Below, one piece after another: positions 1 through 64,000 of a stretch of 64,000 nt of DNA. The position numbers and the translations under genes are program-made. Source of the stretch: Candidatus Cloacimonadota bacterium. Lineage in GTDB: Bacteria > Cloacimonadota > Cloacimonadia > Cloacimonadales > Cloacimonadaceae. The stretch covers positions 1-64,000 of the forward strand of contig JAKOXG010000022.1 in assembly GCA_029781115.1 (NCBI GenBank), written 5' to 3'. The first letter of the stretch is position 1, and each line of letters begins with the position of its first letter. Under the pieces are notes generated by a model that was not told the DNA's origin, searched no databases, and saw only the letters and a list, made by a program, of their open reading frames with translations.

Positions 1-109
1 CATTTATGTTTTGGCTTCTAACCGTTTATCGCAGGCTTACCAAGGGAAACTCAAGTTCTCATTATTTGGTGCAGAATGGATGTCAAAGAGTCTGACGGCA
101 TTGTTTTAG
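1..109 (+). CDS. possible 3' end of a protein gene cut by the left edge
   Basis: A frame beginning at base 2 is open for 35 codons and stops with TAG at 107-109. The peptide (containing AYQGKLKFSLFGAEWMSKSL) has a plausible protein-like composition, but I do not recognise a family. An open frame of this length occurs by chance often enough that this is only a suggestion. The sequence to the left of the window would settle it. Confidence 0.25.
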   Translation, partial: IYVLASNRLSQAYQGKLKFSLFGAEWMSKSLTALF

Positions 110-470
110 CTATGCATTTTTTGGTCAACAACTATTTTGATTTTTTAGCAAGCCGCCTCCCTCAAGCTGAGACTAACCAACTATGAAACAGCCCCTTACG
201 GCTTTACAACTCATCCCATAACTTCTTGTTTATCCGTGTTAATCCGTGTGTATCCGTGGAAAAATAAAGAGCTCCAAAACCATACGGATTGCCACCAAGA
301 GCATTCGCACCCCCGAAACCAGCGCAGCGACTAACACCTAAAACCTAACACCTTGCAAGCGCAGCGACTGACTACTGACAACTTGCGAGCGCAGCTTGCG
401 CCGACACCGTCGGCTCAATCCCAAAAACCCGCCCCGGACAATCAATTTCCCCTCACACTTCACTAATCTG
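110..470. other. intergenic region with short repeats, no gene
   Basis: No convincing gene is seen in this 360-base gap. It holds a three-unit ATCCGTG repeat at 232-259, a 20-base CTAACACCTAAAACCTAACA motif at 331-350 that recurs inverted at 25598-25617, and two copies of an AGCGCAGCGACT word (about 321-332 and 358-369). A long open frame on the minus strand runs from inside ppdK into this gap and is taken as a shadow. Confidence 0.6.
232..259 (+). repeat. ATCCGTG 10-bp phased repeat, single arm
   Basis: Three heptamers ATCCGTG start at 232, 242 and 252, so the period is exactly 10 bp, and the array ends in ATCCGTGG like the arms at 42.7-42.9 kb and 63.25 kb. Only one arm is present here; no inverted partner was found nearby. 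It is probably a remnant of the same element family. Confidence 0.8.
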
Positions 471-500
471 TTGACAAAATAGGCCCTTATAATTAAATGG
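471..500 (+). promoter_or_regulatory. candidate ppdK promoter, TTGACAAAAT box
   Basis: A perfect -35-type hexamer TTGACA at 471-476 sits 71 bp before the ppdK start within a TTGACAAAAT decamer. A TATAAT at 488-493 is only 11 bp away, too close for a normal sigma-70 pair, and the hexamer at a 17-bp spacing (494-499, TAAATG) is poor. The box shares TTGACAAAAT, GCCCTT and AAATGG with the site before hutH, which supports a real promoter even though the -10 is unclear. Confidence 0.55.
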
Positions 501-547
501 CAAGACAAGCCCTTTATTATAACATAAACCAAAATTATGGAGGATAA

Positions 548-3271
548 ATGACTAATACTAAACGCATTTACCTGTTTGGAAATGGACAGGCAGAAGGCAA
601 AGCTGACATGAAGAATCTCCTGGGCGGCAAAGGTGCCAACCTGGCAGAAATGAACCTCATCGGAGTTCCCGTACCCCCCGGATTCACCATCACTACTGAC
701 ACCTGCAACGAATACACCGCGCATGGTGAGCAAAAAGTAAAAGAGCTTCTCGATGACGAGATCAAGGCTGCAATCGCCTACGTGGAAAAGATAATGAACA
801 TGGAATTTGGTTCCAACACCAATCCTCTGCTTCTCAGTGTGCGTTCCGGCGCCCGCGCTTCCATGCCCGGCATGATGGACACCATCCTCAACCTCGGCAT
901 GAATGACGCCGCAGTTCAAGGCATCATCGCCAAGACCGGCAACGAGCGTTTCGCTTGGGACAACTACCGCAGATTTGTGCAGATGTATGGCGACGTGGTG
1001 CTCGGAATGAAGCCCAAAGACAAGCAAGAGCACGATCCCTTTGAAGTGATTATCGACGAGCTCAAGAAAGAAAAAGGCGTCACAGAAGATTTGGACCTCG
1101 ATGCCAACGATCTCAAAGAATTGGTCAAACGCTTCAAAGCAGCAGTCTTGGAGAGAACCGGTCACAGCTTCCCGGATGATCCCTGGGAACAGCTCTGGGG
1201 CAGCATTTTTGCCGTGTTTGATAGCTGGCAAAACGAAAGAGCCGTCCTCTATCGTCAGCTCAATGGCATCCCCTCCGAATGGGGAACCGCCGTCAACGTC
1301 CAAGCCATGGTCTTTGGCAACATGGGCACAGATTGCGCCACCGGCGTGGCCTTCACCCGTGATTCCGCCACCGGAGAAAACCTCTTCAACGGTGAATACC
1401 TGATCAACGCTCAAGGTGAAGACGTGGTTGCCGGCATCCGCACTCCTCAGCAGATCACCAAGATCGGCTCCCAGCGTTGGGCTGAACTTGCCTCCATCAG
1501 CGAAGAAGAGCGCAAAGCCAAATATCCCTCCCTGGAAGAAGCCATGCCCGAAGCTTACAAAGAGCTTTTTGACATCCAGAAGAAGCTGGAAGAACACTAT
1601 CATGACATGCAGGATGTGGAATTTACCATCCAAGAAAATAAATTGTGGATGCTGCAAACCCGCAGCGGAAAGCGCACCGGCTTTGCCATGGTGAAGATCG
1701 CCATGGACATGCTGCGTGAAGGCAAACTCACCGAAAAAGAAGTGCTGCTGCGCATGGAGCCCAACAAGCTTGACGAGCTTCTGCACCCCGTCTTTTCCGC
1801 CAGCGCACTTGCCAATGCAAAAGTGATCGCCAAAGGCCTGCCCGCCTCTCCTGGAGCCGCTGCTGGCCAGATCGTCTTCTTTGCTGAAGATGCCGAGAAA
1901 ATGGCAAAAGATGGCAAGACGCCCATCCTCTGCCGCATCGAAACCTCTCCTGAAGACCTGCGCGGCATGACAGTCGCCAAGGGCATCCTCACCACCAGAG
2001 GCGGCATGACCTCTCACGCTGCTGTGGTGGCACGTGGAATGGGTAAATGTTGCGTCAGCGGTACCGGAAGCGTGACCATTGACTACGCAGCCCGCACCAT
2101 GACTGTCGGCGGCGTCACCTACAAGGAAGGCGATTGGATCTCCCTCAACGGCAGCACCGGCCAGGTGTTGGAAGGCAAGCTCGAAACTGTTGACCCCGAA
2201 CTCGGCGGAGATTTTGGCGCCCTCATGGACCTCGCAGACAAACACACCCGCATGAAAGTCCGCACCAATGCTGATACACCCAAAGACGCCACCGTGGCTC
2301 GCAATTTTGGCGCAGTCGGCATCGGGCTCACCAGAACCGAACACATGTTCTTTGAAGGCGACCGCATCAAAGCAATGCGCGAAATGATCCTCGCAGAAGA
2401 TGAAGCCGGACGCCGCAAAGCTCTGGATAAACTGCTACCCATCCAACGCTCCGACTTTGAAGGCATCTTTGAAGCCATGGACGGACTGCCCGTCACCATC
2501 AGATTGCTGGATCCACCCCTGCACGAGTTTGTGCCCACCGAAGAGGCGCAACAGGCAGAACTGGCCAAAGACTTGGGGATTACCTTGGAACAAGTGAAAA
2601 CCCGCGTGAGTGCTCTGCATGAGATCAACCCCATGCTGGGTCACCGTGGCTGCCGCTTGGGCAACACCTACCCCGAAATTACCGAAATGCAAGCCCGTGC
2701 TATCCTCGAAGCAGCAGTGAATATGGCCAAACGTGGCATCACCGTGCTTCCCGAAATCATGGTGCCGCTGATCGGTACTGAACAAGAATTCATCATGCAG
2801 GAAGAAGTCATCCGCGCCACCGCTGAGAAGGTCTTTAGCGAAAAAGGCCAAAAAGTGGACTACCTGGTGGGAACCATGATCGAGATCCCCCGCGCCACCC
2901 TCATGGCCGATAGAATCGCCGCAAGAGCCGAATTCTTCAGCTTTGGCACAAACGACCTCACCCAGATGACCTTTGGATATTCCAGAGACGACGCCGGTGT
3001 GTTCCTGCCCATCTACATTGGCAAAAACATCCTCAAACACGATCCTTTCCAAGTCTTAGACCAAGAAGGCGTAGGCCAGCTCGTGAAGCTCGGAATCGAA
3101 CGCGGCCGTAAAGGCAGACCCAACCTCAAAGTGGGAATCTGCGGCGAACACGGCGGCGAACCCTCCAGTGTGGAATTTTGCCACAGAGCGGGAATGGACT
3201 ATGTGAGCTGCTCACCCTACAGAGTGCCGATCGCCAGATTGGCAGCAGCTATGGCAGCAGTCAGAGAATAA
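548..3271 (+). CDS. ppdK: pyruvate, phosphate dikinase
   Basis: This 907-residue cytoplasmic enzyme interconverts pyruvate + ATP + Pi with phosphoenolpyruvate + AMP + PPi, and in anaerobes usually serves PPi-linked glycolysis or gluconeogenesis. The order is the family one: ATP-grasp nucleotide-binding domain (about 1-375), swivelling phosphohistidine domain with GGMTSHAAVVARGMGKC around His490, and C-terminal PEP/pyruvate TIM barrel ending in CGEHGGEPSSVEFC, where Cys865 is the expected catalytic acid. Length is close to the family norm (about 875-900). The start ATG has a strong GGAGG about 5 bases upstream. It is a single-gene unit between a TTGACA box and a strong terminator. All key motifs are intact. 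Confidence 0.97.
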   Translation: MTNTKRIYLFGNGQAEGKADMKNLLGGKGANLAEMNLIGVPVPPGFTITTDTCNEYTAHGEQKVKELLDDEIKAAIAYVEKIMNMEFGSNTNPLLLSVRSGARASMPGMMDTILNLGMNDAAVQGIIAKTGNERFAWDNYRRFVQMYGDVVLGMKPKDKQEHDPFEVIIDELKKEKGVTEDLDLDANDLKELVKRFKAAVLERTGHSFPDDPWEQLWGSIFAVFDSWQNERAVLYRQLNGIPSEWGTAVNVQAMVFGNMGTDCATGVAFTRDSATGENLFNGEYLINAQGEDVVAGIRTPQQITKIGSQRWAELASISEEERKAKYPSLEEAMPEAYKELFDIQKKLEEHYHDMQDVEFTIQENKLWMLQTRSGKRTGFAMVKIAMDMLREGKLTEKEVLLRMEPNKLDELLHPVFSASALANAKVIAKGLPASPGAAAGQIVFFAEDAEKMAKDGKTPILCRIETSPEDLRGMTVAKGILTTRGGMTSHAAVVARGMGKCCVSGTGSVTIDYAARTMTVGGVTYKEGDWISLNGSTGQVLEGKLETVDPELGGDFGALMDLADKHTRMKVRTNADTPKDATVARNFGAVGIGLTRTEHMFFEGDRIKAMREMILAEDEAGRRKALDKLLPIQRSDFEGIFEAMDGLPVTIRLLDPPLHEFVPTEEAQQAELAKDLGITLEQVKTRVSALHEINPMLGHRGCRLGNTYPEITEMQARAILEAAVNMAKRGITVLPEIMVPLIGTEQEFIMQEEVIRATAEKVFSEKGQKVDYLVGTMIEIPRATLMADRIAARAEFFSFGTNDLTQMTFGYSRDDAGVFLPIYIGKNILKHDPFQVLDQEGVGQLVKLGIERGRKGRPNLKVGICGEHGGEPSSVEFCHRAGMDYVSCSPYRVPIARLAAAMAAVRE

Positions 3272-3295
3272 ACTCTCATCTCAACACAAATACAA

Positions 3296-3326
3296 AAAGA
3301 GTGCCGGGACCCCTCCGGCACTCTTT
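3296..3326 (+). terminator. intrinsic terminator after ppdK
   Basis: A perfect 12-bp stem (AAAGAGTGCCGG with CCGGCACTCTTT) encloses a 7-base loop, 24 bases after the ppdK stop, and ends in a T-rich run. It should end ppdK transcription. Confidence 0.9.
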
Positions 3327-3843
3327 CTATTTCCCCCTGCCTTATTATCGGATTCCTATGCCCCCGTTTCCCCCATCAAGCACCACCCACTTTATGGCCA
3401 TTTTAATCCCAAGCGAAAACACGGCTTCCCACTTTCCCACCACCCTGAAAAAACAGGTGTTTTTGCAATATTTGACTTTAGCATAATAATAAGAAAAGCA
3501 AAACAGCCCTTTTCGACCCTCCTCAAATGCCGATTCCATGCGGCTTGCCAACCCCTCCCCTGCTACTCTCCTGCTCCTCAAGCAAGTAACGAGTAGGAAA
3601 GCAGGCAGTTAGGAGGAAGAGCCAAGGGGAACTCAAATGATCTTTTGGCAGGTGGTCAGCAGGGGTCAAAAGTCAATATTTGCATTTTCCCCCGTTTTCA
3701 GCAAGGAATAAACGCCTACTAAAATGGTGGGTTATTGGCGCTCTAAGGAAGAATTTCGCTCACAAGAACTATCAATAATTCCAAACAATCACCAATTAGT
3801 AGTAAAAACAGCGTCCCACAAGGCCTTATCATCGACATTGGCA
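3327..3843. other. intergenic gap with no recognisable feature
   Basis: About 500 bases between the ppdK terminator and the next promoter box. Short open frames occur on both strands but none has a ribosome-binding site or recognisable product. I see no repeat of the families found elsewhere in the window. Confidence 0.5.
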
Positions 3844-3873
3844 TTGACAAAAAAGTCTCATCTATTACTGTGG
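3844..3873 (+). promoter_or_regulatory. candidate promoter, TTGACAAAAA box
   Basis: TTGACA at 3844-3849 extended by AAAA lies 64 bp before the start of the CotH-domain surface protein. TATTAC at 3863-3868 is a possible -10 but at a short 13-bp spacing. It resembles the boxes before ppdK, hutH, groES and the gene at 16619. Confidence 0.4.
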
Positions 3874-3907
3874 CCTGAGTGTTAAAATATCCAAATGGGA
3901 GAGACAA

Positions 3908-6900
3908 ATGAAACACCTTTCTGTGAGAGAAGTTCTTGGGCTGCTGCTGGTATTATCTTGTGGCATGCTATTTGGCCATGTGGTACCCGGCAAAGCCTTC
4001 AGGTCAGATTATGGAATCTGTATAAACGAGATTATGGCCTCCAATTCCAGCACCATTGCTGATGAAGATGGAGATTTTGAAGATTGGGTGGAAATCCTCA
4101 ATCACGGTAGTGAGTCTATAGACCTTGAGGGTTGGGGCCTCAGCGATGATGACAGCAATCTCTTCCGCTTTGTTTTCCCCTCCACCGTGCTTGAGCCGGG
4201 AGGATTTCTCCTGGTTTGGTGCTCCGGCAAGGATAGAGCCGTCTCCGGTCAGCCTTTGCATACCTCGTTTGGCATCAGTGCCGGCGGCGAGGAGGTGATG
4301 CTCACTCATCCCGATGGGGAATTGGTGGATTTGGTTCCCGCCACGCCTCTGACCGCAGATATATCCTGGGGCAGGTACCCGGATGCTACAGGGCCTTGGT
4401 TTTTCTTTGATCAGCCCACACCGCTGGCGCCCAACGCCTCGGTGCATTACGATGAAATCCTGTCAGCGCCTACCTTTTCTGCACCGGGCGGATTCTATAC
4501 CGCTGCTTTTGATCTCAGCCTTTCGCACTCCGATCCGGATGTGACCATCCTCTACACGCTGGATGGTTCGGAGCCGGATCTCAACAATCTGGATGGCGTA
4601 ACTTACCAGTATAAAAACAGTTTCCCGGAAAACCCGGGCGATCCAGTTGGGGAATTTTTACAACGCAGCTTTCAAACGAACGTTTACGAGCAACCGCTGC
4701 ATATTGCGGATCGGAGCAACGATCCAAACCAGCTGGCGAATATCTCATCAACCTTTCATTTTGAACCCAGCTATTTCCCAACCTCACCCATTTCCAAGGC
4801 CACGGTGGTGAAGGCTAAAGCAGTAAAACCCGGGGCTTTGGCTGCGGATACCGTCACCCATAGCTACTTCGTCTATAGCTCAGGCAGAGAAAGATATGCG
4901 CTTCCCGTGGTTTCGCTGAGCACCTCAGAAGATTTGCTCTTTGATTTTGATGATGGGATTTACACTGCCGGCGTGGATTTTGAGACCTGGCGCGCCCAAT
5001 ACCCCGACAAACCAGTGCATGGAAACAGCCCTGCAAATTGGGCTCGTGACGTCGAATATCCGGCCAATGTGGAGTTTTTCTGGCCATCAGGCAACGATGC
5101 CGTGATCAACCAAAGGATAGGCTTCAAGATCCATGGCACATATTCTGCTTCCTATCGCACCAAATCCCTACGCCTGTATGCAAGAGATATGTATGGGAAG
5201 AGCGATTTTGCCTTTCCCTTCTTTGAAAATGAAGACTATTCCAGCTACAAGAGACTGATTCTGCGCAATTCCGGTCAGGATTACAACATGTCTTTGATCC
5301 ATGATGCCAGCATCCATGAGATAATGGAGCACCTGAATTTTGATAATCAGGACTATCAGCCCGCCATCACCTTCATCAATGGTGAGTATTGGGGCCTCTT
5401 GAACATCCGGGAAAGACACGATAAACACTTCTTGGGAAGAGTTTACAAAGTGGATGGAGACAACGTCGACCTCATCAAAAATGGTGTCGAAGCCCAAGAA
5501 GGCGATCTTGTCCAATATAACGCAATGATGGAGTTTTTTGCAAACAACGACCTGTCAATTGAAACCAACTATAATCAAGCAAATACTTTTTTGGACATGC
5601 AAAGCTATATCGACTTCATGATCGCCGAGATATTCATCAGAAATACCGATTGGCCTCACAACAACGTGAAATGCTGGAGAGCGAGGACGAACGGCTATCA
5701 AGCGGACGCTCCCGTGGGACAGGATGGCAGATTCAGATGGTTGTTTTATGATGCAGACTTGGGCTTTTCGCTGCCACAATTGGGGCTTAACTTCTTTGAT
5801 CGAACATACTCCGCCGTAAGTGATGTATCCATCATGTTCAGAGCTCTTTTAAAAAATGAAGGTTTTAAGACGCAATTTATCACCAGATTCTGTGACTTGC
5901 TCAATAGTGAGTTTTTGGCGGATAGAATGGCTGAAATCTTTAACAAAAACGCCCAGTGGATTGCACCTGAAATCCCAGAGCATATCTCACGCTGGCAGAT
6001 ACCACTTAGTTACGATTATTGGCAAGAAGAAGTAGTGAAGCGTGTCGCCTTTGCCAACCAAAATCCCTCCAGGCAAAAAGAACAGATTCAGTCCTTCTTT
6101 TCCCTGGGCGATGCGGTGCAAGTAACTGTGGAAGTGGAAAATATGCTTCAGGGCTCCTTCAAGATCAATACCATCGATATTGATCCGGAAATGCAGGCAG
6201 GTGTCTTCTCGCACATCTGGACTGGCACTTATTTCAGCGATATGCCGCTGCGCATCGAAGCCAAGCCCAAAATGGGATATAAGTTCAGCCATTGGGAAGG
6301 TGATATCGAGAGCAACGAAGCTGTCCTCTCCCTCACTCCCACTGCCGATTTGAACCTCAAACCCTGCTTTGAGAACGATCCCGAAGCGTGGGTGCGCATC
6401 ATTCACTATTGGCACTTTAACGATCTGCCTGGCGATGAATTGGAGAGCGTGGAAGCGGATTATTCGGCTGATGTTGCCGGAGTGATCACCTATCCGGGCA
6501 CCGGCGCCGGATATATGGACAGACGCACTCACAGAGCTGATGACCCCGTCTCAAACCTGAACCTGCAGATGGGTCAGGAGCCGGATCAGGGCGCAGTCTT
6601 GAGGGTTAGAAACCCATCAAATACCAGGGAATTGATCGTCACAGCTCCCAGCACCGGCTTCACGGATATCTTTGGCGCTTATGCCACCTGCCGCACCTCC
6701 AACGGAGCCGCACTGCAGGAGCTCTACTACTCCACCGATGGAGGAGAAAACTGGACGCTGCTCAAGGAAGAATATGAGATCTTTGAGCTGCCGGATTGGA
6801 GACTGGAAACCTTTGACCTTCAGGGTATTACTGAAGCGGACGACAACCCCGATCTGATGTTTAAAATCCTGTTTTTGGGCGAGCAGGCAGCCAATGAATC

Positions 6901-8461
6901 CGGAAACGACCGCTTTGACAACTTCAGCATCCACGGCACGCTCATCCGCAATGAGGGCCCGGAGGTGGTCTACAATCCTGAATACGTTTATCTGGTTGAG
7001 AATGGGGAGTCGCTGACTTTGGACTGCTCAGAATTTTTCAGCGATCCGGATCAGGATGAATTGACATTTACAGTAGAGAGCTCCAGAGAAGATTTTGTCC
7101 AGCTCTCGCTTGAAGATAACATCTTGGAAATCACCGGATTAAGAAGAGGCGACACCTGCATCACCATCTATGCGGCTGACGGCCAGAATCTGCCAGCAAG
7201 CTTGAGCTTCCAATGCCTGATCTATCCGGAAGCTTACGAGCTCGCCCAAGGCGATTTCAGCTTCAACGCATGGGATGCCACCACACCTGAACTTCAGTAC
7301 CCCGAGCATATGCTTTTCCTGCAATCGGATACCGACGATCCCGGGATGAATTACCCGCTCAACTATGCCTACTACATCGCTCCGGACGACTACCATGCAG
7401 ACGATGCAGAAAGCATCGGCTTCCCCTATCAGCTCACCGGACGCACAAGGCTGAATGGCTTAGGTCCAGATGGGATTTCCTTCATCAATACAGGCAGAGG
7501 CCGTGATCTGGGTGCTGCTTTGGTCGCACTGAATACCGTTGGAGTGGATAATGCCACACTGAGCTGGCTGGCTGGCACTTTGCTGCAAAACAAGCGTGAA
7601 TACGGCTTGCAGGTGCAGTATCGCGTGGGTATTGAGGGTGAATTTCAGCTCCTCAACTCCCCGCAAGTGTATCAGGTGGGCGTAGACGGCGAAGTGCAGC
7701 ACTTCCTGCCCTTTATCCTGCCGGATGAGCTATTGAACCAAGAGTATGTGCAGCTGCTCTTTAGATACCATCACATCAATGGCTCCAGCGGTAAGCGAGC
7801 TATGTTGCGCTTGGACGATATCCTGATCAGCACAGCCCCCGTGGATGATTTCCCGGTAAAACTGGCGTATATCTCGCTGAAGAATAACGAGGATAACCAG
7901 ATCATTATAGAGTGGGAAAGCTGGAAAGAGGACGGTTTAAAGAGCTTTTTGGTGTATAGAAACGACAGTGAGGACTTTGACACAGCGGATCGGATCAGCC
8001 CTCATCTCGCTGCTGTGGAAGCAGAAAAAGGCTCAAGCTATCAGTTTGTCGATGATCAACTGTTGCACGATGGCCACTATTACTATTGGGTGCAAGCCAT
8101 CCTCAACGATGGTGAAAGCAAGGTCTTTGGCCCTTGGAGCTACGCTTGGGATTCTTCCCTGGGAACCACTGTTCCTGCGCCCACTTCTACCCGTTTGGGC
8201 GATGTCTACCCCAATCCCTTCAAAAACCTGCTCTACATCCCCTATACTCTGGCCAAAGACGGCTTAGTGAAGATTGAGGTCTATAACTTGCGTGGTCAGA
8301 AAGTTAGCAGCTTGGAACTGGGGAAGAAAGCCAGCGGAACACACTGCGCTACCTGGAAAGCTGAAAACTCAGGAGGAAAAGCTCTGCCCTCCGGCGTCTA
8401 TTTCATCAAGCTCAAAGCGGCTGGAAAGAGCTATGTGAAAAAAGCGATGTTGATCAAGTAA
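3908..8461 (+). CDS. large secreted CotH-kinase/lamin-tail protein with type IX sorting domain
   Basis: A 1517-residue multidomain exported protein. An N-terminal signal peptide (about 1-32) is followed by a lamin-tail domain (about 36-150, GICINEIMASN...), a chitobiase C-terminal-like beta domain with the typical YTLDGSEPD (about 180-230), and a CotH-type atypical kinase domain (about 325-730). The CotH region shows TDWPHNNVKCWRAR and LFYDADLGFS, matching the conserved Asp/Asn positions of that family. An InlB B-repeat-like segment (about 740-805), beta-sandwich domains, a cadherin-like stretch (about 1015-1095) and a C-terminal sorting domain starting YPNPFKN (about 1432-1517) complete it. 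It probably sits on or outside the outer membrane. Its phosphoryl acceptor is unknown. It has its own promoter box and no operon partner. Confidence 0.9.
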   Translation: MKHLSVREVLGLLLVLSCGMLFGHVVPGKAFRSDYGICINEIMASNSSTIADEDGDFEDWVEILNHGSESIDLEGWGLSDDDSNLFRFVFPSTVLEPGGFLLVWCSGKDRAVSGQPLHTSFGISAGGEEVMLTHPDGELVDLVPATPLTADISWGRYPDATGPWFFFDQPTPLAPNASVHYDEILSAPTFSAPGGFYTAAFDLSLSHSDPDVTILYTLDGSEPDLNNLDGVTYQYKNSFPENPGDPVGEFLQRSFQTNVYEQPLHIADRSNDPNQLANISSTFHFEPSYFPTSPISKATVVKAKAVKPGALAADTVTHSYFVYSSGRERYALPVVSLSTSEDLLFDFDDGIYTAGVDFETWRAQYPDKPVHGNSPANWARDVEYPANVEFFWPSGNDAVINQRIGFKIHGTYSASYRTKSLRLYARDMYGKSDFAFPFFENEDYSSYKRLILRNSGQDYNMSLIHDASIHEIMEHLNFDNQDYQPAITFINGEYWGLLNIRERHDKHFLGRVYKVDGDNVDLIKNGVEAQEGDLVQYNAMMEFFANNDLSIETNYNQANTFLDMQSYIDFMIAEIFIRNTDWPHNNVKCWRARTNGYQADAPVGQDGRFRWLFYDADLGFSLPQLGLNFFDRTYSAVSDVSIMFRALLKNEGFKTQFITRFCDLLNSEFLADRMAEIFNKNAQWIAPEIPEHISRWQIPLSYDYWQEEVVKRVAFANQNPSRQKEQIQSFFSLGDAVQVTVEVENMLQGSFKINTIDIDPEMQAGVFSHIWTGTYFSDMPLRIEAKPKMGYKFSHWEGDIESNEAVLSLTPTADLNLKPCFENDPEAWVRIIHYWHFNDLPGDELESVEADYSADVAGVITYPGTGAGYMDRRTHRADDPVSNLNLQMGQEPDQGAVLRVRNPSNTRELIVTAPSTGFTDIFGAYATCRTSNGAALQELYYSTDGGENWTLLKEEYEIFELPDWRLETFDLQGITEADDNPDLMFKILFLGEQAANESGNDRFDNFSIHGTLIRNEGPEVVYNPEYVYLVENGESLTLDCSEFFSDPDQDELTFTVESSREDFVQLSLEDNILEITGLRRGDTCITIYAADGQNLPASLSFQCLIYPEAYELAQGDFSFNAWDATTPELQYPEHMLFLQSDTDDPGMNYPLNYAYYIAPDDYHADDAESIGFPYQLTGRTRLNGLGPDGISFINTGRGRDLGAALVALNTVGVDNATLSWLAGTLLQNKREYGLQVQYRVGIEGEFQLLNSPQVYQVGVDGEVQHFLPFILPDELLNQEYVQLLFRYHHINGSSGKRAMLRLDDILISTAPVDDFPVKLAYISLKNNEDNQIIIEWESWKEDGLKSFLVYRNDSEDFDTADRISPHLAAVEAEKGSSYQFVDDQLLHDGHYYYWVQAILNDGESKVFGPWSYAWDSSLGTTVPAPTSTRLGDVYPNPFKNLLYIPYTLAKDGLVKIEVYNLRGQKVSSLELGKKASGTHCATWKAENSGGKALPSGVYFIKLKAAGKSYVKKAMLIK

Positions 8462-8507
8462 TCATCTGAAGATAGGGAAGCTCAGCCAAGCCTGCGCTAC
8501 TAAGCAG

Positions 8508-8536
8508 TTGACAAAATTCGCCCTTCCACAAAATGG
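8508..8536 (+). promoter_or_regulatory. candidate hutH-operon promoter, TTGACAAAAT box
   Basis: TTGACAAAAT at 8508-8517, followed by GCCCTT and then AAATGG, gives an extended match to the site before ppdK. It lies 81 bp before the hutH ATG. The TTG of this box is in frame with hutH, so an upstream start would be an artefact. No good -10 at 17 bp is visible. Confidence 0.5.
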
Positions 8537-8588
8537 CGTAAATAAGTTATCTTTGGATTCGTGTGAGCGGATTCGACAAAGGAGAAAC

Positions 8589-10109
8589 ATGCAACGCATT
8601 ATCATAGACGGAAATAGCCTCACTTTGGAGGATGTGGAAAGGGTAGCACTGCAAGGCGCAGAGATCCAGATCAGCGAAGCGGCACTGCAAAAAGTGGCTG
8701 CCTGTAGAGCCTATGTGGATAAAGTTATCGCCGAAAAGCGCGTGGTTTATGGGCTCACCACCGGTTTTGGGAAATTCAGCACCGTCACCATCGAAGCTGA
8801 AAACATCGCTGAGCTGCAATTGAACCTGATCCGTAGCCATGCCGTGAGCGTGGGCGAACCTTACAGCGAGGCTCAGGTAAGAGCCATCATGCTGCTGCGC
8901 ATCAACGTTTTAGCCAAGGGACATTCTGGCATCAGAACAGAAACCCTGCTCACCTTGGTGGAGATGCTCAACAAGAAAGTGCATCCCGTCATCCCCATGC
9001 GCGGCTCTGTGGGTGCCAGCGGCGACCTCTCTCCCCTGTCACACCTGGCTTTGGTGCTCTTGGGCGAAGGCTCTGCAATGTATGAAGGCAAGGTTATGGA
9101 TGGCGCACAGGCACTGAAACTGGCCGGCATCCAGCCCATTAACCTCGCTGCCAAAGAGGGCTTGGCTCTCAACAACGGCACGCAGGTGATGGCCGCCATC
9201 GGAGCTTTAGGGCTTTTGCAGGCAGAACGGCTTTGCCAGCAGGCAGACGTAGTCGCTGCCGCCAGTGTGGATGCCCTTTTGGGAACACCTACTGCATTTG
9301 ATCCCTTGGTTCACATCCTTAGGGCGCATCCGGGACAGAACAAGAGCGCACAAAACCTGTTTAAGCTGCTGCAAAACAGCCCCTTGAGAGAATCTCACCG
9401 CAATTGTGAAAACGTGCAGGACGCCTATTCCCTGCGCTGCACACCTCAAGTGCATGGAGCGGTGCGAGATGCGCTCGCCTATGCCAGAGGCGTGCTGGAA
9501 ATTGAGATCAACAGCGCCACCGACAACCCACTCATCTTCCCCGATGAAGACAGAGTGATCTCCGGCGGCAACTTCCATGGCGAACCTTTGGCTATCGCTT
9601 TGGATACCATTGCCATCGCCATCTCTGAGCTGGCTTCCATCTCGGAACGCAGGATGGAGCAGATGCTCAACCCGGCTCTAAACCGTGGATTGAACGCCTT
9701 TTTGGCCAAACGCCCGGGCTTGGATTCCGGCTTTATGATCATTCAGCTCACCGCCGCTGCTTTGGTAAGCGAAAACAAGGTTTTGGCACATCCCGCATCC
9801 GTGGATTCCATTCCCACCTCGGCAAATCAGGAAGACCACGTGAGCATGGGCTCAGTTTCTGCCATCAAACTATTGCAGGTGTTGCAAAACGTAAACGACG
9901 TCCTGGCCATCGAATTGATCATTAATATGACAGCTCTCGATCTGCGCAAAGAGAAGAGCAGTCCGGCAATCGAGAACGTTAAGAGGTTGGTGCGCAGCAG
10001 CATTCCTGTCCTGGATATTGATAGGGTGATGCAAGACGACATCAAGGCAGCCTCGAGGATGATCAAAGATGCCGACATCCTGAAAGTTTTGGAACTCACC
10101 TTGGTATAA
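8589..10109 (+). CDS. hutH: histidine ammonia-lyase
   Basis: A 506-residue cytoplasmic enzyme that deaminates histidine to urocanate and ammonia. The Ala143-Ser144-Gly145 triad in GSVGASGDLSPLSHL forms the MIO prosthetic group and is at nearly the same position as in well-studied HutH enzymes. YGLTTGFGKF near the N terminus and the C-terminal QEDHVSMG region are also typical. The ATG at 8589 is preceded by GGAGAAAC; a longer reading from TTG 8508 is rejected because that codon belongs to the promoter box. It is first in a tight run of five genes and is followed after 6 bases by a lipoprotein gene. No hutU, hutI or ftcD is in the window. Confidence 0.96.
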   Translation: MQRIIIDGNSLTLEDVERVALQGAEIQISEAALQKVAACRAYVDKVIAEKRVVYGLTTGFGKFSTVTIEAENIAELQLNLIRSHAVSVGEPYSEAQVRAIMLLRINVLAKGHSGIRTETLLTLVEMLNKKVHPVIPMRGSVGASGDLSPLSHLALVLLGEGSAMYEGKVMDGAQALKLAGIQPINLAAKEGLALNNGTQVMAAIGALGLLQAERLCQQADVVAAASVDALLGTPTAFDPLVHILRAHPGQNKSAQNLFKLLQNSPLRESHRNCENVQDAYSLRCTPQVHGAVRDALAYARGVLEIEINSATDNPLIFPDEDRVISGGNFHGEPLAIALDTIAIAISELASISERRMEQMLNPALNRGLNAFLAKRPGLDSGFMIIQLTAAALVSENKVLAHPASVDSIPTSANQEDHVSMGSVSAIKLLQVLQNVNDVLAIELIINMTALDLRKEKSSPAIENVKRLVRSSIPVLDIDRVMQDDIKAASRMIKDADILKVLELTLV

Positions 10110-10115
10110 AAATCC

Positions 10116-12830
10116 ATGAAAACCAGATATTCCCTGCTGATCTTGGCACTTTGCCTGCTGCTGGTTTCTTGCGGCGTGAACAACACTATGTACAATGCTC
10201 GCAAGTATTTCAAGGCTGCACAAGAGCGGCCATTAACCGCCAACGGCAGGCCCAGCAACCAAGCGGTGGAGGAATATACCAAAACCATCCAAAAGTGCGG
10301 CATCATCATCACTGAAAGACCCAATAGCAGAAACCTGGACGATGTGGTGTTTTTATTGGCACGAGCCCTGTATTACAAGGCCAATAGCGCTTTCCAAGCT
10401 AAGGATCAATTTGAAGCTCTGATCAAAGGATTCCCCAACAGCAAGCACTACCCAGAGGCGCATATCTATCTGGCACGCACACTTAGGCAGATCAACCGCC
10501 CTGCTGAATCAGAGGCAGTTTTGGAAGGATTCGTGCGCGATGGACGCTACCGGAAGCATCATCCCAGAGCCTTGCTGGTGCTGGCGGAATTTGAGATCGA
10601 AGACAAAGACTACATCCGCACCCAGTATTGGTTGCAGAGGATTATCAATGACTATTCCGACACTCCGGAGTTTAAAGAAGCCTTCTTCCTCTTTGGCAAA
10701 ACCTTCTATGAGCAAAAGGATTACGCCAGCTCGCTGAAACAGTTTGAGAAGTTTATCAAAACCCGTGGCATCACCAAAGAGCAGAAGATGGATGCACGCT
10801 ATTACATCGCTCTCAATCACTTTGAACTTGGCGAGCTGGGGAAAAGCTCAAGGGAAGTCACCAGCCTTTTGAGGGATGAAAGCCGTCCGGAAAAGGTGGG
10901 ACAAATCAGGGTGCTGAAAGCCAGAATCCTGCTTGCTTCCAAAAACCCGGATCAGGGTGTGGAGGAAGTGGGAGAAATCTACAAAGTATATCCCCGCACC
11001 GAAAGCTCGTCCAGCGCCTATTACTACCTGGGAGATTACTACTTTTACAGGGATCAAAACATCGCCGAAGCCATCACTAACTACAACAAAGTGAGGGCAG
11101 ACTACCCCGCATCCACCTTGGTGCCCATCTCGCAAGAAAAGGTGGCAGCTTTGAACCAAATCAAGGAAAACCAAAACCTCTCACTGACCGGTAACCTCCA
11201 ACAATACGTGGATTACCACCTCTTGGCTGCTGAGAACTATCTCAACACCTTTGCCCTACCGGATTCCGCACTCCTCATGTATGACAGGATTCTGGACGCT
11301 CCGCAAGAAATGATGGCAGAAATGGATAGCCTGAATGCGGAAATTGGCATCTTGGAAGCCAAAGTGGACAGCCTGCAGATGGCGATCAACTCCCTGGCTC
11401 CCGAAGAGCCACAGGTACCGGCGGTTACTGAACCGACGCAGACAACTGAGGAAGCTGAGGACAGCCCCGCTGATGATGAAACTGAAGAGGTGGAACATCC
11501 TGATATTGTGGAAGTTGAGGAGACTGAGGTACCGGCAGGCGCTGAACCGACGCAGACGACTGAAGAAATAGAAGAGCCTAAGGACGATATAGTAACAGAG
11601 GATAAAGAAGTCGAAGAACCCAAGGGCGACGAAAGGAAAGAGGAAAAACCTAAAGAAGGCGAAGAACCCAAACCCGACGAGGGGAAAGAAGATAAAGAAG
11701 AAGATAAACCAGCTGAACCAAAAGAGCCGGAAGACCCTCGCAGGAACCTGCAATCCGAGCTGCAACGGGCGCAGACGTCCATCGCATCACTCGACACCAA
11801 AATCAAGGAGTGTGAGGGCATTTTGTTGAGGCTGGAAAATGAGTTTCTGCCTCAGGTGTATTTCACTAAGGCCAACCTGCTTAAGAAGTTGGACAACAAT
11901 GATGACGCCTTGCAAGCGATTCAGGACACCATGCAGATAGCTTATCCGGACAACAAATACACCAACGCCCTGGGGATGCTGATCGCCGACGAGCCGGTGC
12001 GTTTGATCGACCCTGAAGAAGACAGGCAAACTGAACTTTTGGACAGAGCCCTGGGCTTTGGCGCAGCAGAGCCGGATTCCATGAGGGTGCTCTTGGAACA
12101 ACTGGTTGATTCCAGCTATCCCCATTTAGCCCTCAGAGCCAATTTCAGGCTGGGCTGGATGTATAGCTTTGAGGTGGTGGATACCACGCTGGCAAAACCC
12201 TATCTGGATGCCGTTTTGGAGCATCCACAGGGTGGAGAGTATGCCGCCTGGGTGCAGAGGTTTTACAATGGCACAAACTACTTCTTCCCCGAAGAGCCCA
12301 AAGAGGAAACTGAGGAGAGTGAAGAGCTTCCTGAAGCTGGCGAGATCCGAGCTGATGAAAGTCCTGAGGCTGAGGATACTACGGGCGAAGGCGAGGTAGA
12401 AGAGCCCGATACCGAGGGAGTTGAGGGGGTAGAAAGTCCAAAGGTGCCGGCGGTCGATGAACCGCCGCAGACGACTGGGGAAGTTAGCACTGAGGCAGAA
12501 CAGCCTGTTGTCGATGAAGAAGAGCCTGAGTCAGAAGAGGTTGATGAAGAGTCAGAAGCTGAACCCACAGAAGCAGAGAGCCCTGTCGAGGAAGAAGAAA
12601 CTGAGGACGCTGAGCCAGAAGAAATAGAAAATCCTGCTGAAGAAGAAGTAGAACCCGAGCCTGAACCTGAAGAGGTAGAGGAGCCAGCTGATGAAGTTGA
12701 GGATGAGGCTGAGAGCACCGATCTTCCTGAGGACAAAACCCAAGCCACCGAAGAGCCTGAAACGCCAAAGCCTACTGAGGATACAGACGACGAGGAAGAG
12801 GCTCCCAAAAGCCCCTCCACACAACCCTGA
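10116..12830 (+). CDS. TPR lipoprotein with acidic Glu/Pro-rich low-complexity regions
   Basis: A 904-residue protein with a lipoprotein signal (LLLVSC, Cys20). Residues about 50-340 are tetratricopeptide-type helical repeats, about 395-425 and 545-590 look like coiled coil, and a second helical repeat area spans about 590-725. Two long acidic segments (about 430-545 and 725-904) are dominated by Glu, Pro, Thr and Ser and carry imperfect copies of a VPAxxEPxQTTEE motif. It is likely a periplasmic or outer-membrane-tethered scaffold. Large TPR lipoproteins such as SprE/PorW act in type IX secretion, which would fit the sorted proteins nearby, but that link is only a guess from architecture. 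It starts 6 bases after hutH. Confidence 0.75.
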   Translation: MKTRYSLLILALCLLLVSCGVNNTMYNARKYFKAAQERPLTANGRPSNQAVEEYTKTIQKCGIIITERPNSRNLDDVVFLLARALYYKANSAFQAKDQFEALIKGFPNSKHYPEAHIYLARTLRQINRPAESEAVLEGFVRDGRYRKHHPRALLVLAEFEIEDKDYIRTQYWLQRIINDYSDTPEFKEAFFLFGKTFYEQKDYASSLKQFEKFIKTRGITKEQKMDARYYIALNHFELGELGKSSREVTSLLRDESRPEKVGQIRVLKARILLASKNPDQGVEEVGEIYKVYPRTESSSSAYYYLGDYYFYRDQNIAEAITNYNKVRADYPASTLVPISQEKVAALNQIKENQNLSLTGNLQQYVDYHLLAAENYLNTFALPDSALLMYDRILDAPQEMMAEMDSLNAEIGILEAKVDSLQMAINSLAPEEPQVPAVTEPTQTTEEAEDSPADDETEEVEHPDIVEVEETEVPAGAEPTQTTEEIEEPKDDIVTEDKEVEEPKGDERKEEKPKEGEEPKPDEGKEDKEEDKPAEPKEPEDPRRNLQSELQRAQTSIASLDTKIKECEGILLRLENEFLPQVYFTKANLLKKLDNNDDALQAIQDTMQIAYPDNKYTNALGMLIADEPVRLIDPEEDRQTELLDRALGFGAAEPDSMRVLLEQLVDSSYPHLALRANFRLGWMYSFEVVDTTLAKPYLDAVLEHPQGGEYAAWVQRFYNGTNYFFPEEPKEETEESEELPEAGEIRADESPEAEDTTGEGEVEEPDTEGVEGVESPKVPAVDEPPQTTGEVSTEAEQPVVDEEEPESEEVDEESEAEPTEAESPVEEEETEDAEPEEIENPAEEEVEPEPEPEEVEEPADEVEDEAESTDLPEDKTQATEEPETPKPTEDTDDEEEAPKSPSTQP

Positions 12831-12848
12831 TAGCATTTTGTGTCTAAC

Positions 12849-13466
12849 ATGCTCACAGATCAACACCTGCTCCTACGCCTGACCATCATGCTTGTCGCTT
12901 TCACCGGCAACTTGGGTTCGTCTTTCAAGCAATTGCTCATCCAAAGCGCTCTCTTTTTGCTGTTCTTCCTCTTGGAGCCTGCATCCTACCTGAGGTTGCT
13001 GCACGCGCTGCGGTTTATTCTCAGCTTTTTGACCGCCTATTGGCTGATCGCCACCCTCCTGGGCACACCCTTCCCCACCATGCTGCTCTTTAGTTTGAGG
13101 CTGCTATTCTTCATTATCGTAAGCGTTTACACCTTTTCCCACCTCACTTTACCACGAGTCTTGCACGACACATCTTTTCTGCTCAAGTATCGCTGGGGTA
13201 ATGCCCTCATTCAGTATCTTCTGGCTACCATCCTGTTTATTCAAAGCTTCCAGCAGCACTGGACAGCCTCGCAGACGGAGTTTAAGCACGACCTTTCCGC
13301 CCGCTTCTGGCACAGCCTCAAGACCTGCAACCGAGACACCGCCAGCATCAGTCAGAAGGTGGAAGCATCCATCCGGGACGAGCAGAGCTACGCTGAAGCC
13401 AAGCCAGCTTCCAGCCTGCTGGGGCTCACCTTTTTGTGCCTTTTGATCCTTTTGGGTGCAGTGTAA
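12849..13466 (+). CDS. multi-pass membrane protein of unknown function
   Basis: About 205 residues with four or five hydrophobic segments in the N-terminal two thirds (for example FKQLLIQSALFLLFFLLE and TMLLFSLRLLFFIIVSVY), a polar helical stretch (about 135-185), and a last hydrophobic segment at the C terminus. The overall shape recalls the T components of ECF transporters, but I see no diagnostic motif, so no function is assigned. An ATG at 12849 and a GTG at 12840 are both possible starts, and neither has a strong Shine-Dalgarno sequence. The stop overlaps the truA start by one base (TAATG), suggesting translational coupling. Confidence 0.7.
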   Translation: MLTDQHLLLRLTIMLVAFTGNLGSSFKQLLIQSALFLLFFLLEPASYLRLLHALRFILSFLTAYWLIATLLGTPFPTMLLFSLRLLFFIIVSVYTFSHLTLPRVLHDTSFLLKYRWGNALIQYLLATILFIQSFQQHWTASQTEFKHDLSARFWHSLKTCNRDTASISQKVEASIRDEQSYAEAKPASSLLGLTFLCLLILLGAV

Positions 13467-14239
13467 TGCCTCGCTTTTTGATGACCCTGTGCTACGATGG
13501 CAGCTCCTACGTGGGCTGGCAAAAGCAGCATAACGGTTTGGGAATACAGCAGGTTGTAGAAAAAGCGCTGTCCCTGATGAAGGCTCCCAACCCCAGCGTA
13601 ACTGCCGCAGGCAGGACGGATGCCGGTGTGCATGCAATCGCACAAAAGGCTCATTTTGACTACCCTGAGCGCATGCCTCTCCCCTCCATGATCAAGGCCT
13701 TCAACAGCCTGCTCCCCTATGATATCAAGGTGATGGACATCACGCCCGTGCCGGACGCTTTCCACGCCCGCTTTGATGCCTGTCAGAGGTCATACCGCTA
13801 TCTTTTGGCCAAAGAAAGCCACCCTTTTTCACGCCTTTACCGGGGTTTCATCCCGCATAAGCCAATACGTTTCAAACAGATGCAAAGCTACATTCCCGCC
13901 CTGTTGGGTAAAAAGGACTTTTCCAGCATGGCGCAGCTGAACCCCAATATTCCAAACAGAATCTGTGATCTGCAAGAGCTGAAGCTGCAGGATCAGGGCG
14001 ATCATCTGGTGTTTGAATTTACCGCCGACAGGTTTTTGCACAACATGGTGCGCCGCATCGTGGGAACCATGATCAACCTTGCCGCTAAAGATATATCAAT
14101 ACAGGAACTTGAGGACATTATCGCCATGCAGGATCCCCGGCAAACCTTAGTGGAAACCGCTCCTGCAAATGGCCTGTATCTCACCCAAGTAAACTACCCT
14201 GAAGAAAAACTAAGTTTTGAGGACAGCAATGAAATATAA
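13466..14239 (+). CDS. truA: tRNA pseudouridine(38-40) synthase
   Basis: A 257-residue TruA-family enzyme that isomerises uridines 38-40 in the tRNA anticodon stem-loop. The catalytic aspartate is Asp52 in AAGRTDAGVHA, and YDGSSYVGWQ near the N terminus and DRFLHNMVRRIVGT in the second half are family signatures. The start is the ATG that overlaps the previous stop (TAATG). A start ten codons earlier would lie inside the upstream gene. The end overlaps hisS by 11 bases. Confidence 0.95.
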   Translation: MPRFLMTLCYDGSSYVGWQKQHNGLGIQQVVEKALSLMKAPNPSVTAAGRTDAGVHAIAQKAHFDYPERMPLPSMIKAFNSLLPYDIKVMDITPVPDAFHARFDACQRSYRYLLAKESHPFSRLYRGFIPHKPIRFKQMQSYIPALLGKKDFSSMAQLNPNIPNRICDLQELKLQDQGDHLVFEFTADRFLHNMVRRIVGTMINLAAKDISIQELEDIIAMQDPRQTLVETAPANGLYLTQVNYPEEKLSFEDSNEI

Positions 14240-15488
14240 CATCCCGCGTGGAACATACGACATCTTACCTAACCAAAGCCATAAATGGCAATACCTTATC
14301 CGCAGGTTTCAAGACCTCGCCGCTGCCTATGGTTATCAGGAAATCTCCACCCCCATCTTTGAACAAAGTGCCCTCTTTGAGCGCAGTTCCGGCAGCTCTT
14401 CAGACGTGGTGCAGAAGGAGATGTATCGCTTTTTGGATCGAAAAGGACGTGAATTTGCCCTGCGTCCGGAAGGAACGGCACCCGTGGTGCGCAGCTTCAT
14501 CGAAAACTCATGGGATAAGACGCAAAGCCGAACAAAGCTCTTCTATACCGGCCCCATGTTTCGCTATGACCGCCCGCAGGCCGGACGTTATCGTCAGTTT
14601 TGGCAGTATGGCTTGGAGTTCTTTGGCTCTCATCACCCCTTCTACGATGCGGAAGTGATTGCCTTCTTATGGAATTACCTCACTTCGCTGGGCTTGAAAA
14701 AGATCCATCTGGAGATCAACAGCGTTGGCTGTCCCAACTGCCTGCACGAGTATGAGGTTGCCCTGAAAGCCTTTTATCAGCCGCATCTATCGGAGCTCTG
14801 CGGCGATTGCCAAAACCGCTTTGAGGTCAATCCCAAACGGCTCCTGGATTGTAAGGTACCTTCCTGCGGAGAGATCGCCAAGCAAGCCCCATCCCAACTG
14901 GATTATCTGGATGAGGAATGCCGCACCCACTTTGAGCAGGTGCAACACTACCTCCAGCTGGCGAATATAGAATTTATGGTTAACCCTCGCATTGTGAGGG
15001 GCTTGGACTACTATTCCCACACCGCCTTTGAGGTCATCTTTGATGGCTTGGGAGCACAAAACACCCTCGCAGGTGGCGGCAGATACAACTATCTGGTGGA
15101 GCAAATGGGCGGCAAACCCACGCCCGCCATCGGCTTCGCTGGAGGATTTGAGCGTCTGCTGCTGGCTTTGGAAGAAGAGGGCGTGTCTCTGGACGTCGAC
15201 CCCATCCCGGATGTCTACGCCATCGCCATGGGTGAAGAAGCTCAGAAAGCACTGATGCCCTTGATCTTTGTCCTCAGAAACCAAGGCAAGAAAGTGGACT
15301 GCGATCCCGAGAAAAGCTCTTTCAAAGCTCAAATGAAGGCGGCAAACAACTCTCAAGCCCGCTTTTGCCTCATCATCGGTGAGGATGAACTGAGCTCCAA
15401 GAGCGTCATCCTCAAAGACATGGAATCGGGCGAACAGCAGAGCATAGCCATGGACAAAGTGTCCAGCCATCTTCTACAAATCCTATGA
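14229..15488 (+). CDS. hisS: histidyl-tRNA synthetase
   Basis: A 419-residue class II aminoacyl-tRNA synthetase that charges tRNA-His. It shows ALRPEGTAPVVR, the motif 2 region with FRYDRPQAGRYRQFWQ, the His-specific RGLDYYSHTAFE, and motif 3 PAIGFAGGFERLLL. A C-terminal anticodon-binding domain follows (about 325-419). The start at 14229 is preceded by GAGGAC and overlaps the end of truA. It closes the hutH-lipoprotein-membrane protein-truA-hisS run. No hairpin terminator is obvious before the groES promoter. Confidence 0.96.
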   Translation: MKYNIPRGTYDILPNQSHKWQYLIRRFQDLAAAYGYQEISTPIFEQSALFERSSGSSSDVVQKEMYRFLDRKGREFALRPEGTAPVVRSFIENSWDKTQSRTKLFYTGPMFRYDRPQAGRYRQFWQYGLEFFGSHHPFYDAEVIAFLWNYLTSLGLKKIHLEINSVGCPNCLHEYEVALKAFYQPHLSELCGDCQNRFEVNPKRLLDCKVPSCGEIAKQAPSQLDYLDEECRTHFEQVQHYLQLANIEFMVNPRIVRGLDYYSHTAFEVIFDGLGAQNTLAGGGRYNYLVEQMGGKPTPAIGFAGGFERLLLALEEEGVSLDVDPIPDVYAIAMGEEAQKALMPLIFVLRNQGKKVDCDPEKSSFKAQMKAANNSQARFCLIIGEDELSSKSVILKDMESGEQQSIAMDKVSSHLLQIL

Positions 15489-15560
15489 GTTATATGATCA
15501 ATAACACACTAGATTCGGATGGTCATGGTGCCAGCCGCAGGACCTCGCTCCTCTTTTCCA

Positions 15561-15598
15561 TTGACAAAATCTTAGCACTCTAAAAAGGTGGTTGCTAA
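15561..15598 (+). promoter_or_regulatory. groES promoter box with CIRCE (HrcA) operator
   Basis: TTGACAAAAT at 15561-15570 is followed directly by TTAGCACTC at 15572-15580, a 9-base spacer, and GGTTGCTAA at 15590-15598. The CIRCE consensus is TTAGCACTC-N9-GAGTGCTAA, so the left half is perfect and the right half has two mismatches. CIRCE is the operator of the heat-shock repressor HrcA. Its place just downstream of the -35 box and about 64 bp before groES fits heat-shock repression. Confidence 0.85.
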
Positions 15599-15661
15599 GA
15601 AGCCCCTTTGGCTTATACTATAAATGTAACAAATTATTAATCGAACTATGGAGGTTCATAC

Positions 15662-15934
15662 ATGAAACTGAGACCTATCGAAGACAGAGTAGTAGTCCAA
15701 ATCGAGACTGCTGCAACCGAAAAAACCATCGGAGGTATCATCATCCCGGATACCGCTAAAGAAAAGCCGCAAATCGCTGAAGTGATTGCCGTTGGCACAG
15801 ATGAAGACCTAGTCAAGTGCATCAAGGTGGGAGACAAGGTTCTCTATGGCAAATACTCCGGCACCGAAGTGGAACTCGATGGCAAAAAGCTGCTCATCCT
15901 CTCCATGAGTGACATCTTGGCGATTGTGGAATAA
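15662..15934 (+). CDS. groES: co-chaperonin GroES
   Basis: A 90-residue GroES (Cpn10), the lid of the GroEL folding chamber. It starts [13 protein letters not shown], has the mobile-loop region with [18 protein letters not shown], and ends with a DILAIVE strand. The ATG has a GGAGG 9 bases upstream. It is under a CIRCE operator. Unusually, groEL does not follow; a thioredoxin gene lies 12 bases downstream, so groEL must be elsewhere. Confidence 0.96.
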
Positions 15935-15946
15935 AAGGATATAGAA

Positions 15947-16261
15947 ATGAAAGAAGTCACAAGCGCAGATTTTGAACTTGAGGTTCTCAAGTCCGAACTC
16001 CCCGTCCTGGTAGATTTCTGGGCTCCTTGGTGCGGACCCTGCAAAGCCCTCACCCCCGCAGTTGAGAAAGTTGCAGCCCAAACCGAAGGCAAAGTCAAGG
16101 TCATGAAATGCAACGTTGACGAATGCCAAGACATCGCCGGACGCTACTCTATCATGTCCATCCCCACTCTCTTGGTCTTTAATAAAGGCGAAGTGAGTGC
16201 CCAGATTGTCGGTCTGGTCAGACCTGACAAGATCATGGAAAAGCTTCAACCATTCCTATAA
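15947..16261 (+). CDS. trxA: thioredoxin
   Basis: A 104-residue thioredoxin with the classical active site WAPWCGPCK (Cys29 and Cys32) and the conserved cis-proline region SIMSIPTLLVF. It is a cytoplasmic disulfide reductase. It lies 12 bases after groES and is followed by an intrinsic terminator, so it is probably co-transcribed with groES under HrcA control. That coupling would put a redox chaperone into the heat-shock regulon. Confidence 0.96.
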   Translation: MKEVTSADFELEVLKSELPVLVDFWAPWCGPCKALTPAVEKVAAQTEGKVKVMKCNVDECQDIAGRYSIMSIPTLLVFNKGEVSAQIVGLVRPDKIMEKLQPFL

Positions 16262-16286
16262 TTGGAATTTTTAACCTGTAACGAAT

Positions 16287-16314
16287 AAACCCGGCTCTGA
16301 AGGTCGGGTTTTTC
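16287..16314 (+). terminator. intrinsic terminator after trxA
   Basis: AAACCCG at 16287-16293 pairs with CGGGTTT at 16305-16311 around an 11-base loop, followed by TT and CTTT. It lies 25 bases after the trxA stop. Confidence 0.85.
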
Positions 16315-16341
16315 TTTGCAATTGTAGGGTCGCTTGTGTAG

Positions 16342-16361
16342 GGTCGGTCGCCGAACCGACC
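16342..16361. repeat. small hairpin GGTCGGT-CGCCGA-ACCGACC
   Basis: A perfect 7-bp stem with a 6-base loop, 10 bases from a second hairpin of similar build. It belongs with the hairpins at 16372, 18387, 25246 and 25312 in size and stem style, but its loop is CGCCGA and not TGCCAT. Confidence 0.65.
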
Positions 16362-16371
16362 ACCCGTAGCC

Positions 16372-16389
16372 GGCGGTTGCCATACCGCC
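16372..16389. repeat. TGCCAT-loop hairpin, also a 23-base dispersed repeat
   Basis: GGCGGT pairs with ACCGCC around the loop TGCCAT. The 23 bases at 16366-16388 recur exactly, in inverted orientation, at 25312-25334. No gene is seen in the surrounding gap 16315-16528. Confidence 0.75.
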
Positions 16390-16528
16390 GCAATTGAGCG
16401 CAGCTTGATGTTTCATCACCCAGACCAGCACAGGTACTTTCTTTCGGGCGGTTCAGCGATCGCCAGCACTTGGTCGGTGCGTGGCAATCTCCCCTCCTTG
16501 CTGCTAAGACCGGAAACCAATTCCGAGC

Positions 16529-16538
16529 TTGACAAAAC
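16529..16538 (+). promoter_or_regulatory. candidate promoter, TTGACAAAAC box
   Basis: TTGACA at 16529-16534 extended by AAAC, 90 bp before the TTG start of the second type IX-sorted protein. It is the fifth such box upstream of a plus-strand unit. A matching -10 is not clear. Confidence 0.4.
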
Positions 16539-16618
16539 ACGCTGATTCCACAAACTGCATCCGTGAGCGGTTTCCTACTGTCTCTTTCCAATTACGTGAT
16601 CATTAAGGAGAAGTCATT

Positions 16619-18211
16619 TTGAAAAAGCTGTGTTTACTCTTCGCTCTGGTTCTTGCTTTGGCAGCCAGTTTTGCGCAGACACCGATACCATTTACTGCCA
16701 CCTATAGTTTTTCCGGCTCAACCGGTCACACATCTTCATTAGCTTATAATGGCACCCAATATTCCGGCATAAGCATGGGAAATATCGAGAAAAAGTGGGT
16801 AACCTCCGTAAGCAGCGACGATAACTTCAGAGCCTCCGGATGGGGCACCAATATGAGCTCACCCCACATAGGTTTCACCATCTATGCTGTCCAGGGATAC
16901 AAATTCACCGTCAATTCCATTACCTTTGGCTTAGGCAGAGATGGCTCCGGGACGACAAATGCCCTGTGGAGAGGCAGTGGCAACTATACGCTTAACCTCA
17001 AAAACTATTCTGCGCTGCATGATAGCATCAGCAACTCCAACGGTATACTCACAAACCCTGATCGGGAAGGCGGTTGGACGGGCAATGTTCTCTCGCTTGT
17101 CGGTGTGAGTGGCTATCAGGATATCACCACAAACTGCAACTTCAGATTGTATTTATACGGTGCCAAAAGTAGCGCAGGAGCTGCCGGTTTGCAAGGCCCC
17201 ATCACCATCACCGGCACTTATACATTCTCGGGTACACATCCTGCGATCGAGGTCTCGCCCACCTCTCTCACCGGTTTTAACTACGAGCAAGGCAACGGGC
17301 CTTCAGCAATCCAGAGTTTTACCGTGAGTGGAGCAGGTCTGGGAGCAAATGAATCGATTCTTCTTTCTGCGCCTGATGGCTATGGATTGTCTTTGACAGA
17401 AGCAGGTCCCTATTATGCCGCCTCAAATGTGCTTTCTGACGGTAGTGGCAATGTGGCTTCCACCACCGTTTATGTGCGCCTGGATGCAGGTTTGCCCGTA
17501 GGTGACTACAACGGGAATGTCGAAGCAGGCTATTATCTCGTTTCTCCCAATGTAAAGAGATTCGTCGCCCTTTCGGGCACAGTCTCCGATCAAACCCTCC
17601 CCGTGACGCTCTCGCACTTTTCTGCCACTCTCACCGCTCAAAACTATGTGCAACTCTCCTGGACTTCACAGAGCGAGAGCAACCTCTTGGGCTACAATGT
17701 GTTTCGTGGCAATAGTCACGACCTGGGCTCCGCAGCGAGGATTTCTGACCTGATAGAGGGGACAAACACCTCTCAAACACAGATTTATGCCTATTATGAT
17801 AAGGAATTACCGGACGAAGGAACTTACTACTATTGGCTGCAGCACGTTGATATGGACGGCTGTTCAGGCTTCCATGGCCCTGTGAGTGTGGTCTACAGCA
17901 TTGTTGGCGAGGGAGGCAGCCCCGGTATACCCACCATCACCAAACTTGGTAACGCCTATCCCAACCCCTTTAATCCCCATACCACGCTCCACTACCAACT
18001 CAAAGATCCCGGCAAGGTGGAGATAGATATCTACAATGTCAGAGGGCAGATCGTGCGCAGCTTTAGCCGCTATCATGATGCTGCCGGAAGATATAGCATC
18101 CTCTGGAATGGCTGTGACAACTCCGGCAATCCGCTGCCCTCGGGTGTGTATCTCTACAGGATGCGCAGCGGTGACTATAACGCGGTCAAGAAGCTGGTGC
18201 TGCAGAAGTAG
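16619..18211 (+). CDS. secreted beta-rich protein with type IX C-terminal sorting domain
   Basis: A 530-residue exported protein of unknown specific function. A signal peptide (MKKLCLLFALVLALAASFAQ) starts at a TTG codon that has AAGGAG 8 bases upstream; the first in-frame ATG lies far inside the protein, so TTG is the only sensible start. Residues about 20-205 form an unrecognised beta-rich domain and about 210-320 look Ig-like. About 325-425 is the fibronectin-like segment often seen before sorting domains (LSWTSQSESNLLGYNVFR). The C-terminal 85 residues are a sorting domain starting YPNPFNP. It is a single-gene unit ended by a strong terminator. Confidence 0.88.
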   Translation: MKKLCLLFALVLALAASFAQTPIPFTATYSFSGSTGHTSSLAYNGTQYSGISMGNIEKKWVTSVSSDDNFRASGWGTNMSSPHIGFTIYAVQGYKFTVNSITFGLGRDGSGTTNALWRGSGNYTLNLKNYSALHDSISNSNGILTNPDREGGWTGNVLSLVGVSGYQDITTNCNFRLYLYGAKSSAGAAGLQGPITITGTYTFSGTHPAIEVSPTSLTGFNYEQGNGPSAIQSFTVSGAGLGANESILLSAPDGYGLSLTEAGPYYAASNVLSDGSGNVASTTVYVRLDAGLPVGDYNGNVEAGYYLVSPNVKRFVALSGTVSDQTLPVTLSHFSATLTAQNYVQLSWTSQSESNLLGYNVFRGNSHDLGSAARISDLIEGTNTSQTQIYAYYDKELPDEGTYYYWLQHVDMDGCSGFHGPVSVVYSIVGEGGSPGIPTITKLGNAYPNPFNPHTTLHYQLKDPGKVEIDIYNVRGQIVRSFSRYHDAAGRYSILWNGCDNSGNPLPSGVYLYRMRSGDYNAVKKLVLQK

Positions 18212-18247
18212 GTGCTTGGCGAAACCTTAGCTTTTTGCTGAGAATAG

Positions 18248-18290
18248 AAAAAGGGATACCTTTGAAATGAGTTCAAAGGCATCCCTTTTT
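18248..18290 (+). terminator. strong intrinsic terminator
   Basis: AAAAAGGGAT pairs with ATCCCTTTTT, and the stem continues inward through CCTTTGAA/TTCAAAGG with a single mismatch pair. It lies 36 bases after the stop of the sorted protein gene and could act on both strands. Confidence 0.92.
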
Positions 18291-18386
18291 GGTATCTGGG
18301 CTTTAGTCCCAAACAGTGTGGTAGGTTTTATCCCTAATCCGTCCTTGTGTAGATTCGTACTTGTTGCTTACTTACCCGCCCTGTAC

Positions 18387-18406
18387 GGTCGCTTGCCATA
18401 GCAACC
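18387..18406. repeat. TGCCAT-loop hairpin
   Basis: GGTCGCT, loop TGCCAT, then AGCAACC, a 7-bp stem with one mismatch. The first 16 bases are found exactly inverted at 25250-25265. Confidence 0.65.
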
Positions 18407-18588
18407 CCGTCTAAATAGATTCATCACTCACTTGTTGCTTGCTGACCCGCAGGGAGATACCGTGGAGATACTCGGGTTTTTCCCGGGAGGCTCCGGCATA
18501 TCACCGGGCGGGTTAGTAAGGAAGAGACCGGCGAGCGATGTGGATTTCTACTTTCCCAGACTGCTCTTTCCCGTGAGCCACCTTACAT

Positions 18589-18622
18589 CCTCCTTAATTT
18601 GATTAAGGTGGAATTAAGGAGG
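18589..18622. repeat. 11-bp perfect inverted repeat
   Basis: CCTCCTTAATT at 18589-18599 pairs with AATTAAGGAGG at 18612-18622 across a 12-base loop. It could be a terminator stem or an operator. There is no T-run, and no gene ends close by on the plus strand. Confidence 0.6.
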
Positions 18623-18889
18623 CAAGCAGGGATAACATATGGGATATGCCATTTCAGGCAGCTATGTTGCGGCCACAAAGCTGTTGAATCAAGTCAAAGA
18701 TGATCTCAGATCAATTCCGATCAGAGGTTGATTCGGTGGATATGGCTATCCCCTACCTGCCATCCCACTGAATAGCCAATCTCAAACAGTTATAGTGTAC
18801 CTATTGCTTTAATCAGTATACCAACCCAAAAATAAAAAACAACCTGATATTTGTTTGGGTCACCAACTGCTAGCCATGCTAAGTTAGAG

Positions 18890-19522
18890 CTATTTGACTT
18901 GGATGTCCTTAATGTTAAATATAAAGATATACTCGTTTACAACATCTTCAATCTGCAAAGGCAATAAGACTTGAAAAGTCTTATTCTTGTAGGATTCGAC
19001 TGTTGTGCTCAAACTTTGTAAAGACCTTCCTGAACGTGGGAATAAAGGAGTTGTTCTCCATCCACCATACTTGCCGCTTGAATAGTATACATTGTCGGTA
19101 GGGAAAACAAGATCTTCTATAGATCCGTTTCTAACAACGACAGTTGGCGGTTGCGAACTTGTTCTGTCAATATATTTAACTCCCGAATGCATTACTCTGT
19201 GACTGCTACCGTTAACATCAACATAAGCTGCCTCGTCCCAGATAATCTTTATGGAGTGACTTGTCTTATTTGTTAAGCTAAAGTGGATAGCGTCCGTTGT
19301 GGGCAGCCACAGAATTTTAATCATTTCATCTTCAAATACATATTCATTCACCCCTGCTTCTTCCGTAGTCACAATCTTTTGCTCCCCATACCGCTCTCTT
19401 GCCTGTGCAGGTCTTTCTACCTCTTGTAGTTCAAAATCATACTGCGCATAGGGGATTGAAACACAACCCATCAGCATAGACAGCATAATAATGCCAAACA
19501 GTAAATAAACCTTAGATTTCAT
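18890..19522 (-). CDS. lipoprotein of unknown function
   Basis: A 210-residue protein with a lipoprotein signal peptide ending in LSMLMGC (Cys19). The mature part is predicted beta-rich and soluble, without a family I recognise. The start ATG has a strong AAAGGAGA upstream. A GTATACAGTGTATAC palindrome lies about 31 bases before the start. It stands alone at the left of an accessory region and faces the same way as the genes to its right. Confidence 0.75.
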   Translation of the reverse strand: MKSKVYLLFGIIMLSMLMGCVSIPYAQYDFELQEVERPAQARERYGEQKIVTTEEAGVNEYVFEDEMIKILWLPTTDAIHFSLTNKTSHSIKIIWDEAAYVDVNGSSHRVMHSGVKYIDRTSSQPPTVVVRNGSIEDLVFPTDNVYYSSGKYGGWRTTPLFPRSGRSLQSLSTTVESYKNKTFQVLLPLQIEDVVNEYIFIFNIKDIQVK

Positions 19523-19552
19523 GATGTTCTCCTTTGTTCTATGATTTTATAG

Positions 19553-19567
19553 GTATACACTGTATAC
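19553..19567 (-). promoter_or_regulatory. palindrome, possible operator of the lipoprotein gene
   Basis: GTATAC-ACT-GTATAC is a 15-base near-perfect palindrome 31 bases upstream of the lipoprotein start. A TATAAA that could serve as a -10 on the minus strand lies between it and the gene. The position suits a repressor or activator site, but no regulator is identified. Confidence 0.4.
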
Positions 19568-19720
19568 TTTCCCTTAGTCCACTCTGTGCTAACCAACCTT
19601 TGGATCTCAGGCACAGGTGTGAGTTCCAACTCATTTTCATTATTGTTAGTTAAGAGCATTAAAACGTCCTATTGATTCGTAGTTCATGCATAGCCAACCG
19701 ACTTTCGCCATGTTTTTATC

Positions 19721-19909
19721 TTGGGAACATATGTCAAGCACTTTCTTATTCCAAGCTTTCTTCCCATATCGTTAACTCTATGGAGAAAACGTTACTGCAG
19801 AGCAACAACGATAGCTGTTAATTATATCGTGAAACATGCCGGCATCACCATCAGCAAGAGTACCTTTCATGGTTTATGCCTGACTTTCTTCAAGGCAGAC
19901 CCGAGATGA
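19721..19909 (+). pseudogene. possible remnant of a tyrosine recombinase
   Basis: This 62-codon frame contains NYIVKHAGITISKSTFHGLCLTFF in two halves (NYIVKHAGITISKS and TFHGLCLTFF), which loosely resembles the stretch around the HxLRHTFA box of phage-type integrases. The arginine and second histidine of that box are not preserved, and nothing recognisable lies on either side. If real, it is a decayed fragment at the border of an accessory region. Chance similarity is quite possible. The rest of the gap 19523-20003 shows nothing. Confidence 0.2.
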
Positions 19910-20003
19910 TCCCACGTCATAATATGGGAACTGCAAGTATGAATAGTGATATCTCTGTGTTATTCAGACAATAAGCCCTATGTCTCTTAAAATGTTGACG
20001 AGA

Positions 20004-21917
20004 CTAAGTAGTTTTTTTCAAAAGTGAAATGGCTTCCTTTTTTAGTTCATCAAGGTTGGTGGTTATTCTCGCAGTTTCATTCTCAAGTAGGGGCTTGGCA
20101 AACTCAAATACACTAATAAACGATAAGAATATTCTTTCAATCTGGGTGTCAGATTCATTATTAGGATATTTCGATATACTTTCTTCTATCTCATCAATAA
20201 TCTCGGGAAATCTGTCACACCTTGTCGGTCCGTATTCTTTCGTCCACTCAAGAATTTGTGGATAATGAGCTGGCTCATACCTAAAGGCACATACTAATAT
20301 TAGGAATATTTCAGGGGAATAATCAAACGTTCTTAAACGACTAAACTTCTGATTCCACACCTCCACTACTTCTATCATTGAAAGATAAGATATTCTAAGC
20401 AATTTCCTTTTCTTTAAGAGCTGCTGCGAGGACATGTAATGATATATCCCATTGTATTTAGTATATTTGCCACTAATAATGAAACTTAGTAGACTTCCGT
20501 TGGCGTTATCACCTAACTGAGGAGATGTAACATCTATCATAGCCAGATTGATGGCCAAGCATGGGTAGAAACAATTTTCTATAATGTCATTGCCGATTGT
20601 TGTAGAGGAGATAAAGCTAAACACCAACTCTATCATGTTCTTGTCTTTGTTAATGTAAAACTCCCTTAAAATCGATGTCCAGTCGTATACATATGAATCA
20701 AAAACTTGCCCCCTATCTAGATCGTATGGTGGTTTCAAGAGTTCATTTAGATCCCTTTCTGAAATTCTAAACAATTCCTTTACGCTGTCTCTAACAATCT
20801 GCTGCCTTTGAGCGTCGGTAATCAACATATTATCTTTAATAGCATCAAATATGGCCGTGACAATAGAACGTAAGGCCGCAGGATTACCATTCTTGGTAAA
20901 CAAAAAATGTAGCTTCTTCAGACAATCAAGTCGTTGCACGTGCTGATAAATATCATGGCCTTCTAGTGTCAGTTGACTGATTTCATCATAAATCGCTATA
21001 GAATAACGATAAATGAGAATGTCTTCCATAAGGAATAATGAATTATCATCTCTTTCGTTCTCCTTCTCTCTTCCATAATACTGATTTATCATTTTTGCGG
21101 AAAAATCCGAAAACTGTTTACACTCGCCTTTTCTGAGAAGCAAAACAGAAACACGAATCACTATATCAAACAAACTCCGTAGAATACCAGACCTATTAGG
21201 TGAGATTGACCTGTCCAATACCCTACCAGTCACATCCATTAAAAAAAGGGAGTACTCAGAAAAGTCGATCCAGTCGTTATTATCAACAGCATGCGGTATT
21301 GAAGATCTGAGTGCTTTAATGGGCTCATTAACCTTGGATAAGTGATCTTGCATCAAAAGAGAAGGGCATTGAGCATTCTCAAGGTCAATTACATCAATAA
21401 GATCACGTGTTATTTGGTCTCTGATATCTTGCTTGGTTTCATCAGCAACTATAGCACTTCTAATATAACATCGAAACAATGTATATACTATGAATATGTT
21501 TAAAGCGAATATTGACAACACTGCACCAACCAGCCCTTGTGATACCAAGTAATATGACCAAAGAGACGAAAACAATGAGGCTCCCATATAAAAGAGTATT
21601 GAAAAACCATAAATCGGACGGGATAGTATGACTTCCCTCATACTCATTCCAAGGTATTTATCGTTTGAGCTAAACAGTTGCATCAACAAACCAGAAAAGG
21701 CTATAGCTATTGACACCATAGCTACTTGTGCAGTAAATACCCCTATCAGAAGATCGGAAGTGTTGATAACTTCGGATACAGACAAAAACCATGGATACCC
21801 ATTCTTAAACAACACGTTATCACAAAACCAATTCAAGAATGCCGGCAAAACCATTATCACAATAACAAGAACAAGCTGCTTGCAGGGTTTGTATCCTTTC
21901 CCTGTAACTGAATCCAT
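20004..21917 (-). CDS. large membrane protein of unknown function
   Basis: A 637-residue protein with four hydrophobic segments in the first 175 residues (for example LVLVIVIMVLPAFLNWF and VAMVSIAIAFSGLLMQLF). A long, mostly helical soluble part, probably cytoplasmic, follows and has no motif I recognise. The start has AAGGAGACGAT directly upstream. It is monocistronic as far as can be seen, with 133 bases to the decayed epimerase fragment on its right. Its A+T-rich composition and place among pseudogenes suggest horizontally acquired cargo. A role in defence or surface sensing is possible but not shown. Confidence 0.75.
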   Translation of the reverse strand: MDSVTGKGYKPCKQLVLVIVIMVLPAFLNWFCDNVLFKNGYPWFLSVSEVINTSDLLIGVFTAQVAMVSIAIAFSGLLMQLFSSNDKYLGMSMREVILSRPIYGFSILFYMGASLFSSLWSYYLVSQGLVGAVLSIFALNIFIVYTLFRCYIRSAIVADETKQDIRDQITRDLIDVIDLENAQCPSLLMQDHLSKVNEPIKALRSSIPHAVDNNDWIDFSEYSLFLMDVTGRVLDRSISPNRSGILRSLFDIVIRVSVLLLRKGECKQFSDFSAKMINQYYGREKENERDDNSLFLMEDILIYRYSIAIYDEISQLTLEGHDIYQHVQRLDCLKKLHFLFTKNGNPAALRSIVTAIFDAIKDNMLITDAQRQQIVRDSVKELFRISERDLNELLKPPYDLDRGQVFDSYVYDWTSILREFYINKDKNMIELVFSFISSTTIGNDIIENCFYPCLAINLAMIDVTSPQLGDNANGSLLSFIISGKYTKYNGIYHYMSSQQLLKKRKLLRISYLSMIEVVEVWNQKFSRLRTFDYSPEIFLILVCAFRYEPAHYPQILEWTKEYGPTRCDRFPEIIDEIEESISKYPNNESDTQIERIFLSFISVFEFAKPLLENETARITTNLDELKKEAISLLKKTT

Positions 21918-22050
21918 ATCGTCTCCTTAGATAAATGTCATTTTACTACGATTATTCATGAAATAATTGGCAGTAAAGACTCAAGGGGCAATGTACAATG
22001 TAAAGTTCGTTGTCAGCGTTTAGTGTGGCATTGAGGCAGGCACATCCAGC

Positions 22051-22224
22051 TCACAACAATGTCACCACTCTTTCCGCTGCCTCTCCATCCCAATACTTGG
22101 GGATAGAGACTTGCTTGACGTCACTGCTCAGTGTTCTCATGGTGTATTCCACGATGCTTTTGGGATAAAATGGCACCATTTGATTTGTGCCTTCTGTAAT
22201 GGCACTAGATCTCTTGGTGGCTTC
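22051..22224 (-). pseudogene. 3' fragment of a UDP-GlcNAc 2-epimerase gene
   Basis: The last 57 codons match the C terminus of the intact wecB at 26353-27444: AITEGTNQMVP against TITEGTNQLVP, then DVKQVSIPKYWDGEAAERVV against DVKQGSIPKYWDGKTAERVV. The DNA is also clearly similar, including the bases just after the stop. Upstream of the match (to 22377) the frame stays open but has no epimerase sequence, so the gene is truncated and non-functional as an enzyme. Confidence 0.9.
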
Positions 22225-22389
22225 CACCAAGCTTGGGTCAGAAATCACATCCATGTTTGAATTATCTAAACAAAAAAAACTCTTCACCTTGTGTACTCGC
22301 TTACGTGCCAGACCGAAGCAACGAGGCCTAATACAACGATGCAGTCGCTTATTCACGAACAAAAGGGGCATCGCCATCCAATTCGTAAC

Positions 22390-22833
22390 TCAAAACTCCC
22401 AAACCGTATCAGGGTCTTTGAGTGCTTTTTGTGTGGCTGCTATATCAACCAGATTTTTTAGGGGCCCATTCTTGGCAAGGTCTACCATGTTTGATAGAAT
22501 CCCGGCTACCATTTGGGTGTCATTCTTATCCATGGCTTTGTCAAGACGAGCGAAGTAACCATCAAACAGGTCCTTCCTTTCGTCAAATGTCCTGTCCATT
22601 ACCTCAAGCATCACTTCTCTAAAAGCTCTGGTTTTTTCTATTATCACATCACGATTTGCACGAATAGCTTCCCGTTTGGTAGTTTCTTGTTGAATCATAT
22701 TGACCATGTTTGTGATATCAGAAACAATGATTCTCGCAGATTCCAGAACATTGCCAACTGCCCCTGCTTTCTCAGTAATGGATAGTGTTTCATTTTTTTC
22801 AGTCATTTCTTTTTGCATGGGTTCCCTCTTCAC
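22390..22833 (-). CDS. small helical/coiled-coil protein, third gene of a three-gene operon
   Basis: A 147-residue, mostly alpha-helical, charged protein with no signal peptide and no recognised family. A GTG start at 22833 overlaps the upstream stop as GTGA; an alternative ATG at 22818 has GAGGG just before it and may be the true start. The four-base overlap couples it to the Gly/Ala-rich protein gene, so the two probably act together. Confidence 0.7.
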   Translation of the reverse strand: MKREPMQKEMTEKNETLSITEKAGAVGNVLESARIIVSDITNMVNMIQQETTKREAIRANRDVIIEKTRAFREVMLEVMDRTFDERKDLFDGYFARLDKAMDKNDTQMVAGILSNMVDLAKNGPLKNLVDIAATQKALKDPDTVWEF

Positions 22834-23810
22834 CTGTTTACTCGTTTAATATCGATTAGCTGCTTAGCTTTATTAACGATTAGTTTTGCATCCTCCGAGA
22901 TCTGCCCATTTTCTTCAAGAATCGGTACTCTGACAATCTCACCAATCGCTTTACATAACAGGCCACAGGTCTGAAAAACCTCTGCCTGGTACATATCATC
23001 GCTGTCGAAGTCAGATAACAAGGGGCGAAGGTAAAGGAAACGTTCTTTAACTCTTTTGTGTAATCCGGCTAAAACGTTAACTTGCTCATTTACACATTCA
23101 ATAAGCTGGCTTAGAAAATCAATGCTTGCCTGAATAGTAATACATGCTTCTGTAACATCATAAGCATACTCTTCAGCTTTTCTTAAAGATTTTTTCCCAA
23201 TATATGAGACAAACAAACCAGTTGCCAATAACGTTACACCACCGGTTACCCCCGCAGTTATCGAAGATAAGAGAGCTTCTCCAGCAGCCATTCCCCCACC
23301 TCCAGCCGCCAAAGAACCACCCCCTAAAAATGCCAGCGTTGCATTTGTTGCTGCTGCCCCGGATAGAGAGCTGATGGCTACTCCAGTTGATGCGGTTCCC
23401 ACCATGGAAACTATTCCAGTCACAGCGGTGGGCACCCCAGTTAATGCTAATGCACCCAAAGATCCCACTGTTATAGCACCGGATAAAATACTGCCAGCAG
23501 TAGCACCTATATCTTGCATCTCAACATATTCGTCATGTGAAATGCTGACGCTTGATAACGTTTCAAACTCCGAGCCCTTAGTCTTCTGCTTCAGTAACTC
23601 AATATAACCCATAAAGGGGACAATCGTATCATTTACTATTTGAAGCTTAATCTTGCCTATAGATTCCAACCTGGAGTTTGCCATTCTTTCCTGCGCTTCA
23701 AGCAGCTTTTGATACCTTTCCATCTGATATTTGGCTTTCTGAATTATCAATTTCGCCTTTTTTCTATCTTGAATCCCCTGCACGCCAGATACTGTTTTCC
23801 AGAATCCCAT
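22830..23810 (-). CDS. Gly/Ala-rich putative membrane-inserting protein
   Basis: A 326-residue protein. Helical charged ends (1-100 and 210-326) flank a long Gly/Ala/Ser-rich hydrophobic core (about 101-206) with many GxxxG-like spacings, such as GAITVGSLGALALTGVP and GGGMAAGEALLSSITAG. This resembles pore-forming or membrane-hairpin proteins (ApoL-like in style), but no family is recognised. It starts after GGGAGGT, 3 bases beyond the stop of the MORN/YwqK-like gene, and overlaps the next gene by 4 bases. Together they form a compact three-gene unit that could be a toxin-immunity or defence module; this is inference. Confidence 0.7.
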   Translation of the reverse strand: MGFWKTVSGVQGIQDRKKAKLIIQKAKYQMERYQKLLEAQERMANSRLESIGKIKLQIVNDTIVPFMGYIELLKQKTKGSEFETLSSVSISHDEYVEMQDIGATAGSILSGAITVGSLGALALTGVPTAVTGIVSMVGTASTGVAISSLSGAAATNATLAFLGGGSLAAGGGGMAAGEALLSSITAGVTGGVTLLATGLFVSYIGKKSLRKAEEYAYDVTEACITIQASIDFLSQLIECVNEQVNVLAGLHKRVKERFLYLRPLLSDFDSDDMYQAEVFQTCGLLCKAIGEIVRVPILEENGQISEDAKLIVNKAKQLIDIKRVNR

Positions 23811-23813
23811 GTC

Positions 23814-24215
23814 TTACCTCCCAATCCTTTTACCATTATCATAAGAATATCTTAGCATAACTCTTCCTTTAATGCCATTAACAATGTAATCACCATGAAG
23901 CAACCCATTATTGTAATTGGCTATGATATACTTTTTGCCGTTTTCAAAGTAGGTAATTGCTTTGCCTTCAAGCCTATCAGCAACCCAGTGTTTTTGTTTG
24001 TTCAGTTTCCCGTTGCTGTAATAAAATAGCTCCACCCCATTCTTTACCCCATTAATGTGGTGGAAAACATGAGAACGCTGCCCATGGTCATTGACCTCTA
24101 CCACTCTTACTAAATCCTTAACTCGATAAGGTTTCCTGTGAGTTACCTTCCAAATTATCAGCGTAATGACAAACACAGCCAATACACATATTACGATAAT
24201 CAGATTGGATGACAT
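23814..24215 (-). CDS. membrane-anchored MORN/YwqK-like protein
   Basis: A 133-residue protein with one N-terminal transmembrane helix (LIIVICVLAVFVITLIIW) followed by MORN-type repeats, seen as NGVKNGVELFYYSNGK, LEGKAITYFENGK and GLLHGDYIVNG. Repeats of this kind define the YwqK-type proteins annotated as antitoxins or immunity proteins in LXG-toxin loci. The start has a very strong AAAGGAGGTGA. It is first in the operon with the Gly/Ala-rich protein, 3 bases apart. Whether it neutralises that protein is unknown. Confidence 0.75.
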   Translation of the reverse strand: MSSNLIIVICVLAVFVITLIIWKVTHRKPYRVKDLVRVVEVNDHGQRSHVFHHINGVKNGVELFYYSNGKLNKQKHWVADRLEGKAITYFENGKKYIIANYNNGLLHGDYIVNGIKGRVMLRYSYDNGKRIGR

Positions 24216-24294
24216 CTAGTCACCTCCTTTATATGTTGAGTCTCTAATATCTATGTAAACACAATAGCATTGCCCAGATAGTTGGTTGGCATCC

Positions 24295-24460
24295 TCACTT
24301 TACCGCCCACCTGCCGCCCTTTGCGCCTCCGATCCTGGAAATAGCACCGTTTGCCTTTAGCTCTCGAATGTATCTCTTAACTGTGGAGGTACTTCTATTG
24401 ATGGAGGTTGCCAATTCTTTGTAGGTGATGGTTGGGTTTTGGGGTCATTAGGGTCATAAT
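24295..24460 (-). pseudogene. frameshifted C-terminal winged-helix fragment (copy A)
   Basis: On the minus strand this reads NPTITYKELATSINRSTSTV, KRYIRELKANGAISRIGG, AKGGRWAVK and stop. That is the C-terminal helix-turn-helix typical of AlbA_2/AAA_4 (DUF4062- and RecG-like) regulators. Compared with copy B an extra C before NPT puts a stop in frame. Nothing of the upstream domains remains, and the sequence passes directly into repeat block A. Confidence 0.85.
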
Positions 24461-24462
24461 CG

Positions 24463-24690
24463 GGTGAAAAGGGCAAGAAATGGTTAGATGCAACTGCTAT
24501 CCTTGTAGTGGGTTAGCGATGTGATAAACTGTGAAGCCGCTGTTAGTGCGGCATGGGCTGGTATTTTACTTTCCGTCAGACGGGGTTAATATTTCACCTT
24601 TTTGCATCCCTTCTATTTTCAGGCGGTTACGAGATTATTTTTTGGGTTTTTTGACGTCGAATTGAGATCGTCAGTGTACATAGTGAGGGC
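24463..24690. repeat. 230-bp direct repeat block, copy A
   Basis: It begins GGTGAAAAGGGCAAGAAATG and includes a CCGCTGTTAGTGCGG hairpin, CATGGGCTGGTATTTTACTT and ATTTTCAGGCGGTTACG. It matches block B at 25352-25580 over its full length with scattered substitutions. No conserved reading frame is seen. Its nature is unknown. Confidence 0.8.
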
Positions 24691-24783
24691 TTGATTTTGG
24701 AAAGTGAGTTTTGAGCTTCGCGATCTCAAACCTTACCAAGGACTCTTGTCTGGCCTTTAGGCACGGCTCAGTTTGCATCGTCC

Positions 24784-25190
24784 CTACTTTACATTCCACC
24801 TTCCACCCTTTGCGCCCCCGACCCTGGATATAGCACCGCTTGCCTTCAGCTCCTGAATGTGTCTCTTCACTGTAGAGGTGCTTCTGTTGATGGAGGCTGC
24901 CAGTTCTTTGTAGGTGATGGATGGGTTTTGGGTCATTAGGGTCAAAATCGTGGTTTTAGGGTCATTTATAGGGTCAATGAGACCATCATTAGGGGTCTTT
25001 TTGGGGGGGCTATTAGGGTCATTTATAGGGTCAAAACGGTCGTTTTTAGGGTCATGCTCTTGTTCTTTAGGGTCATCAAGCCCATTTTTAGGGCCATTAT
25101 TATAGAGTATCGTCTTCAGATAGTCTTCAGTAGCTTCGAATGTCGGTGTGACATATCTAAATTCGGAACTAATTCCCGTACATCATCCTG
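24784..25190 (-). pseudogene. 3' remnant of an AlbA_2/AAA_4-type regulator gene (copy B)
   Basis: The minus-strand frame is open from about 25190 to a TAG at 24784. It reads FRYVTPTFEATEDYLKTILY, then a linker of repeated DPKND/DPIND units, then NPSITYKELAASINRSTSTV, KRHIQELKASGAISRVGG, AKGGRWNVK. This layout, with a PxFExT strand, an NDPIND-type linker and a C-terminal winged helix, is that of ATP-binding AlbA_2/AAA_4 proteins, which normally exceed 400 residues. There is no start codon or catalytic domain, and a TGA closes the frame upstream. Confidence 0.85.
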
Positions 25191-25245
25191 ATAGTCAGGT
25201 TGAGAGCATTTGCTATTCCTCATCCCTCATTATCAATTATACGTG

Positions 25246-25265
25246 GGTCGCTATGGCAAGCGACC
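25246..25265. repeat. ATGGCA-loop hairpin
   Basis: GGTCGCT-ATGGCA-AGCGACC is a perfect 7-bp stem. The last 16 bases match 18387-18402 inverted. Confidence 0.75.
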
Positions 25266-25311
25266 ATACTGCGGCGGAACTGTTGTTTTTGGCAAGTTGC
25301 GCCTGCATGCA

Positions 25312-25334
25312 GCGGTATGGCAACCGCCGGCTAC
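25312..25334. repeat. ATGGCA-loop hairpin, inverted copy of 16366-16388
   Basis: GCGGT-ATGGCA-ACCGC forms the hairpin, and the 23 bases are an exact reverse complement of 16366-16388. Confidence 0.8.
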
Positions 25335-25351
25335 TTCTGGGAGCAAAACCT

Positions 25352-25580
25352 GGTGAAAAAAGCAAGAAATGGTTAGTTGCAACTACAATCTTTGTCGTGG
25401 GTTAGCGATGTGACAAATTGAGAATCCGCTGTCAGTGCGGCATGGGTTGGTATTTTACTTTCCGGAAGATGGGGTTAATATTTCACCCTTTTGTATGCTT
25501 TCTATTTTCAGGCGGTTACGGGATTATTTTTTTGGATTTTAGGCGCCGAGGTGAGATCGTCAGTGTATATTATGGAGGCC
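25352..25580. repeat. 230-bp direct repeat block, copy B
   Basis: The second copy of the block at 24463-24690, in the same orientation and about 890 bp away. The CCGC/GCGG hairpin stem is kept while its loop changes by one base. In copy B the winged-helix remnant and this block are separated by about 400 bp that copy A lacks. Confidence 0.8.
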
Positions 25581-25749
25581 TTCGGCCAAGTGTTAGTTGT
25601 TAGGTTTTAGGTGTTAGAGCTTACGCAATCGTATAGATGCGATGGCCTTAGGTAGATTCGGCAGTTGTGAGTTGTTGATCGGGCACCAGTATTTGCTGAA
25701 GGCAAGACCTGCCGAGCTGCCCACCAGAAATGAAACCTGAACAACAAAA

Positions 25750-25853
25750 AAGGGCATTTTCACAAACGAAACGGTGGAAGGTATGCAATCATATCGATCT
25801 GATGTATATGACAATGCCATACTTATCCCTTACGTTTTTGTGAGAATGCCCTT
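25750..25853. repeat. MITE-like long imperfect palindrome
   Basis: AAGGGCATTTTCACAAACG at 25750-25768 faces CGTTTTTGTGAGAATGCCC (continuing TT) at 25833-25853. The inner arms (GGTATGCAATCATAT and ATATGACAATGCCATAC) also pair imperfectly. The whole 104-bp stretch could fold into one long hairpin. No transposase is nearby. Confidence 0.65.
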
Positions 25854-26094
25854 GGTGAAATTGTCTACAGGGTGTGTAGAGAATTTCCAGCCTGCCGTTG
25901 TGCAGCTTATAAATACGACTGACTTTGTATCATTGCAATGTAATTTTGGACTCGCCGCGCCCACAATTTGGAATAGTATCCCAAAGGTTGATATAAAACA
26001 AGGTTCATCCTAAACAAAGCTGCTGGTTATGAGTGGTGAATCGGACAGTTTGAAACTCTCTCATACTCAATTTGATGCTTCCAGTCCCCACCAA

Positions 26095-26319
26095 TTACTC
26101 AAACTTCGACAGCACAGTCTCCCTTATCATCTTTTGAAATTCTGGAGGGAAGCCAACCAGTGCTTTTTCCGCATTTTCCTTGGTGATAACGCCCTCCTCT
26201 AACATGACTTCAAGCTTGGTTTGCATAAAGATGTTGTGTAGGCGAGCCTCCTCCAAAGCTTTTTCCAATTCACGGATGCGTTTTTCTAACTCGTCCTTTG
26301 TTTCCTCTTTGTCTTTCAT
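26095..26319 (-). CDS. small coiled-coil protein
   Basis: A 74-residue, highly charged helical protein (ELEKRIRELEKALEEARLHN and onward) with heptad-like leucines. The start has AGGAGATAGGT directly upstream, and it lies 33 bases after the wecB stop on the same strand, so it may be the last gene of the polysaccharide transcript. The zipper-like sequence faintly recalls IS3-type OrfA tails, but there is no helix-turn-helix, so a transposase remnant is only an alternative. Function unknown. Confidence 0.6.
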   Translation of the reverse strand: MKDKEETKDELEKRIRELEKALEEARLHNIFMQTKLEVMLEEGVITKENAEKALVGFPPEFQKMIRETVLSKFE

Positions 26320-26352
26320 ACCTATCTCCTATCAGAGAGGAAGATATCCTCA

Positions 26353-27444
26353 TCACAGCAAAGCCACCACCCTTTCCGCCGTCTTACCATCCCAGTATTT
26401 GGGAATCGAGCCCTGTTTGACGTCACCTTCAAGGATTTTCATGGTGTAGTCAATGATGCTTTGGGAATCAAGAGGTACTAATTGATTTGTGCCTTCGGTA
26501 ATAGTGATGGGTCTTTCGGTGTTTTCCCTCAGGGTGAGGCAAGGGATGCCAAAATAGGTGGATTCTTCCTGGATGCCGCCGGAGTCTGTGAGGATGAGCT
26601 TGGCGTTCATCTGCAGTTTCATAAAGTCCAGGTATCCGATGGGTTCGGTGATGATCAGGTTGGGGATAGCTTCCAGTTTGTCCTGCAGGCCGAGGCGTTC
26701 AATATTCTTTCGGGTGCGTGGGTGCATGGGAAAGACCAGTTTGATCTGCTTGCCGATGTAGCTGAAGGCGTCCAGTAGCATGTTCAGGCCAGAGGCCACA
26801 TCCACGTTTGAGGGACGGTGCAGAGTCACGAGGGCGTAATCTGTGCCCTCTTCTATGCCCAGTTCCTGATGGATGGTTGAAGCCATCGCTTTCTGACGGT
26901 GGTTGACTAAGGAATCGATCATGATATTGCCCACCAAGTGGATTTTGGCGGGGTCAACACCTTCTTTGATCAGGTTTTCATTGCCGTCCATGGAAGGCGT
27001 GAGCAGCAAGTCTGAAATGCGGTCCGTCAGCACGCGGTTGATTTCTTCCGGCATGCGTTCATCAAAGCTGCGCAGACCTGCCTCCAGATGAGCCACAGGG
27101 ATATGCAGTTTCTTGGCCACCAAGGCGCAAGCGATGGTGGAATTGACGTCGCCAGCCACGATCACCAGATCCGGTCTATTGCCATCCAGGATATACTCTT
27201 CATATCTTTCGATGATGCGTGCAGTTTGCTGTCCGTGTGTTCCGGATCCGACCTTCAGGTAAGCGTGAGGTGCCGGCATGCCCAAATCCTCAAAGAAGAG
27301 CTTGGACATTTTCCTGTCATAATGCTGCCCGGTGTGGACTATCTGTGGATTGAATCTATCCTTATGCAGGGACAGCTCGTCATATAGAGGTGCCATCTTC
27401 ATGAAGTTGGGACGGGCACCCACGATCAGATGTATGTTTTTCAT
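26353..27444 (-). CDS. wecB: non-hydrolysing UDP-N-acetylglucosamine 2-epimerase
   Basis: A 363-residue enzyme interconverting UDP-GlcNAc and UDP-ManNAc, a precursor for surface polysaccharides. The fold signatures are GARPNFMKMAPL at the N terminus, HTGQHYD, HLEAGLRSFDERMPEE with the catalytic-region residues, and DSGGIQEE in the second domain. The start has AAGGAATACT before it. It is the last recognisable sugar-nucleotide gene of the locus. No wecC-type dehydrogenase follows, so ManNAc itself may be used. Its 3' end is duplicated as a fragment at 22051. Confidence 0.94.
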   Translation of the reverse strand: MKNIHLIVGARPNFMKMAPLYDELSLHKDRFNPQIVHTGQHYDRKMSKLFFEDLGMPAPHAYLKVGSGTHGQQTARIIERYEEYILDGNRPDLVIVAGDVNSTIACALVAKKLHIPVAHLEAGLRSFDERMPEEINRVLTDRISDLLLTPSMDGNENLIKEGVDPAKIHLVGNIMIDSLVNHRQKAMASTIHQELGIEEGTDYALVTLHRPSNVDVASGLNMLLDAFSYIGKQIKLVFPMHPRTRKNIERLGLQDKLEAIPNLIITEPIGYLDFMKLQMNAKLILTDSGGIQEESTYFGIPCLTLRENTERPITITEGTNQLVPLDSQSIIDYTMKILEGDVKQGSIPKYWDGKTAERVVALL

Positions 27445-27491
27445 AGTATTCCTTGTTCTCCTAATAGTTTATGAGCGGTACAGGTGGATGC

Positions 27492-29090
27492 TCATCCGCT
27501 CCTCGCTCTCTTCACCACGATGTTCCAGACACCTTTCCAGAAGTATTTCCAGTCTGTTCTGAAGGGCTTTTCCAGCTTTTGCAGCAGGTATCTTCTTTCG
27601 GATTCTACAATTTCTTCAAAGGTTTTGGGCATGTCTGCATAGAAAGGTGGCAACAGGCCAGGCTTCGTTTTAAGGCGTAACTCTTGCATATCGGGCGGAT
27701 ACAGCGAGAAGTAGTGTTCGCTGAGGGCGCGCACTCCCACCAATCCCAGCTCTCCTTTGAAGAAGTTCAAAAACTGTGACAGCTCGTCTATCCACAACTT
27801 GCGAAACACTTTACCCCATGAGGTCACCCTAAAGTCATTCTTAAACTTGCCGCCTTCCTCCAGGTCGCCTGTGGCATACACATAGCTCTGCAGGTATTCG
27901 CTGTAGGGATGCATGGTGCGCAGCTTTTTCACATAGATCACCTTGCCGTCTTTTCCCAAGCGTTTGAGGCGGATGAAGGGGCCATAGGTAGGATTCTTGT
28001 CGGTGCGTGGTGCGCCCGTTTTCTTGAGGATGAAGTACATCGTGCCGTTGATCTCGCGCTTGTGGATCAGCTCAAAGCCGCAGAAATAGAAGCGTCCCAG
28101 CATTTCGGTTTCGGATAGTGCCCTGCCCCTGCCTTTGGTGATGGCAAAATACCAGCCCTGCAGGACGGGCAGCTTGGGAAACACCCTCTTCAGGATAAAT
28201 TCAAAGCCGTAGATAAAGATGCCTAAATAGGGTGTATAGCGCTTCAGGACATTGTTGCGACGCTGCAGAATAGTCTGACCGTGGCAGATATAAACCCCAC
28301 CATCCACTAGCATCTCGTTGACGCGGATGATGTATTGGTTCAGGCGGCGGTGATCATTGATTTTGTGGAGGTTGATAAAGAGCTGGCGTGATCCTTTCTC
28401 CTCATTTTCGATGTTGTAGACATGGGCACTATCCAGAACGAGGGTTTCTTCCTTGCCAAAGCGCGTGAGATCCAGGTAGTCGTTGATGAAATCAAACAGC
28501 TCTTGGTTTCCCGCCAAGTATTTCTCCCAAAGCGGCATCATGATACTATTTTCCGGGCTCACCTCTACATAAGGTGGAACGTAGGTGGTGTCAGAGATTG
28601 CGGGTACGGCGCTGGCACTGTCGATGAAAAACTTCGGACTCTGAGATTCCTCCAATTCTTTGGAATGAGTCACCAGCTTGGTACTGGCAAAAGCTTCATT
28701 CTCCGTGCGGAACCTTAATGCATAATACATTCCCACATAGAGAAATAGCTCTATAACTACCGAGCCGAGCATGGTGCCCAGAACGATAGCTCTGGAGTAG
28801 TGGAAGAGGTTGAAGACAAACATCAAGCCGAATATGATGGCTGCCGCCACCACATCGCATTTGAGCACACGTCTGGCCATATCAGCACCGCTATTCACCG
28901 TCTTCAGAGAGTATTTTAGCCCCCAAATACCGGAACCTATCCAGATAACCAAAAACGGAATCAGGGATCTCCAGTAATTGGCAATAACCACACGGGTTTT
29001 CGTCTTGAATTTGGCTATCATCAAGAACGCAAACACCACAATGGCGATGTTGAGTATGAAGAGCGAGGCTTTGGTGATTTTGTTTCTCAT
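27492..29090 (-). CDS. polyprenyl-phosphate sugar-1-phosphate transferase
   Basis: A 532-residue membrane enzyme expected to load the first sugar-1-phosphate onto undecaprenyl phosphate. The N-terminal 140 residues have four hydrophobic helices (for example SLFILNIAIVVFAFLMIA), and a soluble middle domain follows. The C-terminal bacterial sugar transferase part carries KKLRTMHPYSEYLQ, then LWIDELSQFLNFFKGELGLV with the expected Asp-Glu pair, and GVRALSE. The family is the WcaJ/PglC-like PHPT group; the sugar cannot be told. It lies between wecB and the WbpP-like epimerase. Confidence 0.85.
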   Translation of the reverse strand: MRNKITKASLFILNIAIVVFAFLMIAKFKTKTRVVIANYWRSLIPFLVIWIGSGIWGLKYSLKTVNSGADMARRVLKCDVVAAAIIFGLMFVFNLFHYSRAIVLGTMLGSVVIELFLYVGMYYALRFRTENEAFASTKLVTHSKELEESQSPKFFIDSASAVPAISDTTYVPPYVEVSPENSIMMPLWEKYLAGNQELFDFINDYLDLTRFGKEETLVLDSAHVYNIENEEKGSRQLFINLHKINDHRRLNQYIIRVNEMLVDGGVYICHGQTILQRRNNVLKRYTPYLGIFIYGFEFILKRVFPKLPVLQGWYFAITKGRGRALSETEMLGRFYFCGFELIHKREINGTMYFILKKTGAPRTDKNPTYGPFIRLKRLGKDGKVIYVKKLRTMHPYSEYLQSYVYATGDLEEGGKFKNDFRVTSWGKVFRKLWIDELSQFLNFFKGELGLVGVRALSEHYFSLYPPDMQELRLKTKPGLLPPFYADMPKTFEEIVESERRYLLQKLEKPFRTDWKYFWKGVWNIVVKRARSG

Positions 29091-29184
29091 AGCTATACCA
29101 TAGCCGGCTAAACCGGTTTGCTTCTCATGATTAAAAGATCATATTTGCTTCCGGGACTTTTGCTTCCCCTTACTGCCGGTCTCT

Positions 29185-30117
29185 TTATCTCAAAAGCGAT
29201 TGAACCGTTCTTTCCAGCCCCTCCTCAAAGCCCACTCTTACCTTGTATCCTAAGATATCCTTCGCCTTTTCGATTCCGGCCAGTGAGTGCTTCACGTCAC
29301 CTGCTCTATCGGGTGCGAACTTGGGTTCAATGTTTTTACCCAAGACTTGGTTGATCATCTGTACCAGCTCAATCAGGGTGTAGCGTTCTCCGCAAGCGAT
29401 GTTGATCACTTCACCAGGTGCCTTTTCCGCGGTGCAGGCCTGGAGATTTGCCCAGACGTTGTTTTCCACATAGGTGAAGTCACGGCTTTGGGTGCCATCT
29501 CCGTAGATCACTGGCTCTTTGTCGTTCATGATCAGCTTGATGAATTTCGGAATCACAGCACTGTATTGCGAGGTTGGGTCTTGATTGGGCCCAAAGACGT
29601 TAAAATAACGCAAGGCAGCCGTTTCCAAACCATAGAGGCTATAAAACACCTGACAATAGCGCTCCTGCGCATATTTGGTGAGTGCGTAAGGCGACATAGG
29701 ATTCACAGGCATGCTTTCGATCTTGGGCAAGGTTTCGCTGTTTCCATAGATGGAAGATGAGGATGCCAAAACCACACGTTTGACCCCAAATTCCTTCGCT
29801 GCTTCCAAGATATTCAGCATACCCAACACGTTCACATCATTGGAAGTAATGGGATCGTTGATGGAACGCGGCACGGAAGGCAAGGCACCCTGGTGCAGGA
29901 TGTAGTCCACTCCCTTCACGGCAGAACGCACAATGTGAAAGCTGCGTATATCGCCTTCTATCAGGGTGAGTAAAGGGTTCTTCACGTAGGGCAGGATGTT
30001 CTCCCGCCTACCAGTGGCGAAGTTGTCCAAGACCACCACTTCTTGGTCTTGCTTCAAAAGTTCTGCTACAATATTGGAGCCAATAAATCCGGCCCCACCA
30101 GTAACTAAGTATTTCAT
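29185..30117 (-). CDS. UDP-N-acetylglucosamine 4-epimerase-like SDR protein
   Basis: A 310-residue NAD-dependent short-chain dehydrogenase with GGAGFIGSN binding the cofactor and YALTK as the catalytic Tyr-Lys pair. PSVPRSINDPITSNDVN and LRYFNVFGPNQDP closely resemble WbpP, which interconverts UDP-GlcNAc and UDP-GalNAc, so that substrate is favoured over UDP-Glc. It would supply GalNAc-type sugars to the locus. GGAGG lies upstream of the ATG at a slightly long spacing. Confidence 0.85.
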   Translation of the reverse strand: MKYLVTGGAGFIGSNIVAELLKQDQEVVVLDNFATGRRENILPYVKNPLLTLIEGDIRSFHIVRSAVKGVDYILHQGALPSVPRSINDPITSNDVNVLGMLNILEAAKEFGVKRVVLASSSSIYGNSETLPKIESMPVNPMSPYALTKYAQERYCQVFYSLYGLETAALRYFNVFGPNQDPTSQYSAVIPKFIKLIMNDKEPVIYGDGTQSRDFTYVENNVWANLQACTAEKAPGEVINIACGERYTLIELVQMINQVLGKNIEPKFAPDRAGDVKHSLAGIEKAKDILGYKVRVGFEEGLERTVQSLLR

Positions 30118-30203
30118 GTTTATATCAATCCTCCATTTAGGTTGATCTGAGATCCGGTAAAGTAATCTGACATATTGATAATGATGTTATTCCCTGCTTA
30201 CGG

Positions 30204-30992
30204 TCAAGAACTTTTGTGACGAAGCTGCGCCAAAACTCTCTTTGCCACGTTTTTCACGTTTTGCATCACCAGCTCCCGCATCCACGGCACGATATTATCA
30301 TCCCAGCGCTGCGGATGTGTGTTGATCATCATCTTATCTGGCAGTTTGTTCTCCTTTAGAAGTTGGATAAAGTGAAAAGTGCTGTCGATCCTGATATCGA
30401 AACCACTTTGCACCTTATCTCTGATGCTGGCATCGGCGTTGTTCCACTTGCGGCCTGTATCCGTTACATAGAAGACATCATTGTAGTCCAGATCGAAGTA
30501 TGGCTCGCCGATGATGTCATATTCCCTATAGTCATAGTCTTCCCAGAGGTCCTTGTTGTCATACTTTGAAAGCGGACTGCCATGCATGCAGATGGTTTCT
30601 ATGGGTGCCAGTTTTCTCAAAAGAGCCAAGTTTTGCGTGAAGCTCTCTATCGCCACAGATGAATCCCCTTTAGCGGGATCCATGTCCTCGTAATGATAAC
30701 CGATCTCGTGACCGAGACTTTTGATAGACAGCAGCTTATCCGCCTCCAAACTTTCTTTCACGATCCGGAAGTAATAGGACGCAACCAGCTGCTTTTCCGC
30801 CTCCACCTTGGCAAAAGAGAGCGAATTGCCCGGTCTTTTATCCACATCATGCCTGAGGATTACAACTCTTTCTTTTGGCTTGAGTAAAAAATCCCTGAAA
30901 GTCTGAAAGTCGTATCCTGCTTCAATGAGTGCATCTAACAAGAGAGAGTAAGTTTCTAAAGTAAAGTCACGCATATGGATTGCTATCTCCAA
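30204..30992 (-). CDS. polysaccharide deacetylase-like protein
   Basis: A 262-residue NodB-homology protein. VILRHDVDKRPG carries the Asp-Asp metal/catalytic motif, LGHEIGYHYE matches the HxxxH region, and MHGSP and INTHPQRW follow as later motifs. It may N-deacetylate a sugar on the nascent polysaccharide. A TTG start with GAGGA 9 bases upstream, 4 bases after the VanZ-like gene, is used here. The ATG at 30974 gives a protein six residues shorter and is the main alternative. Confidence 0.8.
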   Translation of the reverse strand: MEIAIHMRDFTLETYSLLLDALIEAGYDFQTFRDFLLKPKERVVILRHDVDKRPGNSLSFAKVEAEKQLVASYYFRIVKESLEADKLLSIKSLGHEIGYHYEDMDPAKGDSSVAIESFTQNLALLRKLAPIETICMHGSPLSKYDNKDLWEDYDYREYDIIGEPYFDLDYNDVFYVTDTGRKWNNADASIRDKVQSGFDIRIDSTFHFIQLLKENKLPDKMMINTHPQRWDDNIVPWMRELVMQNVKNVAKRVLAQLRHKSS

Positions 30993-30996
30993 CCCA

Positions 30997-31416
30997 TCAT
31001 TCCTCAGTGTATTTGCTGCTCAGTAATGAGCTCAAAACTATCACCATAACACTGCACGCCGCCCCAATCACGTTATAAGCCATATCCACCCAATTGAAAG
31101 TCCGCCAAGGTGTAAACAGTTGCAAGAGCTCAAACACAATCGCTGCCATTAACACTATCAGTGAAAACTTTGGTGCTTCAAAACGCCCAAACCAACGCAC
31201 TCCTCGCTTCTTCCCCAGCAGCCATATGCAGGCAAACGGCAAGAAGATAGAGATGTGAACCAGGTAATCTAAGCGCAAAGAAAACAATTTCTCACTACTC
31301 AATCCCTGACTGTTATTCCCTGATCCTAAGCTTATCGGGAGCACATTGAGCAGCAAAAGCAAGATCAACCAGAGCCAAAAGAGATGTTTTGTTCTTTTTC
31401 TGTTATTCACACCCAC
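30997..31416 (-). CDS. VanZ-like membrane protein
   Basis: A 139-residue protein with four hydrophobic helices and the family pattern DYLVHISIFLPFACIW, then ELLQLFTPWRTFNWVDMAYN. VanZ-family proteins are found in cell-envelope and resistance loci with poorly known function. It probably starts at GTG, 21 bases after the AbiEii-like gene, and abuts the deacetylase gene. Confidence 0.8.
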   Translation of the reverse strand: MGVNNRKRTKHLFWLWLILLLLLNVLPISLGSGNNSQGLSSEKLFSLRLDYLVHISIFLPFACIWLLGKKRGVRWFGRFEAPKFSLIVLMAAIVFELLQLFTPWRTFNWVDMAYNVIGAACSVMVIVLSSLLSSKYTEE

Positions 31417-31437
31417 TCACGAACAAACGGCACCCAA

Positions 31438-32154
31438 CTAATGCACAACAACTGTGGCTGACTCTATATTGAGCTTATCAATTCCCAGTGAATTATCAGT
31501 TCCAAACAGCAGATCATCGGATATTGTTTTTAGATCTTTGACAAATGAATCCTCGTTTATGGGTTGAATCACCCAGTGAAGCCCTCTTAACCAGTCTACA
31601 GGAAAAGAAGAAAGTCGCATGGCAATATCTGCCACATCCACCAATTGCTTTTGATTTGCTTGCTCATATGCTGTACGCCAATTGAAAGAATAGGATTTTG
31701 ATAGGCTGTATATATCAAATATATCTTTGGGCTCATCCCTGCTGACGATACAACCGAGCTTATTGGCTAAAATGTTGGCAGGATTATCGACCTCAATATC
31801 TCCTACAGCAATAGCACCACCCCAGCGAGGTAGGGTCTCCAAAACAAAATCTATTTTCAATTGGTGGGGCTTTTGTATGTGCAGGCTAACGTATGACTGT
31901 GATCTTAGATTAAGGCTCTCATTGAGTTGGAAACGCCTCCTTAGTTCTTGATATATCTCGTTTGTTTGAGATATGAACCCCTCTTCATCGGCAGTAAAGA
32001 AGTCCAAATCATCACTATAACGATGATGTAAAAAGAATCTGCCCAGAGCAGTGCCACCGGTAAGATAAAATCCTGCTAAACAATTGGATAGAACCTCTAT
32101 CACCTCATCTTGAAGCTTATACAAAGAAGGGAAGTCTGGTCTTGATGTATTCAT
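31438..32154 (-). CDS. AbiEii-type nucleotidyltransferase, putative toxin
   Basis: A 238-residue protein with the AbiEii/DUF1814 nucleotidyltransferase core: TGGTALG, then YSDDLDFF with the metal-binding aspartates, and a later KLGCIVSRDEPKDIFD. AbiEii proteins are the toxins of type IV toxin-antitoxin and phage-abortive systems. A 38-base overlap with the upstream small gene fits a two-gene module. The usual AbiEi antitoxin, with its winged helix, is not present; the partner here is shorter and different. Confidence 0.85.
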   Translation of the reverse strand: MNTSRPDFPSLYKLQDEVIEVLSNCLAGFYLTGGTALGRFFLHHRYSDDLDFFTADEEGFISQTNEIYQELRRRFQLNESLNLRSQSYVSLHIQKPHQLKIDFVLETLPRWGGAIAVGDIEVDNPANILANKLGCIVSRDEPKDIFDIYSLSKSYSFNWRTAYEQANQKQLVDVADIAMRLSSFPVDWLRGLHWVIQPINEDSFVKDLKTISDDLLFGTDNSLGIDKLNIESATVVVH

Positions 32155-32416
32155 ATCTTTTTTGAATGTCGGGAAAACGTAGCTTGCTCAGGTCTTGCTG
32201 ATCCAAGAGCTCCTTGATCCTTGCCAATGGCAGAATATCCATGATAGCATACCAAGGAAAAGACTCAATCAGCTTTTTGAATAGGGAATTTGCATCGTAG
32301 TGTCCAGCTCTCTCTCTTTCACCAATCAAAACCTGATAAGCCTCATCCGATGAGATGTTGTAATCCCACAGTAGATGACTTAACTCATTATTCCTCATAC
32401 TCTCATTGTGCGACAT
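32117..32416 (-). CDS. small partner of the AbiEii-type protein
   Basis: A 99-residue helical protein without a recognised family. The start has GGGAGGAATAG, and the gene overlaps the AbiEii-like gene by 38 bases, so they are almost certainly translated together. Small proteins of this kind often precede AbiEii-like nucleotidyltransferases in genomes and may be the antitoxin or an adaptor. That is inferred from context. Confidence 0.75.
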   Translation of the reverse strand: MSHNESMRNNELSHLLWDYNISSDEAYQVLIGERERAGHYDANSLFKKLIESFPWYAIMDILPLARIKELLDQQDLSKLRFPDIQKRYEYIKTRLPFFV

Positions 32417-33009
32417 CTATTCCTCCCAATAGCTTGATAACCTTCAAAACCACTTCCACGTATTAAGATAATCCACAACCTCCAAATGTCAACTGCCAAT
32501 TGCCTGCAATCCTCCGGTAAGTGCCAATGCAACCAGTCAATATGCGCTTTCTTCCTTGACATATCCGTGTACATTCGTGAAAAACCAACTGCCAGCGAAG
32601 CTGTCTTCTCTCCCTCTCTCGGCCCCTCACTCTCTCACCCTCAGAAAGCTCCCTCTATAATATACCCTGACGACGCTACCTAAGTGATGATAACAAAGTT
32701 CACCAAAACGCCATATCTGCCCGATCAACAGCTCGATACGAGGTCAGGTCAAATATTGACACAAACAGCCAGTTTGGCAAATACCTTTGGATTGTGATGC
32801 TGTCTTTGCTTTCGGTGAGGAAGTGCGAGAAAGTCAGTGACAGACAGCCTTGACAGAATCAGATAACTGGTACAAATACGAGACCACTACCCTCACCCCT
32901 TCGGCTTAGCACTCTTAAGCTTCATTCTAAATGACACCATTCCAGAGCCTAGACTAAAAACAGCTCTATGGAGTGTTTTAGCACTGTTGCTATAACACAC
33001 GTCACGCCC
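32417..33009. other. intergenic gap with a degenerate ATCCGTG pair
   Basis: About 590 bases between the fnl genes and the AbiEii pair. It holds ATCCGTG at 32563 and ATTCGTG at 32573, exactly 10 bp apart. A 36-codon plus-strand frame at 32687-32797 looks somewhat protein-like but is not recognised. Nothing else is seen. Confidence 0.5.
32563..32579 (+). repeat. degenerate ATCCGTG 10-bp phased repeat
   Basis: ATCCGTG at 32563-32569 and ATTCGTG at 32573-32579, separated by the same 10-bp step as in the large elements. Only two units remain. Confidence 0.6.
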
Positions 33010-34125
33010 TTAGTAGAGCCCGCTCCATTGCTTATGCAATCTTGCGGTTCCCATCACCAGCTTCAGCACCCTCATGGATGTGTTCGCCACTTCATATTCG
33101 GGGCAGATCTTTTCGTACTCGGCGTTTTCATCCACCACCAACTTGATTGAATCCAAGACGGTTTGGGGGTTAAAGCCGGTTAGAACAATGGTTCCGGCAT
33201 CGATAGCCTCGGGGCGCTCCATGGAATTGCGGATAGTTATGGCTGGAAACCTCAAAATCGAGCTTTCCTCGCTGATTGTCCCACTATCCGAAATCACGCA
33301 CTTAGCATTCATTTGCAGATAGTTATAGTCCAAGAAACCGAAGGGCTTAAGAAACCTAATCAGTGGATCGAAGACGAAGCCATCCAGCATCTCTATTCTT
33401 TTCCTGGTTCTGGGGTGGGTACTGACAACAATTGGATACTGATAAGTTTCAGCCAATGTGTTCAGCACCTTGCCTATAGCCTTGAGGTTATCGGGATAGT
33501 CCACATTCTCTTCTCTGTGCACGGAGACCAGAAAATACTTCCTTGCCTCCAACTCCAGCTCCTGGAGAGCCTTAGATTCTTTAATCTTAGGCAGATGCTG
33601 ATTTAGAACTTCATACATCGGTGAGCCAGTCAAATACACCCTGCGATGTGACAACCCTTCTGCCAGCAAGTGACGTCTGGAGTTCTCCGTATACACCAGA
33701 TTAAAATCAGCAATATGATCGATCATTTTGCGGTTGATTTCTTCCGGCACATTGGCATCAAAGCTACGATTACCCGCTTCCATATGATAGATGGGAATGC
33801 GCATGCGTTTGGCCATAATGGCCGCGATGCTGGCATTGGTGTCGCCCAGGATCAGCATGGCGTCGGGCTTTTCCTTGCGCAACACTTCCTCAATCCCGAT
33901 TAACGTTTCACCCAAAACACGCCCTAAAGAGGAGGTGTCTACATTTAGGAAGTAGTCCGGTTTTCTTAAACTTAGATCTTCAAAGAAAATCTCGTTCAGC
34001 TCATAATCGTAATTCTGGCCTGTATGTACCAGGATATGGTTTGTATATTTATCAAATAGCTGGATCACGCACGCCAGCCGGATGATCTCCGGCCGGGTGC
34101 CAACTACTGTTACTACTTTCAGCAT
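33010..34125 (-). CDS. fnlC: UDP-N-acetyl-L-fucosamine synthase (2-epimerase)
   Basis: A 371-residue member of the non-hydrolysing 2-epimerase family, with VVGTRPEIIRLA, HTGQNYDYELNE, HMEAGNRSFDANVPEE and ISDSGTISEESS. Its place directly after fnlA- and fnlB-like genes makes it the WbjD/CapG/FnlC enzyme that performs the last step to UDP-L-FucNAc. The start chosen is the ATG with AAGGAGGGTAAA before it; an upstream in-frame extension lies inside fnlB and is rejected. It is 13 bases from fnlB. Confidence 0.92.
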   Translation of the reverse strand: MLKVVTVVGTRPEIIRLACVIQLFDKYTNHILVHTGQNYDYELNEIFFEDLSLRKPDYFLNVDTSSLGRVLGETLIGIEEVLRKEKPDAMLILGDTNASIAAIMAKRMRIPIYHMEAGNRSFDANVPEEINRKMIDHIADFNLVYTENSRRHLLAEGLSHRRVYLTGSPMYEVLNQHLPKIKESKALQELELEARKYFLVSVHREENVDYPDNLKAIGKVLNTLAETYQYPIVVSTHPRTRKRIEMLDGFVFDPLIRFLKPFGFLDYNYLQMNAKCVISDSGTISEESSILRFPAITIRNSMERPEAIDAGTIVLTGFNPQTVLDSIKLVVDENAEYEKICPEYEVANTSMRVLKLVMGTARLHKQWSGLY

Positions 34126-34138
34126 TTTACCCTCCTTT

Positions 34139-35257
34139 TCACACTTCCTCATAGTATGTATCTGGGTCTGTTGGATCATAAAACTCATTGATCCAAAACA
34201 TAGTAAGCAGCTCAGTATCCCCAATATTGGTGATGTTGTGCGTATACCAAACCGGCATATCCACATAAGCTGGCTCTGAGCCGTCCAAGATGTGCTCTAT
34301 CACTTCATCGGTCCCGTATTTGCGCAGCTTGATGGAAGCTTTACCTTTTATCACGGCAAATCTTTCTACCTTGCGGATGTGAAAGTGATTTCCTCTTGTT
34401 ATGCCTGGCACGGTGGTGGAAAAAGATGCCTGTCCACCCGAACAGACCTTCATCACTTCCACAAATACTCCTCTGGGATCAGCATGCTGAGTGTATTTCA
34501 CCGGGAAATGCCCTGCGGGGATGTAGCAACGGAAGGTATTAAACAGACAGCATTCAAACCAGTCAGAAAGGTCTGGGAAAACACCCTTTTCCATATATAA
34601 CTCTTTGTAGCCCCTGAGCTTGGCCAGGAGCTCACTTACCTTATGCTGTGCGGTATGCTCCACTTCAATGCATCTTTGCCTTGAACTGCTCTCGTCCACC
34701 AATTCCATAATTTTATTCACCAAATCACCCACATAGATCAGCTTTAATTCTGCATCCACCTCAATCTTGGGCTCCAGCCCCGTGGCCACTTGGTGAGAGA
34801 AGGTAGAAACCACGGAATTGTAGAATGGTACTCCATAGGGACCAAACACATTCGGAATGATCAGACCTGTAAAAGCAGCATCATTTCTATCTGCCCACTG
34901 GTTGAAGAGTTCTCTCCCCTCGCGTTTTGAACGGCCATAGAGGTTGTCTCTTTCTTCTTGTAGAGATGAACTCATTATCACGTATGGTTTGCCCTGAGTC
35001 CTTTCCATGGCTTTGATCAATTTCTGAACCAACTCGATGTTGGTTTGATACAACACATTGGCGTCACTGTGCCTGTTCATGGCCGCCAAATGAACGATCA
35101 CATCGCACTGCTGCACGAAATCATCTAAAGTGCCTTCAGAATCGAAGAAGCTATCCTCAAAAGGCACTGTAACATATTTATCTTTTTGCAAGCTCAGGGT
35201 ATTGAATAAATGTGTTCCGATAAAACCGGCTTGTCCGGTGATACCTATCCTTATCAT
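34139..35257 (-). CDS. fnlB: UDP-2-acetamido-2,6-dideoxy-L-talose reductase (CapF/WbjC type)
   Basis: A 372-residue two-domain enzyme. The N-terminal Rossmann SDR domain starts with GITGQAGFIGTHL. The C-terminal cupin domain (about 250-372) has RGVFVEVMK, GNHFHIRKVERF and PVWYTHNITN, with the metal-ligand histidines typical of CapF. It acts between FnlA and FnlC in UDP-L-FucNAc synthesis. AGGAGGATAAGATC precedes the start. It lies 75 bases after fnlA. Confidence 0.93.
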   Translation of the reverse strand: MIRIGITGQAGFIGTHLFNTLSLQKDKYVTVPFEDSFFDSEGTLDDFVQQCDVIVHLAAMNRHSDANVLYQTNIELVQKLIKAMERTQGKPYVIMSSSLQEERDNLYGRSKREGRELFNQWADRNDAAFTGLIIPNVFGPYGVPFYNSVVSTFSHQVATGLEPKIEVDAELKLIYVGDLVNKIMELVDESSSRQRCIEVEHTAQHKVSELLAKLRGYKELYMEKGVFPDLSDWFECCLFNTFRCYIPAGHFPVKYTQHADPRGVFVEVMKVCSGGQASFSTTVPGITRGNHFHIRKVERFAVIKGKASIKLRKYGTDEVIEHILDGSEPAYVDMPVWYTHNITNIGDTELLTMFWINEFYDPTDPDTYYEEV

Positions 35258-35332
35258 GATCTTATCCTCCTATCTTGTTGATCGCAAAGAGGGTTAACCC
35301 ATACTAACTTATCACCCTATTTAGTTCTACTC

Positions 35333-36349
35333 TTAATCGCGAGCAGCTAATTCATCCCTCACATACTGCAGCGTGAGCAATTTTTCTTTGATCTCCGGAA
35401 TGCTCAGCCTATAGGTATTCTCAGAAGTGTAATCCTCGGCTTCTGCAAGCTTTGCCTGACCATCACTGAAATACTTGTCATAATTCAGGTCTCTGGTATC
35501 TGCAGGAATGCGGTAGTATCCGGGAAGATCGATTGCCTTCGCCATTTCCTCTCTATTTACCAATGTTTCGTGCTTTTTCTCACCGTGCCTGGTGCCTATT
35601 ATCCTGATCTCAGTTTTAGCTTCAAAGAGCTCTATCAGGGCCTGCGCCAGGTCGATGATTGTGGAAGCAGGGGATTTTTGCACAAAGATATCGCCCGCAA
35701 CTCCATTTTGGTAGGCAAATACAACCAATTCCACTGCTTCTTCCAAAGACATCAGATATCTGGTCATATCAGGATCAGTAACGGTGATTGGTTTCCCTGC
35801 CTTAATCTGCTCGATAAACAAAGGAATCACTGAGCCACGTGACGCCATCACATTACCATAGCGCGTGCCACACAAAATTGTCCCATTTTGAGGTTGCTGA
35901 CGTGAATAAGCCACCATCACCTTCTCCATCAGCGCCTTACTCATTCCCATGGCATTGATGGGGTAAACCGCCTTGTCCGTAGAGAGCACTATCGCCTTTT
36001 TAACCTTGCTGGCGATTGCGGCACGGAGCACGTTTTCTGCACCCAAGATATTGGTTTTTACCGCCTGCACAGGGAAAAATTCACAGGATGGCACTTGCTT
36101 GAGCGCTGCAGCATGAAATACATAGTCCACGCCTACCATAGCGTTGAAAATGCTGTCATAATCACGCACATCCCCAATGTGAAATTTTATTTTATCGTTC
36201 TTATACAGCTTGCGCATATCATCTTGCTTCTTTTCGTCACGACTGAATACGCGAATCTCCTTGATGTCGGAATCCAGGAATCGGTTTAAGGTAGCATTGC
36301 CAAATGAACCGGTTCCACCGGTAATAATGATTGTTTTGTCCTTGAACAT
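35333..36349 (-). CDS. fnlA: UDP-GlcNAc 4,6-dehydratase/5-epimerase (CapE/WbjB type)
   Basis: A 338-residue extended SDR enzyme. GGTGSFGNATLNRFL binds the cofactor, ALKQVPSCEFFPVQAVKTN is the diagnostic stretch of the polysaccharide-biosynthesis dehydratases, and MGMSKALMEKV holds the Met-Lys in place of Tyr-Lys, as in CapE/FlaA1 relatives. It starts the UDP-L-FucNAc pathway from UDP-GlcNAc. The start has GAGGAACGAAT. A near-perfect palindrome lies in the 125-base gap before it. Confidence 0.93.
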   Translation of the reverse strand: MFKDKTIIITGGTGSFGNATLNRFLDSDIKEIRVFSRDEKKQDDMRKLYKNDKIKFHIGDVRDYDSIFNAMVGVDYVFHAAALKQVPSCEFFPVQAVKTNILGAENVLRAAIASKVKKAIVLSTDKAVYPINAMGMSKALMEKVMVAYSRQQPQNGTILCGTRYGNVMASRGSVIPLFIEQIKAGKPITVTDPDMTRYLMSLEEAVELVVFAYQNGVAGDIFVQKSPASTIIDLAQALIELFEAKTEIRIIGTRHGEKKHETLVNREEMAKAIDLPGYYRIPADTRDLNYDKYFSDGQAKLAEAEDYTSENTYRLSIPEIKEKLLTLQYVRDELAARD

Positions 36350-36405
36350 ATTCGTTCCTCTATTGATTTGTTATTTAGTTATTAATCCACAGCTCAAAGC
36401 ATATA

Positions 36406-36441
36406 AGGACATAGGAAAAGGGGACCCTTTTCCTATGTCCT
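36406..36441. repeat. 36-base near-perfect palindrome (REP-like)
   Basis: AGGACATAGGAAAAGGG (36406-36422) and CCCTTTTCCTATGTCCT (36425-36441) are exact inverse copies separated by GA. It lies between the DUF354 gene and fnlA. The GGGACCCTTTTCCTATGTCC sequence recalls REP elements tied to Y1 (REP-type) transposases. It could also attenuate transcription into the fnl genes. Confidence 0.85.
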
Positions 36442-36474
36442 GCCGCTTAATGGGATAAATTTGATAACCGCAAT

Positions 36475-37557
36475 TTATCTAAAACGATCAAAATCTACTT
36501 TCTTTGCCCTCATTGCCTCCAATGAGCCCGGAACATTTTCAAGCATCCAAGCCCAAAATGCCGTGACATCTATCTTATCCCTCAAAAGGGTTTTTCTTTT
36601 CTCAGACCACTTTTGCTTATAATCTTCATCACTAAGCACTTCGCCGATTTTCTTCAGCATCCAATCAAAATGTCTTGGATGGTAACTATACGCGAGGTCG
36701 TAATACTTTTCGATTTCCTCAATGACGGTCAGTTTCCCTGCAAAGGTATTGCACCTGAATGCAGGTGTGCCCAGGATAGCTGCTTCTGTAGTCATAGTCT
36801 GGCTATCACATATCAGCATAGAAGCATAATAAAGCAGAGAATGGATTTTCTCGGGGGCTAAAGGAATGTGATACTTTACAAATTCCGGATCGTTGACTTC
36901 TGATGTTATCATGACCTTCCCATGAGGCTCCAAAAGCCTGATAAGATCCCACTTTTGCTCTCTCGAGAGACCATACATGCCAATATCATGATGAGCTTTA
37001 AACGCAGTAAACCTCAGCACAAAAAATGGATCACCTTCCGTTAAGCCGCATGAAAATACAACTTCAGGATCTGGTGTAAACCTATTTGGATGCAAGTAGG
37101 CCAGTTCTTGATACCCGGGATAACAAATTTGCTTTTTATGCTTTTGAAACGCTAATGTCTCCGGTGTCATCAAATAATCTGCGAAAGGATAAACGAACTT
37201 AGCAGCAAACGGCAGCACAGTAAGATCACTATCTGTCGTAGCTATAGAAATTGCTTTGGTAAAAAGAGCAGCATGCACATTGGAAGCAGAGGAACCAAGC
37301 GCGATATCGATGTCCAGTTTTTTCTGCAGTCTAAGACATTCTAAGTCGTATCTAACCTGATTGATAGCCTTTTGAGCTATGCTGTCCTTCTTCTTTCCGT
37401 AGGAGTAATAAGGAATTTCATAGGCTAGAAACAAACTATCAATGATAGGCACCTCTTTGCTGCTGAAAAACACCTTATGTTCACCAGATAGCTCTCTATA
37501 CAGGTTCCTGAAATAGTGTACCTGAGCTGGATGATTAACATCAATGAGTATATTCAT
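36475..37557 (-). CDS. DUF354 family protein, GT-B-like
   Basis: A 360-residue protein beginning MNILIDVNHPAQVHYFRNL, the hallmark of DUF354. Such proteins have a glycosyltransferase/epimerase-like GT-B fold and occur in polysaccharide loci of bacteria and archaea. SQTMTTEAAILGTPAF matches the second-domain pattern for a nucleotide-sugar site. A glycosyltransferase role is likely but unproven. The ATG overlaps the previous stop (TGATG). Confidence 0.85.
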   Translation of the reverse strand: MNILIDVNHPAQVHYFRNLYRELSGEHKVFFSSKEVPIIDSLFLAYEIPYYSYGKKKDSIAQKAINQVRYDLECLRLQKKLDIDIALGSSASNVHAALFTKAISIATTDSDLTVLPFAAKFVYPFADYLMTPETLAFQKHKKQICYPGYQELAYLHPNRFTPDPEVVFSCGLTEGDPFFVLRFTAFKAHHDIGMYGLSREQKWDLIRLLEPHGKVMITSEVNDPEFVKYHIPLAPEKIHSLLYYASMLICDSQTMTTEAAILGTPAFRCNTFAGKLTVIEEIEKYYDLAYSYHPRHFDWMLKKIGEVLSDEDYKQKWSEKRKTLLRDKIDVTAFWAWMLENVPGSLEAMRAKKVDFDRFR

Positions 37558-39014
37558 CAGTCGTTATACACTCCTGCCTGATTTGGTCTGGTACTGATAG
37601 GCTGAAAGTCTACTATCGTTTTTAGAAGATGGTAGTTTGCATCGGTACTACTTTCATTGTTCCTGTCGTAAATCAAGTCCACAATTGCATGCTGGTCAGT
37701 GGTGTTCCAATAGTTTCTCGTACAATCCAGATGCACAATATCAGAATTGTAATACATGCACTGTGATTTAATCCCATACTGGGAACAGTCAAGGTTATTG
37801 TAGTTTGCCGTTAAAGTAGCATTGACTCTATATGCATAGATGCCAATATTAGCCTCTATATCATTGTGGTTAGCAACCATCTGACCCCGGTAATTATCAA
37901 TTGCTATATTGGTAGATCTAAAGGTATTATACTCTACCAACCCTTGGGCATCTTCGTCAAATCCAAAGTCAAACATGGAGTTATCGGCAAAGTAATTGTT
38001 TTTGACTGTCACATTGGAGCTCAGGGCGATGCGTGCACCCATTGCATTGCCAATAAATATATTCTTTTCAAGCAGAGCATTGGGACTATGCTCAATTCTC
38101 AGAGCAGACCTAATCTGGTCTTGAGATTTAGTAAAGCAACAGTTTTTTATAGCAATCCCTTGCGTTGCTGTTACAGCCATGCCCTGATAGGGTGAATTCA
38201 GATAGGCATTGGTCACCAAAATATCATTTGAATTTGAAATTCTCAATCCCAACAAACAATCTGTCACCTTAAGGTTTCTGATCACTTGATTGCTCTGGCT
38301 TACAAAATCCACCGACTCAAAAGCGACCACATTTTCATTTGAGTGTGAGTAGAGAGCATCTGAGGACATCAGTCTCAATGAAGAATTGTCTTCCAAAATA
38401 AGGGAACCGTGGATATTAATTCTTACGTTGGGGTAAACGAGCAAGGTTGCGTTTCTTCCCACCGTAATTGACACACCAGGCAAAACAACAGTTTCTGTCG
38501 GAACAAGATACATTCTTTCATCATCCAAACTCATGTCGCTGGTAATTACCGCAGGCATTTCTAATACCGGAAGTAGTGCTGCCCGAATACCAGATATACT
38601 GTCATCAACCAATATGCCATTTTGGTATTTAAAGCCAAATCCTTCCTTGTAGAAAACAATTCTGTACCTCCCCTTTTCCACCTTGGGGAAAACAAAAGCC
38701 CCATCTACATCTGTTTTAACACTAAAGACTGGGCTTGATATCCTGTGGTCAAAATCATCAAGCATGCCAATATCGCAACCATGATTAGGGTACTCAGCCT
38801 TTAGTGTCGTCAGTCCTACATTTGTCATTTCATACCTGAACAGCAGTATCGTGACATCAGATAGCGGCTCGTTATTCTCTGTTACCACTCTACCGGAGAC
38901 AGCATAAGCTTTGGGCTTTGTTGCACCACCACACGATGTTAAGGTGAGCACAATCGAGGCTAACAGCAAAGCATAGCATAGGCATGAAAGTGGTTTTATA
39001 AAGCATCTTTTCAT
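37557..39014 (-). CDS. right-handed beta-helix lipoprotein
   Basis: A 485-residue lipoprotein (IVLTLTSCGG, Cys28). Residues about 35-130 look like a carboxypeptidase-regulatory beta-sandwich (SGRVVTENNEPLSDVTILLF). From about 200 to 450 short repeated strands rich in Asn (such as NSNDILVTNAYLNSP and NVTVKNNYFADNS) form a NosD/pectate-lyase-like beta helix. It could bind, cleave or epimerise the polysaccharide outside the cytoplasm. It overlaps the acetyltransferase gene by 4 bases and DUF354 by 1. Confidence 0.8.
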   Translation of the reverse strand: MKRCFIKPLSCLCYALLLASIVLTLTSCGGATKPKAYAVSGRVVTENNEPLSDVTILLFRYEMTNVGLTTLKAEYPNHGCDIGMLDDFDHRISSPVFSVKTDVDGAFVFPKVEKGRYRIVFYKEGFGFKYQNGILVDDSISGIRAALLPVLEMPAVITSDMSLDDERMYLVPTETVVLPGVSITVGRNATLLVYPNVRINIHGSLILEDNSSLRLMSSDALYSHSNENVVAFESVDFVSQSNQVIRNLKVTDCLLGLRISNSNDILVTNAYLNSPYQGMAVTATQGIAIKNCCFTKSQDQIRSALRIEHSPNALLEKNIFIGNAMGARIALSSNVTVKNNYFADNSMFDFGFDEDAQGLVEYNTFRSTNIAIDNYRGQMVANHNDIEANIGIYAYRVNATLTANYNNLDCSQYGIKSQCMYYNSDIVHLDCTRNYWNTTDQHAIVDLIYDRNNESSTDANYHLLKTIVDFQPISTRPNQAGVYND

Positions 39015-39484
39015 TTTTCAAATCTCCTTATCACCTTTGCAGGGCAGCCCGCAGCAACGCAATAATCTGGCACATCTTTGTTTACCACTGCACCGGCTCC
39101 CACTATTGCACCCTTGCCTATGGTAACACCTGGCAAGATTATTGCACCAATGCCAATATGAGCTCCTTTTTTAATGCGAATCCCTGCTACTTTGAAGGGC
39201 ATATCACCTATCCAATCTCCAACCTTATACTTGGAAATATCTCTTTGATGGGTCAACAGCATGCAACCCGCAGTTAAAAACACGTTGTCTTCAATGACAA
39301 TCCTTTGGGGGCCATCGTCATCAATGGTAACATCCAATCCAATGAGGACGCCCCTTCCTATCTTTACACCCCGCAAACGGTGAAAAAACACCCTTACAAC
39401 ACTGGGGAAAGAGTGTCTGGCAAAATGGTGCAGGAATCTGTTACAAGTTCCCTCAATCGCTTGGGCTATGCTTCTTTTGCGCAT
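39011..39484 (-). CDS. hexapeptide-repeat acetyltransferase
   Basis: A 157-residue left-handed beta-helix acyltransferase with IGIGAIILPGVTIGKGAIVG, AGAVVNKDVPDYCVAAG and CPAKVIRRF, typical of sugar O-acetyltransferases using acetyl-CoA. It likely acetylates a sugar residue of the polysaccharide. It starts 1 base after the glycosyltransferase gene and ends in an ATGA overlap with the beta-helix lipoprotein gene. Confidence 0.88.
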   Translation of the reverse strand: MRKRSIAQAIEGTCNRFLHHFARHSFPSVVRVFFHRLRGVKIGRGVLIGLDVTIDDDGPQRIVIEDNVFLTAGCMLLTHQRDISKYKVGDWIGDMPFKVAGIRIKKGAHIGIGAIILPGVTIGKGAIVGAGAVVNKDVPDYCVAAGCPAKVIRRFEK

Positions 39485-39485
39485 A

Positions 39486-40556
39486 CTACTTAACTTCCTT
39501 TAACTGCATAAATTCCTTCTCCCACAATTCAATGCTCGATCTATATGAGTGTTCTTTGACGATTATCTCCCTCGCCCTGTCTTGCAGTTCTTGCAAGCCA
39601 TCCTGGTTATTATAAACATATTCCATCAAGTAGCACAGTCTGTCCACCTCACTGAGATGAAAGCCAAATCCAGTTTCGCCATCAAGCAAAATATCACCAA
39701 TATTGCCTACCAATGAAGTGATGCATATCATCCCGCAACTCATGGCCTCCATTAGAGCACATGGTAAACCCTCGTTATCTGAAGCCATCACGAATATTCT
39801 TGATTTATATAACCAGCTTCTGATATCCTTTTGAAAACCATGAAAAGAGACATTAGCCGCGAGGCCACACCCTTCAACCATCCGCTTGAGGTCATCTTCT
39901 TGGCTACCATAACCCACGATTGCCAAGGATAGGGCCGGATTTTTACCCACCAGTCGTTTCATGGCTTCAATTATTCTATTTACACCCTTGTAATCCTCCA
40001 ATCTTCCGATATAGATAAAGTCATATTCTTTCTTGGCTTCGGAGGGCACATAATAATCGGTATCAATGCTGCTGTGAAGGATCTGCACGTTATCGAAACC
40101 TAAGCCGTTCCAAAAGTTTAGTGATTTGTTACCTGGAACATTCAGGTAGACAGCTTTCTTTACCACCATTCTCAGAAAGGCTCCCTTTAGAGGCTTCGCT
40201 GCCAGCTTCTCAACATCCGAACCTGTTTGTCCCAAGATATAAGGCGTTCTCGTGAATATGGAAGCTATGAATGCCAGATAAAAATGAGGCACATAATGAT
40301 ATGCCAAGATAAACCTCGCCTTATGCTTCTTCACCTCCCTAATGATCACGAAAGGCGTAATGAGCATATTCATAAGCGGATTCTTGCATATCTTGGGCAG
40401 AACGCGATAGAGCACCTTGGGGATTACAGGCCCAAGCTCTTTTCTGACAATTACTATCTTGTCTACATCTTCACATAGGCTAAGGGGTTTGAACTTTGCC
40501 TCAAAAGTTCCTGCCCCCATCCTACAGGTGCTCACGATACTAAATTTCTGATTCAA
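39486..40556 (-). CDS. glycosyltransferase family 4
   Basis: A 356-residue GT-B retaining glycosyltransferase. YDFIYIGRLEDYKGVNRIIE marks the donor domain, and SDNEGLPCALMEAMSCGMIC is the E-x7-E-like motif. The start is a TTG that overlaps the CapK stop (TTGA); KFSIVSTCRMG, the expected first strand, begins right after it, and the first ATG is 12 codons later. The sugar donor cannot be inferred. Confidence 0.88.
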   Translation of the reverse strand: MNQKFSIVSTCRMGAGTFEAKFKPLSLCEDVDKIVIVRKELGPVIPKVLYRVLPKICKNPLMNMLITPFVIIREVKKHKARFILAYHYVPHFYLAFIASIFTRTPYILGQTGSDVEKLAAKPLKGAFLRMVVKKAVYLNVPGNKSLNFWNGLGFDNVQILHSSIDTDYYVPSEAKKEYDFIYIGRLEDYKGVNRIIEAMKRLVGKNPALSLAIVGYGSQEDDLKRMVEGCGLAANVSFHGFQKDIRSWLYKSRIFVMASDNEGLPCALMEAMSCGMICITSLVGNIGDILLDGETGFGFHLSEVDRLCYLMEYVYNNQDGLQELQDRAREIIVKEHSYRSSIELWEKEFMQLKEVK

Positions 40557-41896
40557 TAGTCCACCTTAGAGATAACGAATTTATGCTTTCCAGCCTTGGT
40601 TAAAGGGATATAATCTACCAATTGGATTTCTATATCGATTCCTTCACCGGCATTTGCTCTTAACAGGTTTATTAATGTTTGCTCATCTTCTTGGTTGTAG
40701 GCTTCCGTTACTATGAGTTTTGCTATAATGAGAGTAGGTTTCTCATGTATAAGTTGCCATTTACGTATCTTATCTGCCCAAATATCAAAAGCTATAGAAA
40801 TTCCATTTAGCACCCGACCGTTGGGCAAATAAAACACATCGGAAGTTCTGCCAATTATCCTATCCAGAGTAGGCAGAGTGACTCCGCATGTACACTGTTC
40901 TTTGCTCACTATCGCTTGATCTCCCGGAGTGTATCTGATAAATGGCATAGCATAGTCATGCAAAGCGGTAACCACAATTTCTCCTGTCTCACCCGGTGCT
41001 GCCTTGTTTGAATAATCAGAATTCAAAAGCTCCATAATGCTGGTTTCAATATTCATATGAAATTTATCCGACAGATTGCATTGACTTGCTCCAGCCATCC
41101 CATCACCGCAACCATAGGTATCAATGATATTACACCCGAACACCTCTTCGATCAATGCACGATGATGCGGTAACAACATCTCGGCGGTAGTAAAGATTCT
41201 ATTGAGTTTGAAGTCCACGTCATTCTCTTTTGCCCACCGAGCGAAGGTATATATCGCTGAGGGGAAGCCTCTCATATACTTGATCTTCTTGCGCTTCAAG
41301 TTCTTCGCATACATAGACATGGTCTCATCTGTCATGTTTATAATGGGAACGGTATAATTCTTTTGAATCCAACGCCAAACCTTGGTCTTGAAACGATATT
41401 TCCCATCGCCAGCCAATATAGTCCCGCCTTTCAAAATAACAAGCTCATCTTTGCCTAAGCGGTATCCACCCCACTGAAAAGCTCTGATTTTCGTAGCCCA
41501 ATATAACCCCCAACTTTTAGTATCATTGTAATACTGGAAAGGCACGCCTGTGGTTCCACCTGTAGTCTTTTCCCAAGGATGATATCGCTCAAAATCTCTG
41601 GCCAGAAAGTCTGAATAATTGGCTATCATGTCCTCTTTGGTTATTACGGGAAAGTGGCTTAAATCATCAAGTGATTTTACATCATCAGGGTGCATACCCT
41701 TAGTCTTCATCACATTCCGATAGTAGGGCACGTTAGCATAAGCGTGTCTCACTAATTTTCTCAAGTGGCGCAACTGATAATCATAAATCTGATCTTTGCT
41801 CCAATATTGGTTTTCATTCACGAAATCCATCATTTTCTTAAAATTAAACCCGCGCCTCAGGCCCACAAGGTAAAAGGTTAAGTCGCTACGATTCAT
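40553..41896 (-). CDS. CapK-like adenylate-forming enzyme (phenylacetate-CoA ligase family)
   Basis: A 447-residue member of the ANL superfamily. TTGGTTGVPFQYYND is the P-loop-like ATP motif, DTYGCGDGMAGASQCN corresponds to the A5 region, and RIIGRTSDVFYLPNG to the A8 hinge. CapK-like proteins sit in capsule loci and are thought to activate a carboxylate for transfer to the polysaccharide. AAAAAGGAG precedes the start. A second CapK is at 56032. Confidence 0.88.
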   Translation of the reverse strand: MNRSDLTFYLVGLRRGFNFKKMMDFVNENQYWSKDQIYDYQLRHLRKLVRHAYANVPYYRNVMKTKGMHPDDVKSLDDLSHFPVITKEDMIANYSDFLARDFERYHPWEKTTGGTTGVPFQYYNDTKSWGLYWATKIRAFQWGGYRLGKDELVILKGGTILAGDGKYRFKTKVWRWIQKNYTVPIINMTDETMSMYAKNLKRKKIKYMRGFPSAIYTFARWAKENDVDFKLNRIFTTAEMLLPHHRALIEEVFGCNIIDTYGCGDGMAGASQCNLSDKFHMNIETSIMELLNSDYSNKAAPGETGEIVVTALHDYAMPFIRYTPGDQAIVSKEQCTCGVTLPTLDRIIGRTSDVFYLPNGRVLNGISIAFDIWADKIRKWQLIHEKPTLIIAKLIVTEAYNQEDEQTLINLLRANAGEGIDIEIQLVDYIPLTKAGKHKFVISKVDY

Positions 41897-41943
41897 TTTT
41901 TACTCCTTTTTTTGGTATAATAACTAAGCTTTATGGTGGTCAA

Positions 41944-42624
41944 TCAATTGGCAATGGTCAGCCCTTCAAGGCCAAGAAGCCATTCATCAAAATGCTTACA
42001 CCTACTTCTGATTCTATTTAGGCCAATAGCTTTTGCTACCCTACTCCCAGCAAAGCGTTTATTGTAACTTCTGATGGCTCGCTTGATTCGCCGTGAGGGG
42101 CAAGTTTCCGGGTTATCGTTTATCAGCTCGGGGTTTACTTCTTCGCTCAGGGCTACTAAGCCGTCTATCTGCTTATCATTATCAAAATAAATACGCCTTA
42201 GCTTATTGGGGTCGCTAAAGATCAAAGCTTCAAACTCGTGCAGTGAAATATAGGGAACAAACCTGCCATCCCTTATATCTTCTGCAAAGGCTGCCTCCAA
42301 GATCTCCACCCTCCTATAAGGGTCTTCCTCACGGTAGGCCTGATAATAAGAGGGAAAATCCGCGGGGAGCCCATAAAAATCTATCATGGTGGTAACTCTC
42401 AGGCACTCCCTTTTGTCTGCAGTCAGCCGCCTCATGATGTCACTCTTCACTTTTTGGTAATTACTGATGCCACCCTTATACAGCTTTCCAGTTTCCTCAT
42501 CAAACTTGGTAACAAATATACTTGCAACTACTTTGATTCCATAATTGGCCAGATGACCCACGAGCAGCTCTTTGATAAACCTTTCTTCTGTATAGCCTTC
42601 TCCGATGATATGCAACTCAATCAC
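41944..42624 (-). CDS. DUF4276 (TOPRIM/RloB-like) protein
   Basis: A 226-residue protein with GEGYTEERF at the N terminus, SLHEFEALIFSDP in the middle and CPSRRIKRAI later. These are the DUF4276 signatures, and the acidic EGxTEE motif is shared with RloB/OLD-type TOPRIM nucleases. It is paired with the upstream AAA ATPase gene, a common arrangement in defence loci (AbiL- or PARIS-like in concept). It starts with GTG. A 324-base repeat element separates the two genes, which is unusual for such pairs. Confidence 0.82.
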   Translation of the reverse strand: MIELHIIGEGYTEERFIKELLVGHLANYGIKVVASIFVTKFDEETGKLYKGGISNYQKVKSDIMRRLTADKRECLRVTTMIDFYGLPADFPSYYQAYREEDPYRRVEILEAAFAEDIRDGRFVPYISLHEFEALIFSDPNKLRRIYFDNDKQIDGLVALSEEVNPELINDNPETCPSRRIKRAIRSYNKRFAGSRVAKAIGLNRIRSRCKHFDEWLLGLEGLTIAN

Positions 42625-42948
42625 TTACTTGCCTTCTTGTTTTTACCACAGATGCGCACGGATATTCTTTTCATTTATCCACGGATACACACGGATGGAC
42701 ACGGATGAGCGTTTTAATGGGGAGTGTGCACACAAGCTTTATCACGATACACTATCACATTTCATGCCACTATCGGACTCTTCTATCATATCCACAAATT
42801 GCATCACTACTCATTTACCGAACCTTATTATCTATCAATTCGTGTGTATCCGTGGACTATTATTTATCCCATCCGTGAACATCCGTGTGTATCCGTGGAC
42901 TATCTTTTTCACCCATTAGTGTTCATTCGTGCGCATTCGTGGAAAGAA
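42625..42948. repeat. ATCCGTG 10-bp phased inverted-repeat element
   Basis: The whole gap between the ATPase stop and the DUF4276 start is filled by this element. The left arm CCACGGATACACACGGATG (42679-42697, running on to about 42709) is the inverse of the right arm 42870-42898 with two differences in 29 bases. Extra half-units ATTCGTG/ATCCGTG lie at 42839-42856 and 42915-42944, next to the ATPase stop. Within every arm the heptamer recurs at 10-bp steps. No gene is seen inside. Confidence 0.9.
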
Positions 42949-44061
42949 TTAGGGACGTCCACCGAGGATGTTCTTCTCCCACAATTCAGCCAAAGAATAA
43001 CCTCTGACCCACTGTGCCAACTCTACTTTATCCAGCCTCTTATACACCGTGGAGCCATTTTCCACATCCACCACAATGACATCATCTACATCAAAGAAAT
43101 TCAATAAAAATGAAGATTGGGTGCTGAGGATGATCTGACTGTTTTCAGAAGCGATTTCTATCATGCCTACCAAGTCCATCAATGCCTTGGGATGCAGACC
43201 AAGCTCCGGTTCATCGATCACAATCACGCTGGGCAGATTTTCAGGTGGCTGCAAAAGGAGTGCTGTCAGAGCCATAAAGCGCAGTGATCCATCTGACAAC
43301 TGATGCGCCCCAAAGATGTAATCTTCGCTCTGGGATTTCCAAGCAAGCTTGATATAGTTTGGGTTTTCAACGGCAGGCTCCAAGAAAAAGGCTTCAAACT
43401 GAGGCATCACTCTCCGGATTGAGGACTCGATGCGATCATAGTATTTTCTCCCCCGCTCAGATTCACGCATCGCATAGAGGAAAGCAGCCAGATTCCCGGC
43501 ATCAGAACGCAGGCTGCGACTGTCGTTAATATCCACAGGCTGCCTGATGGGAGCATTAGCTGAGGTATCGTGAAATTGAAACACCCTGCAACCTTCAAGC
43601 AGTACAAGCAGAGCCTGGGCTTCAGGTAAACGATTACTATATTCTTTCAGAGAACTTTCTTGCTGCCCGGCACCCAAGCGATACTGTTGACCTTTGCTCA
43701 CGTACTCTATCGCTTCGTCAATAAAGATCATCTGGCCCTGATATGCATGGCCCAAAACAAAGCTATACCCTATGGAACTTTCTTGGCTTTCACAGCTTAT
43801 TTTTACTTTTAGATGCTCCGATCTCTTGGTACCAAAGTAGAGCATGGAATCCGCATAGCCATTTCTGCCGATGAACAACTGCAGCCTATTGGTGGCGACA
43901 TGATTCAACATCTGAAAAAATGAAACCAGATTGCTCTTCCCCGCCCCATTGGCTCCAATCAGCACATTGACGCCACCCAGGTTCAATGTCTGCAGCTCGC
44001 CAATGGACTTGTAGCCGATTACACTGATTTCTGTAAGCTTGTGTCTATCTTCTATATTCAT
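42949..44061 (-). CDS. AAA family (ABC-type) ATPase, putative defence component
   Basis: A 370-residue ABC-like ATPase. Walker A is GANGAGKSN (about 36-44), the signature region is HQLSDGSLRFMALTALLL, Walker B is SVIVIDEPELGLHP, and the switch region is STQSSFLLN. This is the AAA_21 pattern of OLD-, RloA- and AbiLi-like proteins that partner TOPRIM nucleases. It is followed by a DUF4276 gene. It probably senses phage or DNA ends and licenses the partner; that role is inferred. It is embedded in the polysaccharide cluster on the same strand. Confidence 0.87.
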   Translation of the reverse strand: MNIEDRHKLTEISVIGYKSIGELQTLNLGGVNVLIGANGAGKSNLVSFFQMLNHVATNRLQLFIGRNGYADSMLYFGTKRSEHLKVKISCESQESSIGYSFVLGHAYQGQMIFIDEAIEYVSKGQQYRLGAGQQESSLKEYSNRLPEAQALLVLLEGCRVFQFHDTSANAPIRQPVDINDSRSLRSDAGNLAAFLYAMRESERGRKYYDRIESSIRRVMPQFEAFFLEPAVENPNYIKLAWKSQSEDYIFGAHQLSDGSLRFMALTALLLQPPENLPSVIVIDEPELGLHPKALMDLVGMIEIASENSQIILSTQSSFLLNFFDVDDVIVVDVENGSTVYKRLDKVELAQWVRGYSLAELWEKNILGGRP

Positions 44062-44111
44062 TGTCTATCCCTATGACAACGATTGGGCACTCCCTCCCCT
44101 AATCCTCTACA

Positions 44112-45128
44112 TCAACCACACCCATTGATATAGCTGGAGATTTCACCCATGGTTCCAACCCAGAGTTTGCCCGCTTCCCTCAAGTCCGCGGCGTGCTTGA
44201 GTACTTCTGGCATCACTTCGGCAATGGTCCATTTGTCCACAGAGGGGTGAAGCCAAATATGGGCTACTGTGTTCGTCTTGACCGCCTTATTCAGCATAGT
44301 CTTAAACCTATAGATGTAGTAGTCTGCACTCCAGTCATAGATCTTGCCAAAAGAGGATGTGCTTGGGGTGATCAGCATACCATGCCCATCTGAATAAGGG
44401 TAGGCGAGATCGTGAGCAAGATTTCTTCTGTATATTTGAAAACCGTGCTTTCTAAGGATTGGGAAGTTCCCCGCAGTTCCCCCAGGGAAAACAAAAGACT
44501 TCAGTTCAATACCCCATTTTTGGGCAGCATTTTTACAGGCCACAATTTCGTCGTCCAAGACCTGAGGCGGACAATTGCGATCCAGACAGTCTATATGTGA
44601 AAAGGTATGACAGCCAATCTCGTGTTTGACTGGGGATTTTAATATCAGCTCCAACATGTCGGGAGCGTACCAGGCGCTGTCGGTTTTGTAATCCGTATAA
44701 GGATCTGCATCAAACCAATCCCCTGAGGTATACCTCCAGTGATCATCCATATAGGGCAGCCTCTGCATCCAGTCATGGTCACCTTTGTTACAACTCTCAA
44801 GCATCAGGTGCCCAACTGTTGCCCAAGTGATAGGGATATCATATCTTTCAAATAGCTTGATCAACGTGGGGATATTTTCTCTCTCCAATTGTGCCATAGC
44901 AAGTGGATCCACCTTGCGTTTGGAGTAGCGGAAAGCCCAAGCCATTTCAAAATCTGCTGAGATAATGAAACCGCCTCGCTGCTTTTGCGAAAAGCCCTTG
45001 TAGTTAGCTTGGTTTTGGGCATAGACGAAGGGCTTACCACTGATGGAAAAGACGAGTTTGGATAGGGCTGACCTTTGCTTGGGGCCTAACTTAGAACGAA
45101 GAGACCTATATAGCTTCCTTACTGGCAT
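44112..45128 (-). CDS. polysaccharide deacetylase family protein
   Basis: A 338-residue NodB-homology enzyme. ISADFEMAWAF holds the catalytic/metal Asp, VKHEIGCHTFSHIDC the HxxxH metal ligands, FVFPGGTAGN the active-site groove, and AHIWLHPS the last His. It probably removes N-acetyl groups from the growing polysaccharide or its lipid-linked repeat. It follows the ATP-grasp gene by 8 bases. Confidence 0.87.
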   Translation of the reverse strand: MPVRKLYRSLRSKLGPKQRSALSKLVFSISGKPFVYAQNQANYKGFSQKQRGGFIISADFEMAWAFRYSKRKVDPLAMAQLERENIPTLIKLFERYDIPITWATVGHLMLESCNKGDHDWMQRLPYMDDHWRYTSGDWFDADPYTDYKTDSAWYAPDMLELILKSPVKHEIGCHTFSHIDCLDRNCPPQVLDDEIVACKNAAQKWGIELKSFVFPGGTAGNFPILRKHGFQIYRRNLAHDLAYPYSDGHGMLITPSTSSFGKIYDWSADYYIYRFKTMLNKAVKTNTVAHIWLHPSVDKWTIAEVMPEVLKHAADLREAGKLWVGTMGEISSYINGCG

Positions 45129-45136
45129 CTGATCAC

Positions 45137-46183
45137 CTACTCACGCCCACCATCATAAATCCTAATAGCTGCTTCCAGTTTTAGATCACAGGATTCATTG
45201 GTGTTAAAATCACCCTCTTCAAAAATCCATTTACCATTCTCCTTCTTCATTCTACCTACCTTGCCATCTATTTTGGTAAGAAAACCATAAGCATTGCCAA
45301 AAATGCACTGGATTTCATTCACAAGATAGCCACGATCGGATTCAAATAAATCTACGCTAACAAAGTTGAAGTCGTGTTCGTTACACAAAGCTTCGATAAA
45401 GTCCAAAAGCTTATCCGGGGGACGGCCATACTCTTTGCCCATAGCTCCGCTTGCTTTGTCGCCAATCAACAGCTTTTTATGTGCAAAATAGGAATCCCCA
45501 ATCTTCACTGTTCTCCACTCAAAAGTGTGAGGGATGTACTCTTGAAAGATTACATATCCAAACTGGGGGTTACTTTGGACTTCCAAATAGTACTTGAGTT
45601 TTTTGATGAAATAACTGGGGCTTTTAATGGTTTTAGCTGCCCACTTTTTGGGCGAGCCGGTTACTCTGTTGGGACCAAACCTCCTCGTGATTCCCTTTCC
45701 CTTGAAGGCAAGATGAATATAAGCCATCGCCTCTTTGGGAAATTTAATAATTTTGACACCTGAGCCCGAAGCACCGATAGAAGTCTTAGCCACAAAGGGA
45801 TATTCGGCTTTTTGAATGAAACTCTCCGCCTCTTGATAGCTATAAAAAACCCAAGTTTTAGGATGAGGTATGTTTTTGGCATCAAAATAGTATGAGCTCA
45901 TCTTCTTGTTTTCATAGATCAAGCTTTCAGTAAAACTGGGAAACACTTTTAGGCCCAGCTCTTGGGTAATGATATAAAGACGCTCGTCAAACATGGTTTT
46001 AAAGCGCTCATATATCCCCGGGGGCTGGGTAACAAAGAAATCTGCCTGACTGCTCAGAACCTGCTCTAACCAGTTTGCTGCACTAATGTCTATTACTGTG
46101 TAGTCCAGCTTCCTGTCCTTGCAGGCTTTAACCCAACCTTCGGCGGATTCTGGGTCCTCGTTGCGAATTATGCCGATTTTCAT
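45137..46183 (-). CDS. ATP-grasp enzyme (RimK-like)
   Basis: About 348 residues with an ATP-grasp fold: YPFVAKTSIGASGSGVKII carries the Lys and Gly-rich loop, FQEYIPHTFEWRTVKIG the acidic and Arg residues, and SVDLFESDRGYLVNEIQ the Mg-binding Asp/Glu/Asn. It would ligate an amino acid or similar amine to a carboxylate through an acyl phosphate, perhaps decorating a uronic acid. The ATG at 46183 is chosen because AAGGA lies 9 bases before it; the ATG three codons earlier abuts that site. Confidence 0.82.
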   Translation of the reverse strand: MKIGIIRNEDPESAEGWVKACKDRKLDYTVIDISAANWLEQVLSSQADFFVTQPPGIYERFKTMFDERLYIITQELGLKVFPSFTESLIYENKKMSSYYFDAKNIPHPKTWVFYSYQEAESFIQKAEYPFVAKTSIGASGSGVKIIKFPKEAMAYIHLAFKGKGITRRFGPNRVTGSPKKWAAKTIKSPSYFIKKLKYYLEVQSNPQFGYVIFQEYIPHTFEWRTVKIGDSYFAHKKLLIGDKASGAMGKEYGRPPDKLLDFIEALCNEHDFNFVSVDLFESDRGYLVNEIQCIFGNAYGFLTKIDGKVGRMKKENGKWIFEEGDFNTNESCDLKLEAAIRIYDGGRE

Positions 46184-46197
46184 AATAATCATCCTTA

Positions 46198-47250
46198 TTA
46201 ATCTGTTAATATCTTAGCAATAATGGAATCGTAATTATGCAACATACTACTCACACTGAATCTGCTGCTGGCAATTTTGTAAGATTCATCTGCCATATCT
46301 TTTCTTAGGCCCTCATCCTGCAACAGTTTCTTGATAGCTTCATAGAGCTGCAGGTCGTTTTTATATTCAAAGAGAATTGCATTTGAACCCACGATTTCTG
46401 AGGTACCGCCTGTATCTGAGGCAATCACGGGCAAGGCCATATACATCGCCTCCAGGATGGCATTGGAACAGCCCTCTCCTTTGGAGGAATGGATGAATAT
46501 ATCAGCCTTGTTTAGATAGTTCTCAGGTTTATTAACTCTGCCCAAAAGCTGGATCATTTCAGACAGACCTAACTCCTTTATCCTTGCTTCTATCTCATTT
46601 CTCAGTGGTCCTTCACCTATAATGAAGTACCGAAAGCCGAGGCCATCATCTTTGACCTTTTTAAGAGCCTCAAGCACGGTGAAGTAGTCCTTGTACGGCA
46701 CCAAATTGGCGATAGATAACAAATTGAGAACTCTGTTTGTTGGTTTTGGGGGCTCTTTTGGCCAATTAGCTTTATCAAACTTGGGATCAATGCCGTTATA
46801 GAGCACGTAGCCCTCTTTGATCCCATTTGCTTTGAGGCCGGCATATGAATTTGCCACTATATACTTGGACCTATGCAAAAGCCATTTCCTAAAATGACCA
46901 TAAAGTGATCTATTAAAAATACCGTGCCGGATGCTTCCATTGATGATCTTGGGGTTGCGCCCAAATACAGCAAGGGATGCGAAGGCAAAGGGCAGGGATG
47001 CCCAAGTATAGATAATGTCCGGTTTTTGTTCACGCAGAATAGACCTAAGCTCAAGCAACATCCTAATAACATTCTTGCTCTTGAACACTTTTATCTTGGC
47101 TGAATCACCCAAATAGTCTGTAATCCTATCATTGAAAGACCAAATGATATTGTGTGTCGCAATCGAATGATTTACGATGGTGGCTAACTGACGTTCCTTG
47201 CCGCCGCGTCCAAGAGAGGTAGTAAGGTGCAGAATAGTAGGCTTGTTCAT
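46198..47250 (-). CDS. glycosyltransferase family 4
   Basis: A 350-residue GT-B enzyme with the first-domain motif TTSLGRGGKERQL, the donor-domain stretch FIIGEGPLRNEIE, and SSKGEGCSNAILEAMYMALP as the E-x7-E-like motif. It transfers one sugar in the assembly of the repeat unit. It lies between a second glycosyltransferase and the ATP-grasp gene. Confidence 0.9.
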   Translation of the reverse strand: MNKPTILHLTTSLGRGGKERQLATIVNHSIATHNIIWSFNDRITDYLGDSAKIKVFKSKNVIRMLLELRSILREQKPDIIYTWASLPFAFASLAVFGRNPKIINGSIRHGIFNRSLYGHFRKWLLHRSKYIVANSYAGLKANGIKEGYVLYNGIDPKFDKANWPKEPPKPTNRVLNLLSIANLVPYKDYFTVLEALKKVKDDGLGFRYFIIGEGPLRNEIEARIKELGLSEMIQLLGRVNKPENYLNKADIFIHSSKGEGCSNAILEAMYMALPVIASDTGGTSEIVGSNAILFEYKNDLQLYEAIKKLLQDEGLRKDMADESYKIASSRFSVSSMLHNYDSIIAKILTD

Positions 47251-47292
47251 ATTTAATAGGCTGAAAACCCTGGGAATCCAGTACGAGATGAA

Positions 47293-48489
47293 TTACCTAA
47301 GTGCAGCAAAGGCTTTTCGTAGTTTCACTTTAAAAACTTGCGTTGAAAGGAGATCGTACCCCAGTTTACAGATTCGCTCTCGTTCTTCTGATGTGTATGG
47401 AGATAACTTTTGCGTATCTACATCAAACGCCCCATCTACCATACTTACCACTTGGCCACAATTATGCTCTCGGACAAACTCTGAAAAGTCGCCCACACCT
47501 TCAGAAATGATTACTTTCAAGCCGGCTAAGATATATTCTGCGAATTTCGTGGGAGATGCCTGGTTATTGATGGGCAGGTTCTCCCGAAACAGGATACCAT
47601 AGTCCGTTGCATTCAGATAGTCGTTTATCTCTGCAAGTGTTGTGTAAGTTATGAAAAATGAGGAGTCCGAAATCTCATTTTTGGCAAAAAGTTGCTTCGC
47701 GATGTCCTTATCCGGAGTTAGAACGATGAAGAAGGAATTTGGGATATGGGCGTGAATATGCCTAAAGGTTCTAAAGACCTCCTCCGGTATCTGCCAAGGT
47801 TTGTCCAGTCTTCCAGAGTATAGAAACACCGTTTTGCCTTCAATCCCCATTCTTTCCCTGACCGCATTCCTCAGTTCTTCGCTATAATAGAACTTCTGGG
47901 GATCCGCTGCTCCGGGGATAACGAGCACCTTATTGGATATCACAGCCCCGTACTCTTTGGCAAAGAAGTCCTTCTGTTTCTGCGAAACTGCTATGATGAG
48001 ATCAGAATATTTTAGAATAAGTTTCTCACGCAGTTTCACTATCCGCTCTTTTCGAGCACTAATCTTCCCTGCATCTACGCTGTATTTATATTCAACAGTG
48101 GCTGTACCACGTGCTTCATACACCAGCTTAAGCTTGGGAAGCAGGGAGATGATAGGATTTATAAAAGAAAACAGCATGAAGCGCGATTGCAAGATCAGTG
48201 AGCCTGCACCTAAATGCTTAAAGTATAGCTTCAGCACAAAGAGCAACAAGATTAGATCTCTGATGCCAATCACCCCGGGCAGGGCTATCTGGTAATATCT
48301 GATTCCATGCTCAGACTCAATCTCATCTACCCTCTTCTTACTTAGTTGCCCCCCTTGGGAGGAAACAACACTTACAACAGCATTGTGGTCAAATAAGTCA
48401 CGCGTAGTTTCCAGCCAACTGAATACCTGAGATTCTATCACAGTGGGCTTGTACTCCTGCATGAAGATATAACGCACTGTTTTAGCCAT
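47293..48489 (-). CDS. glycosyltransferase (GT-B fold)
   Basis: A 398-residue protein. VFLYSGRLDKPWQIPEEVF marks the donor domain, and ATDYGILFRENLPINNQASP with KFAEYILAGLKVIIS corresponds to the region of the family 4 acceptor/donor glutamates. It is more divergent than its neighbour. It overlaps the end of the bi-domain oxidoreductase gene by 8 bases. Confidence 0.8.
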   Translation of the reverse strand: MAKTVRYIFMQEYKPTVIESQVFSWLETTRDLFDHNAVVSVVSSQGGQLSKKRVDEIESEHGIRYYQIALPGVIGIRDLILLLFVLKLYFKHLGAGSLILQSRFMLFSFINPIISLLPKLKLVYEARGTATVEYKYSVDAGKISARKERIVKLREKLILKYSDLIIAVSQKQKDFFAKEYGAVISNKVLVIPGAADPQKFYYSEELRNAVRERMGIEGKTVFLYSGRLDKPWQIPEEVFRTFRHIHAHIPNSFFIVLTPDKDIAKQLFAKNEISDSSFFITYTTLAEINDYLNATDYGILFRENLPINNQASPTKFAEYILAGLKVIISEGVGDFSEFVREHNCGQVVSMVDGAFDVDTQKLSPYTSEERERICKLGYDLLSTQVFKVKLRKAFAALR

Positions 48490-50635
48490 TTAGTTCTTCC
48501 TGAATCTTGATTGTCATTTCAGTTGTTTCAATGATACTGTTTACCTCAATCAACTCCTTACCACTATTGATTGCTTGGGCAAAAAGAGTCATTTCTTCAT
48601 AGTAGCCCTTATGAAAATCCCTGAATCTGATGTTTTTCTTATTGATTCCATAGAAGGTCAAAGCTTTAAAATCGTCTAAAACTATGGATTTATTGGCAAA
48701 GTGCACTTCCACCCTTTCCTTGGGAAGCTTGGCATTACCTACAGCTATGTATTGCAGGGTACCCAGGGAGCCATCCTCGAAACTGATATTGATGCTGAGG
48801 TTGTCATTTGCCTCTATACCATTTTGTCCTGCAGGAATGTTGGAAAAGGAGTAGGACTTAATGGGTTTATTCACCAAGTATTTTATATAGTCGATAAAGT
48901 GGCAGCATTCGCCGATAATCCTTCCCCCACCAATGGACAAATCCTGAACCCAGACATGCTTGGGAATATGTCCGGCATTGACACGATAGATAATAAACTT
49001 GGGTGTGCTAACGTTCTTGATGGCGTCCTTAATCTCCTGTGTCAGAGGAGAAAAGCGGCGATTAAAACCAACCATCAGTTGCTTGTCATTTTGCGAATAG
49101 AGCTCCCTAATAGTATTGAGCTCCTGCATGGACATACTCAAGGGCTTTTCTACCAAGACATGCTTACCTGCCTGCAAGCCCTCAATGACCATCTTTCCAT
49201 GCAAATCATGACGTGTGCCGATAACTATAAGACCAACATTGGGATCGCTGAGAACGCTTTTATAGTCTGATGTGATCTTTTGTGGTTGGTACTTACGTTC
49301 CAAAAGCTTTAGGGTGGCAGAGGATACATCACATATTGTCTCAATGTGGTAGAGGTCTTTTTGCTTGTGAATGTTGGGCAGATGATTTGCTTGGATGAAC
49401 CTCCCACAGCCAATAAAGGCAACGGATATCTTTCCCTTTACCTTGCCTAAGGCGGGTTTAGAGATGATCTTATGCTTTTCAATTTCGACTTCAGAATCAT
49501 CATCACGGTACTTCAGCAACACGCCAATTCCCTTATTTGGCTTTTGAACCAGGTAGTCGAAAGCACTTTTAGCCTCGTCCACATGGTACTCTCTGGAAGT
49601 CAAAAGATCAAGCTTGACCTTCCCTTGACTTACAAGAGCCAGAAAGCTCTGCATATTGCGATTCTCAGTCCATTTAACATAAGCCAGAGGGTAGTCCACA
49701 CCCTCCAATTCATATTGATCATCATACCTTCCAGGGCCATAGGATGTAGACATCAAAAGGTCTATCTCTTTTGCATACATGCTTTCACGTTCAATATCAA
49801 TGGCTACATCACCCACAAGAATCACCTTGCCTTTTCTTCTGCAGGAATTCATAGCTTGGTTAATCACTGAAGCACTCTTTGAGGCTGCATAGATGATTAC
49901 GGCATCAGCCCCTACACCATTAGTAATGGTAGAGACATTGGCATTCAAGGAGTCATCTGATGCGTTGAAAACATAATCTGCACCCAACTGCGAGGCTATA
50001 TCCAGCTTTTCAGGAATCAAGTCTATACCGATCACCTCCAAGCCGCTGGCTTTGGCTATTTGAACCGCTAAGAGTCCCAACAGCCCCAAACCTACAATCA
50101 CCACCGTATCCCCTATCTGCAGGTCAGCTCGCCTAATACCATGCAAAGCAATACAGCCTACCGTAGTAAATGTCGCTTGCTCGAAACTTACATTCTCTGG
50201 CATCTTGGCAACAAGGTTGACGGGAACAGCCACATATTCTGCGTGTGATGCAAAGCCGGAACCCGCTCCGGCAACCTTATCACCCACTTTAAAGTCTCTT
50301 ACATCCTTACCAACATCTACGATAACACCCGAAACACTGTAACCAAAGCTATACAGCTTTTCCAATTCTGTGCCAGATTTAAGCTTGGATTCAAGCTTTT
50401 GTTTGGCAGCTTTAAAGCCTTGGTCTTTTAGATATTGACCCAGCTTACTCAGGTTGTTGCGATTCCTGACAATCTTTTGGCCCAGATTCAGCTTAACTTT
50501 TCTCATGGAAGATGTTTCTGTGCCTGTGCTGATAAGGCTTCTCTGCACTTGGATCAGCACCTGTTTATCCCCCAATGCCGGTAGGGGCACATCTTGCACG
50601 GTGATTCCCAAATTGCTTTTGAACACTTGCTTCAT
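48482..50635 (-). CDS. bi-domain oxidoreductase: alcohol dehydrogenase fused to Gfo/Idh/MocA
   Basis: A 717-residue fusion. The N-terminal medium-chain dehydrogenase (about 1-365) shows VVIVGLGLLGLLAVQIAKAS. The C-terminal Gfo/Idh/MocA dehydrogenase (about 400-717) has KISVAFIGCGRFIQANHLPN and HVLVEKPLSM. This fused type is typical of surface-polysaccharide loci, where it probably oxidises or reduces sugar nucleotides or polymer sugars. The ATG overlaps the heparinase-like stop as TAATG, with AAGGAGT upstream. A longer frame starting 14 codons earlier is rejected. It travels with a heparinase II/III gene here, as often elsewhere. Confidence 0.88.
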   Translation of the reverse strand: MKQVFKSNLGITVQDVPLPALGDKQVLIQVQRSLISTGTETSSMRKVKLNLGQKIVRNRNNLSKLGQYLKDQGFKAAKQKLESKLKSGTELEKLYSFGYSVSGVIVDVGKDVRDFKVGDKVAGAGSGFASHAEYVAVPVNLVAKMPENVSFEQATFTTVGCIALHGIRRADLQIGDTVVIVGLGLLGLLAVQIAKASGLEVIGIDLIPEKLDIASQLGADYVFNASDDSLNANVSTITNGVGADAVIIYAASKSASVINQAMNSCRRKGKVILVGDVAIDIERESMYAKEIDLLMSTSYGPGRYDDQYELEGVDYPLAYVKWTENRNMQSFLALVSQGKVKLDLLTSREYHVDEAKSAFDYLVQKPNKGIGVLLKYRDDDSEVEIEKHKIISKPALGKVKGKISVAFIGCGRFIQANHLPNIHKQKDLYHIETICDVSSATLKLLERKYQPQKITSDYKSVLSDPNVGLIVIGTRHDLHGKMVIEGLQAGKHVLVEKPLSMSMQELNTIRELYSQNDKQLMVGFNRRFSPLTQEIKDAIKNVSTPKFIIYRVNAGHIPKHVWVQDLSIGGGRIIGECCHFIDYIKYLVNKPIKSYSFSNIPAGQNGIEANDNLSINISFEDGSLGTLQYIAVGNAKLPKERVEVHFANKSIVLDDFKALTFYGINKKNIRFRDFHKGYYEEMTLFAQAINSGKELIEVNSIIETTEMTIKIQEELNG

Positions 50636-52584
50636 TAAAGACTCCTTTGAATCTTTGTTTGGATTTGTAGTGGACAATTAGTTTCACAACTAAGTTTAAA
50701 TACTTTTGCCTTTTCCCTTTTAGAGTAAGCCTTGGATACCCAGCCATCCATGATGGTTCCTTCGAGCTTTACAGATGAACTGAAGCTAAGCTCAATATTC
50801 GCTCCCTGCTCACAGGTTGTCCTGAGTATTCCCGCTTCATAGACGATCGGAATATCGGCATCAAAGTGGAAATAAACATCAATTTGGTGCTTGCCAGTGC
50901 CTTCCAAGCTGTCCACGATTAGCCAGTCTCTTTTCTTTTTATCGTATTCTATTCTTCTTTTGTGGGTCACAGGTTCTTTTAGACGCTGATAGCCGCTATG
51001 CTCACCCTCAAATACAGTTTTATCCTCATCTTCTATCCAAAGAGCGGTCTTGGGGATGGCGTTCCTCTCAAAATTCCAGAGCACATCCCTCTTCAACTCG
51101 TTTTGGTTTTGCCCGTCCACCACCACCGTATTGTGCATGGGGGTGCTCCTAAACAGCATACGCGCATCAGGATCCGCAGAATAGATATAAGAGCCCGGAT
51201 CCACGATAAAGCTTTTATCATCCATATACAGCTCAAATGACAACAAGTCTGAGTGAGTGTGGGTGCCACTACCCAACTCGGCATTCTTGCTTTTGCCGCT
51301 ATTGTTGATAAACATGTAGTCATTTTTTTGCCGAATAATATAGAAACCCGCATCGGGAAAAGAACGGGAATGCAGCTCCAGGGCGATATCCGGTATCTTA
51401 TCATACTTTTGTTTGGCACTTTCGCCCAAGAGCATCATCGCATCCAGATTGAAGCCTAAAGAAGCTGCCTTGAAGTCAGCCCTGTTAAAAAGGACGGCAG
51501 CTGTACAGAGGAGCGACCTATGTTCCAGATTGTGTTCAAATGAAAAGGGATGTATGCGGGCATCATCCTGATCTCCAATCACGGGAGCCTTGCCATCAGG
51601 CTTGGTGTAATACATGATGAATTCCAGCATTTTGTCCAATCTATGCCGGATGTCTAAGGGGATTTCAAAACCCGCTTTCTCGATCTGAATTATGGCAGAT
51701 AGGAACATCTCGGTCACAAGCCTGTGGTAGTTTGTGCTGCGCTCATAGGAAGGCCCGGTAGGCAAGACTTGGTAACGCATCTCCCTGAAGAGTTCTTTTA
51801 TGCCCCAAGACAGCCACTCCCTGCCAAACTTATCGTGCTTAAATACCAGTCCCAAGTAGATTTGACCTACCAGGTCTCCCAAATAGTGGTTGTGGTTATT
51901 GAAACGCCCCTTTTCGGGATGCAGGTATACATAGACCCCATGCTCATAGAGGGATTTAGACAGGGCATGATAAAAACTGATGTCCTTCTTTATCCTTTCT
52001 TGAAATAGAGAAGCTGCCCAGACCCAATTCACCGCCCTGATCGCCACGTCCTGAGTGCAACCCCAATTAATGCTGTGCATAAAGGGATTCTCTTTGATCC
52101 AACTGAGAATAAGTCTACGGAAATGAAGATAATAATTTTCAGCATCAGTATATCTGTAGGCAAGCCCCAAGGCCAAGGCAAAGTGAAAACGGCTGATTTC
52201 CCTGGGAATCTTGACATCAGCATCATTAGTGAGATCCACTTGAACGTATTTACGGAAGTACTTACCCTTTGGCCACACAAACCCGGAAAGGTAATCCTTG
52301 TCCCAATCTATGCCATCTGACACTTCAATTTCGTTGTTTAAGACTTGTATTCTGCCTGCACAGATCTGATTTGCCCGCTCTACATATACCTGCTTGTAGA
52401 CATCGGGCAAAACTTGATCAAATTCCAAGAATTGACAGCAAACTCCCCTTTTAGCTGCTAACAGCTTGACTATACGTCCCTGATTGAAGTCAATAATCTT
52501 CCCAGGATACAGTACAAGCAACTGCCTAACGGCTAACTCCATAAAGTCATAGTAGCTTTCTTGTCGTCTAATAAATCTCATCAT
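50635..52584 (-). CDS. heparinase II/III-like polysaccharide lyase
   Basis: A 649-residue protein: an (alpha/alpha)6 toroid in the first part (NWGCTQDVAIRAVNWVWA, GRFNNHNHYLGDL) and the heparinase II/III beta-sandwich in the second (GTHTHSDLLSFELYMDD, VDPGSYIYS, PMHNTVVVDG). His and Tyr residues in these motifs are the expected catalytic ones. No signal peptide is evident. Its presence in a biosynthetic locus suggests editing, length control or recycling of a uronic-acid-containing polymer. It is coupled by overlap to the bi-domain oxidoreductase gene. Confidence 0.87.
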   Translation of the reverse strand: MMRFIRRQESYYDFMELAVRQLLVLYPGKIIDFNQGRIVKLLAAKRGVCCQFLEFDQVLPDVYKQVYVERANQICAGRIQVLNNEIEVSDGIDWDKDYLSGFVWPKGKYFRKYVQVDLTNDADVKIPREISRFHFALALGLAYRYTDAENYYLHFRRLILSWIKENPFMHSINWGCTQDVAIRAVNWVWAASLFQERIKKDISFYHALSKSLYEHGVYVYLHPEKGRFNNHNHYLGDLVGQIYLGLVFKHDKFGREWLSWGIKELFREMRYQVLPTGPSYERSTNYHRLVTEMFLSAIIQIEKAGFEIPLDIRHRLDKMLEFIMYYTKPDGKAPVIGDQDDARIHPFSFEHNLEHRSLLCTAAVLFNRADFKAASLGFNLDAMMLLGESAKQKYDKIPDIALELHSRSFPDAGFYIIRQKNDYMFINNSGKSKNAELGSGTHTHSDLLSFELYMDDKSFIVDPGSYIYSADPDARMLFRSTPMHNTVVVDGQNQNELKRDVLWNFERNAIPKTALWIEDEDKTVFEGEHSGYQRLKEPVTHKRRIEYDKKKRDWLIVDSLEGTGKHQIDVYFHFDADIPIVYEAGILRTTCEQGANIELSFSSSVKLEGTIMDGWVSKAYSKREKAKVFKLSCETNCPLQIQTKIQRSL

Positions 52585-52638
52585 AAGCTAATACCGTAAA
52601 TGTGAGCTTTCGCAAATTGTAGTTTCGATCCCAAGTGT

Positions 52639-54750
52639 TCAGCCAACCCTCACCTTAAGTATCTGGCTTACAGGCATCGTGTTGAGATTGACTGCGTTAA
52701 AATAAAGGTAGCCTTTTTTATCCACTCCAATGGGATAAAGCTTCCCAAAGGAATTCGCATTAGCAGGGAATGAAGCAATTTCAGAAAACTCAAATGACCC
52801 CTCTTGAAACTCTTGAATACAGAACACCCTGGCACGGTTATCAGCATTATACTTGCTAACCTCATAGCCAGAACTGAAAATAACTCTATAGCTATCCCCG
52901 TCTTGATAACAATAACTTGCCAAAAACGATTTATCCGGAATGGCAGCCACCAGTTCAACTGCATCTTCGTCAATAGGCCTGTTGTTTTGCTGCAATAATT
53001 CAGCTTTTCTCAACCTAAATATCTTCTGGGCATCATATTGTGAGTCCATTGCCCAATAAATGTAGTCAGGAGTAAACTCCACTGCTACGGTTCGCCATTT
53101 CTGACTCCCAGAGCCGATTACATTCAAATCAACAAGCCCAGTCTCTTTGTTTTCCTTAAGGTAGTCAGTGCTGTAGAAAAGAAACGATTCGTCATCAAAA
53201 TCACCTGTTCCAATTATGATAAGATCTGAAAAAGGGTCCTTATGAATAGTATGTAAATGTCTTGTCCTTTTTCTATCCAAGGTGCTGAGGTAAATTTGGC
53301 CTTCTTCCCAACTCATATCGTTCCCAGTGGAAATCGTTTCTTCCCAGTATTCTTCCCATATCTTTCCCTTTAGGGGCTCACTGTCATCAGACGAACGGTG
53401 ACTCTTCTTGCAAGTAAAGGCCAGATTTGAGCCATTGTACCGGATGGTAACTTTTGCTGAATGAGTAGGAAACTCATAAACCTTAGAAAGCAATCCCTTC
53501 CCAACATCATTCTTTCTCAATGGGTTCACGATATGCTGTGTAGTATTCGCTGCTACTGAAAATGACCCTATTGAGATAATAGCAGGTGGAGCCGGGAAAG
53601 AATTGTTTTTTTCGTTAATAAACAAAAAGCCCTTGCCTGCTTTTTCGTCGTAGCAATAGTCCCAGCCCCGGTAAAGAACGTAACTTCCAGGATAGTGGAA
53701 ATGATGAACCGAGTCCCACTTTTTCAGATCATGGGACATCATTACAGTTCTTAAGCCTGAACTCTCACGAGGAGCTAACGCCACAAAATATCCAAATGGT
53801 GTTGCTAAAAACTCCTGTATTGCTGATTCAAAGCGATACATCAATTTACAACGCCTCATGATGCCACCCTGAATCCGGTAGAGACAGTTTTTATATCGCT
53901 TGGCCCTACCTGTCGCAAAAAACGAACTATCAGTTCCAGCGTTATCAATAGCCAGAAGCTGCAAATTCTCTCTCAAAACAAGCTTGCTAATTCTACTGTA
54001 GGCTCTCTGAATAAGTTTTCCGGGCACAGGTTTTGAAAAACGCTTGTTCAGCCTGCGTCTAATCCCCGTGATATTGGCATAAAATGAGCTTGAGCACACA
54101 GGGAAAAAGCATGAGGTATTTACCTCCCACGACACTACCGTAAGGTGAAGCGACAGGATGTGCCTATTGAATTTGTCATATATATACACAACTGCAGTGC
54201 TGAACCTTCGTACCCATTGTACCGTTTTGCCATCCTCAATATAAGAGCTTTCATGATATAGTCTATCGCTGTACCAACTATCACGCCATATATGCTTATT
54301 GTCTACCTCTTTCCAATACAACTCAGACTCTTTCGAACTCCCAGGCCTTGTTTTTATTGATGACCTGTGGTCTTTTAGGCAACGATAGACAATCCCATCA
54401 ACTTCCACAGCCTGCCCATATCCAGGTATCACGGTGCGGAAACCAGCAATACTATCTATGTCATCTTGTTGGTTTGCTCCTGCATAAATACCGTCCCAAT
54501 CAGGTATATTTTCTCCCGAAACACCTCCTTTAGTACACTCATAGATAATGCCATCATGTTTTACCAAGTCGTGTGGTTTATACTCTTTACCACTTACCCA
54601 ACCTCCAATGTCTGCAAGCGTAAGAGCTGCCCCTGTGATGGTAACAAGATTGGGTGAATCCGTCTCCCAGCGCGCACCGGCTTTTGAGATGTCTTTCAAA
54701 TACAGAGTTGAGTCCGCCTTTACTGAGATACTTATCTCTTTTATACGCAT
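52639..54750 (-). CDS. unrecognised modular protein: CBM5/12-like N terminus and propeller-like C terminus
   Basis: A 703-residue protein not assigned to a family. The N-terminal 160 residues hold two modules resembling CBM5/12 or phage tail-fibre modules: WVSGKEYKPHDLVKHDGIIY with ECTKGG (about 49-75), and AVEVDGIVYRCLKDH with YWKEV (about 113-150). From about 330 repeated strands with aromatic and Asp residues (FLFINEKN, FDDESFLFYSTDYL, YIYWAMDSQYDAQKIFRLRK) suggest a beta-propeller like those of glycosidases. No signal peptide is seen. AGGTGA precedes the start. It lies between the CapA-like and heparinase-like genes. It may bind or process the polymer, but that is context only. Confidence 0.7.
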   Translation of the reverse strand: MRIKEISISVKADSTLYLKDISKAGARWETDSPNLVTITGAALTLADIGGWVSGKEYKPHDLVKHDGIIYECTKGGVSGENIPDWDGIYAGANQQDDIDSIAGFRTVIPGYGQAVEVDGIVYRCLKDHRSSIKTRPGSSKESELYWKEVDNKHIWRDSWYSDRLYHESSYIEDGKTVQWVRRFSTAVVYIYDKFNRHILSLHLTVVSWEVNTSCFFPVCSSSFYANITGIRRRLNKRFSKPVPGKLIQRAYSRISKLVLRENLQLLAIDNAGTDSSFFATGRAKRYKNCLYRIQGGIMRRCKLMYRFESAIQEFLATPFGYFVALAPRESSGLRTVMMSHDLKKWDSVHHFHYPGSYVLYRGWDYCYDEKAGKGFLFINEKNNSFPAPPAIISIGSFSVAANTTQHIVNPLRKNDVGKGLLSKVYEFPTHSAKVTIRYNGSNLAFTCKKSHRSSDDSEPLKGKIWEEYWEETISTGNDMSWEEGQIYLSTLDRKRTRHLHTIHKDPFSDLIIIGTGDFDDESFLFYSTDYLKENKETGLVDLNVIGSGSQKWRTVAVEFTPDYIYWAMDSQYDAQKIFRLRKAELLQQNNRPIDEDAVELVAAIPDKSFLASYCYQDGDSYRVIFSSGYEVSKYNADNRARVFCIQEFQEGSFEFSEIASFPANANSFGKLYPIGVDKKGYLYFNAVNLNTMPVSQILKVRVG

Positions 54751-54937
54751 ATCATATCACCTATAAGCATTAATGCTTTTGTGGCAACAAGAATTCTATG
54801 TTTCAAGGCAACTTGTCCCCAGTCTGAAGGAAACCCCAACTCCTCACCTATCATCTAAGGCCCTAACTTTTGGGACTCTTGTATCAATGAAAAAGCATGG
54901 TCTCCAAGATATAGCGCTCGAACAATTGTCAATCATC

Positions 54938-56035
54938 TTACAGCTCATTCAGCTTTAGCTTGTTAATCTTACGTAGCAGCTTCGTTGGCTGCGTTAATGG
55001 GTAAAACGGCAACAAAATTAAGTGTATCACAAATCTTTTACTCGCCATCCACTTCAGCATCTGCAAAAAATGAGAAATCCCGTATTTCTTGATGCGTGGA
55101 ATCCAGCCTCCAGAAATACTACCCAAAATGGATCCATGCGAAAGATGAGTATAATATATTAGTTTGTATTTGAATCTTTCAAAGGGTGTATCTAATTTAT
55201 CGGGAATCAGACGGTTTATTTCTTTCAAATACCCAGATACTTCTTGCTTGATAACTGGCTGCATATTCCAATTTGTTAGTGCCGGAACCTGGGTAGCCTG
55301 AATCGTATGGCTATCAGAAATAGTAAACTGGACAACATTGGGCATATGATGTACGGGCTGCTGCCTTACAGAGTGACTCCTCATATTAAAGTTGCCCAAC
55401 GAGTAAACTATAGCGTTTTTTGTCCCTTTCATGACCAAGGGCTGCGGAGTATGTGAATGATTGCCAATTACGATTGAACAACCCGCATCTATCATCTCTT
55501 GAGCGTGGTCAATCTGCTTTAGAGAAGGCATCAAAACCTGAGATTCTCCCCAATGGATCATCACGACATTCAGCAAGCCTGGGGCACTCTCGTATTTGGG
55601 AGCAGAAAGCATCATTTCCTGGTACTCGATTTTGTGTCTAATATGCTGGGCCAAGCTATACACCCTTAAAACCTGCCCCTTTATTTCAAAATCCTTATGT
55701 TGATCTATCGGGCAATACATATAACCTGACTCTTTCAAAAAAGTAACAGTATCCTCATAACCCTCCTCCCCATAGTCCAGAATATGATTGTTGGCAAGAC
55801 AGAAAACCAGTTTTTCTTTGTATCTGTGCAGCCAAGTCAAGCTCTCTTGCTCGGTGGACAGCAAAACACTTTTCTCCTGCACATTTGGATAGCGTTTGTT
55901 TTTCTTTAGTAAACAGGCTTCAAGATTCACCAATACGAGATCTGCTTCAAAGAATAGATTAGCAACATATTTAAAGGGATCCTCTCCATTTTTCGTCCTC
56001 AGCAAGGTGTCCCCCAGCGCCAGAATCTTCATCAT
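54938..56035 (-). CDS. CapA-like metallophosphatase-fold protein
   Basis: A 365-residue protein of the CapA/PgsA group. ILALGDTLL, LVLVNLEACL, CLANNHILDYGEEGYEDT, MIHWGE and VIGNHSHTPQPL carry the Asp, Asn and His residues of the calcineurin-like fold. In capsule and poly-gamma-glutamate systems CapA is needed for polymer synthesis or export. No clear N-terminal membrane anchor is seen. It overlaps the CapK-like gene by 4 bases (ATGA), so the two are probably functionally paired. A 187-base gap follows. Confidence 0.88.
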   Translation of the reverse strand: MMKILALGDTLLRTKNGEDPFKYVANLFFEADLVLVNLEACLLKKNKRYPNVQEKSVLLSTEQESLTWLHRYKEKLVFCLANNHILDYGEEGYEDTVTFLKESGYMYCPIDQHKDFEIKGQVLRVYSLAQHIRHKIEYQEMMLSAPKYESAPGLLNVVMIHWGESQVLMPSLKQIDHAQEMIDAGCSIVIGNHSHTPQPLVMKGTKNAIVYSLGNFNMRSHSVRQQPVHHMPNVVQFTISDSHTIQATQVPALTNWNMQPVIKQEVSGYLKEINRLIPDKLDTPFERFKYKLIYYTHLSHGSILGSISGGWIPRIKKYGISHFLQMLKWMASKRFVIHLILLPFYPLTQPTKLLRKINKLKLNEL

Positions 56036-57396
56036 ACACCACCTCGCTTTACATTGTCCCCTTTAACGTTTTGGATTAAAAACCTTATTTTATTGGTCGA
56101 TGACCTCTCTAAGCTATCTACATATTTCACATGAAAACTAATCCGCCCTCTGTACATGGTTTCGAGTGCCTTTTTAATCCCATCCTCATCTTTTTGTGAG
56201 TAGGACTTAGATTTCACAATCAATAAGCCTGCTTCGCCGGGAACATCTTGAACGTATTGCGAATCTACCACATTTTCAAACCTCGACATCAGAAAGGAGT
56301 ATCCTGTGCAAATGACGGGCTGGAGATCGGCATCGTAAAAACACTCTTGAGTTCTTCCCTCTATGCTGTCTAAAAGCTGGTAGTTTCTGCCGCACTTGGT
56401 GCACTTATTATCCCCAAGCACTGCTCTGTCTCCAGAACGGTAACGAATGAGGGGAGTAGCGTAGTTCCAAAAGTTTGTACCGACTACCTCGCCAATTTCA
56501 CCTTTTTCAACCGGATTATCACCTGCATCCAGCACCTCCGTAATGCTCAATTGAGGATATATGTGAAACTTATCAACATGCTTACAATAGCCTGCTAAAC
56601 ACACCCCTTCAGCCATTCCATACCAATGCGTGATGTTGTCTCCCAAGTGTTTCTTTATCATATCAAGCTGGAAGGGATAAAGCTTTTCTGAGCCAAGCGC
56701 AATCAATTTGAACCTTTCTTTTAACCTAAGCTTTTGTTGATCCATTAGCCTGGCAAGCAAATATGCTGAAGATGGATATGCGTGAAGTAACTCCGTCTTT
56801 CCATATTCATCAATCAACTTAACATACTGGTCTACGTTCCTTTCCGTAAGCTGGTAAGTTGATAACACTAAGCCTTGTTTAGGTCTGAACTCAAACAGGC
56901 TCTTTATCTTGTCCCCTCTAAGGCTGGTTCTGATCGGCGATGAAGAAAGTTTCTCAGAGCGGCATCTCCATACGTCAAGAATGAACTCATTGGTAGATGC
57001 GGTATCTTGTAAATCAGTATAAAACGAAAAAGGATGTCCAGTGGAGCCACCTGTGTACCTCAAAACCTTATCTTGTACTTTGCTGTTGGAAAAAAGGGGT
57101 AAGTCGCTTCTGATATCATTTTTCTCAATTATGGGAATCAGGGAGTAATCACTAAGACTCTTTAGTTTTGAGGGATGAAAGTTTGCTGCTCTCCACATGT
57201 CTCTGTAACCTTGGATGTTATTCCAAGAGTACTCAACTATCCTTCGCAGCATCCTAAATTGCATTTCTTCCAATTCTGCATACGTTTTAAACTCGGTGCG
57301 CCTAATGAGGCTTCGAGCTCTTTTGGCGGCAACTGTTCTTTTGACAAACCGTTGTAAAACTCCTCTTTTGTACTCCTTCTTCCTGCGCGCCATCAT
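56032..57396 (-). CDS. second CapK-like adenylate-forming enzyme
   Basis: About 454 residues of the phenylacetate-CoA ligase-like ANL family. RYTGGSTGHPFSFYTDLQ is the ATP-binding loop, HWYGMAEGVCLAGYCKH the A5 region, and CTKCGRNYQLLDSIEGRTQE the hinge region with a Cys pair. It probably activates an acyl or amino-acid group for decoration of the polymer. It overlaps the CapA-like gene. An ATG at 57396 is preferred to a TTG at 57408, although neither has a strong ribosome-binding site. Confidence 0.87.
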   Translation of the reverse strand: MMARRKKEYKRGVLQRFVKRTVAAKRARSLIRRTEFKTYAELEEMQFRMLRRIVEYSWNNIQGYRDMWRAANFHPSKLKSLSDYSLIPIIEKNDIRSDLPLFSNSKVQDKVLRYTGGSTGHPFSFYTDLQDTASTNEFILDVWRCRSEKLSSSPIRTSLRGDKIKSLFEFRPKQGLVLSTYQLTERNVDQYVKLIDEYGKTELLHAYPSSAYLLARLMDQQKLRLKERFKLIALGSEKLYPFQLDMIKKHLGDNITHWYGMAEGVCLAGYCKHVDKFHIYPQLSITEVLDAGDNPVEKGEIGEVVGTNFWNYATPLIRYRSGDRAVLGDNKCTKCGRNYQLLDSIEGRTQECFYDADLQPVICTGYSFLMSRFENVVDSQYVQDVPGEAGLLIVKSKSYSQKDEDGIKKALETMYRGRISFHVKYVDSLERSSTNKIRFLIQNVKGDNVKRGGV

Positions 57397-57426
57397 GATA
57401 TCTAACAAAGCCTTATGTGCTTACAA

Positions 57427-58740
57427 TTATTTCGATAACTGTAACTTCGAAGCGAAATCCCTGCTTACCTCATGCAAGCTATGACGTTTTTGGGCAAGGG
57501 CTATTGCTCTCTCGCCCAATCTTTTCCTCAAATCCTTGTCTGAATATAAGTCCATAATCGCATTTTTGATAGCGTCACAAGTCCTTTCCGATACTACATT
57601 TCCCCATTCATATTCAGACGCATACTTATTCAGCGCAGTATCAGGGTGTGCATAAACCAAGATCGGAGTTCCAGATATCATATACTCGCTCGTTTTTGTG
57701 GGCATGGAAAGCCTTGTAACGCGAACATAATTATCTTCAAATGAAAGAGGTAATAGCAAGGTGTCCGCTGCCACCATTACATCGATTATTTTTTCGTTTG
57801 AGACAAAGCCAAACACCTTGATGCCTTTATATTCCTTTAATCTTTCCGCCTCAGGTGAGGCAAAATCATTTGTATAAACATGCAGTTGAATATCCAAGTC
57901 CTGCCCTGAATTAAGTTCATGTACTGCCCTACAGACTTCGACAAGTGCCACATTCTTCCTCCCCAACTTGCCTGCAAACATAATTACAAATCCGCTTCCG
58001 ACTTTATCCCAGTCTTGCCTTGATTTTGGCCCCCATTTGTCTATATCCACCGGATTGTGGTAATAAAGAAAATCTCGATCAAACCTTGATTTGTATTCAA
58101 CCGCCATCCACTCGCAAATGCCCATTAACACGTCAGCTTGACGAACCTGATTAAAAAACAACTCGTACCAGTCTATATTTTGCGTTAGTTCATTTGTTTT
58201 TTGGATCCAATCATCCATAAAATGAATGACATATGGCTTCTGAAGCGCAATGCGTATCTGTTCGAATAGAATAATGGGCTGTATCCCGCCCAATTGTGTG
58301 TATATCACGTCTGGATTGTATTCTTTTATCCATTGATACAGTCTCATCGAAAGATAGCTATAGCCATCATACTTTTGCTGGGAAAAGATGCCTTTGAGCC
58401 TCCCTAAGAACAGTACTATCATGGACAACAACGACCCTATTGCGTCTCCTAAATAGCCCCCAAAGGAATTTCTCGACTTCAGGCTCTTTGCATGCTTGGT
58501 AATTTTGCGGATCAATGAATTGGCCTTGGGCGTGTTAAAAGAATAACGATACTCGCCTCTTCCCCAAACATACACCCTGCTGCAGAATGAAAGATTGGAG
58601 TTTATCCTGTTTGTTGCTACAGCTATCTTATCCTTGGGATAAAGAGAAAACAGGTTTGAGAGCGTAATACCAGGACCTGTGGTATCCTCAAAGTTTTGCC
58701 CTACTATCAGAATCTTTGCAAATTGTTTCCTATTTTCCAT
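57427..58740 (-). CDS. glycosyltransferase (GT-B fold)
   Basis: A 437-residue protein with GQNFEDTTGPGITLSNLFSL at the N terminus and FVIMFAGKLGRKNVALVEVC in the donor domain. LPTKTS-like and EYMISGTPILVYAHPD stretches stand where family 4 enzymes bind the nucleotide sugar. GGAGG lies 4 bases upstream of the ATG. It follows the polymerase-like gene by 10 bases. Confidence 0.82.
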   Translation of the reverse strand: MENRKQFAKILIVGQNFEDTTGPGITLSNLFSLYPKDKIAVATNRINSNLSFCSRVYVWGRGEYRYSFNTPKANSLIRKITKHAKSLKSRNSFGGYLGDAIGSLLSMIVLFLGRLKGIFSQQKYDGYSYLSMRLYQWIKEYNPDVIYTQLGGIQPIILFEQIRIALQKPYVIHFMDDWIQKTNELTQNIDWYELFFNQVRQADVLMGICEWMAVEYKSRFDRDFLYYHNPVDIDKWGPKSRQDWDKVGSGFVIMFAGKLGRKNVALVEVCRAVHELNSGQDLDIQLHVYTNDFASPEAERLKEYKGIKVFGFVSNEKIIDVMVAADTLLLPLSFEDNYVRVTRLSMPTKTSEYMISGTPILVYAHPDTALNKYASEYEWGNVVSERTCDAIKNAIMDLYSDKDLRKRLGERAIALAQKRHSLHEVSRDFASKLQLSK

Positions 58741-58750
58741 GAGGCCTCCC

Positions 58751-60034
58751 CTACTTTACATCCTCAGCAACAATAGCACTCCTCTCATGAACGCTATCCG
58801 ACTCATCATCGGTTTTCAGGTATTTCAAATAATACATCCCCGGTATAAGTAAAAGTGGGTAATAGAACATGCGACCACTGGTATTCTTCATAAAACCCAA
58901 TACTACAAACAGGAGGCAGGACACCAACATGTAAAACCGGAAATAATGATCGGAGCGCCTGAGGCAAAGTCTCAAATGATGGTAAAGGATAAGGACCAAA
59001 GGCACAGTCCCTAAGAGCCCCACCTGAGCTAATCTGTTCAGCCAAAAGATATGAAATTCAACTTCGCGACCTGTTCCAAATATCGGGTTCGTCGCAAACG
59101 CTGCCAGGTTTTTCGGGACTCTTTCAGCTCTATATTCGACAGTAGAAAGTGGGTTTGATGTATCTATACCTGTTTCTATCACATAGCCAATATCCTTCAT
59201 CTTCCTGGAAAGGTCTTTTTGTGTAACCACGTCCGATATTGAGTAGAAGAAATCGCTTTTTACTGAGGTGGGAACAACAGCTACGAGCAACAGCAAAATT
59301 GCTGATACGATGATTGAAGCACCCAGTCTTTTTCTCCCTGCAAGAGCGAAAAGTAGACAGGCGACTGCCATCAATAAAGGGGCAGTGATGGCTGACATAA
59401 ATACAGAAACCAGGATAATTGCAATAAAAAGCAAGATGATTATCCGCAGGTTCTTTCTTTGGACAACCCCATAAAAGGCAATAAGCATGGGAATAATAAA
59501 GGGGACAGATGATGTAAAAGCATATGTTCCAAGGGCGATAGCGTAAACGGGGCCTCCCAAGCCACCAAAAACAGACTCATCTCCAAATAGTTGCCTTGCA
59601 ACCTCTGGATACCTGATGAGAACATAGATATTGGCAATTGCAGTAATGGCAATGATAATCAGAGTTGCCAGAATGACCCTTGCATAGCTGCGATGATCTC
59701 GTGAGTATACGTAGTAATTATGGATTAAAACTGCCGAAAAAACCGGATAATGCCATTCCATAAACCACTGGTTTTCAACGTCATAGTAACCACTAATCCT
59801 CATAATAAAAAAGAGGATATAGTACAGATATATCAACTTCATGGTATCGGTAAAATAAACACGGGGAGCTCTAAAAAATATGATAATATAAAAGAGATAA
59901 AACACGTATTCTCTTTTGATAAGGTTAACTCCCAATATGGGCTTGGTATTCACAAGAACGTTGAATAATCTTGAAAAGATAAAGCCCATCACTATGATGG
60001 CTATAATGTCGATTACTTTGTTGAGTTTCATCAC
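58751..60034 (-). CDS. O-antigen polymerase/ligase-like membrane protein (Wzy type)
   Basis: A 427-residue protein with about ten to eleven hydrophobic helices (for example IIILLFIAIILVSVFMSAI and FYMLVSCLLFVVLGFMKN) and a longer polar loop between the late helices (about 260-320). FATNPIFGTGREVEF in that loop is like the periplasmic loop of O-antigen polymerases. It should join lipid-linked repeat units at the periplasmic face. A GTG or the ATG one codon later may be the start. No flippase gene lies in the window. Confidence 0.8.
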   Translation of the reverse strand: MMKLNKVIDIIAIIVMGFIFSRLFNVLVNTKPILGVNLIKREYVFYLFYIIIFFRAPRVYFTDTMKLIYLYYILFFIMRISGYYDVENQWFMEWHYPVFSAVLIHNYYVYSRDHRSYARVILATLIIIAITAIANIYVLIRYPEVARQLFGDESVFGGLGGPVYAIALGTYAFTSSVPFIIPMLIAFYGVVQRKNLRIIILLFIAIILVSVFMSAITAPLLMAVACLLFALAGRKRLGASIIVSAILLLLVAVVPTSVKSDFFYSISDVVTQKDLSRKMKDIGYVIETGIDTSNPLSTVEYRAERVPKNLAAFATNPIFGTGREVEFHIFWLNRLAQVGLLGTVPLVLILYHHLRLCLRRSDHYFRFYMLVSCLLFVVLGFMKNTSGRMFYYPLLLIPGMYYLKYLKTDDESDSVHERSAIVAEDVK

Positions 60035-60100
60035 ACAAGCCTGTTGTTATTCTACAATGATCATGAATTGCACCCAGTATTATAGTAGCTATGCAGCTAT

Positions 60101-61177
60101 TTACAAGAGATTCCTATACCCCTGTATTTTACCTCTATACCTCTCAGCTGCTTCGGGATACTTTGATCGCCATTGAGCTACAATCTCAGCGCAAACATCG
60201 GGATTATGTATCTTGGTGCCGATGTAGAAGGGGTTGTCGCAGTTTTTGGCGAAACTGAGTTTAAACTTATGCAAGCCACTACCACGCACCCCGCCACCCA
60301 TTGAGTATTTTTGGACACCAAGGCCAGAAATATGCTTGATCAGCTCCCAGCGTTGGAAGGTGTTGGCCTTATACTCATAATAGTCAGCCAGCGTGCCACC
60401 TAAAAAGCCAAAGCAGAGCTGCTCATCAATCAGCAGCAACTCTGTGCTGATCGCTTTATCACCCAAATAGGTAGTGCAGAGCAAAACCTTGTCCTTCATC
60501 ACCTCTACCAGTTTGCTAAAAAAGGCTAAGTCAAAGTAATAATAGTCGTCCGCTTCGTTGCGCTGCATGGTGCTATTGTAGATGGCAAAAAACTCTCTTA
60601 TGGCTTCCGCGTCAATTTGCTCACCAGAAAAAAACATCGTCTCAAGGTTGTAGGAGGAACCTTTACGGACTGTTTTTCTCACCCGGTATTCAAATTCCTC
60701 CTCCCATACATAATCTGCCCCCTTGGATAGATCCACATACACATTTTCCAATACATTTATCTGCTCTGTATAGTTGTGATACTTCCGATTCCCAACCAGG
60801 GGGCAATAGCGCACAAACTCCGTCACCACCTTGTTCTCATGCAAATACAATTTCAGCTCATTATTGAACGAAGAGATAAAGTTAGGATCCTTTACCTTGC
60901 CCAAAGGGCCATTATACCCATAGGCACCGCAGAGGTCATAATACTCGTCATCCAGCTCGTATCCCAGAGCGTTGACGCTCCTGATCAGAAACGGATAAAA
61001 GAGGTAGTTGTCCTCATCTTGGTAAGCCCAAAAACACTGAACAGGATGGTTTTCAACCTCTAAATAAGCTTGATAGTATTGAGGTGTGAAAAAAGGAGAT
61101 TTATCACGCGCTGCAAGCCCATTATAGAGCTCATTCCATTGCTTATAGTTGTTGAGTGTATCAATACCTTGTTTCAT
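60101..61177 (-). CDS. FemAB/GNAT-like acyltransferase
   Basis: A 358-residue protein of the tandem-GNAT FemAB-like type: FFTPQYYQAYLEV near the N terminus, EFEYRVRKTVRKGS in the middle, and YEYKANTFQRWELIKHISGL with YSMGGGVRGSGLHKFKLSF toward the end. Such proteins transfer amino-acyl or acyl groups to amino sugars or peptidoglycan bridges and are frequent in exopolysaccharide loci. It is 8 bases after the smaller GNAT gene. Confidence 0.8.
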   Translation of the reverse strand: MKQGIDTLNNYKQWNELYNGLAARDKSPFFTPQYYQAYLEVENHPVQCFWAYQDEDNYLFYPFLIRSVNALGYELDDEYYDLCGAYGYNGPLGKVKDPNFISSFNNELKLYLHENKVVTEFVRYCPLVGNRKYHNYTEQINVLENVYVDLSKGADYVWEEEFEYRVRKTVRKGSSYNLETMFFSGEQIDAEAIREFFAIYNSTMQRNEADDYYYFDLAFFSKLVEVMKDKVLLCTTYLGDKAISTELLLIDEQLCFGFLGGTLADYYEYKANTFQRWELIKHISGLGVQKYSMGGGVRGSGLHKFKLSFAKNCDNPFYIGTKIHNPDVCAEIVAQWRSKYPEAAERYRGKIQGYRNLL

Positions 61178-61185
61178 GGCTTATT

Positions 61186-61743
61186 TCATAGCTCGTATTG
61201 TTCCCATAGCTCATCAAACTCTTCTCTAAGTATGGATAACACATAAAGATCCTTGAACTCCCCATCCACGTAATTAGCTCTTCTGAGCAAACCTTCTTTC
61301 TTGTAGTTACACTTTTCAAGCATGCGCAGAGAGCGATTGTTATCTGCCAACACATATGCCCAAACCCGTTCTAAACCCTTATCGTGAAATGCATGTTTAA
61401 GGCTCAAGACTTTGGCATCCGTGGCATACCCTTTCCCCCATAGCTCTTTTACTCCGATGAAGCTAGAGCCACATGCGGAACGGTTAATATAGTTAAAGTC
61501 ATATAGAAACATACAGCCAATGAATTCATCAGTTTCTTTAAGACAGACCGCGCAGCTTACGTTTTCCTTATCAAATATTTTGTCTTCTACCCATTTTTTC
61601 TCATTCAAGGTGGACGTAAAACGGCGGGTACCACTAAAAAGCCTACCTATCTCCTCATCGTTGCGCCACTGATGCAGTTTGGCATAGTCTTCCGGTTCCA
61701 AAGCTCTCAGATATACTCTGATCTTCTTTTTTTTCTTCTCCAT
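61186..61743 (-). CDS. GNAT family N-acetyltransferase (RimL/PseH-like)
   Basis: A 185-residue GNAT protein: VYLRALEPEDYAKLHQWRND, then GVKELWGKGYATDAKVLSLK with the acetyl-CoA pyrophosphate loop, and ADNNRSLRMLEKCNYKKEG. It sits 3 bases after legC. The N-acetylation of the 4-amino sugar made by LegB and LegC is its most likely job, as LegH, PglD or PseH do in other systems, though it is of the RimL and not the hexapeptide type. Confidence 0.83.
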   Translation of the reverse strand: MEKKKKKIRVYLRALEPEDYAKLHQWRNDEEIGRLFSGTRRFTSTLNEKKWVEDKIFDKENVSCAVCLKETDEFIGCMFLYDFNYINRSACGSSFIGVKELWGKGYATDAKVLSLKHAFHDKGLERVWAYVLADNNRSLRMLEKCNYKKEGLLRRANYVDGEFKDLYVLSILREEFDELWEQYEL

Positions 61744-61746
61744 TCT

Positions 61747-62943
61747 TTACCTCACTGAACTGGGTATATTCACCAGCCTGTCAGCTATTTCCTGAGATAC
61801 AGGTAAATCTGCAGCGATACAATCTTTATACATCTGCAGCTCGTTCATCAAGATCCAGGCGGGGCGGCTCATTACTCTATTTTCATTTGTTTCTTTCAGG
61901 AATGCTTCACGTGCTGATACATCTTTCAGCAGGATGGCATTGAGCCAAAAGTTGGAAACACAGCCTTGGGGTTCATCGATAAACTCAATCTCTGTATAGT
62001 CTGAGAAAAAGCTTTGATAAGCCTTGGCAGTTTCCCGCTTGTTCTTGAGTATTTCGGGCAACTTCTCCATCTGCGCACACCCCAAAGCCGCATTGATATT
62101 TGGCAGACGGTAGTTGTAGCCTATCCTGTCGTGCTCAAATCTCCAAGGGTGTGGCTTTTTGGCGGTGGTAGTGATGTGCTTTGCCAGGGGGCCCAGCTCA
62201 TCGTTATCTGTAACGACCATGCCGCCTCCACCCGTAGTGATGGTCTTATTGCCATTGAAGCTAAAGATGCCCAACTTACCGAAGGTGCCGGTATGCTGAT
62301 CTTTATAGTAACTGCCAATGGATTCCGCAGAATCTTCCACCACGGGGATGTGATAGCGATCGCAGATTGCCACAATCTTATCTATCTGGCAGGGATGGCC
62401 AAAGGTGTGCATGGGAACGCAAGCACTAATTCTCTTTAATCCAGGCTGGTTCGCTGCTCCCACGTCCGGAACCGCCGCGCCTTGCTGGGGTTGATAGTAG
62501 CAGTCCCCTGCCACAACAACGGTATTTGCCTTGAGCCAGCTTTCCAAGGAGTCTGGTGACATGCCCAGCGTGTCTCTACCAATATCCACAAACACAGGCT
62601 CTGCTCCACAATAGATTATCGCATTGCAGGTGGCGATGAAGGTAAGAGCCTGAGTAATGACTAAATCACCCTGTCCCACACCGGCAAGCTTGAGGGCTAT
62701 ATGCAGGGCTGCGGTGCCATTGACGGTAGCGATGGCATATTTGGCACCGGTATATTCTCTGATCATCTCTTCAAAGCGATCCACATATTTCCCCACGGAA
62801 GAGACAAAAGTGCTGTCTATACAATCCTGGGTATACTTGCTTTCATTACCGGAAAAATGTGGCTCATGAAGAGCGATAAAGTCCCTACCGGGGTATAAAC
62901 CACGGATGAAGGCTATGATTTGTTGTATTTGTTCTTTATCCAC
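61747..62943 (-). CDS. legC: LegC-type sugar-nucleotide aminotransferase
   Basis: A 398-residue PLP enzyme of the DegT/DnrJ/EryC1 family. LHEPHFSGNESKYTQDCID and TFVSSVGKYVDRFEEMIREY are typical of LegC-like proteins. SFNGNKTITTGGGGMV holds the PLP-binding Lys, and EDSAESIGSYYKDQ the cofactor-contacting Asp and Glu. It would add the 4-amino group to the LegB product. The GTG at 62943 with GAAGGA just upstream is chosen. A reading starting at 63000 would translate the adjacent repeat element into its first 19 residues and is rejected. Confidence 0.9.
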   Translation of the reverse strand: MDKEQIQQIIAFIRGLYPGRDFIALHEPHFSGNESKYTQDCIDSTFVSSVGKYVDRFEEMIREYTGAKYAIATVNGTAALHIALKLAGVGQGDLVITQALTFIATCNAIIYCGAEPVFVDIGRDTLGMSPDSLESWLKANTVVVAGDCYYQPQQGAAVPDVGAANQPGLKRISACVPMHTFGHPCQIDKIVAICDRYHIPVVEDSAESIGSYYKDQHTGTFGKLGIFSFNGNKTITTGGGGMVVTDNDELGPLAKHITTTAKKPHPWRFEHDRIGYNYRLPNINAALGCAQMEKLPEILKNKRETAKAYQSFFSDYTEIEFIDEPQGCVSNFWLNAILLKDVSAREAFLKETNENRVMSRPAWILMNELQMYKDCIAADLPVSQEIADRLVNIPSSVR

Positions 62944-63306
62944 TAATTCCTTCTTTGTTTTCCACGGATGCACACGGATGAACACGGATAAGGGTATCAT
63001 GGGGGAGGTCGAAATATGCTATCTGTCTGTTACACTTTATGATACGCACTGCTCTGAGCCTCCTTATATCTCCCACGAATTTCACGAATTAACACGAATT
63101 GAGGTGTATGTAAGATGACAGTATGCTATCACTCTTGTTAATTCTCATTTGTAATCACCATCTACACGCCAATAATCTCCATACTACCTACTTCTGTCAA
63201 GCCCACACACCTTACCAATAATTCGTGAAATTCGTGGGCTTTCTTACTCATCCGTGCTAATCCGTGTGCATCCGTGGACTTTATTATTACGCATTCGTGG
63301 AAAGAG
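62944..63306. repeat. nested ATCCGTG/ATTCGTG phased inverted-repeat element
   Basis: The full gap between legB and legC is one element with two nested palindromes. The outer arms are 62962-62991 (CCACGGATGCACACGGATG...) and 63249-63277. The inner arms CCCACGAATTTCACGAATT at 63072-63090 and AATTCGTGAAATTCGTGGG at 63220-63238 are exact inverses. Units step by 10 bp in the outer arms and 9-10 bp in the inner ones. A last ATTCGTGG lies 4 bases from the legB stop. No gene is seen inside. Confidence 0.9.
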
Positions 63307-64000
63307 CTAAACGTTGTATATGCCGGCTTTGTATTTCCTCAGATTTTCCGGTTTTGTAAACCACTGCACTGTCTTTTCCAGACCCTCTCGGATGCTATAG
63401 CGTGGCTCGAAGTCGGTCAAAGCCCTTATCTTGCTGTTATCGCACCATAGCCTGAATACCTCTGACTTTTCAGGGCGTATTCTCTGTTCATCTCTGATAA
63501 ACTCTACATCGCTGTGCATGATGTCTTTGATCAGCTCTAAGGTGTCTTGAACGGAGATCTCATAATTGGAACCAACATTTACCGTTTCACCTATGGCTGC
63601 TTCGCATTTAGCCAACTCAATAAATCCCCTGCAGGTATCCTCCACGTAGTTAAAATCACGGGTGGGCGTAGTATCACCCAGCTTTATCTGCTTCATCCCG
63701 GCAGCAATTTGGGTAATAATGGTGGGAATCACAGCCCGGGCTGATTGACGTGGCCCATAAGTATTGAAAGGACGCACTATAGTGAGAGGGAGCTTCAGGG
63801 CATTGTAAAAACTCATAGCAATGACGTCAGCCCCTATCTTGCTGGCACTATAGGGAGACTGCGGCTGCAGAGGATGCTTTTCATCGATGGGAACATATTG
63901 CGCTGTGCCGTACACCTCACTGGTGGAAGTAACCAAAATCCTCTGCACCTTTGCGTCTCGAGCTGCCTGGCAAATATTAAGAGTTCCTTTTACATTGGTA
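63307..64000 (-). CDS. legB: LegB-type NAD-dependent 4,6-dehydratase, 5' end outside the window
   Basis: The last 231 or so codons of an SDR-family sugar-nucleotide 4,6-dehydratase; the frame stays open to the right edge. VTSTSEVYGTA, then SPYSASKIGAD with the catalytic Tyr-Lys, RPFNTYGPRQSARAVIPTII and PTRDFNYVEDT are closely LegB-like. It would make the 4-keto-6-deoxy sugar nucleotide used by LegC. The N-terminal Rossmann motif lies beyond the window. Confidence 0.9.
   Translation of the reverse strand, partial: TNVKGTLNICQAARDAKVQRILVTSTSEVYGTAQYVPIDEKHPLQPQSPYSASKIGADVIAMSFYNALKLPLTIVRPFNTYGPRQSARAVIPTIITQIAAGMKQIKLGDTTPTRDFNYVEDTCRGFIELAKCEAAIGETVNVGSNYEISVQDTLELIKDIMHSDVEFIRDEQRIRPEKSEVFRLWCDNSKIRALTDFEPRYSIREGLEKTVQWFTKPENLRKYKAGIYNV

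Follow-up and report, generated by a model that had tools for sequence, protein, structure and literature searches.

Arrays of short, phased heptamers are the arms that bracket genes of the GxxExxY nuclease family, and a composite of such arms fills the gap between legC and legB in a Candidatus Cloacimonadota bacterium. We favour, with moderate confidence, the view that this gap holds gene-less, MITE-like copies of an arm–GxxExxY–arm element, on which a word-reading nuclease would act. The original prediction, made from the letters of the window (the whole 64,000-nucleotide stretch that was analysed), saw a nested palindrome suited to cooperative protein binding or to a hairpin. That interpretation was partly supported; the partner missing from it was the GxxExxY gene.

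A composite palindrome in the legC/legB gap

Table 1. Word arrays, arms and flanking genes in the 64,000-nucleotide window.
Feature	Position	Strand	Remarks
Composite palindromic element, whole legC/legB intergenic gap	62944..63306	.	No protein gene inside; RNA fold z −11.5
Outer left arm, three CACGGAT words, 10-bp steps	62961..62992	-	ATCCGTG starts 62963, 62973, 62983
Core segment A	62993..63071	.	Diverged copies in both gaps beside the neighbouring GxxExxY gene
Inner left arm, three CACGAAT words at 9 + 10 bp	63072..63099	-	ATTCGTG starts 63074, 63083, 63093
Core segment B	63100..63218	.	Copies with 74-79% identity in both GxxExxY-flanking gaps
Inner right arm, two ATTCGTG words	63219..63238	+	Starts 63221, 63230; exact 20-bp inverted repeat (100%) with 63072-63091
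Outer right arm, three ATCCGTG words, 10-bp steps	63247..63278	+	Starts 63250, 63260, 63270; 91% complementary to left arm over 32 nt
Lone additional ATTCGTG word, between outer arm and legB stop	63293..63299	+	Start 63293
legC, LegC family aminotransferase (TIGR04181)	61747..62943	-	Context
legB, NAD-dependent 4,6-dehydratase LegB (TIGR04180)	63307..64000	-	Context; continues past window end
Second composite element, four CACGGAT and seven ATYCGTG words, opposed arms	42657..42941	.	
Lone ATCCGTG array, three words	232..258	+	
Lone mixed array, two words	32563..32579	+	

Both inverted repeats of the original prediction were recovered, the inner one extending to 20 nt rather than the 19 bp first given, and its separation of C-words in the outer arms from T-words in the inner arms also held, with a single additional T-word lying outside (Table 1). 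Read on the minus strand, the outer left arm is ATCCGTG-N3-ATCCGTG-N3-ATCCGTGG and runs into the legC ribosome-binding site. The limits of the gap presuppose that the legC start codon is the GTG at 62943, preceded by the AAGAAGGA ribosome-binding site; the automatic legC ORF runs through the outer arm and into the array as far as 63000. Since the left outer arm directly abuts AAGAAGGA, the arms lie in the 3′ UTR of legB and in the 5′ UTR of legC. Arrays of this type generate spurious ORFs and start codons (GTG within ATYCGTG), for example at 62943-63000 of the window. The ATYCGTG word occurred 39 times in the window compared with 11.6 ± 3.1 in shuffled sequences, and the transcript-sense strand of the gap was predicted to fold at −133.7 kcal/mol (z = −11.5 versus shuffles). 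No Rfam family matched within the 64-kb window.

Beyond the window, legB is followed by a GxxExxY gene (contig 64592-65017), which scored 147.5 bits against TIGR04256 (cut-off 35) and retains the GxxExxY, D, ExK and QxxxY residues. The gaps on either side of this gene are homologous to the one between legB and legC and contain the copies of core segment B, at contig ~64295-64579 and ~64965-65284. As the gene is 1.3 kb from the palindrome and no GxxExxY gene lies inside 62944-63306, the legC/legB copy is gene-less; its inverted arms of C-R-C-N-R-A-K heptamers in 9-10 bp steps place it in the class of word-array elements. The repeated gaps around legB and the GxxExxY gene were also considered as an integron-like cassette array. 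The core of an attC site is GTTRRRY, and this reading was set aside because the words differ from it.

Distribution and organization of word arrays

Searching other genomes, as the original prediction had proposed, showed that the arrays are not peculiar to this locus. ATYCGTG-N3-ATYCGTG occurred 105 times in the source genome, compared with 0 for the reversed pattern. Of 118 genomes from the phylum, 77 contained at least one spaced pair, with the reversed control nearly nil, and three-word arrays were present in at least 113 stretches of species genomes from more than 10 other phyla. The matches listed include Planctomycetota, Desulfobacterota, Spirochaetota, Chloroflexota, Calditrichota, Bacteroidota, Acidobacteriota, Pseudomonadota, Gemmatimonadota, Sumerlaeota and Lentisphaerota (phyla as named in the records). 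When plasmids were searched with consensus hairpins, the matches were mostly due to chance, with one of 32 bp in Gloeothece; literature matches to CACGGAT, ATTCGTG and CCACGGAT were incidental primers or oligonucleotides only.

The original prediction had staked the element model on regular spacing in related genomes and on arms behaving as inverted pairs. In related genomes the words were indeed not randomly spaced. Spacing was quantised: among 177 distances of up to 60 bp between consecutive same-strand words in the fetched array-bearing stretches of the source genome, 149 were 9 or 10 bp, and none was 1-8 or 11-17 bp. Arrays also paired as inverted arms, with 32 of 33 neighbouring opposed arrays running CACGRAT then ATYCGTG ('-+' 32 versus '+-' 1). 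A single word was used throughout 209 of 227 arrays, and the terminal G (ATYCGTGG) was fixed. Arrays were mostly intergenic and faced stop codons more often than start codons in the source genome (47 versus 24) and elsewhere (56 versus 30); they were under-represented in the divergent gaps of the source genome.

The suggestion that two subfamilies had nested by insertion also fits, since elsewhere the palindrome of one word lies inside the tip of another's (L120, L181, L466). Nested palindromes reach three deep (L120 301-587, L181 6638-7024, L183 3027-3423 and L466). In the source genome, the heptamer tandem repeats CCTAACA/CCTAAAA and ACTGACT/ACTGACG stand beside ATYCGTG arrays in mosaic gaps (L022, L033, L015, L047 and others).

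The words also form compact gene-less hairpins of ~45-75 bp, which are repeated within single genomes between unrelated flanks (12 in one Caldilineaceae genome, for example). In 35 such hairpins the words matched between arms, whereas the inner spacers showed no co-variation within a genome, a pattern to be expected if what counts is the word and not the perfection of the stem. The proposal that helical phasing serves protein binding is thereby strengthened, if indirectly. An apparent spacer co-variation across genomes (60% versus 27%), considered as proof of an RNA hairpin, disappeared when shuffling was confined within genomes (outer p 0.09, inner p 0.96) and was dropped as evidence.

GxxExxY genes are bracketed by inverted word arms

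Because the nearest GxxExxY gene sits between homologous gaps, we tested the flanks of GxxExxY genes for inverted repeats without specifying any motif, judging the inverted-arm score against that of mismatched pairs of flanks (99th percentile) and comparing distributions by the Mann-Whitney test. Scores above this percentile were obtained at 41 of 69 GxxExxY loci in genomes of other phyla that bear arrays (p = 4e-27), at 6 of 26 Cloacimonadota loci (p = 1e-9) and, in a further, independent set drawn largely from the phylum to which Azospirillum belongs, at 12 of 39 loci (p = 4e-14). Two-sided word arrays flanked 35/69 of the cross-phylum and 14/26 of the Cloacimonadota genes, compared with 1 of 159 neighbouring ORFs and 0 of 30 Y1_Tnp/RAYT loci from the same genomes. 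The arm words take the form C-R-C-N-R-A-K at 9-10 bp steps (CACGAAT, CACGGAT, CACAGAT, CACAGAG, CGCAGAG, CGCAAAG, CACGAAG and others), an alphabet to which both words of the legC/legB palindrome belong. The gene for the GxxExxY protein WP_032839887.1 of Bacteroides finegoldii, for instance, has CACAGAG arms. An initial test restricted to ATYCGTG had been weak (4 of 30 loci), and the link emerged once any inverted arms were allowed.

At the level of whole genomes, GxxExxY was present in 33 of 40 array-bearing genomes versus 24 of 150 genomes sampled from a phylum without regard to arrays, a comparison that is a guide only, because the two sets come from different phyla. Within Cloacimonadota the association between GxxExxY and arrays was moderate (odds ratio 3.4, p = 0.004), and an unrelated four-helix-bundle family gave one as strong (odds ratio 5.8, p = 5e-4). 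A strict partnership with the latter was rejected: its arms use other words, and an ATYCGTG array lay within 400 bp at 1 of 30 of its loci. The main weakness of the GxxExxY model is a group of four array-rich congeners (G014, G056, G045 and G071), which hold 7 to 100 spaced ATYCGTG pairs and no detected GxxExxY gene. Arrays thus persist without a resident enzyme, and those of the congeners may be relics or may belong to another enzyme.

The Y1_Tnp loci bear on whether the arrays are of the REP/RAYT type, that is, palindromes mobilised by a tyrosine transposase of the Y1 (HUH) type. The two share palindromic structure, intergenic position near stop codons and arrangement in inverse pairs (PMC3733652), and 32 of the 42 genomes with arrays gave Y1_Tnp matches, the source genome two weak ones. 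Yet the remaining 10 of the 42 had no such match. Of the 30 Y1_Tnp loci, 15 had inverted repeats of their own while none had these words, and a Y1 transposase was accordingly rejected as the partner. Moreover, the 35 compact elements start with CCACG and end with CGTGG, and inspection by eye, flanks included, found no GTAG or CGTC tag. We therefore regard a REP/RAYT origin as very improbable. A Spirochaetia genome of 2.5 Mb (G124, the genome of L115) carries 46 Y1_Tnp (IS200/RAYT-type) matches.

GxxExxY is predicted to be a small Cas4/RecB-like nuclease

In 55 aligned GxxExxY domains, E47, D87, E97-x-K99 and Q111...Y115 were invariant or nearly so, which is the layout of RecB/Cas4-type PD-(D/E)XK nucleases. 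An AlphaFold2 model (pLDDT 88) matched SSO0001 (4ic1), a Cas4, as the best solved fold, followed by lambda exonuclease and AddAB. On this modelling, GxxExxY (TIGR04256 / PDDEXK_3, PF13366) is predicted to be a small Cas4/RecB-like PD-(D/E)XK nuclease of ~125 residues. To our knowledge, no RecB/Cas4-like nuclease is a transposase. In the literature covered, outside which lie most subscription journals and preprints, we found the name GxxExxY in passing, with no description of its function and none of word arrays flanking GxxExxY or PF13366 genes; the association with word arrays is new here.

Word sequence follows nuclease sequence

To compare words with enzymes, we placed 64 GxxExxY domains, taken from 45 genomes, on a tree, whose resolution is poor (111 columns, 35 open forks). 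The last word base, T or G, changed only 5 times on this tree, compared with a shuffled mean of 19.5, and none of 600 shuffles was as low; with shuffling confined within genomes the difference remained (p = 0.003), and all 93 rows gave 8 changes versus 28.7 shuffled. A motif-free Mantel test likewise related arms to GxxExxY proteins (r = 0.31, 0 of 1000 permutations). The rule that a locus shares the last base of its nearest relative was then applied to newly fetched loci and held for 22 of 24 (chance 0.535, p = 7e-5). At one Bacteroidaceae site it held for just 2 of six copies, because CAGAT words there accompany G-side proteins; even so, same-word copies were closer to each other (77-80% for the two T-word pairs) than were most different-word copies (53-69%).

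Genomes with several copies carry different words beside proteins of the matching clades. One of them (G121), with six copies, has CACGAAT, CACGAAG, CACAGAG and CGCGGAG, and the nearest GxxExxY protein of the source genome falls in the CACGAAT clade. The best separator in the protein was residue 114 (numbered as in L039:2593-3018), within the Q-x-x-[N/T/S]-Y motif: N occurs mostly in T-word proteins, and T or S mostly in G-word proteins. As a sole specificity switch this residue was rejected: 86 of 95 rows agree if any non-N residue or unreadable motif is counted as G-word, and the nine exceptions, four of which are Bacteroidaceae copies, make it no more than a single determinant or a marker of clade.

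Since the sequence of the repeats tracks that of the nuclease, each GxxExxY enzyme probably recognises its own repeats. The match between arms and protein could also stem from common descent of the whole unit without binding. Inheritance of this kind is compatible with an RNA role, in which the arms may serve RNA processing: a hairpin in the leg operon transcript would either be cut by RNase III, which would separate legB and legC, or shield mRNA ends, with GxxExxY as a passenger. The fold energy, with an outer stem of 31 bp and an inner stem of 20 bp, would suit such a hairpin, as would the preference for stop codons and the scarcity in divergent gaps; intervening sequences (IVS), in which an ORF lies within a ~28-bp terminal inverted repeat cut by RNase III, are built alike (PMC4990558). 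We nevertheless consider an RNA role unlikely. It leaves both the tracking of GxxExxY by the words and the 9-10 bp quantisation unexplained, many arrays are single-sided and unable to fold, and inner spacers lack the within-genome co-variation from which RNA stems would profit.

The same data speak to the possibility that the arrays are host operators, bound on one helix face by a conserved nucleoid or regulatory protein, and that GxxExxY genes carry them for their own regulation. Quantised spacing, and conserved words between variable spacers, are what such sites would show. On the other hand, words that vary by locus within one genome, as in G121, are hard to reconcile with a single host protein, arms stand on both sides of the gene and even right after the stop codon, and gene-bearing units are gained or lost as blocks, so that we find an operator function improbable.

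Occupied and empty sites

Gain or loss of a whole unit was evident downstream of radA in Bacteroidaceae. In 13 fetched species this gap is 1-40 bp, whereas in others it holds an arm–GxxExxY–arm unit of ~475-520 bp with CACAGAG, CACAGAT or CGCAGAT words depending on the species (L445-L474). The unit is thus cleanly present or absent at one gap among sister species. One of these gaps (L466) has CGCAGAT arms next to a CACAGAG half-arm, an arrangement resembling nesting. The original prediction had looked to empty-site comparisons for target-site duplications; none was seen in the occupied/empty comparisons, where gaps are short and diverged and where the clean pair concerns this gene-bearing Bacteroidaceae relative rather than the legC/legB copy.

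The legB/legC gap itself is a hotspot for different element families. In two congeners (G071 and G045) the orthologous gap lacks an ATYCGTG array and holds a four-helix-bundle gene (TIGR02436) within inverted GTTGAG/CTCAAC arms (L241, ~1500-2265; L242, ~1490-2170), while in G056 an ATYCGTG element adjoins legB. Of the other array-bearing gaps of the source genome, those at L025, L033 and L023 are array-free in G056 and that at L043 is shared.

Such sites raise the question of whether another mobiliser (a reverse transcriptase, host recombination or template switching) moves the units, GxxExxY and the four-helix-bundle protein both being cargo that shares a route of insertion into hairpins. Four-helix-bundle genes do lie between inverted arms made up of short tandem words (14 of 29 loci exceeded the 99th percentile), two congeners carry one in this very gap, and the proteins show a weak relationship to Avd of retroelements (E = 1e-10, below the cut-off). 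However, arms that track GxxExxY do not track the four-helix-bundle protein (r = 0.06, n = 18, p = 0.29), and we judge a shared mobiliser to be rather unlikely. The arms of the four-helix-bundle (23S rRNA IVP-type) genes consist of tandem words of 7-8 bp, namely GAGAGGTC, GATTTAAC, GATTAACA and TTAGGTG (L078-L107, L021).

Discussion

In the explanation that we favour, gene-less copies of a nuclease-bearing element, the full element would consist of a GxxExxY nuclease gene between two inverted arms, each with two to several C-R-C-N-R-A-K heptamers 9-10 bp apart. Steps of this length put all words on one face of the DNA helix, where the nuclease would bind its own words in a B-form duplex, a cruciform or a hairpin. 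It would then act on its own unit and, in trans, on gene-less copies; units would spread into gaps, mostly just past stop codons, and would also insert into the tips of each other's hairpins. The legC/legB gap would accordingly represent two gene-less units, an ATTCGTG palindrome having inserted inside an ATCCGTG one.

In architecture the system resembles REPtrons as well as the intervening sequences of 23S rRNA, yet it falls under neither definition. Like REP/RAYT systems (PMC3733652, PMC2817692), it comprises small extragenic palindromes, many per genome and mostly downstream of genes, together with full units in which repeats flank a gene and repeat-specific partner genes within one genome. 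It differs in that the partner is a putative PD-(D/E)XK Cas4/RecB-like nuclease rather than an HUH tyrosine transposase, and in that its arms are phased heptamer arrays rather than a GTAG- or CGTC-tagged stem; the 35 compact elements have no such end tag, and no Y1 gene is flanked by the words (0/30). Intervening sequences of 23S rRNA (S23p/IVP) are ~430 nt long, with a ~28-bp terminal inverted repeat around a small ORF, and are inserted in hairpins (PMC4990558). Members of the S23p family also lie in inverted arms here, including the orthologous legB/legC gap of two congeners. The present element, in contrast, is intergenic, lying between legC and legB rather than in a 23S rRNA helix, its arms are word arrays, and the partner with matching arms is GxxExxY. 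It is like prokaryotic MITEs in that its gene-less units are short, have inverted repeats, are scattered over gaps and have relatives that carry a gene; the legC/legB element has terminal inverted repeats, and its ends are common to GxxExxY units, which are putative mobile units. No target-site duplication was seen in the short, diverged gaps compared, and the element differs from MITEs in having no known transposase partner.

The mechanism has a fair chance of being new. We know of no case in which an enzyme of the GxxExxY class drives such movement alone. More tentatively, and with less confidence than in the gene-less copies themselves, we propose a new minimal mobile unit, in which a Cas4-like nuclease of ~125 residues would read phased words flanking its own gene and, driven by its nuclease activity in place of a transposase, spread both its own unit and gene-less copies, enzyme and word co-diverging across phyla. 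GxxExxY is a very widespread small family, and its link to word arrays supplies a likely substrate, making its function directly testable. The link also accounts for common, unnamed intergenic repeats (ATCCGTG, ATTCGTG, CTCTGTG and CTTTGCG arrays) that give rise to short spurious ORFs in many genomes. Should the units move, they would be among the smallest self-encoding bacterial elements known.
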